Of a stretch of 47,907 nucleotides of DNA, positions 1-47,907 are shown one piece after another (the stretch's first letter is position 1; every line of letters begins with the position of its first letter). The stretch comes from Bacteroidota bacterium (GTDB taxonomy: Bacteria > Bacteroidota > Bacteroidia > Flavobacteriales_D > Sanyastnellaceae): positions 1 through 47,907 of the forward strand of contig JAQBTQ010000020.1 of the NCBI GenBank assembly GCA_027624855.1. The letters run 5' to 3'. Both the position numbers and the translations under genes were made by a program. A model generated the notes under the pieces. It was not told the origin of the DNA. It saw only the letters and a program-made list of their open reading frames with translations, and made no database searches.

Positions 1-1173
1 ACCTGATAATGCTTGACCGAAAGCGAAGGCTGACACCCAGGGCTGTTCAGCACTTTCAACCGTGCTGATTGCAACCTCGTCGCCTACATTTTGACTTTCG
101 ATACCGATGGTTACCCAGCTGTCGGCAGCTAAGTCTGGGAAGAAGGGTAAGAAGGCTGGGTTGATCGCGCTCGCTACAGCACCACCAAACTGGCTGTTGT
201 AGAAGCCCGTCGTGGTTTCAAATGCAAATGGAGCGTCTTCATTGCCATAAATCGAGCTCAAGAAGTCATCCCCATTGGCCATGTTCTGATACAAACGGTA
301 AGTCGTCTGTCCCGGAACCAGATCTGTTCCATAGACTTCGACAGTCATGGTATAATCACTTCCACCCTCACAGGCCGCCCCACAATACACACAGCTTCCA
401 TCATCCTCGGTCGCATCGACTGAATAGTTGCATGCGACTGAATCCATACACCCAGGAACAATCAACTCAGGGGCGTAGGGTGTGAATGGAATGATTCCGC
501 GGAATTCTTGATTGGAATCGCCCTCCACGAAAACCTGGACCTGCATCTGACCAGTCAATTCGCCATTGGTCGTGATTTGACCAACCAATACCCTCAAGTC
601 CTCACCCGCAAACGCCGCATGGGCAAAGTCACAAGACGACAAATCGTTGGGATCACATGGAAACAAAGTGAACAAGGCCGTGCCTGTAGCATCATTGATC
701 AACAAATTGTTACCAGAAACAAATTCTTCTAGGAGATTAATCTCACCTACTGCAACATTGACTTCCACCTCGTCAGCCACTGATGCACCTCCAATTGTTA
801 ACCAACTATCATAATTCAATTCTGGAAAAAAGGGAAGGATTGAAGGATTGACCCAAGCCCCTACTTCTTCGCCGAAGACCTCATCATTGTACCATGCTGG
901 CTCGGAAGTGGAATTAATGATCATGGGATTGTCTGCCTCTCCCGAAATGCAGGAAAGAAAATCCGATTCATTCACCATCTGCATGTAAATCCGATAAGTC
1001 GTGTATCCTGTCAAATCCACACTTCCGACCGGGCCATCGTGTTCAATGTAGCTTTCGACTACAAGCTCATATCCCGGAGGGATAGTCGGGGATGGTGTTT
1101 CAACAGGAACCTGAGAGAGGCAAATAGAAGCTGCGCAAGAAAGCGCAACGAGGAGGCTTAACAGCTTTCGCAT
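1..1173 (-). CDS. Secreted protein with duplicated domain and Cys-rich linker (3' part missing)
   Basis: The frame starts at ATG 1173 on the minus strand and stays open for 391 codons to the left edge, so the C-terminus lies outside. Residues 1-20 form a signal peptide (MRKLLSLLVAL, then a small-residue region ending LSQ). Two similar blocks follow, about residues 34-150 and 272-391 onward. Both contain TTYR-Y-M, DFLS-I-G, W/FYN, INPS or INPA, LPFFP, DSW-TIG and DEV, so this is an internal duplication. Between them residues 241-261 read GCMDSVACNY then DATEDDGSC, a Cys-rich linker common in secreted proteins of marine Bacteroidota. Such proteins usually end in a T9SS sorting domain, which cannot be checked here. 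Function is unknown; export to the surface or medium is inferred. The plus-strand frames at 222-485 and 508-732 are shadows of this gene. Confidence 0.85.
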   Translation of the reverse strand, partial: MRKLLSLLVALSCAASICLSQVPVETPSPTIPPGYELVVESYIEHDGPVGSVDLTGYTTYRIYMQMVNESDFLSCISGEADNPMIINSTSEPAWYNDEVFGEEVGAWVNPSILPFFPELNYDSWLTIGGASVADEVEVNVAVGEINLLEEFVSGNNLLINDATGTALFTLFPCDPNDLSSCDFAHAAFAGEDLRVLVGQITTNGELTGQMQVQVFVEGDSNQEFRGIIPFTPYAPELIVPGCMDSVACNYSVDATEDDGSCVYCGAACEGGSDYTMTVEVYGTDLVPGQTTYRLYQNMANGDDFLSSIYGNEDAPFAFETTTGFYNSQFGGAVASAINPAFLPFFPDLAADSWVTIGIESQNVGDEVAISTVESAEQPWVSAFAFGQALSG

Positions 1174-1235
1174 GAGGTGGCGATTTGGTTTTCAGTCAAC
1201 AGTTGTGTCGCGCACATGGGTACGCGCGCACGAAG

Positions 1236-1267
1236 CGAATGTAACCGATACACCATGATTTTGCAAA
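1236..1267 (-). promoter_or_regulatory. Promoter of the duplicated-domain secreted protein
   Basis: Reading the minus strand, TTTG (1267-1264) is followed after 20 bases by TACATTCG (1243-1236). This matches the Bacteroidota sigma-A pattern TTTG, N19-21, TAnnTTTG with one mismatch. It is the best two-box promoter in the window and gives a normal leader of roughly 55 bases before ATG 1173. Confidence 0.6.
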
Positions 1268-1433
1268 TCCTTTATCCTATTTCATCTTCGTTTTTTTAAC
1301 ATTTATCGATTCTAACAACGTTTCAAGCGATTAAAACTAAGCCCGGCTTCTCAATTCAGAAATCGAAATCATCCTGCAACAGCCACGCTCCAATTGCATC
1401 CGAAATAAATCTTCGTCAGAAGAAAATTTCGAT

Positions 1434-1441
1434 TATCTTTG
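1434..1441 (+). promoter_or_regulatory. -7 box of the tRNA-Phe promoter
   Basis: TATCTTTG is a perfect TAnnTTTG box ending 10 bases before the first base of the tRNA. A weak TTCG at 1412-1415 may be the -33 element (spacer 18). The tRNA-Val gene uses the identical octamer. Confidence 0.7.
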
Positions 1442-1451
1442 CCCGCCCAAC

Positions 1452-1524
<73 letters not shown>

Positions 1525-1528
1525 CTCA

Positions 1529-1554
1529 AGCCAGCTAAAAAGCTGGCTTTTTTT
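1529..1554 (+). terminator. Intrinsic terminator after tRNA-Phe
   Basis: AGCCAGCT, loop AAAA, AGCTGGCT gives a perfect 8-bp stem followed by seven T (1548-1554), ending 5 bases after the tRNA. Confidence 0.92.
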
Positions 1555-1571
1555 ATTGCCGCGAGGCCGAG

Positions 1572-1579
1572 TAAATTTG
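1572..1579 (+). promoter_or_regulatory. Likely -7 box of aroB
   Basis: TAAATTTG fits TAnnTTTG and lies directly after the tRNA terminator. Transcription would begin near 1585, leaving a leader of about 13 bases before the TTG start at 1599. The TAA inside the box is also the in-frame stop that bounds the aroB frame. Confidence 0.55.
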
Positions 1580-1598
1580 CGATACCAGTCTAAGCATC

Positions 1599-2708
1599 TT
1601 GCAAACAGACCCTACATCATACCATTACATCCATTCTGATCTGCAGCCGTCAGAACAATCACCACTTCTAGCGCAGATCGGATTTTCGCCAAAATATTTT
1701 ATTATTGATTCTTTTTTTCAAAAAAATTTCAATATAAATTGGTTAGCCGATATCAATCCCAATCATATCTATTGGATGGAAGCGGGTGAGCAATCCAAGT
1801 CCTTATTGGACGTGGAAAAAATCTGGAGATGGCTAATCTCAATGAATGCGAGAAGAACGGAAAGTATTGCAATTATGGGTGGCGGAACCATTTTGGACAC
1901 CGGCGCATTTGCGGCATCGTGTTTCCAAAGGGGTATCCGCTTTTCACTTATTCCAACGACCCTTTTGGCAATGGTTGACGCGAGCATTGGCGGAAAGAAC
2001 GGTGTGAATTTTAATTTGTATAAAAATTATATTGGAAATATTACCCAGCCTGAATACATCATCACAGACTATTCATTTCTAAAGTCCTTACCAAAAGAGG
2101 AGATGATGAACGGATGGATGGAGATGGCCAAACATGCATTGATTGCCGACCCAAAACTCTGGCTGCAACTTTCGAGTCATCAACAAATTCCTTCAATTGA
2201 AGATTTGACACCCCTCATAGAACAGTCAGCCGGGATCAAGAAAAACATCGTTGCCATTGATCCCTCAGAAATGGGTTTGAGAGCAACATTGAACTTTGGC
2301 CACACCCTTGGACACGCATTAGAAAGCTTAGCCATAACGCGAAAAGAATCCTTGTCCCATGGTTTTGCGGTGGGTTTGGGAATGATTTTTTCATTGCATT
2401 GGAGCGCTAATAAACTGAAACAAACTTCAACTGAGAAACGGGAGGAGCCTTTGATCAAAGCAGCTTCATTGATCAAATCTTGGCTAGACTTTCACCCTTC
2501 ACTTTCATGGAAAAAATGGATGAACACGGTGAAGTATCAAGATGCTTGGAATTACATGTTGAAAGACAAGAAGAACTCCCAATCTGAAGTATTGGAAATC
2601 CAACTCAAAGCCATTGGAGAATCCATTTGGGCCGTTCCCATGCCGTTCAATGAATTTGAAAGTGCATGGAATGATGCATTTGTAGATCCTATGCAAAAGA
2701 ATAATTGA
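1599..2708 (+). CDS. aroB: 3-dehydroquinate synthase (AroB)
   Basis: This enzyme converts DAHP to 3-dehydroquinate, the second step of the shikimate pathway, using NAD and a divalent metal in the cytoplasm. Residues 94-102 carry the glycine-rich NAD-binding GGGTILDTG. Residues 117-137 hold the family signature LIPTTLLAMVDASIGGKNGVN with its active-site lysine. Metal and active-site residues are in place: E175 (GWMEMAKHAL), R228, N232, H235 and H239 (LNFGHTLGHA), and H254 (SHGFAVGLGM), plus the C-terminal KDKKN. Length 369 is normal. No ATG occurs before residue 60, so a non-ATG start is needed; TTG 1599 keeps the full N-domain and sits after a TAAATTTG box. It is read toward the lpx run and may be cotranscribed, although lpxD has its own box. 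The first third is locally AT-rich. Confidence 0.93.
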   Translation: MQTDPTSYHYIHSDLQPSEQSPLLAQIGFSPKYFIIDSFFQKNFNINWLADINPNHIYWMEAGEQSKSLLDVEKIWRWLISMNARRTESIAIMGGGTILDTGAFAASCFQRGIRFSLIPTTLLAMVDASIGGKNGVNFNLYKNYIGNITQPEYIITDYSFLKSLPKEEMMNGWMEMAKHALIADPKLWLQLSSHQQIPSIEDLTPLIEQSAGIKKNIVAIDPSEMGLRATLNFGHTLGHALESLAITRKESLSHGFAVGLGMIFSLHWSANKLKQTSTEKREEPLIKAASLIKSWLDFHPSLSWKKWMNTVKYQDAWNYMLKDKKNSQSEVLEIQLKAIGESIWAVPMPFNEFESAWNDAFVDPMQKNN

Positions 2709-2719
2709 CCGCTAAACGC

Positions 2720-2727
2720 TAATTTTG
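2720..2727 (+). promoter_or_regulatory. -7 box 4 bases before the lpxD start
   Basis: TAATTTTG matches TAnnTTTG exactly; only 4 bases (AAAC) separate it from ATG 2732. With usual Bacteroidota spacing the transcript would begin at or next to the ATG. No TTTG -33 box is seen at the expected distance. Confidence 0.5.
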
Positions 2728-2731
2728 AAAC

Positions 2732-3775
2732 ATGGAAATTTCGGTTGCTGATTTGGCTCGGCTTGTTGATGGAATCGTAGTGGGCAATTCGAACACCACC
2801 CTCAGAGCAGTGTCAAAAATCGAAGAGGCAACTGAAGGAAGCCTGGCTTTTCTCGCCAACCCAGATTATGAACCGTTCATTTATGAAACTCAAGCTTCAG
2901 CAGTGCTGGTGCAACAGGACTTTTCCCCTCGAGAAAATCTCCCGAAATCACTCACTCTGATTCGCGTTGAAGACCCTTATTCTGCATTCGCTCGAATTTT
3001 GAATTGGGCTCAGAAGGAAAAAAAGCACCCTGCCGGTATACATGCTTCCTCTGTTGTCAGTACGAATTCAGAAATAGGCGAAGGCTGTTACATTGGCCCA
3101 TTGGTCATCATTGAGGATGGCGCCAAAATTGGTTCGCATTGCCAAATTCATGGACGCGTTTCGATTGGAAAAAATTGTTCAATTGGTGACAATTGTATCA
3201 TTCACCCAAACGTCACCATCATGGATGAAAGTGTCATTGGAAATGAGTGCATCATACAGCCCGGGGCCATCATTGGATCCGACGGGTTTGGATTCGCTCC
3301 GAATGGCAACAATGACTACTTGAAGGTGCCACAGATTGGAAACGTTCGAATCGGAAATCGATGTGAAATCGGAGCAGCAACGACCATTGACCGCGCTACC
3401 ATGGGATCTACGGTCATAGAAGATGGCGTCAAATTGGACAATCAAATTCAAGTAGCACACAATGTGAGCATAGGCCAGAATACCGTGATTGCAGCACAAA
3501 CTGGAATTGCCGGTAGCACATCAATCGGCGAAAATTGCATGATTGGCGGACAGGTCGGTTTTGCCGGTCACCTCACCATTGCGTCTGGAGTTAAAATCGC
3601 TGCACAATCCGGCGTAACCAAGAGCATTCAAGAAGCCGATTCTGTATGGCAGGGCACGCCGGCTTTACCCATTAAGGACTATCAAAGTCAACAAATCACC
3701 CTGAGGAAATTGATTCGGTCACTAGTTTTGCAGCGCCTAGAGCAATTGGAAAAACAATCGAATGTGTCAAAATGA
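2732..3775 (+). CDS. lpxD: UDP-3-O-acylglucosamine N-acyltransferase (LpxD)
   Basis: LpxD adds the second 3-hydroxyacyl chain, from acyl-ACP, to the 2-amino group of UDP-3-O-acylglucosamine in lipid A synthesis. The N-terminal uridine-binding domain spans about residues 1-100 (SLAFLANPDYEP). It is followed by a left-handed beta helix of hexapeptide repeats (IGEGCY, IGPLVI, IGKNCS, IGDNCI and so on) to about residue 300, and an alpha-helical tail. GSDGFG at 182-187 and the catalytic histidine H243 in QVAHNVSIG are present. Length 347 matches the family. Its last bases overlap the start of lpxC-fabZ by 4 (ATGA at 3772-3775), which implies coupled translation. It is first of the lpxD, lpxC-fabZ, lpxA run. 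Confidence 0.97.
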   Translation: MEISVADLARLVDGIVVGNSNTTLRAVSKIEEATEGSLAFLANPDYEPFIYETQASAVLVQQDFSPRENLPKSLTLIRVEDPYSAFARILNWAQKEKKHPAGIHASSVVSTNSEIGEGCYIGPLVIIEDGAKIGSHCQIHGRVSIGKNCSIGDNCIIHPNVTIMDESVIGNECIIQPGAIIGSDGFGFAPNGNNDYLKVPQIGNVRIGNRCEIGAATTIDRATMGSTVIEDGVKLDNQIQVAHNVSIGQNTVIAAQTGIAGSTSIGENCMIGGQVGFAGHLTIASGVKIAAQSGVTKSIQEADSVWQGTPALPIKDYQSQQITLRKLIRSLVLQRLEQLEKQSNVSK

Positions 3776-5175
3776 CTGAAATAACCCGACAACGGACCCT
3801 GAAAAGTCCAATCGAATTTTCAGGCATTGGTTTACATACAGGACAAACCACCACCATGACGGTTCTTCCGGCCGATGAGAATCACGGTTACAAATTCCAG
3901 CGTATTGACCTGGAGAATCAACCCATCATCGATGCCGATGCCGACCGCGTCATTGGCACACAGCGCGGAACAACATTGGAACAGCATGGTGCACAGGTCC
4001 ATACCACCGAGCATATTCTGGCCGCATTGTACGGATGTGAAGTTGATAATGCGCTCATTCAATTAACCGGGCCAGAGATCCCCATCATGGATGGAAGTGC
4101 CCAAGAATTTGTAGAAGCCATTGAATCGGTTGGATACGAAGAACAAGAGGCTCCACGTGTTTACTACAAATTGCGAGACAACATCGCCTTCGAAGACTTA
4201 GAGAAAGACGTCGAAATGCTCGCTGTACCAGAACCATCAAACGAATTTCGTTTGACTGTCATGGTCGACTACCGAAGTCCAGTTCTCGGAACACAGCATG
4301 CAAGCATGTACAAGATTGGTGATTTCAAAAAAGACATCGCCAATTGCCGCACATTCGTCTTCTTAAAGGAGGTAAAAGAACTGGCAAAAGCTGACTTGAT
4401 CAAAGGTGGAGACCTAAACAACGCAGTTGTGCTCATCGAACGGCCCTACGCAGAAAAAGAACTCGACGAAATCGCACAACTGGTCGGCAAGCAAAGCCTT
4501 CATGCACGTGCTGACGTTCCAGGGGTTTTAAACACCTCTCCCCTGAGATACCAAAACGAACCTGCCCGTCACAAACTATTGGACATCATGGGCGATTTGG
4601 CCCTGACAGGTCGTTTCATACAAGCTCATATCTTGGCTGCAAGGCCTGGCCATGCCGGCAATGTTTCATTCGCAAAAATCTTAAAGAAGAAGATGAAAGA
4701 AGAAATTGGCAAACCCAACATGGACGTGAACCGTCCTTCCCTCTTTGATATCAATCAAATCTCCGCCATGCTTCCGCACCGCTATCCGTTTTTGCTGGTA
4801 GATAAGATTTTGGAAATTGATGAGAACAGCATTGTTGGGTGTAAAAATGTCACAATCAATGAGCCTTTTTTCCAAGGGCACTTTCCGGGAAATCCGGTGA
4901 TGCCAGGGGTTTTACAAGTGGAGGCAATGGCCCAAGTAGGAGGTATTTTTGCGTTGCAAACGGTGGAAGACCCAGAGAACTACACAACCTATTTCATGAA
5001 AATAGACAATGTCAAGTTCAAGCAAAAGGTTTTACCGGGTGACACCATTGTTTTTCATCTCGAATTGATTTCACCCATTCGACGCGGTCTTGTGAACATG
5101 CGAGGCAAGGGATATGTAAAGGGGCAATTGGTATCGGAAGCGGAGATGCTAGCGCAAATTGTGAAGGAGCGATAA
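3772..5175 (+). CDS. lpxC-fabZ: LpxC-FabZ fusion: UDP-3-O-acyl-GlcNAc deacetylase / 3-hydroxyacyl-ACP dehydratase
   Basis: One polypeptide carries two enzymes. Residues 1-305 are LpxC, the zinc deacetylase that commits to lipid A: H81 and E80 ([11 protein letters not shown]), MDGSAQEF, H267 and D271 ([10 protein letters not shown]) as further metal ligands, and H294 (RPGHAGN). Residues 318-467 are FabZ, the fatty-acid dehydratase: [13 protein letters not shown], catalytic H370 in [13 protein letters not shown] and E384 in QVEAMAQ. The fusion is a known Bacteroidota arrangement. It puts the enzyme that consumes 3-hydroxyacyl-ACP for membrane fatty acids in the same chain as the one committing to lipid A, so balanced synthesis is a plausible inference. 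It overlaps lpxD by 4 bases and ends 26 bases before lpxA. Confidence 0.97.
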
Positions 5176-5201
5176 CTCCTTCGGTGTAACTTGCCATTCC
5201 G

Positions 5202-5996
5202 ATGAATAGTACGCATCAAAACATTTCTCCTCTAGCTTGGGTGTCCCCTGGAGCAAAGATTGACAAAAGTGCTGTCATCGAGCCATTTGCTTACATCGAT
5301 AAGCATGTTTCAATTGGGGCAAACACGTGGATCGGACCCCATGCCGTCATCCACTCGCATACAGAAATCGGCGAGGATTGTAAAGTGTTCTCCGGAGCCG
5401 TAGTCGGGGCCGTACCGCAAGACTTAAAATTCAAAGGGGAACCTTCTACCGTACAAATCGGAAACCGCACAACCATTCGTGAATGCGTTACGATCAATCG
5501 GGGAACTGAAGACCGAATGGTCACCAAGGTGGGTTCTGATTGTTTAATTATGGCATACTGCCATTTAGCACATGACGTGGTTGTAGGTGATCACGTCATC
5601 ATGGCAAACTCTGCCAACATCGCGGGACATGTTACCATTCAAGATTGGGCAATCATCGAGGGAATGGTCGGAGTTCAACAATTCGTGACCATTGGTCAGC
5701 ATGCGTTTGTTGCTGGTGGATCCATGGTACGTAAAAACATTCCCCCTTACATCAAGGCTGCTCGCGAACCGCTTTCATTCATAGGAGTTAACAGCATTGG
5801 ACTGCGAAGGAGAGGGTTTACCAACGATCAAATCATCAACATCGAAGACTTGTATCGTCTTTTGTATGTGCAAAATGCCAATCTATCTCAGGCTTTGCGC
5901 ATTGCCGAAACAGAAATCGCTCAATCTGAGGAGAAAGAAACAATTTTGTCATTCATCCAATCATCGGACAAAGGCATCATCCGCGGCCCGTTTTAA
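5202..5996 (+). CDS. lpxA: UDP-N-acetylglucosamine acyltransferase (LpxA)
   Basis: LpxA transfers a 3-hydroxyacyl group from ACP to the 3-OH of UDP-GlcNAc, the first lipid A step. The N-terminal 190 residues are hexapeptide repeats forming a left-handed beta helix (VSPGAKIDKSAVIEPFAYI, VVGAVPQDLKFKGE, TIRECVTINRGT). The catalytic histidine is H124 in HLAHDVVVGDH, followed by ANSANIAGHVTI. The C-terminal helical domain starts near FIGVNSIGLRRRGF. Length 264 is typical. ATG 5202 follows lpxC-fabZ by 26 bases, and the next gene begins 6 bases after its stop, so this is one operon. Confidence 0.97.
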   Translation: MNSTHQNISPLAWVSPGAKIDKSAVIEPFAYIDKHVSIGANTWIGPHAVIHSHTEIGEDCKVFSGAVVGAVPQDLKFKGEPSTVQIGNRTTIRECVTINRGTEDRMVTKVGSDCLIMAYCHLAHDVVVGDHVIMANSANIAGHVTIQDWAIIEGMVGVQQFVTIGQHAFVAGGSMVRKNIPPYIKAAREPLSFIGVNSIGLRRRGFTNDQIINIEDLYRLLYVQNANLSQALRIAETEIAQSEEKETILSFIQSSDKGIIRGPF

Positions 5997-6002
5997 TCAT
6001 TC

Positions 6003-6647
6003 ATGCATACAGAAAACGCGTCTCCACCGATTTCCGTCGTCTTTTCTGAGTTGACCCATGTCTACAACCACCATGCAGTATTCACACCTCAAAATGGCAT
6101 CATCAAGCCGGGGTCAGAATGTCTTATTAAAGGAAGGAACGGAAGCGGGAAAAGTACGTTGGGACAGATCTTATGTGGGGAACTTTCTCCTAGTGAAGGG
6201 GTCATTGAGTGGCATGTAAATCAAGAGGCTTGTAATCATGAAGAATTGGCATTGAGTTCCTATCGCGTCAGCCCATCTACTTCATTGCATCCACAATTGA
6301 AACTAGGTGAATTGCTCGAATTCCATCTCCAGCATAGAAATTGGAGACCTAATATTGATTTAGACATGTGGCTCGAATCTGCTGGATTGAAGCGGCATCA
6401 AAACAAATGGTTCATGAACCTGAGCTCAGGATTGCAACAAAGGATAAAGCTAGCGATAGCCATGGCATCCGATTCGGGATTGGTTGTTCTGGATGAGCCC
6501 ACTTCCAATCTAGATCCATCGGGGATTGAGTGGTTCCGAGATTTATTGCGTGCCATCAAAGGAAAAACAACCATTGTCATTTGTTCCAATGAACGAAGTG
6601 AGGATTTCTTGGATCCCGATACCGTTTTAAATTTGGACGATGTGTAA
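6003..6647 (+). CDS. ABC transporter ATP-binding protein (no permease nearby)
   Basis: A single cytoplasmic ATPase domain of 214 residues. Walker A GRNGSGKST is at 44-52, the signature LSSGLQQR at 140-147, Walker B VVLDEPTSNLD at 161-171, and the switch region near VICSNERSED, where the usual histidine appears to be Asn or Ser. The signature starts LSSGL rather than LSGGQ. It is the last gene of the lpx operon, 6 bases after lpxA. No membrane component lies in the window, so its partner and cargo are unknown. A link to lipid or envelope transport is suggested only by position. The small CcmA-like size also fits ABC2-type exporters. Confidence 0.85.
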   Translation: MHTENASPPISVVFSELTHVYNHHAVFTPQNGIIKPGSECLIKGRNGSGKSTLGQILCGELSPSEGVIEWHVNQEACNHEELALSSYRVSPSTSLHPQLKLGELLEFHLQHRNWRPNIDLDMWLESAGLKRHQNKWFMNLSSGLQQRIKLAIAMASDSGLVVLDEPTSNLDPSGIEWFRDLLRAIKGKTTIVICSNERSEDFLDPDTVLNLDDV

Positions 6648-6765
6648 GTGTAATTTATTGATTCATAGTGATCTAATAAATTTTTAAGTCGAAACTGTAA
6701 CTTTTTTTGAAGCCGTGGCGTAAATGAGGTCGAAACTCAATTCGAAATTCAAATACCTCTATATC

Positions 6766-7629
6766 ATGAAACTTCAAAAGTTTTACATTCTTACAGCTGC
6801 GGCAGTATTGTTCGGAGCTTTTGCAGCCCAAGCCCAAACTGCGGCTTTCTCTAACACCGCTGGTCCATTTGATGATCTCAAGCACGATTGTGTAGTGAAG
6901 TCAGAAACTGGTTCACAGGTTTTGTTGTTGAATCATCAAGACATCGTGATTCAATCTTTTACTCCTTGCACTACTGGTAAGGCTCAAGTTATCTATGTCA
7001 TTATCAAGCAAAGCGATAGCCAAGGATTCTTGCAAGCCAGCATCACTGACAGCCGAGGTGAAATCATCGAAGGTGCGAAAACCACCGTACGTGAATCTTT
7101 CAATGGCATGTTGAAGTTGAAGCTTGAAGGCGAAGCGAATTTTAACGCTGGTCAAACGTACTTCGTGAAGTTACGCGCCATCGGAACCAACTTGGTTATC
7201 GAAGGTCGTTACGGTCAAGATTCAGACAACACTCTTCACTTGAATGGCTGGAAACTCGATGGAAACATTTCTGTTGCCGTAGGCATGCGAGAAGCCATTG
7301 AGAAGCCTGCTGCTATGGATGAAGACCGAAATCCATATGGAGATAACGCTATCGAAGATCGTGCTTCTGAATTCAATGCTTACTTCAGCGTTTATCCAAA
7401 TCCTTTCTCTGAAGATTTCTCAGTTAAGTTCAACAAAGACCTCAAAGGAGAAACGACTGTGATGCTCACAGACTTGGCTGGAAACGTTTTACACCGAGAA
7501 GTGCGCTTGAATCCAGTTGATGGACAGCAGGTTTACATCAACCCAATCTATGACTTGCACCCTGGAGCTTACGCATTGCGTATCATCAATGACAACCGAG
7601 TATATAACAAGACATTGATGAAGCAATAA
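6766..7629 (+). CDS. Small T9SS-secreted protein (type A sorting domain)
   Basis: The natural start is ATG 6766; the in-frame ATG at 6724 would bury the signal peptide. From 6766 the product has 287 residues, beginning with a clear signal peptide (MKLQKFYILTAAAVLFGAFA, then AQAQ). The middle part is a compact beta-rich domain of unknown family with two Cys near the N-terminus (HDCVVK and TPCTTG). The last 80 residues are a T9SS type A sorting domain: YPNPFSEDFSV, a VMLTDLAGNVL strand, and the end GAYALRIINDNRVYNKTLMKQ. Export through the PorU-PorV system encoded near the other end of this window is inferred. A strong terminator follows at 7654-7685. Upstream, TAACTTTTTTTG near 6700 resembles but does not match the promoter box. 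Confidence 0.85.
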   Translation: MKLQKFYILTAAAVLFGAFAAQAQTAAFSNTAGPFDDLKHDCVVKSETGSQVLLLNHQDIVIQSFTPCTTGKAQVIYVIIKQSDSQGFLQASITDSRGEIIEGAKTTVRESFNGMLKLKLEGEANFNAGQTYFVKLRAIGTNLVIEGRYGQDSDNTLHLNGWKLDGNISVAVGMREAIEKPAAMDEDRNPYGDNAIEDRASEFNAYFSVYPNPFSEDFSVKFNKDLKGETTVMLTDLAGNVLHREVRLNPVDGQQVYINPIYDLHPGAYALRIINDNRVYNKTLMKQ

Positions 7630-7653
7630 TCCATATAACTATTGCAACGTGTT

Positions 7654-7685
7654 CAAAAAAGGGTCGCCTTCGGGCGGCCTTTTTT
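7654..7685. terminator. Bidirectional terminator between convergent genes
   Basis: The stem GGTCGCC (7662-7668), loop TTCG and GGCGGCC (7673-7679) is followed by T6 and preceded by a run of A. It can therefore stop the T9SS-protein transcript on the plus strand and the DUF4301 transcript on the minus strand, whose stop codon overlaps its right flank. Confidence 0.9.
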
Positions 7686-9096
7686 ATTTGCAGTCCTTTC
7701 TCCTTTGGGGATCCAAAAGATCGAGCACCGTTTTGACAGGAGCGAACGTGCTTGGTGGCATCTCAATGAACTGAGTGAGCCAATTTGCCATTCCACCATT
7801 CCACAAACCCGGACGTTCCAGAATGCGAATCTTTTTTCCATTCCAATCCTTTGTTGCTGTGAAATAGGATGACGCATCGGAAAATTGATTCAAGTCATAC
7901 GGATTTCCCGCTGCATTTTGGGTGCTACAAACCAAATCAACTGGATTGAAATGCGATCCTTTTCCGAGGAATTCCCCAGGCAATTCAGCACTTTCTACAA
8001 TGGCTGGAACAATGGCTCCATCCGATCTCTCAACCCAAAACGGACCTCCGCCAGGTTTACCCTCGTTCTTGACCATTCCTGCAACGCGGATTGGACAGTC
8101 CAATCGGCGAAGTATTTCATCATCTGATGCGTCATCTCCAATGGATTGATCGAATTGTTCCAACCAGACCAAACACTCCTTGCGCCACCCTTCAGCCTTT
8201 GCTTCAGCCTTTGCAATGAGCAGATTCCTTTCCGTAGTGCGCATCCTGCAGATTCCCAATAAAACTGCCTGTTCCTCGTTTCGAGCTTCCATTTTTCCCT
8301 TGGGCACAACGTTATCAATGTTCCGAATGAATACGTAATCCGCATTCTGGGCAACTTGATTCAGGTTCTCCAAGAGGGCACCATGACCTCCAGGCCGGAA
8401 AAGTAATTTACCAGATTCCTCCCGGACCACCTCGTTTGCATTCAAGTCCAGTGCCAACGTATCGGTGTAACCAAATTGAATCGAAGTCGTGATGTGATTA
8501 GAATGATCAAAGTTTGTTCGGATCGCTTCCTCAAAATCCGCAGGAACTGTAAAATGGACGGGCGCTCCATCCATCCATAAGCTCCATTCCAAAATATGCT
8601 CTTCGAATGAATTACGCTTCTGGCCATCCAAGTATCGATGAAATGGAATCATGCCTTTTGGTAAATGTGACCATCCATTTACTGAATCTAGCATGCGACG
8701 GGCCCCTTCCTGTCCTCGTTCTTCCAGAGGCATGGCGCTCAGATCTTGATGGTCTTTTTCCGACCAAAATGGAAATTCGAGGATGTCCTGATTCAATCGA
8801 TCCAATAGCGTTCGGGGCAACTCCCCTCGAAGCATTGAAAACATTCGTGAAGCCGCTCCGGATGCAGGAATGAATCTCATGCATCGTTGACGACGAGCCA
8901 GTCCAGCTTCTTCCAAAGCCCGATTTCGCTCTTCGACATTCAAGGCTGCGATTCCTGAACCTAGCGAACACGAGTCGATGACTTTGGCTGCTGCGCAACC
9001 ACGCATCAGCTGCTCTAACTGAAGGGTCGCATCCGATTCTCGCCAACCGCGCTTTTGAAATTCAGCCAAGTCTTGTTTGTTCCAGATGGGACCCAT
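7684..9096 (-). CDS. DUF4301 family protein
   Basis: A cytoplasmic protein of 470 residues, recognised as DUF4301, a family mostly found in Bacteroidota without an assigned reaction. Conserved blocks are FIPASGAASRMF (75-86), the FGYTDTLALD region (208-217), PGGHGALLENLN (235-246) and DYVFIRNIDNVV (253-264). The last two resemble the GHG and N-x-D-N blocks of UTP-sugar uridylyltransferases, and the first may be a nucleotide-binding turn. A nucleotide-sugar role is therefore possible but unproven. The start ATG 9096 lies 4 bases after a TATTTTTG box. A small Hpt-like gene lies upstream on the same strand, with galE beyond it in the opposite direction. Confidence 0.85.
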   Translation of the reverse strand: MGPIWNKQDLAEFQKRGWRESDATLQLEQLMRGCAAAKVIDSCSLGSGIAALNVEERNRALEEAGLARRQRCMRFIPASGAASRMFSMLRGELPRTLLDRLNQDILEFPFWSEKDHQDLSAMPLEERGQEGARRMLDSVNGWSHLPKGMIPFHRYLDGQKRNSFEEHILEWSLWMDGAPVHFTVPADFEEAIRTNFDHSNHITTSIQFGYTDTLALDLNANEVVREESGKLLFRPGGHGALLENLNQVAQNADYVFIRNIDNVVPKGKMEARNEEQAVLLGICRMRTTERNLLIAKAEAKAEGWRKECLVWLEQFDQSIGDDASDDEILRRLDCPIRVAGMVKNEGKPGGGPFWVERSDGAIVPAIVESAELPGEFLGKGSHFNPVDLVCSTQNAAGNPYDLNQFSDASSYFTATKDWNGKKIRILERPGLWNGGMANWLTQFIEMPPSTFAPVKTVLDLLDPQRRKDCK

Positions 9097-9100
9097 GGAA

Positions 9101-9108
9101 CAAAAATA
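9101..9108 (-). promoter_or_regulatory. -7 box 4 bases before the DUF4301 start
   Basis: On the minus strand TATTTTTG (9108-9101) is separated from ATG 9096 by TTCC. It exactly fits TAnnTTTG and leaves essentially no room for a 5' leader. Confidence 0.5.
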
Positions 9109-9148
9109 GCCTGCGCAAGATGAAGTCTAGCCCTTGGGCTGGATCGTG

Positions 9149-9469
9149 TCAAATGCTAACCGATCGAACGGATTCTTGGAGGACATTCCAAGCCTCACTT
9201 TCTTCAAAAGAATCTTTATCTCTAGCCCTGACATCGAGTGATTGTAATGCATCAATGGCATGATCTAGCCCCATGACACGGCAATGCGATTCCAAACGCT
9301 GAGCAGCACAGTGTGCCGTTGAAGCATCACCATTCATCATCGCATTCTTGAAAACCTCCATTAGAATGGGAGCATTTTCTATGAATCGAATGGTCAACCC
9401 TCTTGCTAGCAATCGATTTCCGTGCAAAGAATGGATGAGTTTGGGATTCGAAGAGATTGTCATGTTCAT
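9149..9469 (-). CDS. Small Hpt-like protein lacking the phospho-histidine
   Basis: The frame is open from 9592, but the part before 9469 overlaps the galE promoter and start; ATG 9469 (or 9463) gives 106 or 104 residues. The segment TIRFIENAPILMEVFKNAMMNGD, with alternating hydrophobic residues, then AAQRLESHCRVMGL and LQSLD, follows the layout of a histidine phosphotransfer (Hpt) helical bundle. There the hallmark is AAHxLKSxxxxLG. Here Gln stands where the phospho-accepting His should be, and Lys is Glu. If the match is right, this is a non-phosphorylatable Hpt-type adaptor. It precedes the DUF4301 gene by 52 bases. Family assignment is by eye; an unrelated small helical protein is the alternative. 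Confidence 0.6.
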   Translation of the reverse strand: MNMTISSNPKLIHSLHGNRLLARGLTIRFIENAPILMEVFKNAMMNGDASTAHCAAQRLESHCRVMGLDHAIDALQSLDVRARDKDSFEESEAWNVLQESVRSVSI

Positions 9470-9508
9470 ATCTACGAGTTCGACACCAAAAGGTTCCAAT
9501 CCAAACCT

Positions 9509-9516
9509 TATTTTCG
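9509..9516 (+). promoter_or_regulatory. Likely -7 box 4 bases before galE
   Basis: TATTTTCG fits TAnnTTTG with one change (C for T), and only TTGA separates it from ATG 9521. The region also has to carry the divergent promoter of the Hpt-like gene. Confidence 0.4.
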
Positions 9517-9520
9517 TTGA

Positions 9521-10552
9521 ATGGAAATGAAACAGGTCATTGTCACCGGAGGGGCTGGTTACATCGGCTCCCATACTGTGGTTGAATTGCATAATGCCGG
9601 TTTCACACCTGTCATCCTGGATAATTTCATCAATTCTGATGCCGATGTTTTGAAGGGCATCGAGGAAATTATTGGATACCCTCCGTCCTTTTTTGAAGTT
9701 GATTGCACTTCAATCATCCAACTACGAGAAGCTTTTGAAAAAATCACAGCGCAAGGAGTGGTAGAAGGTATCATCCATTTCGCTGCCTTTAAAGCCGTAG
9801 GTGAGAGCACCGAACAACCCCTGAAATATTATCAGAATAACCTCGGAAGCACCACGGCCATCCTTCAAGTGATGCAAGAGCATTCCATCAAGAATTTCGT
9901 TTTTTCAAGCAGCTGCACCGTTTATGGCCAACCTAACGTCATTCCCGTAGACGAATCCGCTCCAATCCTGGAGGCCGAATCGCCCTACGGCTTCACAAAA
10001 CAGGCCTGTGAAAGAATGATCATGGATGTGAATGGAAGTGCGCAGCCCCTCAATGCCATTCTGTTGCGCTACTTCAATCCAATTGGCGCTCATCCCTCGG
10101 CAGCAATTGGGGAATTACCCATCGGCCATCCCAACAACCTCATCCCTTACTTGACCCAGGCGGTCGCAGAATTGCGGGAACCCTTAACCGTTTTTGGTGC
10201 GGACTATGATACCCCAGACGGCACGTGCATTCGAGACTACATTCACGTCATTGATTTAGCCAATGCCCATGTTGCCGGCTTGCATTGGTTGAGCAGCCAA
10301 ACGGAAGCCTGTGAAGTATTCAATTTGGGGACGGGCAACGGAACCAGTGTTTTAGAAATCATTGAAGCCTTCGAACGCGCAAATGGAATCGCGGTTCCTT
10401 ACAAACTTGGATCAAGGAGACCTGGCGATGTTACCGCCATTTATGCAGATGTGACCAAGGCGAAAAACCTATTGGACTGGAGTTGTCAGTTCACCATCGA
10501 AGATGCACTCAGAGATGCTTGGAGATGGCAACAAAAGCTGGGCGCTGCTTAA
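9521..10552 (+). CDS. galE: UDP-glucose 4-epimerase (GalE)
   Basis: GalE interconverts UDP-glucose and UDP-galactose, supplying precursors for surface polysaccharide and galactose use. It is an extended short-chain dehydrogenase with NAD bound in a Rossmann fold. GGAGYIGSH at 10-18 is the NAD motif, HFAAFKAVGES follows near 86, FSSSCTVYG near 128-136 holds the catalytic Ser, and SPYGFTK at 154-160 holds the Tyr-Lys pair. RYFNPIGAH and GDGT-like CIRDYIHV are typical of GalE. Length 343 is normal. ATG 9521 or 9527 could be the start; the upstream box favours 9521. Its stop overlaps that of the convergent PAP2-like gene in a shared TTAA. Confidence 0.95.
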   Translation: MEMKQVIVTGGAGYIGSHTVVELHNAGFTPVILDNFINSDADVLKGIEEIIGYPPSFFEVDCTSIIQLREAFEKITAQGVVEGIIHFAAFKAVGESTEQPLKYYQNNLGSTTAILQVMQEHSIKNFVFSSSCTVYGQPNVIPVDESAPILEAESPYGFTKQACERMIMDVNGSAQPLNAILLRYFNPIGAHPSAAIGELPIGHPNNLIPYLTQAVAELREPLTVFGADYDTPDGTCIRDYIHVIDLANAHVAGLHWLSSQTEACEVFNLGTGNGTSVLEIIEAFERANGIAVPYKLGSRRPGDVTAIYADVTKAKNLLDWSCQFTIEDALRDAWRWQQKLGAA

Positions 10553-11160
10553 CCACCAAGCCCGAATACTACGGCAAAAAAGCAAACCAAAAATCCCAGC
10601 AAATAGCCGGTATAAACTTCAATGTGCCGGTGAACACCCAGCTCAATCCGGGCAAAACCTACAAACCCGGCGATGAGAATCAGGATGGAGTTCAACTCCC
10701 AAAGACTATTCATTTGCAACAATTGAACCCCCATGAGCGTTCCTAGAACGCCCCCTTGTGCGAGCATATGCATGCTGATTTTAAACCATCGGGTAATCAA
10801 CAAGGCCAAGGCTATTGAGCCCATGAGTCCCGCCCACATGTCCAGGTAAATCAAAGGAATGTAGATCGAATCATTCGACCGCAATAACAAGAAAGTCATG
10901 ACGAAATAAACCAAAACAATCATGAAAGGCGTCGATCGTTCACGACGGTTACGTATGTCCAAATCACTCAAATGCCCTCTGCGATGGAGCATGAATATCG
11001 AGATTGCTGGTGCCAAGGTATTGATCAGGACTACCACCCCCATGTAGATGAACACCTGGGGCATGGACTGCAAATCCTGATCAAGCAAAAAGACGAGGGC
11101 CAACGTCGTAATTGGCATCACAAGCGGGTGGAAAATTCCCGAAATCCACTTCGCCCACAT
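10549..11160 (-). CDS. PAP2-like integral membrane protein
   Basis: A hydrophobic protein of 203 residues with about six membrane segments. The loop LSDLDIRNRRERSTPF after the second or third segment, and HRHIEVYTGYLLGF near the C-terminus, resemble the PAP2 (lipid phosphatase) superfamily, in which H-x-x-x-D/E-V-x-x-G is the third active-site block. The other PAP2 blocks are degenerate, so catalytic activity is uncertain. Its ATG overlaps the rpoN stop in TAATG (11162-11158), so the two genes are translationally coupled. The C-terminal end meets galE tail to tail. Confidence 0.7.
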   Translation of the reverse strand: MWAKWISGIFHPLVMPITTLALVFLLDQDLQSMPQVFIYMGVVVLINTLAPAISIFMLHRRGHLSDLDIRNRRERSTPFMIVLVYFVMTFLLLRSNDSIYIPLIYLDMWAGLMGSIALALLITRWFKISMHMLAQGGVLGTLMGVQLLQMNSLWELNSILILIAGFVGFARIELGVHRHIEVYTGYLLGFLVCFFAVVFGLGG

Positions 11161-12638
11161 TAGCCTAATTCTTTTCTCAAACGAGCCACAGGAATTCCTA
11201 GCTGCTCCCGGTATTTAGCTACCGTTCTACGCGCTATATTGTAGCCTTTCGCGTTCAACAGCTGACCGAGTTTTTCGTCGGACAAAGGCTTGCGCTTGTC
11301 TTCATTTTCAATCGCTTCTTGAAGGATTTTTTTCACTTCCCTCGAGCTAACTTCCTCTCCTGTCTCTGTGGTCAAGCTTTCACTAAAAAACGATTTAAGC
11401 AAAAAGGTGCCATAAGGTGTTTGAACGTATTTGCTGTTCGCCACGCGAGAAACCGTGCTGATATCCATTTCCACTACATCAGCGATGTCTTTCAATATCA
11501 TCGGTCTCAAGTCGGTTTCATCACCCGACAAGAAATAATCTTGCTGATGCTCAACAATGGCTTCCATGGTGCGCATCAACGTTTGTTGGCGCTGCAAAAT
11601 GGCATCAACAAACCACTTAGCTGCATCGATTTTTTGTTTTACAAACGTCAGTGCATCCTTCTGTTGGCTGTTCGTTTTCGCTCCGCTGGCATAAGTCTCC
11701 ATCATTTCCTTGTACATCGGGCTGATGCGCAACTCTGGAGCATTTCGCTGATTCAGCTGAACCCTCAATTCATTGTCTTCAACGGCCAGCAGAAAATCTG
11801 GAACCACTTGGACGGCTGTTCCTCGCGAAGATTCCGCTCCAGAATTCCCAGGCTTGGGATTCAGTTGGGTGATTTCCGCTAAAGCATCTTTCAAAACTTC
11901 TTCATCAATGTCCAACCGTTTTTGAATTCGACTGAAGTGTTTCTTTGAAAAGGCCTCAAAATGAAATTCTAAGATTTCCAACGCAAGTCGCTGCGAAATC
12001 CGCCTAGAAAGTTTGCTTCCATTCGCCACATTCGAATCAAATTTTCGCTTCAATTGAAGTTGCAGGCATTCGCGCAAATCCCGCGCTCCTACACCTGCTG
12101 GATCGAGGGACTGGACCAACTCCAACGCTTTTTCCAATTCATCCACCTCCACCACTACCCCTTCTGTAAAAGCAAGGTCATTGACAATGCTCTCCAAATC
12201 CCGTCGCAGGTATCCCGCCTCATCCAAGTTTCCAATGATTTGGTCCGCAAGTGAACGCAAGGACTCGGTTGCATCCAGCAGTCCAAGTTGGGACCTCAAT
12301 CGTTCGAAAAAGGAAGTTCCTCCAGAAAAAGGAATGGACTTGTCCTCTACATCTGCACCGTGATTCGAAACGCTCGTTCGATAATCCGGAGTTTCATCAT
12401 CGAGGTACTCATTGAAATCAAAATCTTCGAGCGATTCATTGGAATCCTCGGATTGGCCTTCTTCAAATTCCTCTTCCCATTCATTTTCTTGACCTTCTTC
12501 TAGTGCAGGGTTGGCCTCCAACTCTTCCTTGATGCGAACTTCCAACTCCGTCGTTGGCAACTGCAAAAGCTTCATCAACTGAATCTGCTGAGGCGAGAGC
12601 TTTTGAAGCAGTTTCTGTTGAAGGCTTTGTTTCAGCAT
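11160..12638 (-). CDS. rpoN: RNA polymerase sigma-54 factor (RpoN)
   Basis: RpoN directs core RNA polymerase to -24/-12 promoters that require an AAA+ activator. The N-terminal activator-interacting region I is clear: LKQSLQQKLLQKLSPQQIQL and a Gln/Leu-rich continuation. An acidic region II spans about residues 45-90. The core-binding and DNA-binding domains follow. The C-terminal RpoN box reads ARRTVAKYREQLGIP, and the helix-turn-helix contains ISTVSRVANSKYVQTPYGTFLLK. Length 492 is standard. It begins 12 bases after the end of asnS, with a TAACTTCG box overlapping the asnS stop. No sigma-54 activator is encoded in the window. Confidence 0.97.
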   Translation of the reverse strand: MLKQSLQQKLLQKLSPQQIQLMKLLQLPTTELEVRIKEELEANPALEEGQENEWEEEFEEGQSEDSNESLEDFDFNEYLDDETPDYRTSVSNHGADVEDKSIPFSGGTSFFERLRSQLGLLDATESLRSLADQIIGNLDEAGYLRRDLESIVNDLAFTEGVVVEVDELEKALELVQSLDPAGVGARDLRECLQLQLKRKFDSNVANGSKLSRRISQRLALEILEFHFEAFSKKHFSRIQKRLDIDEEVLKDALAEITQLNPKPGNSGAESSRGTAVQVVPDFLLAVEDNELRVQLNQRNAPELRISPMYKEMMETYASGAKTNSQQKDALTFVKQKIDAAKWFVDAILQRQQTLMRTMEAIVEHQQDYFLSGDETDLRPMILKDIADVVEMDISTVSRVANSKYVQTPYGTFLLKSFFSESLTTETGEEVSSREVKKILQEAIENEDKRKPLSDEKLGQLLNAKGYNIARRTVAKYREQLGIPVARLRKELG

Positions 12639-12644
12639 GATGAG

Positions 12645-12652
12645 CGAAGTTA
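12645..12652 (-). promoter_or_regulatory. Possible -7 box before rpoN
   Basis: On the minus strand TAACTTCG (12652-12645) fits TAnnTTTG with one change. It begins with the TAA stop codon of asnS and ends 6 bases before the rpoN ATG at 12638. rpoN may thus have its own leaderless transcript besides readthrough from asnS. Confidence 0.35.
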
Positions 12653-14080
12653 AAATTCTGCGTTTTGCGGTGTTCTTGGGAAAGGAATGACGTCCCGAAT
12701 GTTGGTCATTCCTGTCACATACATAACCAGTCTTTCAAAACCCATGCCAAAACCGCTGTGGATCGCTGAACCAAATCGACGGGTATCGAGGTACCACCAC
12801 ACATGATCTTCGGGAATATTGAATTCCGCACACTTCGCTTGCAGACGATCCAAGCGCTCTTCACGTTGACTACCGCCAATGATTTCACCAATTCCTGGCA
12901 CCAACACATCCATTGCGGCCACCGTTTTCCCGTCATCGTTTTGACGCATATAAAAGGCTTTAATCTGAGCTGGGTAATCCGTTATGATGACAGGACCGCC
13001 GAAGTGCTTTTCGACCAACCAGCGCTCATGCTCACTCTGTAAGTCAATACCCCATTCTACAGGATATTTGAATTTCTTCTTTTTGAATGGCTTGGACTGC
13101 CGCAACAAATCGATGGCTTCCGTGTACGTCACATGCTGAAAAGGTGCATCTACAACCGCCTGCAAACGTGCGCGCAGCGGCTGATCATGCCGTTGATCTT
13201 GAGGAAGCTGTTTTTCGGATTCGATTTCACGATTCTCCAAAAACTCCAAGTCTTCATCGCACGTTGCTAAGGCATCACGAAGTATGAACTTAAGGCAATC
13301 CTCCGCCAACCGCATATTGCTTGCTAGGTCTGCAAAAGCCACCTCGGGCTCAATCATCCAAAATTCTGCCAAGTGCCTGGAAGTGTTGGAATTTTCCGCG
13401 CGAAAAGTGGGGCCAAATGTATAAACCTGGCCCAGTGCCATGGCGCCCAGCTCTGCTTCCAATTGCCCGCTTACGGTCAGGTTGGCCGTCTTCCCAAAAA
13501 AGTCCTCCGCAAAATCAACGTGTCCCTCTGCATTTTTGGGGACATCGTTTAAGTCAAGGGTGGTCACCTGAAACATTTCGCCTGCTCCTTCTGCATCACT
13601 TCCCGTTATAATAGGGGTGTGCATTTGAAAAAACCCTTGTTCGGTAAAAAACCGGTGTACAGCAAAATTGAGTGCGTGCCGCACGCGAAAAACCGCACCA
13701 AATGTGCTCGTTCTGAATCGCAAATGGGCCTTTTCCCGCAAAAATTCCATGGTGTGACGTTTCATTTGAATGGGAAACGTCTCAGGATTCGCATCACCGA
13801 GGATGTCCAATTCCGAAACCCTCAGTTCTGTAGATTGTCCTTTGCCTTGTGAAGCCTCCAACATACCCCTCGCTCGAATTGCCGCTCCGGTTGTCAATCG
13901 TTTTTTAATGGAATCTGGCGTCGAATCGCGATCGATGACCAATTGCAAGTTTCCTAGACAAGAACCATCATTCAAGGCGATAAACTGATCATTTCTAAAC
14001 GTTCGAACCCATCCCATCACCCAAAATTCTTTTCCCACTTGCGCTTCACTGCGCAGGTTCACAATGCGTTCTCTCTGCAT
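12650..14080 (-). CDS. asnS: Asparaginyl-tRNA synthetase (AsnS)
   Basis: AsnS charges tRNA-Asn with asparagine in the cytoplasm. The N-terminal OB-fold anticodon domain covers about residues 1-110 ([25 protein letters not shown]). The class II catalytic core follows: motif 1 near [18 protein letters not shown] and [16 protein letters not shown], motif 2 [21 protein letters not shown], and motif 3 [21 protein letters not shown] with VIPFPRTP. The length of 476 fits Bacteroidota AsnS. It starts at ATG 14080, about 65 bases after the LolD-type gene, and is read toward rpoN. Confidence 0.97.
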
Positions 14081-14145
14081 GGCACTATCAAAAAATTACA
14101 ATCGACAAAAAACTCAATGCAAAGAAACGGCACGAACGGCTCAAT

Positions 14146-14826
14146 TTATGCATTGTCTGCTTCCACTTTTCCATCTCGAAGCCGCACGATTCGTTGCGCG
14201 CACGCGGCAATGTCTTCCTCATGCGTAACCAAAATAACCGTATTTCCAGCTTGTTGAATGGCTCCAAATAAACCCATGATTTCCATGGATGTTGATGTAT
14301 CCAAATTCCCTGTAGGCTCGTCTGCCAAGATGATCGAAGGTTTATTGACAAGTGCGCGAGCAACCGCCACGCGCTGTCGCTGGCCGCCACTTAGCTCGTT
14401 GGGTTTGTGCACCATTCGGTCCTTCAACCCCACCATCTCCAAAACCTCCTCTGCCCGCTCGATCCGCTGCTTTTTGGACATTCCAGCATAAATAAGCGGC
14501 AACGCTACATTTTCAAGTGCGGAGTAACGCGGGAGCAGATTGAATGTCTGGAAAACAAATCCAATCTCTCGGTTCCGAATCTCAGCCAAAGCGTTTTCAT
14601 CCAATCGCGCTACGTTTTGTCCATTTAAATGATACGAGCCCGATGTGGGAGAATCCAGACAACCCAGCACGTTCATCAACGTAGACTTACCGCTGCCCGA
14701 AGGCCCCATCAAAGCCACATATTCATTTTGATCAATGCGCAAATCCAATCCATCCAACGCATGGACCTCTTGCGTGCCAATCTGATAGGTCTTACGCAAC
14801 CCTTCGATTTGAATAAGTGTTTTCAC
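14146..14826 (-). CDS. LolD/MacB-type ABC transporter ATP-binding protein
   Basis: A 226-residue ATPase from the proposed GTG start at 14826. Walker [10 protein letters not shown] is at 41-49, the Q-loop in [18 protein letters not shown], the signature [15 protein letters not shown], Walker [12 protein letters not shown] and the H-loop [26 protein letters not shown] is characteristic of the LolD/MacB/FtsE group, which powers lipoprotein release or peptide and antibiotic export. The frame extends to an ATG at 14901, but those extra 25 codons overlap the divergent gene's start and do not resemble the family. A perfect TAACTTTG box 5 bases before the GTG supports 14826. No permease is adjacent. 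Confidence 0.88.
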
Positions 14827-14831
14827 TGTAG

Positions 14832-14839
14832 CAAAGTTA
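14832..14839 (-). promoter_or_regulatory. -7 box 5 bases before the LolD-type gene's GTG
   Basis: TAACTTTG on the minus strand (14839-14832) matches TAnnTTTG exactly. Five bases separate it from GTG 14826. It decides the start codon, because the upstream ATG at 14901 would lie before the transcript start. Confidence 0.55.
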
Positions 14840-14909
14840 GACTGCGAATTGCAATGGGCACTGTTCAATTCTTCAACTTGATTATGGTCGTGCCCAAGCA
14901 TTGATTCGT

Positions 14910-17207
14910 ATGTTTACAAGGAATAGGTTTCTCATGCTCATGAAATCAGGTTTTCGCACGTTATTCATCGTCTTGAGTTGGCTGGCAATGTCCCCCCAAA
15001 TTCAGACTTCCAATGCGCAAGTAATTGTAGATGAGACTTTAACAGCTCAACAAGTGGTCGAAACCATTTTGCTTGGAGAGGGAGTTGAAATCTTTAACAT
15101 CACTTACTCAGGAGACCTGGATCAAATTGGATCTTTCGACGCGAACAACTCAAACATACTCATCGAAAATGGCATGATCATGGCAACGGGAAGTTGCACC
15201 AATGTCATTGGCCCAAATAATTCTGGAAGTTCAACTACCGGCGGCGGCAATTTTGGGGTCAATGACCCCGACTTGGATCAGCTTTCTACGTTTAACACCA
15301 ATGATGCGGCAGTTCTCGAATTCGATTTCATTCCCACGGGAGATTCATTGAGCTTCAACTACAGCTTTGGAAGTGATGAATACAACGAATACGTCTGCGG
15401 TTCTGTGAATGATGCGTTTGGGTTCTTCTTGAGCGGACCTGGCATCAATGGTCCATACAGCAACAATGCAATCAATTTGGCCATTATTCCCAATACCGAT
15501 GGAACCCCAGTAACCATTAATTCAGTGAATAATGGAAATGTGGGGTCTGCGGGCATTGCGAGCAATTGTGCTCAAGTGGATCCGAACTGGACGCAAAACA
15601 CGGCTTACTACATCGACAATGCAACCAACAGCGATCCCAATGCAACCCAGCTCGATGGATTCACGGTGGTTTTAAAAGCCGAGGCTTCAGTGCAATGCGG
15701 GCAAACTTATCATATCAAGATTGCCATTGCCGACGCTGGGGACACAGCCTTCGACAGTGCCGTATTCATCGAAGGCGGATCGTTCTCTTCAAACGCATTC
15801 GATATTGTTGCCACAGCTTCTATCTCTGGCAATCAGATTTTCGGAGGAGATACAACGGTTGTTGAAACCTGCAACGATGCTATTTTCGAAGTGGTTCGGC
15901 CCGTCGCAAATGTTGCTGACACGCTGAACGTCACCATCTCAGGAACAGCGACCAATGGGGTTGATTACGAAACCATCGACCCAGAAGTGATCATGGAAGT
16001 TGGCCAGTTTTCCTATCAAATCCCATTGAATGTCATCCCTGACGCAGAAGTTGAAGGCCCTGAAACCGTAACAATCGAATACCTCTATGTAAACCTATGT
16101 GGAGATTCCGTTTTGCGATCTGCAACCTTGGTCATCCAAGATTTTGAACCGGCCGTGCTGGAATATGAAAACCCCGTTGGCATATGCAATGGTGAAGCCA
16201 TCCTTGAAGTAGACCCAGTAGGAGGGTTTGGCCCCTTTACGTTCCAATGGAGCACCGATCCAAACGACACCCTGGCTGTCAATGTGATCCAAACCAACAC
16301 ACCGGGATCCGCACAAGTCACGGTCGCAGATGTTTGTGGAAATGAACAAGTCGCAACCATTTCATACACCATGCCGCCCGAGTTGGTAGTGTATGCTGAA
16401 CAAACGAATGTTCCGCTATGCCCAGGCGATGACGCCATTTTAGAAGCTGGCATCAGCACGGGTGTTGGCCCGTTCACTTATGACTGGTCAAGTGGTGGCA
16501 ATGGTGCAAATGAAACCGTCAATTTCGACGCCACCCAGGTGGTTACTTTGACCGTAACGGATGCCTGTGGCATAGAAGATTCATTTGACGTTGAAGTTGA
16601 ATACCCGGCTTGGGACCCAATAGAAGGAAACGACCCTGAGGTTTGTTTGGGCATTTTGGGAGACCTGAATTTGACAGGAGGAACAGGTGAAGTGGACATC
16701 GTTGGTAACTGGGTCGGTCAGTACAACTTTTACACTTGGCAATATTCCAATTACAACTCGAATGGGATTCCACAAGATTCCGCATTTGTTCTGGTCGATG
16801 CGACGCTGGACTCCCTGGCCGTATTCATTGGACCCAGTGGTAATTTTGAAGCCGGATTGACCCAAGGCTCAATGGAAGTGATCGTCATTGACCTGTGCGG
16901 ATCTGAGGCGATTTTCGAAGTTTCGGTCATCGCATGTGATACCGAGATTCCCAATGTTTTCTCTCCCAATGCAGATTCTTGGAATGATTTCTTCCGAATT
17001 CCTGGCATCGAAGGCTTTCCGAATTCATCCATCGAAATTTACAACCGTTGGGGCAACTTGATTTATCAAAGCCTTGATTACAAAGGAGGATGGGACGGTC
17101 GAATCAATAACGAACCGGTTTCAGAAGGAACTTATTATTACATTTTCCGCCGTTCTGACGGCGAAAATTTCCATGGGCCGTTGACCATCACACGGAAACG
17201 CAGGTAA
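14910..17207 (+). CDS. Large cell-surface protein, choice-of-anchor L domain and T9SS type B sorting domain
   Basis: ATG 14910 is preferred over the TTG at 14901; ATG 14934 or 14940 are also possible and would leave a tidier signal peptide ([19 protein letters not shown], cleaved near SNAQ). The product has 765 residues. Residues about 45-295 are a choice-of-anchor L domain, with [31 protein letters not shown] and [17 protein letters not shown]. Residues 300-415 look Calx-beta-like ([26 protein letters not shown]). Two PKD/Ig-like modules follow, about 420-490 and 495-567. The last 85 residues are the gliding-motility-associated CHU_C (type B) sorting domain: [49 protein letters not shown]. 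Surface attachment via T9SS is inferred. Confidence 0.9.
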
Positions 17208-17315
17208 CCTGCCGTCGACTCCGCATATTTTGAATTCGAACTTCTGATTGCCTGGCAACATTCCTATCAGAATGTCCGCTTCCCATTCTCAGCTGAACCC
17301 TTCTCAATCCAGCCA

Positions 17316-17343
17316 ATAAAAAATCCCACTGGTGAGTGGGATT
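17316..17343 (-). terminator. Terminator of tRNA-Val
   Basis: On the minus strand AATCCCACT, loop CACC and AGTGGGATT form a 9-bp stem (17343-17322), followed by a T-run ending near 17316. It begins five bases after the tRNA 3' end. On the plus strand it may also end the surface-protein transcript from upstream. Confidence 0.88.
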
Positions 17344-17347
17344 GAAG

Positions 17348-17422
17348 TGGGCGATGAGAGACTCGAACTCCCGACCCCCTCGGTGTAAACGAGGTGCTCT
17401 AAACCAACTGAGCTAATCGCCC
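17348..17422 (-). tRNA. tRNA-Val (anticodon TAC)
   Basis: On the minus strand the acceptor arms GGGCGAT and ATCGCCC pair, with discriminator A at 17348. The D-arm AGCTCAGTTGGTTTAGAGC and the T-arm GAGTTCGAGTCTC are canonical. The anticodon stem CCTCG/CGAGG encloses loop TTTACAC, giving anticodon TAC. Length 75; CCA is not encoded. Confidence 0.97.
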
Positions 17423-17432
17423 GAACGGGGCG

Positions 17433-17440
17433 CAAAGATA
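17433..17440 (-). promoter_or_regulatory. -7 box of the tRNA-Val promoter
   Basis: TATCTTTG on the minus strand (17440-17433), 10 bases before the tRNA 5' end at 17422. Sequence and spacing are the same as at tRNA-Phe, so this pair gives an internal yardstick for where transcripts start relative to the box. Confidence 0.7.
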
Positions 17441-17466
17441 AATCAAAATTCACAGTTTCGACGCAC

Positions 17467-17474
17467 TACATTTG
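17467..17474 (+). promoter_or_regulatory. -7 box 5 bases before the methyltransferase GTG
   Basis: TACATTTG matches TAnnTTTG exactly, and ACAAA separates it from GTG 17480. Spacing and start codon equal those at the LolD-type gene. Confidence 0.5.
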
Positions 17475-17479
17475 ACAAA

Positions 17480-18247
17480 GTGAAAAATGACTGGCTCCAC
17501 AGAATTGCCTCGTATTTAAAATGGCGCTTGCAAGTCAAAAGTTGGCGGACCGTTCACAGCCCATGGCTTTTCAAACTGCTGCAACATATGCGAAGTGATG
17601 CATTAGAAAGTGAGCCAATAGAAGCGCTTAGGGCCAAACTCCGAAATGATTCTACCCCTGTGCCAACAGTTGATTTCGGAGCAGGAAGCACCGGTACCAT
17701 CAACACAGTTTCCGGGATTACGCGCCATTCATTGAAGCGAAAAAAGCATGCCCGGGCCATGGCTGCAATTGCCATGCACATCAAAGCGCAATCCGCACTG
17801 GAGTTAGGCACTTCACTGGGGTTAACAACGGCCTACCTTGCAGAACATGCCAGCCAAGTTTGGACCATGGAAGGCAATCCGCATATCGCTGAACTTGCCT
17901 CGAATCACTGGAATCAACTCGATTTGCAAAATATTCAAATGGCCATTGGACCATTTGATGCATCGCTGAACAAACTTGTAGAGGGCATTGGGGCCCTGGA
18001 CCTGGTATTCATTGATGGCAATCACCGCGGCGATGCTTTGCGAAAGTATGTCAGTCAAATTGAACCGTACTTGCGAAAAGACGGAGTCATTGTTTGTGAC
18101 GACATTCATTGGTCCAAGGACATGGAACTCGCCTGGAACGCGCTCTGCCTAGATCCAAAGTGGACACTCAAAGTCGATTTTTATGAATGGGGGCTGCTCA
18201 CCAAAAACCCTGGTCTAAAACCAGAATTTCGTTGTATTCGATTCTGA
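17480..18247 (+). CDS. Class I SAM-dependent methyltransferase
   Basis: A cytoplasmic protein of 255 residues. ALELGTSLGLTTAYLA (about 116-131) is the SAM-binding motif I, VWTMEGNPHIAELA the acidic strand 2 motif, LDLVFIDGNHRGDALRKY motif IV, and GVIVCDDIHWS the next strand. This layout, with DGNH and DD-H, resembles the metal-dependent O-methyltransferase (catechol/CcoAOMT-like) group. The substrate is unknown. The first 60 residues are a basic helical region outside the usual fold. GTG 17480 is chosen because no ATG precedes motif I by a sensible distance and a perfect promoter box sits 5 bases before it. The histidine-kinase gene follows after about 45 bases with its own box. Confidence 0.85.
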   Translation: MKNDWLHRIASYLKWRLQVKSWRTVHSPWLFKLLQHMRSDALESEPIEALRAKLRNDSTPVPTVDFGAGSTGTINTVSGITRHSLKRKKHARAMAAIAMHIKAQSALELGTSLGLTTAYLAEHASQVWTMEGNPHIAELASNHWNQLDLQNIQMAIGPFDASLNKLVEGIGALDLVFIDGNHRGDALRKYVSQIEPYLRKDGVIVCDDIHWSKDMELAWNALCLDPKWTLKVDFYEWGLLTKNPGLKPEFRCIRF

Positions 18248-18279
18248 TAAATTTTCATCCCGAGCATGGGTCTGTTCCA

Positions 18280-18287
18280 TAGCTTTG
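18280..18287 (+). promoter_or_regulatory. -7 box 4 bases before the histidine kinase start
   Basis: TAGCTTTG matches TAnnTTTG exactly; CGCT separates it from ATG 18292. A leaderless transcript is predicted. Confidence 0.5.
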
Positions 18288-18291
18288 CGCT

Positions 18292-19215
18292 ATGAAGAGA
18301 CCATGGGTCGGAATGAGGAAAAGAGCACTAATTACGGCATTACTCGGAGCTTATATCCTGCTTCAATTTTCTTGGTGGGCGTGGTTGCTCATACGGCAAC
18401 ATGAGACCATTGAAAACATTCAAAGCGGGTCCATTAGCGCCCGAGCTACCTATATGATTCTTGGTGAAGGTGCCGTTTTTTTAGCATTGCTCACTTGGGG
18501 TTACATCGTCATTTGGAAAAGTTTGAAAGCGGAACAAGAGCGGACCCGAAAGGAGCGCCATTTTCTGCTGGCGGTGACTCATGAACTCAAAACTCCCATT
18601 GCCAGCACCCAATTAGCCCTCGAAACGCTCGAAAAACACGATTGGGATGCCAACACCAAAACCGAGCTTTTTCAAGATGCAAATGCGGGACTCATTCGAT
18701 TGGAACAGCGCGTTGAGAACATCCTCCAAAACAATCGATTGATTTCTGGCAAGGGCATGCATTTGCTTTCATTCGATCCAGAGGCCGCAGTAGAAAGTTC
18801 CGCTTCGCGCTATCACTTCGGGGCTTTTCGCCATCGCCAAATCGAAATCATTCGCACCGAAGAAGCCATTGGTTTGATCGAAGGCGATGAAGACGCTTTG
18901 ATTCTCGCTTGGGGCAATCTGATAGAAAATGCATTAAAATACAGCCCTGAAAATGAACCCTTGTGCATTCGATTAACGCGGAGCCACGGCATGTTTTGTT
19001 GTGAATTCGATGATGGGGGAACGGGCATTCCAAAGGCCGAACGAAAAAAGGTGTTGCAAAAATTTGAACGACTGCAATCAGCGGATTCAGACGGAACCGG
19101 TCTCGGATTGTACCTCGCAAATCAAATCATCACAATGCACGGAGGGAGTTTAGAAATTCAAAAAAGTAAGCGAGGAGGATGCCGCATCATCACAAAGATT
19201 CCACTAGAACCATGA
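18292..19215 (+). CDS. Membrane sensor histidine kinase (orphan)
   Basis: A 307-residue inner-membrane kinase. Two membrane segments (about 12-34 and 54-75) flank a short periplasmic loop of about 20 residues. The HisKA domain carries H97 in THELKTPIAST. The HATPase domain has the N box GNLIENALKYSPE (about 208-220), the G1 box DDGGTGIP (240-247) and the G2 box GTGLGLYLANQI. All catalytic residues are present. The tiny external loop suggests sensing within or near the membrane rather than a large ligand domain. No response regulator is encoded nearby, so the partner must be elsewhere. Its stop overlaps the gpmI start in ATGA (19212-19215). Confidence 0.92.
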   Translation: MKRPWVGMRKRALITALLGAYILLQFSWWAWLLIRQHETIENIQSGSISARATYMILGEGAVFLALLTWGYIVIWKSLKAEQERTRKERHFLLAVTHELKTPIASTQLALETLEKHDWDANTKTELFQDANAGLIRLEQRVENILQNNRLISGKGMHLLSFDPEAAVESSASRYHFGAFRHRQIEIIRTEEAIGLIEGDEDALILAWGNLIENALKYSPENEPLCIRLTRSHGMFCCEFDDGGTGIPKAERKKVLQKFERLQSADSDGTGLGLYLANQIITMHGGSLEIQKSKRGGCRIITKIPLEP

Positions 19216-20732
19216 ACGCAAACCAATCCAAATGCGCCCTGATTATCCTTGATGGATGGGGAATTGGGCAAAAAGATGATACCAATGCGATCGCTGCAGC
19301 CAACACGCCTTTCATGGATGCGCTGCTTGAGCAGCATCCTACCGCGACCTTGCGCACGGATGGTGAACATGTTGGACTTCCGCACGGACAAATGGGAAAC
19401 AGTGAAGTTGGGCACATGAACATCGGTGCAGGACGCATCGTTTACCAGGACTTGTTGCGCATCAATCGAGCCATAGACGACGGTTCCTTTGCACAGGAAT
19501 CCATTCTCACCGAAGCGTTTACTACCGTGAAGAATAGAAACTGCAAATTGCATTTCATGGGATTGGTTTCTCAAGGGGGAGTCCATTCTCAACAAGCCCA
19601 TCTCGATGCACTTTGTCACGCTGCTTCACAAAATGGAATTCGTGATTTTGTAATCCACGCCTTCACCGATGGACGAGATACCTCACCACAAATGGCTGCT
19701 GGATACATTAATGAATTGGAGGCTGTTTTACGGACTACAGGTGGACGTATCGCCAGCGTTCACGGGCGATACTATGCAATGGACCGGGACAATCGATGGG
19801 AACGAATTTCCCAATCTTTTTCAACCTTGGTGCGAGGCGAAGGGGCGCAATTCGAAACTGCGATACAAGGGATTGAGGCGCATTACGCAGAAGGAATAAC
19901 CGATGAGTTCATTCGTCCATTCGTTGTGGGAGAAGGGCAAAACATTGAAAAAGATGATGTGGTGATCTGCTTCAACTTCCGAACGGATCGATGCCGAGAA
20001 ATCACCACCGCCTTGACCCAAAAAGCATTCCCTGAATTCGACATGGAACCTGTTGATTTGCATTACGTCACCATGACCAATTACGACGAAAGTTTTCAGG
20101 GAGTGCATGTCATCTATGACAAACCAAACCTCGAAATGACATTGGGCGAGGTCATCTCAAAAGCTCATCGCACCCAGGTCCGAATCGCAGAAACAGAAAA
20201 ATATCCACACGTAACCTTTTTCTTCAGTGGAGGGCGAGAAGCCCCGTTTGAGGGCGAAGAGCGGTTGATGGCTCACAGCCCAAAAGTTCCAACGTATGAT
20301 TTGCAGCCCGAAATGTCTGCAAACGAAATCGTGGACTTGATTGTACCTGCTCTTTCTGGTCAGCGTGCAACAACCCCAGATTTCATTTGTCTGAATTTTG
20401 CGAACCCCGATATGGTTGGACACACCGGTGTTTTTGATGCCATAGTTCAAGCCGTCGAGACCACAGATCGCTGCTTAAAAGCCGTTGTAGAAGCCGGATT
20501 GGAGCACGGCTATCAATTCATCATCATTGCCGATCACGGAAACGCGGATTATGCTAGGCATCCGGATGGATCTCCTCACACGGCACATACCACCAATCCC
20601 GTTCCAATCATCGCCATTTCTCAACAGGTGACCGAATTGCGAAGCGGAATTTTGGCTGATGTAGCGCCAACAATCTTGAAAATGATGGGCATCGACCAAC
20701 CCAATCTAATGACCGGGCAAGCTCTTTATTGA
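19212..20732 (+). CDS. gpmI: 2,3-bisphosphoglycerate-independent phosphoglycerate mutase (GpmI)
   Basis: This glycolytic enzyme interconverts 3- and 2-phosphoglycerate with two manganese ions and a phosphoserine intermediate. From ATG 19212 it has 506 residues, typical for GpmI; the frame's extra 11 codons upstream lie in the kinase gene. LIILDGWGIG is the first metal-binding block. GNSEVGHMNIGAGRIVYQD contains the catalytic serine. DGRDTSP, GRYYAMDRDNRWER, PDMVGHTG and IADHGNAD complete the alkaline-phosphatase-like metal sites. The 4-base overlap with the kinase gene implies translational coupling of a sensor and a glycolytic enzyme. The 3' end meets folC tail to tail across TTGAGCTCAA. Confidence 0.97.
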   Translation: MNANQSKCALIILDGWGIGQKDDTNAIAAANTPFMDALLEQHPTATLRTDGEHVGLPHGQMGNSEVGHMNIGAGRIVYQDLLRINRAIDDGSFAQESILTEAFTTVKNRNCKLHFMGLVSQGGVHSQQAHLDALCHAASQNGIRDFVIHAFTDGRDTSPQMAAGYINELEAVLRTTGGRIASVHGRYYAMDRDNRWERISQSFSTLVRGEGAQFETAIQGIEAHYAEGITDEFIRPFVVGEGQNIEKDDVVICFNFRTDRCREITTALTQKAFPEFDMEPVDLHYVTMTNYDESFQGVHVIYDKPNLEMTLGEVISKAHRTQVRIAETEKYPHVTFFFSGGREAPFEGEERLMAHSPKVPTYDLQPEMSANEIVDLIVPALSGQRATTPDFICLNFANPDMVGHTGVFDAIVQAVETTDRCLKAVVEAGLEHGYQFIIIADHGNADYARHPDGSPHTAHTTNPVPIIAISQQVTELRSGILADVAPTILKMMGIDQPNLMTGQALY

Positions 20733-20734
20733 GC

Positions 20735-21973
20735 TCAATTTCTTGCACATTGGAGCACCTCTGCAGCGATAAAAATGCTTCCAATCACCAAGACTAAATC
20801 ATTCTCACCTGCCTCCTCCGCTGCGGCATTAAACGCCTCACAAACCGTCTCATAAGCAAAACCGTCCATACCGACCTCTCTTGCCAGTTCGAGTGTTTTG
20901 CCGGCTGCAAGTGCCCTTGGAATCTGTGCCGCACAAAAATGATAAGTAGCGTGTTTCGGTAAATGGGCAAAAACCTCATCAAGATTCTTATCGGCAACAG
21001 TTCCAAAAACAATGTGCAACCGGTCCTTGGGAATTGACTCAACCGCCTTCAACGTAGACTGGATCCCATCTACATTATGGGCGCAGTCCAACAGTGCTTT
21101 TCGATGGTCGTTTTGAATGGAAATCCATTGCCACCTGCCCAAATGCTCAGCCTTGGATAGGGCATGCACTGGCGGAACTTGCAATTTTCGCTCTCGATAA
21201 ACTTCACTTAACACTTCGAGTGCTTTGTGTGCCGTTGCACGATTTTCTGGCCAATGCGGTCCTACTCGTTCCATGTCACTCAGATCAGCCGCTGCTGCAT
21301 AATGCGTTTCCGCCCCTCGTTGATTTGCCACTTGGAGCATTACGGATTGGGCTTCCGGACGCATCCGTCCCAAAACCACCGGAACTCCCTCTTTGATGAT
21401 TCCCGCTTTTTCTGCAGCTATCGATCGAATATCATTACCTAAAAATTGTTGATGATCATACCCCACATTCGTGATGACAGCGAGAAGAGGCTTCTCAAAG
21501 ACATTCGTGCTATCCAATCGTCCTCCCATCCCTGTTTCAAGTACCACAAAATCCACTTGACTTTCCGCAAACCAAGAAAGTGCCATACCAAAAGTCCATT
21601 CAAAAAAGGAAGGTCGATCAGTTTGTGATTCCACTATTGAAACGTGCTTGGCAACAAAATCAACCACCCATTGCTCTGGAGGCATGGATCCATTGACCCG
21701 CATGCGTTCCCTGAAATCTTCAAGATGAGGCGAAGTGAACAATCCGACCTTGAAGCCCTGTTCAGTCAGGGAATGGGCAATCGCGGTACAAACCGAACCT
21801 TTGCCATTGGTACCGGCCACGTGGATGACATTGTGGAGTGCTAAATCCGGACGGCCCAGCATGTCCAGCACCCGCCACGTTCCCATTAGATCCACCTTGT
21901 ATGCTGCAGCGCCCTGCCGTTGAAACATGGGCAGTTGGTTGAACAGCCATTGGGTCGTTTCGCCGTACGTCAC
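20735..21973 (-). CDS. folC: Folylpolyglutamate synthase / dihydrofolate synthase (FolC)
   Basis: FolC ligates glutamate to dihydropteroate and to folates using ATP, in the cytoplasm. It belongs to the Mur ligase family. The P-loop is GTNGKGSVCTAIAHSL (about 50-65). TSPHLEDFRERMRVNG is the FolC signature that binds the pterin substrate. FVVLETGMGGRLDSTNV and ITNVGYDHQQFLGNDIRSIAAEKAGI are the metal and ADP region. LDCAHNVDGI begins the C-terminal domain. Length 412 is standard. The start is GTG 21973, two bases past the stop of the TonB-like gene, so the two are coupled. folC is last in the exbB, exbD, tonB-like, folC run. Confidence 0.95.
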   Translation of the reverse strand: MTYGETTQWLFNQLPMFQRQGAAAYKVDLMGTWRVLDMLGRPDLALHNVIHVAGTNGKGSVCTAIAHSLTEQGFKVGLFTSPHLEDFRERMRVNGSMPPEQWVVDFVAKHVSIVESQTDRPSFFEWTFGMALSWFAESQVDFVVLETGMGGRLDSTNVFEKPLLAVITNVGYDHQQFLGNDIRSIAAEKAGIIKEGVPVVLGRMRPEAQSVMLQVANQRGAETHYAAAADLSDMERVGPHWPENRATAHKALEVLSEVYRERKLQVPPVHALSKAEHLGRWQWISIQNDHRKALLDCAHNVDGIQSTLKAVESIPKDRLHIVFGTVADKNLDEVFAHLPKHATYHFCAAQIPRALAAGKTLELAREVGMDGFAYETVCEAFNAAAEEAGENDLVLVIGSIFIAAEVLQCARN

Positions 21974-21974
21974 G

Positions 21975-22766
21975 TCACTTCAATTCGAAACGAATCATGA
22001 TGAACCCTTTTCGCGCAACGCGTGTAGGGTCAGGCGACCATTTCGAGGTTTTAGCCGCGCGAATGGCCATTTTTATCAGGTCGGAATCTGCCGTGTCTGA
22101 TTTATCAGAGTTGTACTTCGCAGACACCACTTTACCCGATTTATCTACCACAATATCGACTCCAACAGCCCCTTCCTTTAGAGGGTCTTGGTCTTGAATC
22201 GGTTTACCAAGCAAGCGTCCCCCATCTAAGTAATGGTCGCCATTGGAACCTGTAACCACGCCCAGGCCGTCAATCTTTCCATCTTGAGCGCCTTCATTGC
22301 CGACACCAGAGGTTTCATGACCTTCTGAGCCTCCCCCACCGCTTTGCATCTTATTCAAGGCCTGGGATAATCCCGCGGTGACCTGACGTTGTTTTTCGGG
22401 GTCAGGGTTGGGGTCAGGGTTCGACTGATTGGGCACCGAGAGTTCCGATTCTGATTGGGTTACGACTTCTTGTTCCTCAGAGGTCTCTTCGGTGGCATTT
22501 TGCGAAACTTCCGGTTCGATGACTTCCTCAATTTCCTCTGATGGAACCTCCGATTCATAGTCACCTGACGCACTGTTCACATCACCCATATCGGCCAAAC
22601 CAACGGCAACGTATTGTTCCCCTGGAGGAGGAAAGCCCATGGTAAAGGCGACCAGAAAAGCACAAACTGCAACGACACCTACAAATGTCGAAAAAGCAAG
22701 AATTCCCGCGATTAAACGGTCCTTCTTCTCTGATTCCTTGCGCTTTTCTTCTAGTGTAGTTGACAT
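21975..22766 (-). CDS. TonB-like energy transducer
   Basis: 263 residues. An N-terminal cytoplasmic Lys/Glu-rich stretch is followed by one membrane anchor (about 22-45, IAGILAFSTFVGVVAVCAFLV). A long acidic, Glu-, Ser- and Pro-containing periplasmic spacer (about 65-135) and a Gly-rich stretch come next. The C-terminal domain (about 195-263) reads GVDIVVDKSGKVVSAKYNSD, then MAIRAAKTSKW and IMIRFELK, as in TonB C-terminal domains. It should transmit proton-motive force from ExbB-ExbD to outer-membrane transporters. The spacer is acidic rather than the usual Pro-Lys/Pro-Glu repeats. It begins 14 bases after exbD and ends against folC. Confidence 0.82.
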   Translation of the reverse strand: MSTTLEEKRKESEKKDRLIAGILAFSTFVGVVAVCAFLVAFTMGFPPPGEQYVAVGLADMGDVNSASGDYESEVPSEEIEEVIEPEVSQNATEETSEEQEVVTQSESELSVPNQSNPDPNPDPEKQRQVTAGLSQALNKMQSGGGGSEGHETSGVGNEGAQDGKIDGLGVVTGSNGDHYLDGGRLLGKPIQDQDPLKEGAVGVDIVVDKSGKVVSAKYNSDKSDTADSDLIKMAIRAAKTSKWSPDPTRVARKGFIMIRFELK

Positions 22767-22780
22767 CCAAATAGGTGTTC

Positions 22781-23179
22781 TTAATCCTTTTGTTGTGGTT
22801 TAGCTCCCAACATGATTTTCCACTCGTTTGCCTTGGCCATTCCAATGACTTCAACGGTCTTTCCAGTAGGAACTGATTCATCCACTTGCAAATACAATAC
22901 CGGATTGGTCGCTTCCTCCATTCGGATTCTCAATAGGGATTCCAGGTCCTCATATGCAACCGGCCCGCCATTGAGTGCATAGGTTCCATCAGGAAGGATG
23001 CTCAAGGTCATTTTGGAAGTCACGGAACTCGTCCCCTTGGCTTGAGGCAACTCTACATTGACCCCGTTGCTGACGAGCGTTGAAAGGATGATGAAGAAAA
23101 TCAACAACAAGAAGACCAAATCCGTCATGGAGGACATGTTTCCCGTTACGGATATTTTATTTCGTTGACCCAAATTCAT
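22781..23179 (-). CDS. exbD: ExbD/TolR-type biopolymer transport protein
   Basis: 132 residues with one membrane segment near the N-terminus (MSSMTDLVFLLLIFFIILST). It contains the proton-path aspartate D20 in MTDLVFLLLIFF, followed by a periplasmic domain. ExbD works with ExbB as the proton-driven motor that energises TonB. ATG 23179 overlaps the exbB stop by 4 bases (ATGA), so translation is coupled. The TolR alternative cannot be excluded, but the downstream TonB-like gene favours ExbD. Confidence 0.92.
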   Translation of the reverse strand: MNLGQRNKISVTGNMSSMTDLVFLLLIFFIILSTLVSNGVNVELPQAKGTSSVTSKMTLSILPDGTYALNGGPVAYEDLESLLRIRMEEATNPVLYLQVDESVPTGKTVEVIGMAKANEWKIMLGAKPQQKD

Positions 23180-23889
23180 GAGACGGGCTCTTCTAGGATG
23201 TCAATGAATTCGATGGTGGTCGCTTCCATTTTGTGAATCACTCTTGAAACCTTACTCACCAAGTTATTGTAGGCCATGTAGGCAATGATCCCCACGACCA
23301 AACCGACAATGGTTGTGATCATCGCCTGCTTTGTTCCAGAGGAAATGTGCTCAACACTGACCGTCCCCACTTGCTCCATGTCCAAAAAGACCTGCACCAT
23401 GCCCAATACGGTTCCCAAGAAGCCTAGCATGGGAGCGGCACTGGCAATGGTGGCCAGAGAACTGAGGTTCTTTTCAAGGTTGTAAATCTCCAGTTTACCG
23501 ATGTTCTCGATGGAAACACTGATGTCCTTCAAATCTTTACCGATGCGACTGATCCCTTTGTCAAGCATTCTAGCCATCGGTGTATTCGATTCTTGGCAAA
23601 GGTTGCGGGCACTATCAAAACTGCCTTGACCAATGTAGTCGCGGATCTTGTTCATGAAATCTGGCGATACCTTCTCCGCTTTACGAATTGCAAGGGTGCG
23701 CTCAATGAAAAGGTAAATTGCCGCAAGGCTCATCAATGCGAGCAAGATCATCACGGGGGCCCCGCCGATGCCACTCGAACCATCCAAAATCAATTCGAGT
23801 ACACTGACGTCAACGGTTTTGATGGTTTCGGATGCTTGTTCGACTTGCTCACCTGTGGTGAGCGTCTGCAGTAACATAAAGGTCTTCAT
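23176..23889 (-). CDS. exbB: ExbB/TolQ/MotA-family proton channel protein
   Basis: 237 residues. A short N-terminal segment precedes the first membrane helix (about 44-65, GGAPVMILLALMSLAAIYLFIE). A cytoplasmic loop follows (SPDFMNKIRDYIGQGSFDSARNLCQ), then two more helices. These hold the family signature ASAAPMLGFLGTVLGMVQVF and TTIVGLVVGIIAYMAYN. It forms the pentameric channel of the ExbB-ExbD motor. It is the first gene of exbB, exbD, tonB-like, folC. No clear TAnnTTTG box was found between it and nhaD. Confidence 0.93.
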   Translation of the reverse strand: MKTFMLLQTLTTGEQVEQASETIKTVDVSVLELILDGSSGIGGAPVMILLALMSLAAIYLFIERTLAIRKAEKVSPDFMNKIRDYIGQGSFDSARNLCQESNTPMARMLDKGISRIGKDLKDISVSIENIGKLEIYNLEKNLSSLATIASAAPMLGFLGTVLGMVQVFLDMEQVGTVSVEHISSGTKQAMITTIVGLVVGIIAYMAYNNLVSKVSRVIHKMEATTIEFIDILEEPVS

Positions 23890-24022
23890 AAAAATGGCGT
23901 TCTAAAGCTTTCGTTCAAACGAGAAAGTTCCCTCATTTATTGAAAGCACCAATCCCAAAAAGAATCAATTTTCGACGCTAGACGGTTCACAAAGTATTGC
24001 GTCTTGACCACCAAGACTGTCG

Positions 24023-25390
24023 TCAATGAAACATCAACCAGAAGCAGCCTGCCCCAGCGAGGTATCCAGCAATCGCCAACAGACTGATTCGCTTCAAGTA
24101 CCACACAAAATCAATTCTTTCAAGTCCCATCACAGCAACACCAGCAGCTGAACCAATGATGAGAGCGGACCCGCCCGTTCCGGCACAATAGGCCAAAAAT
24201 TGCCAGAACACGCCATTTTGAACAAAAAACCCATCCCATCCAGCACTCCCCATTGCAGTGATATCGTACATCCCCATGGAGGCAGCTACCAATGGCACAT
24301 TGTCCACGACTGCAGACAAAAATCCAATGGTCAAGTTTATGGTGTAGACGTTGCCTAGCGTATCACGCAACCAACCCGCAGCGGCCACCAAATGCCCTAT
24401 TTCTTGCAAAGCAGCCACCGCCAATAGAATGCCCAAGAAGAACAAAACCGAAGCTGCATCGATCTTTCGCAACACACCAATCACCGACAATTGATCGCGG
24501 TCCTGATGGTTTTTGCTGCGATGAATGATTTCCGTGATGACCCACATCATGCCCAAAGAAAGCATCATGCCCATGAAAGGTGGTAAATGCGTCACAGTCT
24601 TAAACACCGGCACGAATAACAACCCCACCAATCCCATGATGAAAACCAATTTTCGCTCACCAGGGGTGGTAGGATCTTCATCCACTGCAACGTGTTCAGG
24701 TCGTTTTACTTCACCTTTCAAGGTGAAAGACAGAATCAACAAAGGCACAATCAGACACACCAAGGACGGAATGAATAAGTTCATGATGATTACGTCGGAT
24801 GTCAACTGATTGCCGATCCATAGCATGGTTGTTGTAATGTCGCCGATGGGCGACCAAGCTCCACCCGCATTGGCCGCAATCACAACCACCCCAGCGAATA
24901 GCCATCTCGTTTCTTTATCTGCTACCAACTTTCGAAGCAATGAAACCATCACAATGGAAGTTGTCAAGTTGTCCAAAACGGCAGAGAAGAAGAAGGTGAG
25001 AACACTCAAAATCCAAATCAACCTGGCCTTTTTTGTCGTTTTGATGCGATCGGTGATGACTGAGAAACCCTCATGGGCATCGACCAATTCAACAATGGTC
25101 ATTGCCCCCAACAGGAAAAACAAAATATTGGAGATTTCCTCCATATGGTGCATCAGTCGATGCTCCAAAAACAACTTCAAACCATGGCCAACTTCTCCTG
25201 GCAAACCGGATTTGAACGCCTCAAAATCTTCAGATAAATGCGCTGGAACATCGTGAATTCCCGTCACGAATAATCCCCAGCAAATGGTCCCTGTCAATAG
25301 GGCGCTCGCTGCTTTATCGATTTGAAACTTGTGCTCCAAAGCGATGAACAAATAGCCTAAAACAAAAATAATAAGTACGAGAAATTCCAT
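24023..25390 (-). CDS. nhaD: Na+/H+ antiporter of the NhaD family
   Basis: An inner-membrane transporter of 455 residues with about 12 membrane segments. Conserved polar sites within helices are AVLDNLTTSIVMVSLLRKLV, ANAGGAWSPIGDITTTMLW and LSAVVDNVPLVAASMGMYD, as in NhaD and the wider ion-transporter superfamily. It exchanges sodium (or lithium) for protons and helps at alkaline pH or in salt. Together with the ExbB-ExbD unit downstream on the same strand it suggests a setting where sodium and proton gradients both matter, in line with a marine habitat. A TAATTTGG near 25420 is a one-mismatch promoter candidate. Confidence 0.93.
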   Translation of the reverse strand: MEFLVLIIFVLGYLFIALEHKFQIDKAASALLTGTICWGLFVTGIHDVPAHLSEDFEAFKSGLPGEVGHGLKLFLEHRLMHHMEEISNILFFLLGAMTIVELVDAHEGFSVITDRIKTTKKARLIWILSVLTFFFSAVLDNLTTSIVMVSLLRKLVADKETRWLFAGVVVIAANAGGAWSPIGDITTTMLWIGNQLTSDVIIMNLFIPSLVCLIVPLLILSFTLKGEVKRPEHVAVDEDPTTPGERKLVFIMGLVGLLFVPVFKTVTHLPPFMGMMLSLGMMWVITEIIHRSKNHQDRDQLSVIGVLRKIDAASVLFFLGILLAVAALQEIGHLVAAAGWLRDTLGNVYTINLTIGFLSAVVDNVPLVAASMGMYDITAMGSAGWDGFFVQNGVFWQFLAYCAGTGGSALIIGSAAGVAVMGLERIDFVWYLKRISLLAIAGYLAGAGCFWLMFH

Positions 25391-25450
25391 CTGCAGGTGT
25401 TTCGATGTCCAAATTACAACACGCCTGTTGCCAACTCCGAAAACTCTCGA

Positions 25451-26701
25451 TTAATTTCCTTCTTGGTGCATAAGTTTATTCAGAGCAATCTCGAACGCCG
25501 TCGCAGACAAACCTGAGCGGGCTGAATTTTTGGCGTGGGTCTCCCTCAAAGCTTTCTCAATGGTCTTTGACGTGTCCTGAAAAATCGCTTGATCGCTCAT
25601 GTCCACTTCAGCATCACTCATGAGGTAGGCAAAAACCCTTGCCATCCCGCAATTGGCAATAAAATCAGGGACAACAGCGATCCTTGCATCTGCCATCTCT
25701 GCGATGGGTCCGTAAAAAATTTCGGAGTCTGCAAACGGCACGTTCGCTCCACTGGAAATGAGTTCAATTCCAGCGTTAATCATTCGTTTCAACTGATCCT
25801 GGGTAATCAACCTCGACGCGGCACACGGCAGAAAGATATCCGCTTCGATATCCCAAATCCGTTCGTTTACTTCCTCAAAAGACAGCATGGATTCGGCTTG
25901 TAAGGAATTCCCTTTTTTGGTCTCAAACAAATGCGACACTTCCTCTGGCGACAACCCACTCTCTTGAATCACTCCTCCCGCGCGATCGATGATTCCTACA
26001 ATTGAAGCTCCTGATTCAGCCAAGTAATAGGCCGCGGCAGCTCCTACATTACCCCAGCCTTGGACTACGACGCGCTTGCCCTCAAGTGAACCACCATAAA
26101 CTGAATAAAAATGACGTACGGATTCAGAAACGCCATAGCCTGTAATCAAATCAGCCACGCGATACTTTCGGGTAACATCTGGGGTGTAATTCAGATCTTC
26201 TACCACTTGGGAAACACCTTGCCTCAAATGCCCAATTCGCTTGACTTTTTCAGCGTTTTTTGTGTTAAAATGGCCATTGAATACGCCTTCTTGCGGATGC
26301 CAGATACCACAATCTTCCGTCATTGGAATCACCTCATGAATTTCATCAACATTCATGTCACCACCCGTCCCATAGTAGTATTTCAAAAGTGGCGTTACAG
26401 CCTGATACCAACGCTTTAAAACCTCCTTTTTTCGAGGATCTTGAGGATCAAAAGCGATGCCCGATTTTGCCCCACCTATCTGAGGACCGCTGACTGAAAA
26501 TTTGACTTCCATGGTTTTCGCCAAACTTTCAACTTCCCTTCGATCGAGGTTTGGATGCATTCGGGTTCCACCCCCTGCCGCTCCACCTCGAAGGGAATTG
26601 ATCACCACCCATCCTCGCGCTTCTGTCAATGAATCTTGCCATTCGAAAACGATCTCAGGGCGACGGTTTTCATATGATTTCAGCAGGTCTTTCATGATCA
26701 T
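25451..26701 (-). CDS. Glu/Leu/Phe/Val dehydrogenase
   Basis: An NAD(P)-dependent amino-acid dehydrogenase of 416 residues from ATG 26701. The frame's upstream 15 codons lie inside anmK and are not needed. GGAAGGGTRMHPN and GGAKSGIAFDPQ (catalytic Lys) begin the substrate domain. YYGTGGDMNVDEI carries the catalytic Asp. The Rossmann domain shows VVVQGWGNVGAAAAYYLAESG. Length and motifs fit the Glu/Leu/Phe/Val family broadly, and the true amino acid cannot be read off. ATG 26701 overlaps the anmK stop (ATGA), so they form an operon. A one-mismatch box TATCTTCG (26729-26722) lies inside the anmK 3' end. Confidence 0.9.
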   Translation of the reverse strand: MIMKDLLKSYENRRPEIVFEWQDSLTEARGWVVINSLRGGAAGGGTRMHPNLDRREVESLAKTMEVKFSVSGPQIGGAKSGIAFDPQDPRKKEVLKRWYQAVTPLLKYYYGTGGDMNVDEIHEVIPMTEDCGIWHPQEGVFNGHFNTKNAEKVKRIGHLRQGVSQVVEDLNYTPDVTRKYRVADLITGYGVSESVRHFYSVYGGSLEGKRVVVQGWGNVGAAAAYYLAESGASIVGIIDRAGGVIQESGLSPEEVSHLFETKKGNSLQAESMLSFEEVNERIWDIEADIFLPCAASRLITQDQLKRMINAGIELISSGANVPFADSEIFYGPIAEMADARIAVVPDFIANCGMARVFAYLMSDAEVDMSDQAIFQDTSKTIEKALRETHAKNSARSGLSATAFEIALNKLMHQEGN

Positions 26702-27849
26702 TGCATCATTTTTTGCGAAGGCGAAGATACATCGATATGGCCCCAAAGAGCTCCCCCAATGTGTGACCGAGTCGCTCCCGTTACCTCTGCCAGGACATTT
26801 TCCTTTCCCAACATTCTGAGCAGACCCAAAAATGCAAACGCATAAGCCTCCTTTCCCCGAATTAATACAGGATCGGGAATGATTAGATCGAGGCCCTGCA
26901 GTTCCGAAGACCCATTCCTCACAGGAGTGGACAGCAATTCTAAGAGGTGTTCATTAAATGCTCCGCCCCCCGTAACCAAAGTTTTCCGACGGCCAACATC
27001 CTTTTGAATTGATGCCGCGATGTAAGCCGTGGCCGTAGCAAGAATGTCTTCAACAGTTAACGCCATTTCGTTTTCAATTGCATCCAACACGGGCCAGAAA
27101 TGCTTATGCAGCCATTCGACGCCTAGACTTTTTGGTGGCTGACGGTGATGATATTCCAACGCCATCCAACCCTCGAATAAATTGGATTGTACCTGACCAG
27201 AACGTGCGATTTGGCCTGAATCATCGAATGGCTTTCCAAGCCGTTCAGCCAAGGGATTCAAAACAAGGTTGCATGGACCAATATCCCACGCAATCCTCTT
27301 TCCACCTTGATCAAAGCTGGCATTTGCGAATCCTCCCAGATTCAAGCAAGCTTCATATTCAGTGAATAACAAGGCGTCTACCAACGGCACCAAAGGCGCT
27401 CCATTCCCCTGCAGCGCAACATCCAAGCTCCGTAAATCATGCACAACTGGAACTTGGGTGTCCAAAATTGCATGCAACTCAGCCCCGCTTCCTACTTGTG
27501 CAGTCCATCCCAAATTTGGACGGTGAAAAATGGTTTGACCTGAGAAAACCACCAAGTCCAACGTCCTGGTGTCAAAATGATCTAAAACCGCTCTTCCACA
27601 CCAACGCGACCAATCTCGCTCGCATTCAAACCAATCAATCGCCGATCCATGGAACAATCCTGACAATCGCTCCTTCCAAGCAGATTCCATAGGTACTTCT
27701 ACCAAGTGGTCCAACGCTCCTGACCACCGTTTTGAAAGAGGGTCAAAACTGAAAGAGCATTGCGCTAAGTCCAGGGCATCCATGGATGTCCCGCTCATCA
27801 TGCCCAAAACACAAAAGGAATGATTGGATGCTTTAGTTGGTAATTCCAT
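26698..27849 (-). CDS. anmK: Anhydro-N-acetylmuramic acid kinase (AnmK)
   Basis: AnmK phosphorylates and opens 1,6-anhydroMurNAc, returning peptidoglycan turnover products to metabolism. The protein has 383 residues of the ASKHA fold. The N-terminal LGMMSGTSMDALDLA is the family phosphate motif. VFSGQTIFHRP (DGQT-like), QGNGAPLVPLVD, NLGGFANASF, AWDIGPCNLV and VTGGGAFNEHLLELL are in family order. It shares an overlap with the dehydrogenase gene downstream. MurF at the far end of the window belongs to the same cell-wall economy but is not linked transcriptionally. Confidence 0.94.
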   Translation of the reverse strand: MELPTKASNHSFCVLGMMSGTSMDALDLAQCSFSFDPLSKRWSGALDHLVEVPMESAWKERLSGLFHGSAIDWFECERDWSRWCGRAVLDHFDTRTLDLVVFSGQTIFHRPNLGWTAQVGSGAELHAILDTQVPVVHDLRSLDVALQGNGAPLVPLVDALLFTEYEACLNLGGFANASFDQGGKRIAWDIGPCNLVLNPLAERLGKPFDDSGQIARSGQVQSNLFEGWMALEYHHRQPPKSLGVEWLHKHFWPVLDAIENEMALTVEDILATATAYIAASIQKDVGRRKTLVTGGGAFNEHLLELLSTPVRNGSSELQGLDLIIPDPVLIRGKEAYAFAFLGLLRMLGKENVLAEVTGATRSHIGGALWGHIDVSSPSQKMMQ

Positions 27850-27885
27850 GGTTTCCAGTATACTATCGAACGGTCCTAGAGCGCT

Positions 27886-27893
27886 TATCTTTG
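27886..27893 (+). promoter_or_regulatory. -7 box of the acyl-CoA dehydrogenase gene
   Basis: TATCTTTG, identical to the two tRNA boxes, lies 40 bases before ATG 27934. That leaves a normal leader with an AGGA stretch 2 bases before the ATG, one of few Shine-Dalgarno-like sites here. Confidence 0.6.
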
Positions 27894-27933
27894 CTGCAAA
27901 TTATGGAGCAATTTCTCCAGAATCATCCAGGAA

Positions 27934-29076
27934 ATGAACCTCGAACTTACCGAAGAACAAATCGCAGTGCGCGATGCGGCAAAAGACTTTGCGCAACAAG
28001 TATTAAAACCGTCAGTGATTGACCGTGATAATGCACAGCGATTTGCTACAGAGGAAATCCGCCAACTCGGTGAACTGGGTTTTATGGGAATGATGGTGAG
28101 CGAGGAATGGGGCGGTAGTGGCATGGATACCATGAGCTATGTATTAGCCATGGAGGAAATCAGTAAAATCGATGCTTCCGTGAGTGTTTGCATGAGCGTA
28201 AACAACTCTTTGGTGTGTTATGGCTTGCAGGCATTCGGTACAGATTTTCAAAAGGAAAAATACCTTCGACCCTTGGCTTCTGGTCAAAAAATTGGGGCCT
28301 TTTGCTTAAGTGAACCAGAGGCCGGATCCGATGCTACTTCCCAAGCGACCACAGCCATTGATTGCGGAGACCACTACTTATTGAACGGGACCAAAAATTG
28401 GATCACCAATGGCGGCAGCGCCAGCACCTATTTGGTGATTGCACAGACCGATGCCGACAAAGGCCACCGTGGAATCAATGCGCTGATTATTGATCGAGAG
28501 ATGCCCGGATTCATCGTTGGAGCGAAAGAGGATAAAATGGGAATCCGTGGCTCTGACACCCATACTTTGATGTTCCAAGATGTGCGAGTTCCCAAAGAAA
28601 ACCGAATCGGCGAGGATGGTTTTGGATTCAAATTTGCCATGAAAACTCTTGCTGGAGGCAGAATTGGTATTGCAGCTCAAGCCTTGGGCATTGCCTCTGG
28701 GGCATTGGAATTGGCGCTCGCTTATTCCAAGGAGAGGAAAGCCTTTGGCAAAACAATCAATCAACACCAGGCCATTGCATTCAAATTGGCAGATATGGCG
28801 ACGCAAATCGAAGCAGCCAGACTCATGGTGTGGAAAGCCGCAGCGTTAAAAGATGCTGGTGAAGATTACGATTTGGCCTCGAGCATGGCCAAGTTATACG
28901 CTTCCGAAGTAGCGATGAAGCAGACCGTAGAAGCCGTCCAAATCCACGGGGGGTATGGTTTCGTGAAAGAATATCACGTAGAGCGATTGATGCGGGATGC
29001 AAAGATTACTCAGATCTACGAGGGCACGAGTGAGGTGCAAAAAATCGTAATCAGCCGCTCCATTTTGAAGGATTAA
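27934..29076 (+). CDS. Acyl-CoA dehydrogenase (short/medium-chain type)
   Basis: An FAD enzyme of 380 residues that oxidises acyl-CoA to trans-2-enoyl-CoA and passes electrons to ETF. FCLSEPEAGSDATSQAT and WITNGGSASTYLV are the FAD and substrate signatures. RIGIAAQALGIASGALELAL follows, and QIYEGTSEVQKIVISR contains the catalytic glutamate in the position used by short- and medium-chain enzymes. Length is standard. It probably acts in fatty-acid or branched-chain amino-acid breakdown; chain length cannot be decided. The stop codon shares TTAA (29073-29076) with the convergent gene. Confidence 0.94.
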   Translation: MNLELTEEQIAVRDAAKDFAQQVLKPSVIDRDNAQRFATEEIRQLGELGFMGMMVSEEWGGSGMDTMSYVLAMEEISKIDASVSVCMSVNNSLVCYGLQAFGTDFQKEKYLRPLASGQKIGAFCLSEPEAGSDATSQATTAIDCGDHYLLNGTKNWITNGGSASTYLVIAQTDADKGHRGINALIIDREMPGFIVGAKEDKMGIRGSDTHTLMFQDVRVPKENRIGEDGFGFKFAMKTLAGGRIGIAAQALGIASGALELALAYSKERKAFGKTINQHQAIAFKLADMATQIEAARLMVWKAAALKDAGEDYDLASSMAKLYASEVAMKQTVEAVQIHGGYGFVKEYHVERLMRDAKITQIYEGTSEVQKIVISRSILKD

Positions 29077-30875
29077 TTGATCCTTTCATTTCGAGCGTTC
29101 CACATTTCTTCACCGGATTCAGTCAAAACGATCACTTCAGGGATACCATCCTTGGTTCGGTCCTCGACCAAGACACGAATTCCTTTGGTCGCATGCGTTA
29201 GTCCAACCGATTCATTGCCTCCGATCGTTTTCTCCTCTACCCAACCGTTTTCATCGATATACAATGCGGTAGTTGATTCGATATCCTTGCCTATGCGGAA
29301 CGCTGCAATTTGATCGGGTGGAATGCGAATGGAAGTTTGCATTCGATCCTCACCTGAACGGGCCAACAACCGCACAGACCCATCAGAAAAAGCGACAAAC
29401 AAGTAATCTGATGGGCCTGCCCTTACATGCTGAATATCGACAGCGTACCGGCCTTGATTTGGGGAGAACATCCAACCTGCTGTAGGCATGGCCTCCCCTT
29501 GCAAATTCAAAATGTTGCCATCTCGGGTTCCCAATACGATCCGGTGACGATTGTTTCGGTCGTAGTCAAAAACTGCAGCGGCTGTGAATCCAGTGGCATT
29601 CAATTGAGGATATCCTTTCACTTCTCTTCCCAATACGTCAATGACATCCACCCGATTTTTACTGGCAATCACCACTTGAAACTTTCCATTTTGATACAAG
29701 TCAACCTCCCAAACTTTTGGAGCTTTACTTCCTCCCAATTTCAAAGTCCAAATGATGGATTCAGTTTTCGAATCGATGGCCTGAACCACACCAGATTCCC
29801 ATCGTATGTCCATGAGATTTCCTGTTCGATGATTGCGTGCTTGTCCAAGGAGGTGATTGGTGGTTTCGGGAACTTCGATAGAGGATGTGTCTTCGGATAT
29901 GGCAACAACATCGGCCAATTGAATCACCTCATCTTTGTCCTCCCTTGGCTGCAATTCCTTCATCCAAATCAATCGACCATCTGCCAACCACTTCGCCTGT
30001 TCAAGGTCACCAGAGTTCCATTGTGCGAATTGAGAAGTTACCACAGCAGCTTCATTTGGCTTTTGAAAAGCTGGGAGGGAATCCCAACCATTTTCTTCAC
30101 CACGAGAATGAAGGTACCAGACCCCGTTAGACCAATTTCCAATCCCATTGGCGACGAAGGCCGCTGAATCGGGGCAATGAAAGGCCCACAGTGTATCGCC
30201 CTTATCCAATTCCAACTGAATCCACGCGGCGTCCAGCAATGGTTTTGTTACCGCGTACTCCGGCCATCCTGGCAACGAAAATGCCCCCAATTTTGCTTGT
30301 AGGATTTCAGGATGATCATCCAACAAATATTCAAACCATTGCATCCAACCGTTTGGAAGGACACCATTGAATTGAGCCACAGAATCAATCGAAATCCAAG
30401 TGGTTTTCAGGTATTGATCTGCGCTCGTGGAATCAAAAGGGGCATAAACGGATACGATTGCGCCATCCTTTGACATTTGCAATCGATTGGCTCCCCCAAC
30501 TCTCGGCTTCCAATGGCTGGCCATGCGTCCTGGTTTCTCCTCCCATGCGGACAAGTCCGACCCGAAGAACCAGCCCCCTCGCCATTGGGACTTTTCAAGT
30601 CCAGCAGACAAACCAAAGGGTTCGACGCTGCTATGCCATAGTGCAGTGGAATCCACCGAGCGCACGAACTTGGTAACGACTGCATGGGTTGAATCTTGGA
30701 GATAAACCCCTTCCGGCAGACTTCCTGGTTGTTCCCAGAGGTCAAATGCGTCGGATGCGATCTCTGCTGCTACGATGAATGTTGGCGATTTGCTTTTTCC
30801 AATGAATACCACCCAAGCACTCGAAAATGCAAGTGCTAGCGCAATCACTAGCATGAAAATCGACCGACTTTTCAT
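29073..30875 (-). CDS. Membrane-anchored propeller-like protein of unknown function
   Basis: From ATG 30875 the product has 600 residues; the extra upstream codons of the frame lie within recG. An N-terminal signal anchor (SIFMLVIALALAFSSAWVVF) places the rest in the periplasm or at the surface. The middle region (about 60-330) has no recognisable family. The last 270 residues contain repeated blade-like strands (VVIASKNRVDVIDVLGREVKGYP, RHRIVLGTRDGNILNLQGEAMP, DYLFVAFSDGSVRLLARSGE, ILVLTESGEEMWN-type), as in PQQ-like or FG-GAP beta propellers. No T9SS sorting domain or lipobox is seen. It starts 10 bases after the recG stop and is probably cotranscribed with it, though the functional link is not obvious. 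Confidence 0.75.
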   Translation of the reverse strand: MKSRSIFMLVIALALAFSSAWVVFIGKSKSPTFIVAAEIASDAFDLWEQPGSLPEGVYLQDSTHAVVTKFVRSVDSTALWHSSVEPFGLSAGLEKSQWRGGWFFGSDLSAWEEKPGRMASHWKPRVGGANRLQMSKDGAIVSVYAPFDSTSADQYLKTTWISIDSVAQFNGVLPNGWMQWFEYLLDDHPEILQAKLGAFSLPGWPEYAVTKPLLDAAWIQLELDKGDTLWAFHCPDSAAFVANGIGNWSNGVWYLHSRGEENGWDSLPAFQKPNEAAVVTSQFAQWNSGDLEQAKWLADGRLIWMKELQPREDKDEVIQLADVVAISEDTSSIEVPETTNHLLGQARNHRTGNLMDIRWESGVVQAIDSKTESIIWTLKLGGSKAPKVWEVDLYQNGKFQVVIASKNRVDVIDVLGREVKGYPQLNATGFTAAAVFDYDRNNRHRIVLGTRDGNILNLQGEAMPTAGWMFSPNQGRYAVDIQHVRAGPSDYLFVAFSDGSVRLLARSGEDRMQTSIRIPPDQIAAFRIGKDIESTTALYIDENGWVEEKTIGGNESVGLTHATKGIRVLVEDRTKDGIPEVIVLTESGEEMWNARNERIN

Positions 30876-30885
30876 GGCGGAAAGA

Positions 30886-32991
30886 TCATGAAATTCGACT
30901 CCAGTTTGTTCGGCCTTTTTGCGCACGTTTCAACGCCTCATTGAGGATAGCATTTTCTGGATTGCGCAATGTGGGATCTTCCTCAAGCAATCGACTTGCG
31001 ATGTATCGTGCTGTAGTCAATAGATTTCGATCTTTCAGTAAATCAGCCATCTTCAAGTCTGGAATTCCAGATTGTTGCGTTCCCATCAAATCCCCCGGAC
31101 CTCGCAATTCCATGTCAACTTCCGCTAATTCAAAGCCGTCATTGGTGCGGCACATCGTTTCCAATCGCAGTCTAGCATCTTTGGATAGCTCATTGCCTGT
31201 CATCAAAATACAATAACTCTGTTCCGCTCCGCGCCCCACCCTACCGCGTAGTTGGTGCAATTGCGCCAATCCAAAACGTTCCGCGCTTTCAATGACCATC
31301 ACCGATGCATTCGGCACATTCACTCCAACTTCTATCACGGTTGTCGCAACGAGCATCTGATTGACACCAGAGACAAATCTTTCCATTTCGATATCCTTGT
31401 CCTCCGGTTTCATCCGGCCATGGACCACTCCGATTCGAAACGTCGGCAATGGAAAACGTCGAGTGAGGCTTTCGTATCCATCCATCAAATCTTTGTAATC
31501 CAATGTGGCGCTCTCTTCAATCAATGGATAGACCACGTAGACTTGACGGCCTTTCTGAATCTCGTCTTCCATGAATTGGAAGACCGAAAGTCGAGCTGCA
31601 TCCGTCCGATGAACCGTTTTGATTTCCTTCCTTCCCGGTGGCATTTCGTCAATGATGCTGACATCCAAGTCTCCATAGGCCGTCATGGCCAGTGTTCTTG
31701 GAATGGGAGTGGCGGTCATCACCAATACATGAGGAGCTGGTTTGGCCTTGGCCCAAAGTTTACTTCGCTGAGCCACACCAAAACGATGCTGTTCATCAAT
31801 CACCGCAAGGCCTAACTTTTGAAAAACAACCCCCGGCTCAATCAAGGCATGGGTACCAATGAGAATGTGCACCGATCCCGAAGCAAGGCCTTCAAGTATG
31901 GGCTTGCGTTTTGACGTTTTGACCGATCCTGTCAAGAGTTCAATGCGCACAGGGAGGTCTCGCAGGGATTCTTTAAAAGACTCAAAATGCTGATTCGCCA
32001 AAATCTCTGTTGGCGCCATGACACAAGCTTGGTAACCATTGTCCAGAGCGAGCAATGTCGTCAACAAAGCCACCATGGTTTTGCCGCTTCCAACATCACC
32101 TTGCAACAAACGATTCATGTGCCATCCCGTATTCACATCGGCCCGAATCTCTCGCATCACCCGCTTTTGTGCATCGGTTAATTCGAAGGGAATGTGATTG
32201 GAAAAATACGCGTTGAAACGTGCTCCAACTTGCTCAAATCGTACACCCGGCAAATCTTGGGTCTGTGCTTGCTTTTGCTTCAACAATTTGATTTGAAGCA
32301 TCAAAAGCTCTTCAAATTTCAATCGATTCCTTGCGCGTTCGGCTTCCTTTGAATTGGCCGGAGAATGCACTTGCTTGAATGCCTCCATTCGACTGGGAAA
32401 GTTCAACTCGCGTAAAACGAAATCCGGTAAAAATTCAGGAAAACTGAATTCCGGATGCTGCACTAGCGTTCTGAGGATTTTCGCGATTCCCGAGGAAGCC
32501 AATCCCCTTTGAGTGAGTTTTTCAGTGGTTCGGTACACGGGTTGAAGTCCTGCGCCATTTCGTTGTTGGAACTGACTTTCCAATTCAATTTCTGGATGGG
32601 CAATATTCCATTTTCCCTTGTAAAGTGAGGGCTTACCGTAGACGACCACGCGCTGCTGAACGGGGATTTGCGATGCAATCCACTTCGCCCCTTTGAACCA
32701 GACCAATTCCAATTTGCCTGAATCGTCCTCAAAGGTGGCCACGAGCCGGGACGTCCTTTTCATCGGAACGAGTTGAGCGCTTCTAATGACCCCTTTCAAC
32801 TGAACAGCCGTCGATTCGAAAATCAATTCGGAAACTCCTACAAAGCTCGTGCGGTCTTCATAACGAAAAGGCAGATGTTCGAGCAAATCGCCTGCGGTGT
32901 AGAGGTTGAGTTCCGTACGCAACCACTCTGCACGCTTCGGCCCAATGCCTTTCACAAATTCAATGGGGATGTCTGCAAATTCAGACGACAT
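30886..32991 (-). CDS. recG: ATP-dependent DNA helicase RecG
   Basis: RecG remodels stalled replication forks and Holliday junctions. The start ATG 32991 is preferred over the TTG at 33000, giving 701 residues. The N-terminal wedge/OB domain (about 10-180) includes IEFVKGIGPKRAEWL and DLLEHLPFRYED. The helicase core has LLQGDVGSGKTMVALL (Walker A), MAPTEILANQHFE, the DEQH box VIDEQHRFGVAQRSK, VMTATPIPRTLAMTAYG, GVVHGRMKPEDKDIEM and LHQLRGRVGRG. All motifs are intact. A strong minus-strand terminator at 33060-33084 separates it from pdhC. Confidence 0.97.
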   Translation of the reverse strand: MSSEFADIPIEFVKGIGPKRAEWLRTELNLYTAGDLLEHLPFRYEDRTSFVGVSELIFESTAVQLKGVIRSAQLVPMKRTSRLVATFEDDSGKLELVWFKGAKWIASQIPVQQRVVVYGKPSLYKGKWNIAHPEIELESQFQQRNGAGLQPVYRTTEKLTQRGLASSGIAKILRTLVQHPEFSFPEFLPDFVLRELNFPSRMEAFKQVHSPANSKEAERARNRLKFEELLMLQIKLLKQKQAQTQDLPGVRFEQVGARFNAYFSNHIPFELTDAQKRVMREIRADVNTGWHMNRLLQGDVGSGKTMVALLTTLLALDNGYQACVMAPTEILANQHFESFKESLRDLPVRIELLTGSVKTSKRKPILEGLASGSVHILIGTHALIEPGVVFQKLGLAVIDEQHRFGVAQRSKLWAKAKPAPHVLVMTATPIPRTLAMTAYGDLDVSIIDEMPPGRKEIKTVHRTDAARLSVFQFMEDEIQKGRQVYVVYPLIEESATLDYKDLMDGYESLTRRFPLPTFRIGVVHGRMKPEDKDIEMERFVSGVNQMLVATTVIEVGVNVPNASVMVIESAERFGLAQLHQLRGRVGRGAEQSYCILMTGNELSKDARLRLETMCRTNDGFELAEVDMELRGPGDLMGTQQSGIPDLKMADLLKDRNLLTTARYIASRLLEEDPTLRNPENAILNEALKRAQKGRTNWSRIS

Positions 32992-33059
32992 GGCAATCAA
33001 TTATGCACTGGTGGAAGATGTTACCAAGGTCGGTCTGCAGAAGTGGAAAAACAACCCTA

Positions 33060-33084
33060 CAAAAAAGCCAGCGCTTGGCTGGCT
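33060..33084 (-). terminator. Terminator after pdhC
   Basis: On the minus strand AGCCAGC (33084-33078), loop CAAGC and GCTGGCT (33072-33066) form a perfect 7-bp stem followed by T5-6. It begins about 11 bases after the pdhC stop. The stem sequence is nearly the same as in the tRNA-Phe terminator. Confidence 0.92.
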
Positions 33085-33095
33085 TCTTATCCTGG

Positions 33096-34388
33096 TTAGA
33101 ATCCGTTAGCGAGCATTCGCACCGGATTTTCAAGGAAGGCCTTAAAATCTTGTAAGAACGCCGCACCAGATGCGCCATCGACCGAACGATGATCACAACT
33201 CAAAGTCACTTTCATCACATGCCCAGGAACAACTGCATCATCCTTGACTACCGGCACCGCATTGATTCCTCCTACCGCTAAAATGCAAGAATCAGGAGCG
33301 TTGATGATGGCCGTAAACTCATCGATGCCAAACATTCCCAGATTCGAGATAGTGAAGGTATTGCCTTCCCAGTCGCTGGGTTGCAACTTTTTGTCTCGTG
33401 CCTTGCCCGCAAATTCTTTCACTTCAGCACCAATTTGTGACATTCGCTTCAAGTCAGCGTGACGAACCACCGGCACCAAAAGCCCTTCGTCCACCGAGAC
33501 AGCAACTCCGATGTGCACATGTTCATTGAACCGAATGCGATCACCTAGCCAACTGCTATTCACCACCGGGTGCTTCTTCAAAGCCAATGCGGCGGCTTTC
33601 ACCACCATGTCGTTGAAGCTGATTTTGACCGACCCTTCATCGTTGATTGACTTTCGGGTTTCCATGGCCGCGCCCATATCAATGCTTACCGTCAAATAGA
33701 AATGAGGTGCCGAAAACTTGCTTTCAGATAGACGACGAGCAATCGTCTTTCTCATCTGGCTAATGCCCACTTCTGTGAAACGCTCGACGCCCTGAACCGC
33801 TGCATTTCCGCCCATTCCTTGGTAAGCTTCCACATCACGCTTGATTACCCGTCCTGCTTCGCCGGATCCGGGAATGTTTGCAACGTTTATTCCACGCTCC
33901 TCGGCTAATTTCTTTGCCAATGGGGATGCTTTCATTCGACCGTTCGAAGATGCAGAAACCGCTGGGGCCGGTGCCACTGGTGCCGGTGCAGGAGTCGAAG
34001 CTACTGGAGCTGGAGCTGCTGGCACTGGAGTTGGAGCAGGAGTTGGAACTTCGACAGGAGCAGATTCGACAACGGCTGGTTCTTCCACATTGACTTGACC
34101 GTCAGTTGAAGGAACCGAAGCCTCTTTGAGCAGTTCCGAAATATCCTCACCTTTTTCTCCCAAAATGCACAGCAGGCTGTCCACCGGAGCAGTTTGGCCT
34201 TTCTCAACGCCGATGTGCAGCAAGACCCCATCGAAAAATGATTCGAATTCCATGGTGGCCTTATCGGTCTCGATCTCCGCCAATATTTCGCCACTTTCTA
34301 CCTCTTGTCCAACTTCTTTTAACCAAGTAGCCACGACACCTTCAGTCATGGTATCACTCAGTTTGGGCATACGTACAATTTCAGCCAT
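33096..34388 (-). CDS. pdhC: Pyruvate dehydrogenase E2, dihydrolipoamide acetyltransferase
   Basis: This is the core acetyl-transferring subunit of the pyruvate dehydrogenase complex. One lipoyl domain occupies residues 1-80, with the lipoylated lysine in EIETDKATMEFES. A long Pro-Ala-Val linker (about 100-150) follows. The E1/E3-binding domain reads KASPLAKKLAEERGINVANI and GRVIKRDVEAY. The catalytic domain ends with SCDHRSVDGASGA containing the active-site His. Length 430 is typical of one-lipoyl E2. The gene is 26 bases downstream of pdhA on the same strand. A general 2-oxo-acid E2 is the alternative, but the pdhA pairing supports pyruvate. E1 beta and E3 are not in the window. Confidence 0.94.
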   Translation of the reverse strand: MAEIVRMPKLSDTMTEGVVATWLKEVGQEVESGEILAEIETDKATMEFESFFDGVLLHIGVEKGQTAPVDSLLCILGEKGEDISELLKEASVPSTDGQVNVEEPAVVESAPVEVPTPAPTPVPAAPAPVASTPAPAPVAPAPAVSASSNGRMKASPLAKKLAEERGINVANIPGSGEAGRVIKRDVEAYQGMGGNAAVQGVERFTEVGISQMRKTIARRLSESKFSAPHFYLTVSIDMGAAMETRKSINDEGSVKISFNDMVVKAAALALKKHPVVNSSWLGDRIRFNEHVHIGVAVSVDEGLLVPVVRHADLKRMSQIGAEVKEFAGKARDKKLQPSDWEGNTFTISNLGMFGIDEFTAIINAPDSCILAVGGINAVPVVKDDAVVPGHVMKVTLSCDHRSVDGASGAAFLQDFKAFLENPVRMLANGF

Positions 34389-34414
34389 CGGTTGATACGT
34401 TTTGCTATTGTTGT

Positions 34415-35479
34415 TTAGTCTTTTACGAATGGATACCCTTCCGTCTTGTACACATCTTCGTAGAGCTCGCTTGCATCTGGATATGGGCTTTCCTCTGCAA
34501 AAGCAATGGATTCCTCTACTTGTGCTTTCACCTCTTTCTCAACCGCCTTGAGCTCTTCTGCAGTATTCCAGCCTTGCTCAATGAGCACCTGTCGAACATA
34601 TTCGATTGGATCTTTCTCCTGGTATTCACTTAATTCCTCTTTCGTTCTGTACTTCTGAGGATCAGACATGGAGTGGCCTTTGTAACGGTAGGTTTGGATG
34701 TCAAGCAATGTTGGTCCATCGCCTTTCCGAGCGCGTTGCGCAGCCTCTTTGACAGCGTCATGAACTGCTTCAGGACTCATTCCGTCAACGGTTGCTGAAG
34801 GCATTTTGTAACTCGCTCCCAAAACCTCTAAATCTGTGACATTCGATGTGCGCTCCACCGAAGTACCCATGGCGTATTTGTTATTTTCAACGATGAAAAT
34901 CACTGGTAACTTCCATGTCATGGCCATGTTAAAGGTTTCATGGAGAATTCCCTGACGCGCCGCACCGTCCCCAAAGAAGCACAGCGTAACATGGTCTTCA
35001 TTCCGATACTTGTCTGCGAATGCAATGCCCGCTCCCAGTCCAATTTGTCCTCCTACAATTCCATGACCACCAAAAAGGTTGCGTTCTTTGTCAAACATGT
35101 GCATGGAACCTCCTTTTCCTTTGCTGGTTCCGGTCTTGCGACCATACAATTCTGCCATGACATATTTGGGGTCTGTGCCGAGAACGAGTGGATGGGCGTG
35201 ATCACGATAAGCCGTAATCATTCGGTCAGTTGGACGTACGGCTTCAGAAATTCCTGCAAGGATTGCTTCTTGTCCAATGTACAAATGGCAAAATCCACCA
35301 AATTTTTGCTGGATGTATAGCTGTCCGCAGCGTTCTTCGAACTTCCGCATCAAGTACATGTCGCGAAACCATCGCTGGTAAACTGCTTTCGCATGCGGCA
35401 TGGTTTTCGCCGCTGCAGGGGCCTTCTTCGCCAATTTTGCCTTGGCTTTAGGCCGAGTAGTAGGTGTGCTTGTCGACAT
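34415..35479 (-). CDS. pdhA: Pyruvate dehydrogenase E1 component, alpha subunit
   Basis: A thiamine-diphosphate-dependent decarboxylase subunit. The TPP motif spans FFGDGAARQGILHETFNMA to VENNKYAMGT. GGHGIVGGQIGLGAGIAFADKY precedes it, and RYKGHSMSDPQKYRTKEE holds the regulatory and phosphorylation-loop residues. The first 25 residues are an unusual Ala/Lys/Thr-rich basic tail (TRPKAKAKLAKKAPAAAK) that is not part of the fold. Length 354. A TATATTTG box (35508-35501) lies 21 bases before ATG 35479, so the pdhA-pdhC transcript starts here and has a short leader. Confidence 0.95.
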   Translation of the reverse strand: MSTSTPTTRPKAKAKLAKKAPAAAKTMPHAKAVYQRWFRDMYLMRKFEERCGQLYIQQKFGGFCHLYIGQEAILAGISEAVRPTDRMITAYRDHAHPLVLGTDPKYVMAELYGRKTGTSKGKGGSMHMFDKERNLFGGHGIVGGQIGLGAGIAFADKYRNEDHVTLCFFGDGAARQGILHETFNMAMTWKLPVIFIVENNKYAMGTSVERTSNVTDLEVLGASYKMPSATVDGMSPEAVHDAVKEAAQRARKGDGPTLLDIQTYRYKGHSMSDPQKYRTKEELSEYQEKDPIEYVRQVLIEQGWNTAEELKAVEKEVKAQVEESIAFAEESPYPDASELYEDVYKTEGYPFVKD

Positions 35480-35500
35480 CGTCCAAACGTTCTAGAAGTG

Positions 35501-35508
35501 CAAATATA
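35501..35508 (-). promoter_or_regulatory. -7 box of pdhA-pdhC
   Basis: TATATTTG on the minus strand fits TAnnTTTG exactly and ends 21 bases before the pdhA ATG, giving a leader of about 15 bases. Confidence 0.6.
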
Positions 35509-35564
35509 GCTTGGAGAATTAGACGATAAATGCATGCGAAAGACGAATGCAATTCTACCACGCC

Positions 35565-35643
35565 GTTAAAACGTTATATCGTGTTTTTAATACACGTTTT
35601 TTAGACTCGAATTTAGCTATGAAAGTTTTGCCTCTTCTGAGGC
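35565..35643 (+). other. AT-rich leader with weak hairpins before the VTC gene
   Basis: CGTGT, seven-base loop, ACACG (35580-35596) is followed by six T. GCCTC, TTCT, GAGGC (35630-35643) forms a second short hairpin. The first looks like a weak terminator or attenuator in the leader of the VTC gene. Stems are only 5 bp, so chance is a real alternative. The remaining 35480-35697 shows no gene. Confidence 0.3.
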
Positions 35644-35697
35644 CATTTCGTAACACACAATTCAATCTCTGCCTCAGATATTGTAAATTGCATCGCC

Positions 35698-36477
35698 TTG
35701 AATCTGCAAGACTCCCTACAAAGCCTATCGCCCATTCATCTTTCTGAAATGGAAGGCACAGAACTCATGAGTCGATTGGATCAAAAATTCTTGATTCAAT
35801 CCGATTGGATTCCGCTATTAATCAAATCTTGCAAAGACCATTACAAAATATTGGAAGTGGAAGGCGCACGTCAATCGGGTTATTCCAATCGATTCATCGA
35901 CACAAAACTGAACGATTCGTTGCACGCCCACACTAGGGGCAGAAAAATTCGATTTAAAGCGCGGATCAGACAATACGATTCGAATGGCAAATCTTTCTTA
36001 GAAATCAAAGAAAAAACGGTACAAGGAAAAACGATAAAATCCCGATTGGAACGTGGTAAAAAAGTGGATTTATTCGAAGAGCTATCCTGCGTGGAATGGG
36101 ACTTTTTGAATGAACATTATCGATACAATGAGCCCAAACTCTCGGATATTTCTTGCCACTTCAATCGCCTTACTCTCGTGTCCACCGAACGTCAAGAGCG
36201 CATTACAATTGATACCGACATTGTATTTAAGTCGAAAGAAAGGACAGAAGATCTCGGATCGTTGGCCATTGTAGAAGTCAAACAAGAAGCGATCGATCGA
36301 TTTTCACCCCTACTCGTTGCACTAAAAGCATTTCGATTTGAACATACTCCGCTTGGAAGAAGAACAAGTTTGTCCAAATATGTTCTCGGTATGTTACTTT
36401 TGAACGCTGACCTGCCTCCGAGATCGTATCGAATGGTGATGAAACGCATTCGACGGCTCAAAAACCTGATAAACTAA
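35698..36477 (+). CDS. VTC-domain protein (polyphosphate polymerase-like)
   Basis: 259 residues, matching the VTC (vacuolar transporter chaperone) domain of the triphosphate-tunnel fold. In yeast Vtc4 this domain makes polyphosphate from ATP. The tunnel's basic and acidic strands are visible: MSRLDQKFLI, GRKIRFKARIRQY, FLEIKEKTVQGKTIKSRLERG, ERITIDTDIVF, LAIVEVKQE, and the C-terminal GRRTSLSKYVLGM. The start is TTG 35698. The first ATG (35749) would cut off the segment ending SLSPIHLSEMEGTELMSRLD, which family members have. It lies 3 bases before the DUF4956 gene, a frequent partner. Polyphosphate synthesis is inference; the bacterial substrate has not been shown here. Confidence 0.82.
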   Translation: MNLQDSLQSLSPIHLSEMEGTELMSRLDQKFLIQSDWIPLLIKSCKDHYKILEVEGARQSGYSNRFIDTKLNDSLHAHTRGRKIRFKARIRQYDSNGKSFLEIKEKTVQGKTIKSRLERGKKVDLFEELSCVEWDFLNEHYRYNEPKLSDISCHFNRLTLVSTERQERITIDTDIVFKSKERTEDLGSLAIVEVKQEAIDRFSPLLVALKAFRFEHTPLGRRTSLSKYVLGMLLLNADLPPRSYRMVMKRIRRLKNLIN

Positions 36478-36480
36478 GAA

Positions 36481-37095
36481 ATGAACGAACCAACCATCCT
36501 CGAATTATTGACGTCCTTCGGAGGAAACCTCGTTTCGTGTTTGGTGCTCGTTTTAGGCATCTATCACCGAACCTCAAAGCGAAGGGACTACGTGTTTTCG
36601 TTCGTTTTGGTCTCAACCGCGGTGTTCTTGCTTTGTCACCTTTTGGTCGATGTAAAGATTGATATGGCATTTGCTCTTGGGCTATTCGCAATTTTTGGAA
36701 TCATACGCTACCGAACGGACGCCATTCCCATTCGGGAAATGACCTACTTGTTCATCTTGATTGCATTGTCTGTCCTGAATGCATTGGCTCAAGGTTCAGC
36801 AGGATGGGAAATCATCGCTGGTGCCAACGTTGCCGTTTGGAGCCTCACCTTTATCCTTGATCAGTTGTGGACCATCCGTCACATCGCAACCAAAGTCGTT
36901 ATTTATGACCGCGTGGATTTGCTCAGTGAAGGACGACGAGATGAACTCATCAAAGACTTAGAAAAGCGCACGGGCGTACAAATCACGCGCATCGAGATTG
37001 GTAAAGTCGACTTGTTGAGAGACACGGCAGTCATCAAAGTTCATTTTGATGGCGATGCCCAGCCTGGCCACTTCGAAGGCCAATCAAACCCTTAA
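36481..37095 (+). CDS. DUF4956 membrane protein, partner of the VTC protein
   Basis: 204 residues with about four membrane helices in the first 130 residues (LVSCLVLVLGIYH, YVFSFVLVSTAVFLLCHLLV, MAFALGLFAIFGIIRYRT, MTYLFILIALSVLNALA and the next). A soluble C-terminal domain follows (VDLLSEGRRDELIKDLEKRTG, VDLLRDTAVIKVHF). AIFGIIRYRTDAIPIREMTYLFI is the family hallmark. The gene begins 3 bases after the VTC stop, so they are one unit. A membrane platform or channel for the VTC product is plausible but unproven. It converges on ispF with 7 bases between stops and no terminator. Confidence 0.85.
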   Translation: MNEPTILELLTSFGGNLVSCLVLVLGIYHRTSKRRDYVFSFVLVSTAVFLLCHLLVDVKIDMAFALGLFAIFGIIRYRTDAIPIREMTYLFILIALSVLNALAQGSAGWEIIAGANVAVWSLTFILDQLWTIRHIATKVVIYDRVDLLSEGRRDELIKDLEKRTGVQITRIEIGKVDLLRDTAVIKVHFDGDAQPGHFEGQSNP

Positions 37096-37102
37096 TTTTC
37101 GC

Positions 37103-37585
37103 TCATCCCTCCTGCTCCAGGAGGACCACAGCATGGGCACTCACGCCCTCTTCTCGTCCAACGAAGCCCAATCGTTCAGTCGTTGTTGCTTTGATGCTGA
37201 TTTGGTGCATTTCGACCCCAAGCAAGCCTGCGATGCATTGGCGCATTGAATCGATGTGAGGACTGAGTTTAGGCTGTTGCAGACATACCGTACAATCGGC
37301 ATTTCCTAGCCTCCATCCTTTCGATGTGATCAAGTCGTAGGTGTGTTGCAATAGTTTTTTTGAATCGACCCCCTTGTATTTCGGATCGGTATCTGGAAAA
37401 TGATAGCCAATATCGCGAAGCGCTAAAGCGCCCAAAAAGGCATCACACAAAACGTGTAACAATACATCTGCATCGCTGTGACCTACCAGGCCATGGGTGT
37501 GTGGAATTTCAACACCTCCGAGCCAGAATGACTCATTTTCTGCTAATTGATGAACGTCGTAACCGTAACCAATGCGAAATGACAT
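37103..37585 (-). CDS. ispF: 2-C-methyl-D-erythritol 2,4-cyclodiphosphate synthase (IspF)
   Basis: IspF forms the cyclic diphosphate of the MEP isoprenoid pathway as a zinc homotrimer. From ATG 37585 it has 160 residues; a GTG at 37594 would add three. GYGYDVHQL carries the Asp and His zinc ligands. GGVEIPHTHGLVGHSDADVLLH gives the third ligand and active-site loop. DIGYHFPDTDPKYKG, then KATTTERLGFVGREEGVSAHAVV, complete the family pattern. It follows porV closely on the same strand (14 bases), so an isoprenoid enzyme rides on a secretion operon. Confidence 0.97.
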   Translation of the reverse strand: MSFRIGYGYDVHQLAENESFWLGGVEIPHTHGLVGHSDADVLLHVLCDAFLGALALRDIGYHFPDTDPKYKGVDSKKLLQHTYDLITSKGWRLGNADCTVCLQQPKLSPHIDSMRQCIAGLLGVEMHQISIKATTTERLGFVGREEGVSAHAVVLLEQEG

Positions 37586-37599
37586 GCGGCTCACAATAC

Positions 37600-38856
37600 T
37601 TATTCTTCCGACGAAGACTGGGCCAAGTCATCAAATTGCAAGCGCAAAGTGAAGCGCAACGTATTGGCTAGTGGATTTTGCTGGCGCGTTGAGATTAAAT
37701 AACTCAAATCCACCGTGAAAACCGTGTACTTGATTCCCGCTCCCAAAGTGATGAATTGACGAGCGCCTTTGGAATAATGCTCATTGAAGAAGCCCGTTCG
37801 AAAGGCGAATGCGTCATTGAATAAATACTCGACTCCACCACCGATGTTCAATTCGCGTAACTCCTCTCGGAATTGGCTCCCATCTTCAATGGTGTAAGTG
37901 CCATCATCATTGAAATTCACAATTCCCGGTGCATCATAAAAACTTTGAATCATCCCGGTGGCAACTCCCACATTGGGATCATAACCACTGATGATTTCAG
38001 AGCCGCTCTCTTGATCATAAATCGGCGTCGTTGGAACAAGGAGTTTGTTCAGGTCTGCCGTGAAAGTCAAGCTATTGTAATCGTCCATCTCGACCTTGAG
38101 GGCAGCACCGGTCTTCAAATTGGTGGGAATGAAATCCCTTTCAGCAGATTCACTGTAGCTCATTTTGGCTCCAATGTTTGAGATGTTGATGCCCCAATTA
38201 AATTCTGCATCCTTGCCTCGAAATTTGGCTCTTGGATTGGTATAAAAACCACTGATGTCGACGGCCACAGATCGCCCGGGCTTTGAATTCGCTCCCAAGA
38301 CATTGGTTCCACCTGTCAAGTTGGAATTGATGAAGCGGCCCGCAATGCCCCCGCTGAATCGATCACTCAACTTTTGGCTGTAGCCTAAATCCAAACTGAA
38401 TTCAGCAGGTTGAAAATCACGAATCGTTGTTCCTGTTTCATCAGTAAACGTGATATTTCCCAAGCTAAAATAGCGAAGTGCCCCACCCCATGCTTGACGC
38501 TTGTTGATGCGTCGAATACCTGACAAATAAGCCAAATTCATGTCGTCAACCAGGGCGCGCAACCAGGGCGCGTAAGCCAAGCTGAACTCAACTTCATTGG
38601 TCATGAAAGCCATTTTAGCTGGATTCCAATGCAAGCTGTTCCCATCAGGAGAAAGCGCTACACCAGCGTCGCCCAGTGCACCAGATCGTGAATCTGGACC
38701 AATCATCAAGAAAGGGACAGCCGTGGTGATGGTATTCAACTGAATCTGTTGTGAAACCTCGCCAGGTGTCAACTGTGCTTGCGCAGGAATGCCAAAACCC
38801 ACCAAAGCTGCCAGAGCTATGAGTCGATTCGCATGATTCTTGAACATATGCTTCAT
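37600..38856 (-). CDS. porV: T9SS outer-membrane shuttle protein PorV (LptO)
   Basis: PorV is a FadL-like outer-membrane barrel that carries T9SS cargo from the translocon to the sortase PorU. From ATG 38856 it has 418 residues, with a signal peptide ending GFGIPAQAQ. The mature start, QLNTITTAVPFLMIGPDSRSGALGDAGVALSPDGNSLHWNPAKMAF, is the strongly conserved PorV/PorQ N-terminal block. Strands alternate to the end (FTLRLQFDD). The 10 codons before 38856 are not needed. A perfect TACTTTTG box (38891-38884) 28 bases upstream, overlapping the porU 3' end region, suggests its own promoter besides readthrough from porU. Confidence 0.95.
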   Translation of the reverse strand: MKHMFKNHANRLIALAALVGFGIPAQAQLTPGEVSQQIQLNTITTAVPFLMIGPDSRSGALGDAGVALSPDGNSLHWNPAKMAFMTNEVEFSLAYAPWLRALVDDMNLAYLSGIRRINKRQAWGGALRYFSLGNITFTDETGTTIRDFQPAEFSLDLGYSQKLSDRFSGGIAGRFINSNLTGGTNVLGANSKPGRSVAVDISGFYTNPRAKFRGKDAEFNWGINISNIGAKMSYSESAERDFIPTNLKTGAALKVEMDDYNSLTFTADLNKLLVPTTPIYDQESGSEIISGYDPNVGVATGMIQSFYDAPGIVNFNDDGTYTIEDGSQFREELRELNIGGGVEYLFNDAFAFRTGFFNEHYSKGARQFITLGAGIKYTVFTVDLSYLISTRQQNPLANTLRFTLRLQFDDLAQSSSEE

Positions 38857-38883
38857 TTCGTTGTGTGTCGCGCTAATTAAACG

Positions 38884-38891
38884 CAAAAGTA
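38884..38891 (-). promoter_or_regulatory. -7 box upstream of porV
   Basis: TACTTTTG on the minus strand fits TAnnTTTG exactly and lies in the gap just after the porU stop (38902), giving porV a leader of about 20 bases. Confidence 0.5.
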
Positions 38892-38901
38892 CATCATTTG
38901 G

Positions 38902-41900
38902 TTACGGACGAAGAACGACCAATTGATCAGAATATTGCACCGGAGTACCCAAATCTGGAATCAATGTCATTCGGAAGAGGTAGACTCCTGCACTTACCTG
39001 TTCGCTACCTCCATTGGACGACGGATCCCAGGCCATTGATTGCGAACGAAACCCATCTTCATGCCATTGAGATTCCTGTCGATGAACCAAGGCGCCACGA
39101 CTTGAGAATATTTCCAGAATCATCCGCCCTTCTTGACAAGCCTGATTGTGCTCTATTGAAAACTGGAAACCCTCGGCCGATGGATTGGGGTAGGCAATCA
39201 CTTGACCAAAAGCAGCCTCAAGACTTGATGCAACAATGAAATCTACTGATGCTGATCCCTTGTTGTTTTGCACATCCCATACAACCAAGTCCAATTGATG
39301 TCTCCCCTCTTCAAGATTCTCGAAAGGATAACGCACTGTTCCACTTTGATAGGTATTCAAATCCGTTGTGTAAAACGCATTCAAAACAATGCTTTCGTCA
39401 GATTGATTATCCAAGGTGGCTTTGATGTCATGGCCAATTCCTACTCCTGAAGCGTTGATTCCTCCTTCATCAAACACGCGGGCCAAAAGCCAAGGATTTT
39501 CATCCGTCAAACCACCGGATTGAAACGTGGTGTCATTCAGGAACAATCGCACATATGGAGGCGTATCATCAATCTCGAAACCTTCTGCAACTCCCCCAAT
39601 GACCAACGACTGAGTCGACCCGTGAGCGTCCGTTGAATCCGAAACCGCATATGCGCTGATTCGTCCCGCCCCAAAACTGTAATCAATGTCACGCGGTACA
39701 ATGAATTCAAATTCAAATTCCCCTTCAACTACGCTTGCAACCCCCCGAAACAAGACATTACGAAAGACTTCAAAAGTGTGTGGATTGGGCGCATCGTCGT
39801 TATTCAATGTTGTGATTTGCGACCGCTTGTCAAAAACCTGGGCGTGCACAATGCCATTGAAGTCTTGGATGATGTTTCCGAAATCATCGGTCACAATCCC
39901 TTTGATTGTTGCTGTTTCCAGTGCATTCAGGGTGTCGGGAACTTCGGTGAAGACCACCTGATTTTCAGGATAATTCAACCGCAATGCCACATCACCAAGC
40001 AAAGAGAAATTCCGCTTGTTGCTGCTATTTGATACCTGAGGATCATTCTTGGTGACCCGCGCGATGTCACCTAGACGCAACGGCACGGCGCCTGTGTCTT
40101 GCAAGGCGATGTCATAAAAAGCACGATTCAATTGTTGATTTGAGCCACTGAAAACAACTCGGGTAGTCGTGAGCATAGCGATGGCACCCCCTTTCGGATT
40201 GAGTACCATCATTTCGCCTGCCGAGTCGACATCTGGATCATCAAATCGCGCTAACTCACAAGTTGCCGTCATAAAGAGCGGCATTCGTTCCAGATTATCC
40301 CATTCTTGAATCGTCGTTGTGTTGAGAATGCGTTCATGCGACCATCCGCGCTCGCCTCCATGACCGATGTAATTGACAATCAACGCCCCGTCTTGCACTT
40401 GGCGATCAATTTCTGCTTGGGCTTCTGGATAACGCTCACCTCCTGGCGTGCTTTCTTGCGGGTAGGCATCCAAATAAATCTTGGTCACGTCATACGCTGG
40501 ATGATTTTCCGCAAGCGTTTGTGCATGCTCATCTGAATTGACCATGTGTTCAATCTCCGTTGGCCCTCCATTTCCATCCATGTCATCCGAAACAAAGCAA
40601 ATTCGATTTCTCCATGTTCCGTTATCTCCATTCGATTCATCAAGGCAACCCGATGGCAATGGTGAGGACGATGGGTGTTGCAAATAAGCTTCAATCTTAT
40701 CAACCGCAGCGTTCGCCTCAGTCAAAGAGGAACAGGGAATGCGCCCAACTCCAATGGCCAATTTATCGCCGATGCCTTCGCCATATTGATCCTCAAGGAA
40801 TCCGAAGTAGTCATCACTGACATAGCTTCCAGTTGGGCTGACCGAATTCTCACTTTGATAGGTGATGACGTAGGGAGAGGCCTCTAAATTCAGTCGATTC
40901 GCAAATGTGCCGTCACCAAAAAGTTGCAAATATTTCGGGGGCGCCCCTCCGGAATCGATGGCGCGATCCCACAGCATCATCATCAGCATTTTAATTGCAG
41001 TCGGATCTACGCTTCCGCTCGAAAACTCATCGAACACTGCGCGTTGGGTAGTCAATAACACCTGCAATCCTTCGTCGGCGTGAATTGCTGCCAACCGCTG
41101 AGCAGCTTCCATGTATGCGGGTCGGGTGATGATCACCAAATCCGCTTGCACGACTCCATGGAGATTGCTCGGTTCGACTAGGGCATGAAAAGTAGGCGAT
41201 GGAAAGGTTTGGGGGGTGAACACTATGAATCGGCGCGTGGTGTCGGCAAACGATTTCCAGTTGATTCCCACATCCGAGCTTTCAAGCTCCATTTGAATCG
41301 GTTGAGAAGGCAATGTGACATCCCACACCTCCACGCTTGCATCGTTACTTGTAACATGGTATTCCGAGACGAAACCTTGATTCGAAACGGACTGAAAATC
41401 CAACCAACCCTCGGACATTTTCAGGAAACACTCCTGCTCCATGAGCAAGTAATCCAACCATCCAATGGCTCCTTCTGCGGCCGGCGTGAATGAAACATTT
41501 ACTTGAATCATGGCGTCCTCTGCTTCAATCCCCTCAGCCGTTGCAGCACTTCCAGTTGAAGATCCAGAAGCGAGGTTGGCTACGTTGCTCGTAGAAGTTG
41601 AGCTTGTTGATGAAGGTGACGTTTCAAAATTGATGGCCCCTGCGTTTAAAGTGAAGGTGCTGGCCGAGCCCATAGATTGCGCAGCAACGCGCATCTTCAG
41701 TTTTGCTGTTGATTCCGTAGCAAATGGGGTGCTAAAATTGAAAGAACGTGACGTGATGGCACCAAAGGACTCGCCAAACCATTCCCTTCCGGAACGGTTG
41801 GGACTTTGCAGTTCTTGTTCGTGAAATTGCACGTTGGTATATCGGTCAATGAGGGTGTCCATTGGCTCTGCAAGCATTGGTTGAGTTTGCAGACGACCGA

Positions 41901-42795
41901 GCGATTCCTCGCGGTCGATGGCTAGAAAATACCAACCCTGATTCTCGTAAGCATGACGTTGATGGGTCCATTCGTTGCTGCCGGGATTCCATTGTATCTC
42001 GTCTGCCCCGAGACCCCAAAACAAAAAGGTCTCACCTTCCTCCCACGCATCATCTGAATCTCCTTGAAACTTCATTGCCACGGTTTGCAAACCAAGTGGT
42101 CTACTGGTCGCGTTGGCCATAGGGAGCATGCGCCCTCCATTTCCATACAATTGCAGTCGATTTGGATTCAAAGTGTCTGGATCAAACCCTGCCTGCACCA
42201 TCCAATCTCGATCGATTCGGTAGAGACCGTCCTGTGGAATGGACAAGCGTATGATTTGACCCTCTGCCAATTTGGATACCTCAGGCCAATTACGGGTGCG
42301 ATTGTTTATTTCATCGGTCGCAATGACGTTTTCAGTGATTTCCAAATTACCGAACACACCCGCCAGATTGACGAGTCGCTCAAATTGGCCATCACTGTCA
42401 TTCCAACGAATCAGTGGACCCATCCATTGGGCTAAGCCACGATTGCTCATCACGTTCCATCCCGTTCTGATCCGCTGATTTTGCGCTAATTCTATTTGTC
42501 GGTTGGTCAGGGACTCGGCTTCCATAAAAACCCACTGCTCACTTGAGACCAACTCAACAGCAGCATGCCAATCGACTGGAAATTCTATTTCATAAACTGC
42601 CCAAGGCAGTTCATCTGGCCAATAGCCGTCACCCACGGACCACTGTCCCACAGGCGCGAGGCTTGCATCTTGAATCCAACTGACCTCAAATTCCCTTTGT
42701 ACAACCGACCCCGACGCCGATTGAGCGAAGCAGGCGAAACTCCCCTGCAACACCAGCAAAATCAATGGAACAAGTCGAAACAAATGGGGATTCAT
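38902..42795 (-). CDS. porU: T9SS sortase PorU (gingipain-like C25 peptidase)
   Basis: PorU removes T9SS sorting domains and attaches cargo at the cell surface. 1297 residues with a signal peptide (LVPLILLVLQGSFACFAQ). The peptidase C25 domain runs about 550-910. The catalytic histidine is H812 in VNYIGHGGERGWSHE and the catalytic cysteine C846 in FMTATCELARFDD, with the substrate-pocket block YFGFLEDQYG near 663. A Ser/Thr/Ala-rich low-complexity stretch lies at about 392-420 in the N-terminal region. The C-terminus has YPNPSAEGFQFSIEHNQ and AGVYLFRM, a type A sorting-like domain. It is followed by porV and ispF on the same strand, and faces the porP-like gene and gldJ. Confidence 0.95.
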   Translation of the reverse strand: MNPHLFRLVPLILLVLQGSFACFAQSASGSVVQREFEVSWIQDASLAPVGQWSVGDGYWPDELPWAVYEIEFPVDWHAAVELVSSEQWVFMEAESLTNRQIELAQNQRIRTGWNVMSNRGLAQWMGPLIRWNDSDGQFERLVNLAGVFGNLEITENVIATDEINNRTRNWPEVSKLAEGQIIRLSIPQDGLYRIDRDWMVQAGFDPDTLNPNRLQLYGNGGRMLPMANATSRPLGLQTVAMKFQGDSDDAWEEGETFLFWGLGADEIQWNPGSNEWTHQRHAYENQGWYFLAIDREESLGRLQTQPMLAEPMDTLIDRYTNVQFHEQELQSPNRSGREWFGESFGAITSRSFNFSTPFATESTAKLKMRVAAQSMGSASTFTLNAGAINFETSPSSTSSTSTSNVANLASGSSTGSAATAEGIEAEDAMIQVNVSFTPAAEGAIGWLDYLLMEQECFLKMSEGWLDFQSVSNQGFVSEYHVTSNDASVEVWDVTLPSQPIQMELESSDVGINWKSFADTTRRFIVFTPQTFPSPTFHALVEPSNLHGVVQADLVIITRPAYMEAAQRLAAIHADEGLQVLLTTQRAVFDEFSSGSVDPTAIKMLMMMLWDRAIDSGGAPPKYLQLFGDGTFANRLNLEASPYVITYQSENSVSPTGSYVSDDYFGFLEDQYGEGIGDKLAIGVGRIPCSSLTEANAAVDKIEAYLQHPSSSPLPSGCLDESNGDNGTWRNRICFVSDDMDGNGGPTEIEHMVNSDEHAQTLAENHPAYDVTKIYLDAYPQESTPGGERYPEAQAEIDRQVQDGALIVNYIGHGGERGWSHERILNTTTIQEWDNLERMPLFMTATCELARFDDPDVDSAGEMMVLNPKGGAIAMLTTTRVVFSGSNQQLNRAFYDIALQDTGAVPLRLGDIARVTKNDPQVSNSSNKRNFSLLGDVALRLNYPENQVVFTEVPDTLNALETATIKGIVTDDFGNIIQDFNGIVHAQVFDKRSQITTLNNDDAPNPHTFEVFRNVLFRGVASVVEGEFEFEFIVPRDIDYSFGAGRISAYAVSDSTDAHGSTQSLVIGGVAEGFEIDDTPPYVRLFLNDTTFQSGGLTDENPWLLARVFDEGGINASGVGIGHDIKATLDNQSDESIVLNAFYTTDLNTYQSGTVRYPFENLEEGRHQLDLVVWDVQNNKGSASVDFIVASSLEAAFGQVIAYPNPSAEGFQFSIEHNQACQEGRMILEIFSSRGALVHRQESQWHEDGFRSQSMAWDPSSNGGSEQVSAGVYLFRMTLIPDLGTPVQYSDQLVVLRP

Positions 42796-42968
42796 GTTAA
42801 ATCGGCAATCTTAAACGCGAAGTTGAGGTAAAACAGAATGCAACGCAATGGCCTAAACGTTCGTTAACCATAAATAGTATTGCACTTTCAATGTTCGGCT
42901 ATTGGCCAATTTTTCGGGCGTGCATTCGTTTTTTTATTATTCTTGTAAATTCATTGGGAACCATCTTT

Positions 42969-43967
42969 ATGAAGCAACTCCTAGCAATCCCCGCATTGGC
43001 CATCGTATTGACGGCATTTTTCTGGTCTGCAAGCTCGACTACTGCAAAGGCGCAAGACCCAGAATTCACGCAGTATTTTGCCAATCCCCTCTACCTCAAT
43101 CCAGCATTTGCTGGTACAGCGCGCTGCCCAAGGTTGACGATGTCGTATCGGAACCAATGGCCTGCGATGAGTGGTTCGTTTGTGACTACCGCTGCGGCCT
43201 ATGACCAGCACGTAGAAACCCTTTCAGGAGGATTGGGATTCATTGTTGTGAACGATCAAGCCGGTCGCGGAACGTTGAGCACCACCACGGCGAGCGGTAT
43301 TTACAGCTACCAACAGGCTGTAACAAAAAAATTGTCCCTGAAAGCGGCAATGCAAGTGACGTATATGCAAAAAGCTTTGGACTGGGGTCGTTTGACATTT
43401 GGCGATATGATCGATCCTCGCAGAGGATTCATTTATGAAACCCAGGACATCCCTCGTGGAGGAATGGTCCAAGCAGTGGATTTTAGCACTGGCATTCTAG
43501 GATTTACGGATAAATACTACTTCGGCCTCGCGGTGCATCACCTCAACGAGCCCAATGAGTCGTTGGTTGTTGGAACGAGCCGGCTACCAATGAAATACAC
43601 GGCACACGTTGGAGCGGTGCTACCCCTCCAAAAATCTGTTACAGGCATTGAATCAACGATTTCCCCAAACATTCTCTACCGACGTCAAGGTGAGTTCCAA
43701 CAGCTCAATTTGGGGTTGTATGTCAACAAAGGACCACTCGTTGGAGGCATTTGGTACCGCGGAATCATGTTTACAGATTACCGCGATGCGTTCATCGTGA
43801 CGCTGGGAATTAAATCGGAACAGGTCCAATTCGGATACAGCTACGACCTAACAGTTTCAGAGTTGACTCCTGCTACGGGAGGAGCCCATGAAATTAGCAT
43901 GACCATTCAGTTTGAATGCCGAGGAAACCGTTCAAAATTCAGACAAGCCCCATGCCCAACTTTCTGA
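42969..43967 (+). CDS. PorP/SprF-family outer-membrane protein
   Basis: From ATG 42969 the product has 332 residues with a clean signal peptide (KQLLAIPALAIVLTAFFW, ending STTAKAQ). The 26 codons from ATG 42891 would spoil it. The mature N-terminus DPEFTQYFANPLYLNPAFAGT, then RLTMSYRNQWPAMSGSF, is the hallmark of PorP/SprF proteins. These help T9SS export type B cargo and anchor motor parts. Strands such as LGFIVVNDQAGRGTLSTTT, FGLAVHHLNEPNES and GYSYDLTVSEL complete the barrel. It lies between porU and gldJ, whereas in Flavobacterium johnsoniae gldJ directly neighbours porU. It is a natural partner for the type B surface protein at 14910. Confidence 0.9.
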   Translation: MKQLLAIPALAIVLTAFFWSASSTTAKAQDPEFTQYFANPLYLNPAFAGTARCPRLTMSYRNQWPAMSGSFVTTAAAYDQHVETLSGGLGFIVVNDQAGRGTLSTTTASGIYSYQQAVTKKLSLKAAMQVTYMQKALDWGRLTFGDMIDPRRGFIYETQDIPRGGMVQAVDFSTGILGFTDKYYFGLAVHHLNEPNESLVVGTSRLPMKYTAHVGAVLPLQKSVTGIESTISPNILYRRQGEFQQLNLGLYVNKGPLVGGIWYRGIMFTDYRDAFIVTLGIKSEQVQFGYSYDLTVSELTPATGGAHEISMTIQFECRGNRSKFRQAPCPTF

Positions 43968-43974
43968 TGGGCAT
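43952..43974 (+). other. Hairpin straddling the porP-like stop codon
   Basis: ATGCCCA (43952-43958) and TGGGCAT (43968-43974) can pair over a 9-base loop containing the stop codon. There is no T-run after it, so it is not a standard terminator. It might mark mRNA processing or stability between the porP-like gene and gldJ, or be chance. Confidence 0.25.
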
Positions 43975-44050
43975 ACTAAAACTGCATCAATCTCAGTTGA
44001 TATAGAGGGACTTTAACCGGTCCAAACAAACCTGCAAACCCTACATCTGC

Positions 44051-45970
44051 ATGAAACTCAAACGAAATCTAATCACCATGAATTGGAAGTTCATTTGCTT
44101 TGGCTTCGTTGCCAGTTTGATTACCCTAACGGGATGTCAAAGGAATGATTCAGATTCCACCGGTTGGGATTACAACAACCCTCAATATGGAGGATTCGAA
44201 GACCGACCTTATGAAGGCCAACAAACGGCGCCCGGATTGGTGTTTATCGAAGGTGGTCGTCATACATGGGGCCGAGTAGAAGAGGACATGAGAGGCGATA
44301 ACAACAATGAGACTCGAGCCATCACCGTTGACCACTTTTACATGGATGAAACCGAGGTGAGTAACAAATTTTGGTTAGAATACCTGCACTGGTTAGGGAT
44401 GGTTTTCGGTGAAGAGTATCCTGAGATTGTGGAACGTGCATTGCCAGACACCCTCGTATGGAGAGAAAAACTTGCCTATAATGAGCCTTACGTTGAATAT
44501 TACCTGAGACATCCAGCCTACAGGGAGTATCCCGTGGTTGGTGTTTCTTGGAAACAGGCCAATGAGTTTTGCAAATGGAGAACGGACCGGGTCAATGAAT
44601 ACGTGTTGCAGCGAGAAATGCTTCATCAAATCAACCCATCTAATGATGCCGCGGATACTTACTTTACAACCGAGACTTACCTCGCCGGTTCTGGGCAATT
44701 CACCCCACGAACTGAAGCAATGGGAATCAATGATGGATTGCCTGATTTGAGCAAAGAGCCAGCACCCTCGAGGAACACGGGTGAAAAGCGAGGTGAATTC
44801 CGCAGTCGACAAAAACAATGGGCAGAAGGATTACCATCCAATGTTCGAAGAGCGGGAATAGAAGATGGTGTTTTCATACCGCCCTATCGACTCCCTACCG
44901 AAGCGGAATGGGAATATGCGGCACTCGCTTTGATAGGCAACAACTACTACGAAATGGTTCAGGAGCAAAAGACGTTTCCTTGGAATGGCCATTACACTCG
45001 AAATTCTGATGCAAGGGACCGCAGTTATGGTAACATGAATGCGAACTTTGTTCGGGGAAGAGGTGACTACATGGGGGTTGCTGGTTCTTTGAACGATGGA
45101 GCGGCAGTCACTGCTCCGGTTCGAGCCTTTGCACCGAATGACTATGGCCTTTACAATATGGCTGGAAATGTGAACGAGTGGGTCATGGACGTTTATCGTC
45201 CCTACAATTCAATGGATGCGGATGAATTGAATCCTTTCAGAGGAAATGTTTTTCAAACTCGACAAAGAGACGGCCAGGGTGATTTGGTTGATAAGCACGA
45301 CCAGACAGTTTACGATATTGCAGGAATCATCGAGGATTTGAACATGTTCAAGAAATTTACCGATGAAGACCGCTTAACTCGGAGTGAAATTGCCTTAATC
45401 GATACAGTAATCAGTGAAATGACGCGTATCGACACGACCATGCGTTCACCAGATGCCGGGAACGATCGATTTGTGATCGCCCAGGAAGACATAGTGGATT
45501 ACGTATTCGAGAGTGACAATTCACGAGGGGTCGGTTTGAGAGATGCGGAAGAACGAATCGCAGCCGATTTAAGAGATATTTTTGTTCGGAACATCGAATC
45601 AACCCCTGGAACCTTGCAATTCAGGGACGTAACAGTTGAAGAAAGCTTGGGTCGCGATAATTACCGTCAAGCAGATAATATTGATTACCTCGACGGAGAT
45701 TTCCAATCTACCATTTATTATGGCCCGGACGGCGGAGATAATAAAGATGCAATCATGTACAACAGTGAATTCAACGCTCAAAACCTCAACCCGACCTCGC
45801 TGATTTCAAATAAATCAAGAGTTTACAAAGGCGGGGGTTGGAATGACCGTGCATACTGGTTGGTGCCTAGTACACGTCGATTCCTTGATGAGGATAAAAG
45901 CTCTGCAGCCATCGGATTCCGATGCGCCATGGACCACCTCGGGGTGCCTCCATCGCAAGCACAACGATAA
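44051..45970 (+). CDS. gldJ: Gliding motility / T9SS lipoprotein GldJ
   Basis: An outer-membrane-associated lipoprotein needed for gliding and T9SS stability. 639 residues from ATG 44051 (ATG 44078 is an alternative). Signal FVASLITLTGC puts the lipidated Cys at residue 29. The formylglycine-generating-enzyme-like fold is recognisable: GLVFIEGGRHTWGR (62-75), FYMDETEVSNKFW (96-108), PVVGVSWKQANEFCKWRT (161-178), YRLPTEAEWEYAA (279-291), NMAGNVNEWVMDVYRP (369-384), and RVYKGGGWNDRAYW to AIGFRCA (590-626). Between residues 385 and 589 an acidic, partly helical insertion of about 205 residues interrupts the fold. GldJ of F. johnsoniae is shorter overall as I recall. A terminator follows at 46016. 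Confidence 0.93.
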   Translation: MKLKRNLITMNWKFICFGFVASLITLTGCQRNDSDSTGWDYNNPQYGGFEDRPYEGQQTAPGLVFIEGGRHTWGRVEEDMRGDNNNETRAITVDHFYMDETEVSNKFWLEYLHWLGMVFGEEYPEIVERALPDTLVWREKLAYNEPYVEYYLRHPAYREYPVVGVSWKQANEFCKWRTDRVNEYVLQREMLHQINPSNDAADTYFTTETYLAGSGQFTPRTEAMGINDGLPDLSKEPAPSRNTGEKRGEFRSRQKQWAEGLPSNVRRAGIEDGVFIPPYRLPTEAEWEYAALALIGNNYYEMVQEQKTFPWNGHYTRNSDARDRSYGNMNANFVRGRGDYMGVAGSLNDGAAVTAPVRAFAPNDYGLYNMAGNVNEWVMDVYRPYNSMDADELNPFRGNVFQTRQRDGQGDLVDKHDQTVYDIAGIIEDLNMFKKFTDEDRLTRSEIALIDTVISEMTRIDTTMRSPDAGNDRFVIAQEDIVDYVFESDNSRGVGLRDAEERIAADLRDIFVRNIESTPGTLQFRDVTVEESLGRDNYRQADNIDYLDGDFQSTIYYGPDGGDNKDAIMYNSEFNAQNLNPTSLISNKSRVYKGGGWNDRAYWLVPSTRRFLDEDKSSAAIGFRCAMDHLGVPPSQAQR

Positions 45971-46015
45971 GCTCCAATGGATGGGTTCATCTTCATGAAC
46001 ATCATGCATTGGAAT

Positions 46016-46047
46016 AAAAGAGGCCTCGCTCGATGCGGGGCCTTTTT
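46016..46047. terminator. Terminator between gldJ and murF
   Basis: AGGCCTCGC (46021-46029) pairs with GCGGGGCCT (46035-46043) over a 5-base loop, with A4 before and T5 after, so it can act on both strands. It separates gldJ transcription from murF. Confidence 0.88.
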
Positions 46048-46080
46048 AGTTTTCGCAATTTTGATTTCGAATAGGACGCC

Positions 46081-47445
46081 ATGTTTCTGAATGAAAACGA
46101 ACCCGTATTTCTTGAGTTGTGCAAACGATTCAGAGACTCGAATGGCGTTACCACTGACACGCGTTCCGCGACTATAGGTCAACTTTATTTCGCGCTTCGC
46201 GGCGAACATTTTGACGGAAATCAATACGCACATCAAGCCCTCGATAAGGGATGCACTGCAGCGGTAGTCGACGATCCTTCGATTGTGGATGGTTCTGATG
46301 AACGATTTATTCTCGTGCCCAATGTCCTGAACGCTCTGCAATCGCTCGCGCGTTGGCACCGGAGATCATGGGATTGTCCCGTCATTGGTTTAACGGGAAG
46401 TAACGGAAAAACGACCACCAAGGAACTGATCAAAATCGTGCTGGAGCAACGGTTTCAAATGGTTCATGCAACTGCAGGTAACTTCAACAACGAAATCGGC
46501 GTCCCTCTGACCATTCTCGCCGCAAAAGAGCCACCCGAAGTGGCCATCATTGAAATGGGTGCCAATGCTCAAAAAGAAATTGCCCTCCTAGCAGATATCG
46601 CTGAACCCACCATCGCTCTCATCACCAACATTGGCAGAGCTCATTTGGATGGATTTGGTGGTGAAGCTGGCGTGCTCAAAGGAAAAGGGGAGTTATTCGA
46701 TTATATCAGGAACCATCCGGATGGGCGAACGGTATTTGTCAATGCCCACCACAACAAACTGGTCGATATTTCGAATGACCTCAATCGCGTTTTATTTGGG
46801 AAAGAAGAGATGCCACCCTTTGTGCATCACGTCATCAATGAGCATGCGTTTTCGTGGACAGCCCCGTCTGGAGAAAGCATGGGGCCGGTTCAAGTAAACA
46901 TCATGGGTGAGCACAATCGCGAAAACATCATGGGTGCTGTGACGATTGGAATTTTCCTCGGTGTAAGTCCAGAAGCATGCTCTCAAGCGATTGCACACTA
47001 CATCCCTCAAAACAACAGATCTCAATGGATTCAGACAAAAAGAAATCGAATCCTATTGGACGCATACAATGCCAATCCAAGTAGTGTGATCGCCACCCTG
47101 GACGCATTTGGAAAAGAAAGTGTAGAAAACGGACTTTCCAGCAGACCGATTTGCATCCTAGGAGAAATGGGAGAATTGGGTTCGTTCAGTGAATCTGGGC
47201 ACCTCGAGGTACTTCAAAGAGCACTCGCCAAAGGATTCGAAGTCTATACAATTGGGATGGCTTTTAAGGCGCTGGACAAACGGGTTGTGGCCGATGACGG
47301 CGACGCCGCAGGGCAATGGAAAAGAGCATTCAGCGATGTGATTGAAGCTTTGGCTTACTTTCAAGCTCATGATCTTGATCATTGTTTGGTGCTGCTAAAA
47401 GGCTCTCGATCTGTCGCCTTGGAACAACTCGTAGAGGTCCTGTAA
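46081..47445 (+). CDS. murF: UDP-MurNAc-tripeptide--D-Ala-D-Ala ligase (MurF)
   Basis: MurF adds D-Ala-D-Ala to complete the cytoplasmic peptidoglycan precursor. 454 residues. The N-terminal uridine domain carries GVTTDTRSATIGQLYFALRGE (22-42). The ATPase domain has the P-loop GLTGSNGKTTTKELI (103-117), NFNNEIGVPLTIL, VAIIEMGANAQKEIALL and ALITNIGRAHLDGFGG. The C-terminal domain contains LLDAYNANPSSV and LGEMGELGSFSE. Length is normal. It follows gldJ after the terminator at 46016; murF beside gldJ is a recurring Flavobacteria arrangement. Its promoter is unclear; TAGTTTTCG at 46047 is an off-by-one candidate. Confidence 0.97.
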   Translation: MFLNENEPVFLELCKRFRDSNGVTTDTRSATIGQLYFALRGEHFDGNQYAHQALDKGCTAAVVDDPSIVDGSDERFILVPNVLNALQSLARWHRRSWDCPVIGLTGSNGKTTTKELIKIVLEQRFQMVHATAGNFNNEIGVPLTILAAKEPPEVAIIEMGANAQKEIALLADIAEPTIALITNIGRAHLDGFGGEAGVLKGKGELFDYIRNHPDGRTVFVNAHHNKLVDISNDLNRVLFGKEEMPPFVHHVINEHAFSWTAPSGESMGPVQVNIMGEHNRENIMGAVTIGIFLGVSPEACSQAIAHYIPQNNRSQWIQTKRNRILLDAYNANPSSVIATLDAFGKESVENGLSSRPICILGEMGELGSFSESGHLEVLQRALAKGFEVYTIGMAFKALDKRVVADDGDAAGQWKRAFSDVIEALAYFQAHDLDHCLVLLKGSRSVALEQLVEVL

Positions 47446-47495
47446 CAAAACTTGAGAAGCGTTTAGCACAACCCCTCTTTATTTCTCCCACGCGT

Positions 47496-47503
47496 TATCT
47501 TTG
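47496..47503 (+). promoter_or_regulatory. -7 box 6 bases before tyrS
   Basis: TATCTTTG, identical to the tRNA boxes, ends 6 bases before ATG 47510. In the tRNA genes the mature RNA begins 10 bases after the same box, so a transcript start at or next to this ATG is expected. Confidence 0.55.
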
Positions 47504-47509
47504 TCACCC

Positions 47510-47907
47510 ATGGATTTTATCTCGGAATTGCGCTGGCGCGGCATGTTGCATGACATGACCCCTGGATTGGAAGAAGTGCTCTCAAAGCCCGGAGTGACTG
47601 GATATGTCGGATTCGACCCGACCGCAGACTCCCTCCACATTGGCAATCTTGTACCGGTTATGATGCTTGTGCATTGGCAGCGATGTGGCCACCTCCCCAT
47701 CGCTCTGGTGGGTGGCGCAACCGGAATGGTTGGCGACCCAAGCGGCAAAACTGCCGAACGACAATTGCTAGACCGCGATCAAATTGAACACAACTTAGCT
47801 TGTCAACGCAAGCAATTGGAGCAATTCCTCAGTTTCGAAGGACAAAATGCTGCGCAAGTGGTTAACAACGCAGATTGGTTCAGAGAGTTTAAATTCTTGG
47901 ATTTCAT
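47510..47907 (+). CDS. tyrS: Tyrosyl-tRNA synthetase, N-terminal part (runs off the window)
   Basis: 132 codons are visible before the right edge. TyrS charges tRNA-Tyr. The class I signature appears as HIGN at residues 43-46, after [15 protein letters not shown], followed by [27 protein letters not shown]. This is the bacterial TyrS N-terminus at the expected spacing. The KMSKS loop and anticodon domain lie outside. ATG 47510 is set by the family's N-terminus and the promoter box. Confidence 0.95.

Follow-up and report, generated by a model that had tools for sequence, protein, structure and literature searches.

A VTC-domain protein and its DUF4956 membrane partner in Bacteroidota: a candidate phosphopolymer synthase coupled to the cell envelope

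Among the described systems closest to the gene pair analyzed here, the eukaryotic VTC complex (Vtc4 with Vtc1/Vtc3) shares with it the tunnel fold, the catalytic residues and the combination of a cytosolic enzyme with a membrane part (PMC9911596). Unlike its eukaryotic counterpart, the bacterial enzyme, 259 amino acids long, shows neither an SPX domain nor a fused membrane domain by Pfam, the membrane part being the product of a separate gene; that partner, for which the model gives five helices followed by a C-terminal domain, appears to belong to an MgtC-like family.

A second related system is found in the accessory genes of Gram-positive Pel clusters, such as SIR_1592-1594 of S. intermedius, in which the same CotH, polymerase and DUF4956 families are represented (PMC7112168). 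SIR_1593 is described as a polyphosphate polymerase domain protein and SIR_1594 as CotH (PMC12345266); combining the two reports, we infer that SIR_1592 is the DUF4956 gene. The CotH-polymerase-DUF4956 trio of streptococcal and other Gram-positive Pel clusters is, in other words, already known (PMC7112168, PMC12345266), so that the original statement that product and role are not established, which stands for the literature matches listed, was incomplete in passing over a gene group that is in print. According to PMC12345266, mutants in SIR_1591-1594 all still aggregate and all make Pel, with more Pel and less aggregation in the SIR_1592 mutant and no change reported for the SIR_1593 mutant. 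The same paper states that the three-gene arrangement was not found outside Pel; we observe the trio side by side, possibly outside Pel, in several Bacteroidota and in one Anaerolineae stretch. The locus described here further differs from the Pel clusters in that it is flanked by pdh, ispF and por genes and has no CotH gene beside the pair, and the Bacteroidota clusters in that they often carry an HlyD-type adaptor or a DUF2490 gene.

Two protein families complete the comparison. The MgtC/SapB proteins align in both their membrane and C-terminal domains with a set of mostly HlyD-linked DUF4956 proteins, but the genomic partner here is VTC and the DUF4956 type seen in our locus lacks a direct match to four MgtC proteins. 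PPK1 has the same presumed product but belongs to another family. Among the literature matches listed, none tests a bacterial VTC protein biochemically, nor does any report an HlyD-type adaptor with VTC-DUF4956 or a genome-wide link to CotH; the adaptor upstream of VTC and the CotH co-occurrence are what the present analysis adds. VTC-DUF4956 is ordinary as a gene pair and unusual in the implications of its context. As separate observations from the literature, the DUF4956/DUF2490 genes BT3498-BT3499 are listed in an iron stimulon, and in ethanol-adapted Clostridium thermocellum a VTC domain gene has weak signs of convergent mutation (PMC10434189, PMC10503014).

The gene pair and its Vtc4-type enzyme

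The window, by which we mean the whole stretch of 47,907 nt that was analyzed (contig JAQBTQ010000020.1 of assembly GCA_027624855.1, from a marine Bacteroidota bacterium of the Sanyastnellaceae), contains the two open reading frames at 35698-37095 exactly as the original prediction had placed them. They lie on the same strand and in the same frame (Table 1), and the stop codon of VTC is separated from the start codon of DUF4956 by 3 bases (GAA). The claimed location between pdh and por loci is likewise correct: the pair is flanked by pdhA plus an E2 gene on the pdh side and by ispF, porV and porU on the other. HlyD, DUF2490 and CotH genes are absent from the window locus itself, and no adjacent pel gene was found among the tested flanking genes (pdh E1/E2, ispF, porV and porU). 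The TTG start assigned to VTC is supported by the relatives inspected, eight in number, all of which have GTG (6) or TTG (2) at the aligned position.

Table 1. Features of the window at and around the VTC-DUF4956 pair
Feature	Position	Strand	Evidence and remarks
Predicted polyphosphate polymerase with VTC domain (triphosphate tunnel), 259 aa, starting at TTG	35698..36477	+	PF09359 E=3.5e-16
VTC basic C-terminal tail	36403..36474	+	last 24 residues: 7 K/R, 1 D/E; helix 245-258 in model
DUF4956 protein, 204 aa, ATG start	36481..37095	+	PF16316 170 bits, E=5.5e-50
pdhA (E1 alpha of pyruvate dehydrogenase), divergent neighbour	34415..35479	-	TIGR03182 E=2.7e-141; context only
ispF, convergent neighbour	37103..37594	-	TIGR00151 E=2.1e-66; context only
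porV (type IX secretion)	37600..38886	-	NF033710 E=2.7e-136; context only
porU (type IX secretion sortase)	38902..42795	-	NF033707 1118 bits; context only

The eight relatives were drawn from 39 loci matched by the window DUF4956 protein, which come mostly from Flavobacteriales MAGs and several of which end at contig ends. In all 39, DUF4956 is immediately preceded by a VTC match; a count based on open reading frames gives only 38, because the VTC gene of one locus (L117) is interrupted by a contig end. The spacing of the two genes, from -4 to +17 bases in most loci and larger in L107, L122, L123 and L124, fits the expectation for coupled translation. The synteny of the window is widely kept in this collection, with ispF within 3 kb in 33 loci, pdhA in 32 and porV in 30. 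In a set of 100 order-level relatives, the genome of the window included, VTC is encoded in 90 genomes and DUF4956 in 94, and the two share contig and strand in every one of the 90; only two of 98 VTC places have no DUF4956 on the same contig and strand, both being fragments at contig ends, and at four places the order is reversed, with DUF4956 first. Across a phylum sample of 296 Bacteroidota genomes, VTC is present in 48 and DUF4956 in 74, among them all 48 genomes with VTC, while 26 of the 74 have DUF4956 without VTC. DUF4956 is thus a near-obligate partner for VTC, and the view that the two genes form one unit is upheld by the 39 loci and the 90 genomes alike. A search of a plasmid collection returned 2 records.

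In the enzyme, Pfam gives a single significant match, the VTC domain (PF09359, 59.9 bits against a cut-off of 23). A single-sequence phmmer search with the window protein retrieved nothing from the PDB sequences; a profile built from 27 homologues retrieved yeast Vtc4 (3g3q, E=2.9e-12), and only Vtc proteins score below E=1e-5 in that search. The alignment of the bacterial proteins has 18 invariant columns; Vtc4 carries the identical residue at 15 of them and differs by a T/S exchange at another. The identical positions (window residue first, Vtc4 second) are R26=R196, K30=K200, R89=R264, R91=R266, Y93=Y268, E102=E279, K104=K281, K114=K294, R157=R361, R168=R373, D172=D377, E193=E426, K195=K428, S226=S457 and K227=K458. 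The basic and acidic residues of the tunnel, which the original prediction had proposed to inspect against Vtc4, are accordingly present, including R89, R91 and E193, whose Vtc4 equivalents R264, R266 and E426, when replaced jointly, impair catalysis by the yeast complex (PMC9911596). K87 and K106 are invariant among the bacterial proteins and differ in Vtc4 (A262 and H283). An AlphaFold2 model of the window protein (pLDDT 89), submitted to Foldseek, returned Vtc chains at ranks 1-13, headed by the polyphosphate-bound structure 3g3q (E=2.2e-11, TM 0.58, rmsd 7.1), with the other tunnel enzymes ygiF, AtTTM3 and thiamine triphosphatase following. The cytosolic triphosphate-tunnel protein originally proposed can therefore be specified, by profile and by fold, as one of the Vtc4 type. 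Since the Vtc4 residues are kept and the modeled fold matches, this half of the pair is a credible polyphosphate polymerase, as judged from sequence and model.

The basic C-terminal tail of the protein may possibly serve in docking on the membrane or on the partner; it is absent from the DUF4956-first loci L046, L050, L059 and L080. A PPK1 gene is present elsewhere in the same genome, and VTC-bearing genomes in general tend to have one: 46 of 48 in the phylum sample and 70 of 90 in the relatives set. The idea that VTC substitutes for a missing PPK1 was rejected in view of PPK1 in the genome of the window and in the 46 phylum genomes.

The membrane partner and its predicted relation to MgtC

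Although the original prediction of a membrane partner stands, its count of four helices does not: the structure model (pLDDT 76.5) and the charge pattern give five, at residues 6-32, 36-55, 62-79, 84-106 and 109-131, followed by a C-terminal domain that has a beta-alpha-beta-beta arrangement in the model. The distribution of charges in the loops predicts that the N-terminus is outside and the C-terminal domain cytosolic, in agreement with the signal-peptide-like starts, judged by eye, of four longer homologues (L002, L011, L037 and L055). Two arginines, R76 and R78, are invariant in 31 aligned sequences and would sit where helix 3 meets the cytosol; they are reminiscent, by analogy only, of basic channel residues described for the VTC complex (PMC9911596).

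A relationship to MgtC is suggested at the level of profiles. The Pfam MgtC model PF02308 matches 8 of the 31 alignment members at E<=1 (best E=0.0015), and in whole genomes the MgtC HMM picks the DUF4956 protein in G083 (E=7.4e-4) and in G175, G159, G118 and G105 (4.0e-5 to 9.2e-4), in these five genomes always below the cut-off; in the genome of the window the MgtC model has no match. When 18 DUF4956 proteins (15 HlyD-linked and 3 from DUF4956-first loci, the window type not among them) were compared with 16 MgtC proteins using hhalign, the match reached 97.6%, with E=4.1e-12 for this one comparison, over 196 columns that include the C-terminal domain. An MlaE control gave 0.2%, a weak control in that its three sequences are about 90% alike. 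The window-type DUF4956 joins the set of 18 at 83% (E=8.9e-6) and has no significant direct match to four MgtC sequences. On these profile comparisons, the DUF4956 family is predicted to be a branch of the MgtC superfamily, to which the window type is connected only via the related DUF4956 branch. For the streptococcal SIR_1592, a 2025 paper had already described a membrane domain of the MgtC type joined to an ACT domain (PMC12345266); for the C-terminal domain studied here, which may be ACT-like, the Foldseek and VIA matches are weak.

At the level of structure, the DUF4956 model has no PDB fold match at E<=0.001, and hence no match to a channel. A second structure search gave as its best hit residues 361-492 of AcrB (Z 7.0, 104 aligned, rmsd 3.7), a fold rated as common, and there is no MgtC chain among the fold matches listed. 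True MgtC proteins, used as a control, are not enriched with VTC, being found in 7 of 22 genomes with VTC and 43 of 96 without (118 genomes, with membership inferred; 7/23 and 43/95 if G213 is included). G118 and G159 were counted as MgtC-negative in this control because their sole MgtC matches are DUF4956 proteins.

Envelope partners and the CotH association

In five loci (L067-L071), VTC is preceded by a protein of about 350 amino acids, and all five of these proteins are matched by NCBIfam models of HlyD/RND adaptors, with scores short of the curated cut-offs (best 1.6e-8). In a PDB profile search, the first HlyD-like branch reached E=0.1 at best, and Pfam gave nothing usable. A profile built from the five proteins has a match immediately before VTC in 21 of 30 phylum loci, with DUF4956 downstream in all 30, these loci being the best VTC scores and no random draw. 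The labels CotH, DUF2490 and HlyD at individual loci derive from small custom profiles, with Pfam and NCBIfam checks covering part of the proteins. A DUF2490 outer-membrane protein is encoded near DUF4956 in several loci (Pfam E=1e-24 in L066, custom profile elsewhere), and in one locus without VTC beside it (L222, 7515-10301) DUF4956, a porin O/P (PF07396, E=2.5e-7) and a CotH-profile match stand in a row.

Similar neighbours occur in part of nine further loci of the phylum sample that have DUF4956 only (L214-L221 and L223). Pfam or NCBIfam models identify the neighbour as HlyD-type in L214, L216 and L220, the custom profile matches it in L221, the neighbour in L215 looks alike, and L217, L218, L219 and L223 contain none of the tested partners. 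In L214, L215 and L216, DUF4956 is flanked by a membrane protein of 182 aa and by a protein of about 330 amino acids, the latter being the HlyD-type neighbour of L214 and L216. In four loci of a single family (f13), a VTC-less DUF4956 follows an MlaE-type permease and/or an ABC ATPase (L062 9170-11453, L063 217-1644, L064 8651-10867 and L065 7813-10004; Pfam check for L062 only).

CotH kinase-like proteins are encoded in 107 of the 296 phylum genomes, comprising 47 of the 48 with VTC and 60 of the 248 without (Fisher test, 1.8e-23); counted by genus, the figures are 36 of 37 and 43 of 103 (2.8e-10), in statistics that ignore phylogeny. Viewed from the membrane partner, CotH is present in 67 of 74 DUF4956 genomes, 20 of the 26 that have DUF4956 without VTC and 40 of the 222 that have neither; given the 20 VTC-less genomes, the link may be to DUF4956 and not to VTC. 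Every one of the 90 VTC genomes among the relatives encodes CotH, eight VTC-less relatives keep it, and in the remaining two (G066 and G084) CotH, VTC and DUF4956 are all absent. Fourteen control genomes include two with all three families (Corynebacterium glutamicum and Methanosarcina acetivorans), one with VTC and DUF4956 but no CotH (Bacteroides ihuae) and one with CotH alone (Bacillus subtilis).

CotH lies within 5 kb of VTC in at least 13 of the 48 phylum-sample genomes that encode VTC, to be read against a crude chance estimate in which 4 Mb are taken to contain four CotH genes. The CotH, VTC and DUF4956 genes are adjacent in L072, L124, L201, L203 and L206, with orders that include CotH-HlyD-VTC-DUF4956 (L206), CotH-VTC-DUF4956-DUF2490 (L201 and L203) and VTC-DUF4956-CotH (the Anaerolineae record L124). 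CotH is also present at the locus that is syntenic with that of the window in two members of a single genus (g30), where the gene order reads pdhA, CotH, a 128-aa protein, VTC, a split DUF4956, ispF and porV in L125, and CotH, the 128-aa protein, VTC, DUF4956, DUF2490 and an ispF-like gene (identified by its start) in L208. Given this, the window locus may represent a short version of the CotH cluster. The 128-aa protein between CotH and VTC (L208 4672-5058 and L125 4148-4534) has, by eye, a lipoprotein-like start, and the DUF4956 of L125 (5285-6053) occupies two overlapping frames, the result of a frameshift or an assembly error. In the genome of the window itself, CotH is found at seven places, in six frames. 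Tails of the kind used in type IX secretion score above cut-off in L194 and barely in L198 (TIGR04183) and in L197 (PF13585) and below it in L195 and L199, and Pfam finds no such tail in L196.

Proposed role of the pair

The reading that we tentatively favour, and regard as a nearly balanced proposition, takes the pair for a phosphopolymer synthase coupled to the membrane, in which cytosolic synthesis of polyphosphate is coupled to export into the envelope. VTC, judging from its kept Vtc4 residues and its fold, would transfer the gamma-phosphate of a nucleotide to a polyphosphate chain growing within the tunnel. DUF4956, as an MgtC-like protein with a cytosolic ACT-like domain, would dock VTC at the inner membrane and either hand the chain to the periplasm or gate the enzyme. 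As gene order suggests, the HlyD-type adaptor in many Bacteroidota, and elsewhere a barrel (DUF2490 and, once, a porin O/P), would move the product across the envelope; outside the cell, co-occurrence and adjacency suggest that the polymer might serve processes that involve secreted CotH kinase-like proteins. The HlyD-type adaptor, the outer-membrane barrels and the CotH context point away from storage and towards the cell envelope. The original hypothesis of a membrane-coupled polyphosphate system keeps its Vtc4-type enzyme, its membrane partner and the unity of the two, while its product and contact, as well as export, are parts that we infer. Counting against an export synthase are the DUF4956 genes without VTC, the tracking of DUF4956 by CotH, the eight VTC-less relatives that keep CotH, the control genomes of Bacteroides ihuae and Bacillus subtilis, the Streptococcus intermedius mutants that all still aggregate and make Pel, the presence of PPK1 and the bare locus of the window.

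A bolder version of the export reading, unlikely as it stands, would make VTC and the MgtC-like DUF4956 a polyphosphate secretion machine, in which polymerization itself drives the chain through DUF4956, an adaptor or barrel carries it onward, and the exported chain acts at the cell surface, where ATP is scarce, as phosphoryl donor or substrate for CotH.

Several alternatives have to be weighed against the favoured reading. The pair could be a cytosolic polyphosphate synthase whose product stays inside, with DUF4956 as an MgtC-type anchor that senses a ligand via its ACT-like domain. The MgtC-like family, the predicted cytosolic position of the C-terminal domain and the lack of a channel fold match at E<=0.001 are all compatible with such an arrangement; the HlyD-type adaptors and barrels of the same clusters and the CotH co-occurrence, however, would be odd for storage, and PPK1 is already present in nearly all VTC genomes of the phylum sample (46/48), which leaves this alternative somewhat unlikely. 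It is improbable, although the tunnel enzymes ygiF, AtTTM3 and thiamine triphosphatase do follow Vtc in the fold search, that VTC is some other enzyme of this kind, such as a tripolyphosphatase, a nucleotide triphosphatase or an enzyme of phosphoryl transfer to a polysaccharide or lipid whose substrate DUF4956 handles. The invariant K87 and K106, which deviate from Vtc4, and the presence of the family in Pel polysaccharide clusters (PMC7112168) would suit this alternative; yet the PDB profile matches better than E=1e-5 are Vtc only, and Vtc4 retains nearly all of the invariant residues (15/18, with one more T/S). Finally, the notion that DUF4956 is a general membrane module, associating with adaptors, Mla-type ABC genes or VTC in envelope lipid or ion homeostasis that VTC merely tunes, has in its favour the MlaE/ABC neighbours in f13, the 26 of 74 genomes with DUF4956 only, 20 of them with CotH, and the changes reported for SIR_1592 and not for SIR_1593 (PMC12345266), but is very doubtful in view of a partner that is near-obligate for VTC (48/48).

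If the favoured reading, synthesis coupled to export, is true, bacteria own a dedicated synthesize-and-export route for polyphosphate, one that would parallel the yeast VTC complex in logic while relying on a membrane protein of the MgtC type together with envelope adaptors. The relatives of MgtC would gain a concrete partner enzyme, and it would be explained why secreted CotH kinase-like proteins travel with the VTC-DUF4956 pair. VTC-DUF4956 pairs may send phosphate polymers out of the cell, and laboratory strains would, in that case, allow a test of where the phosphate for extracellular phosphorylation comes from.
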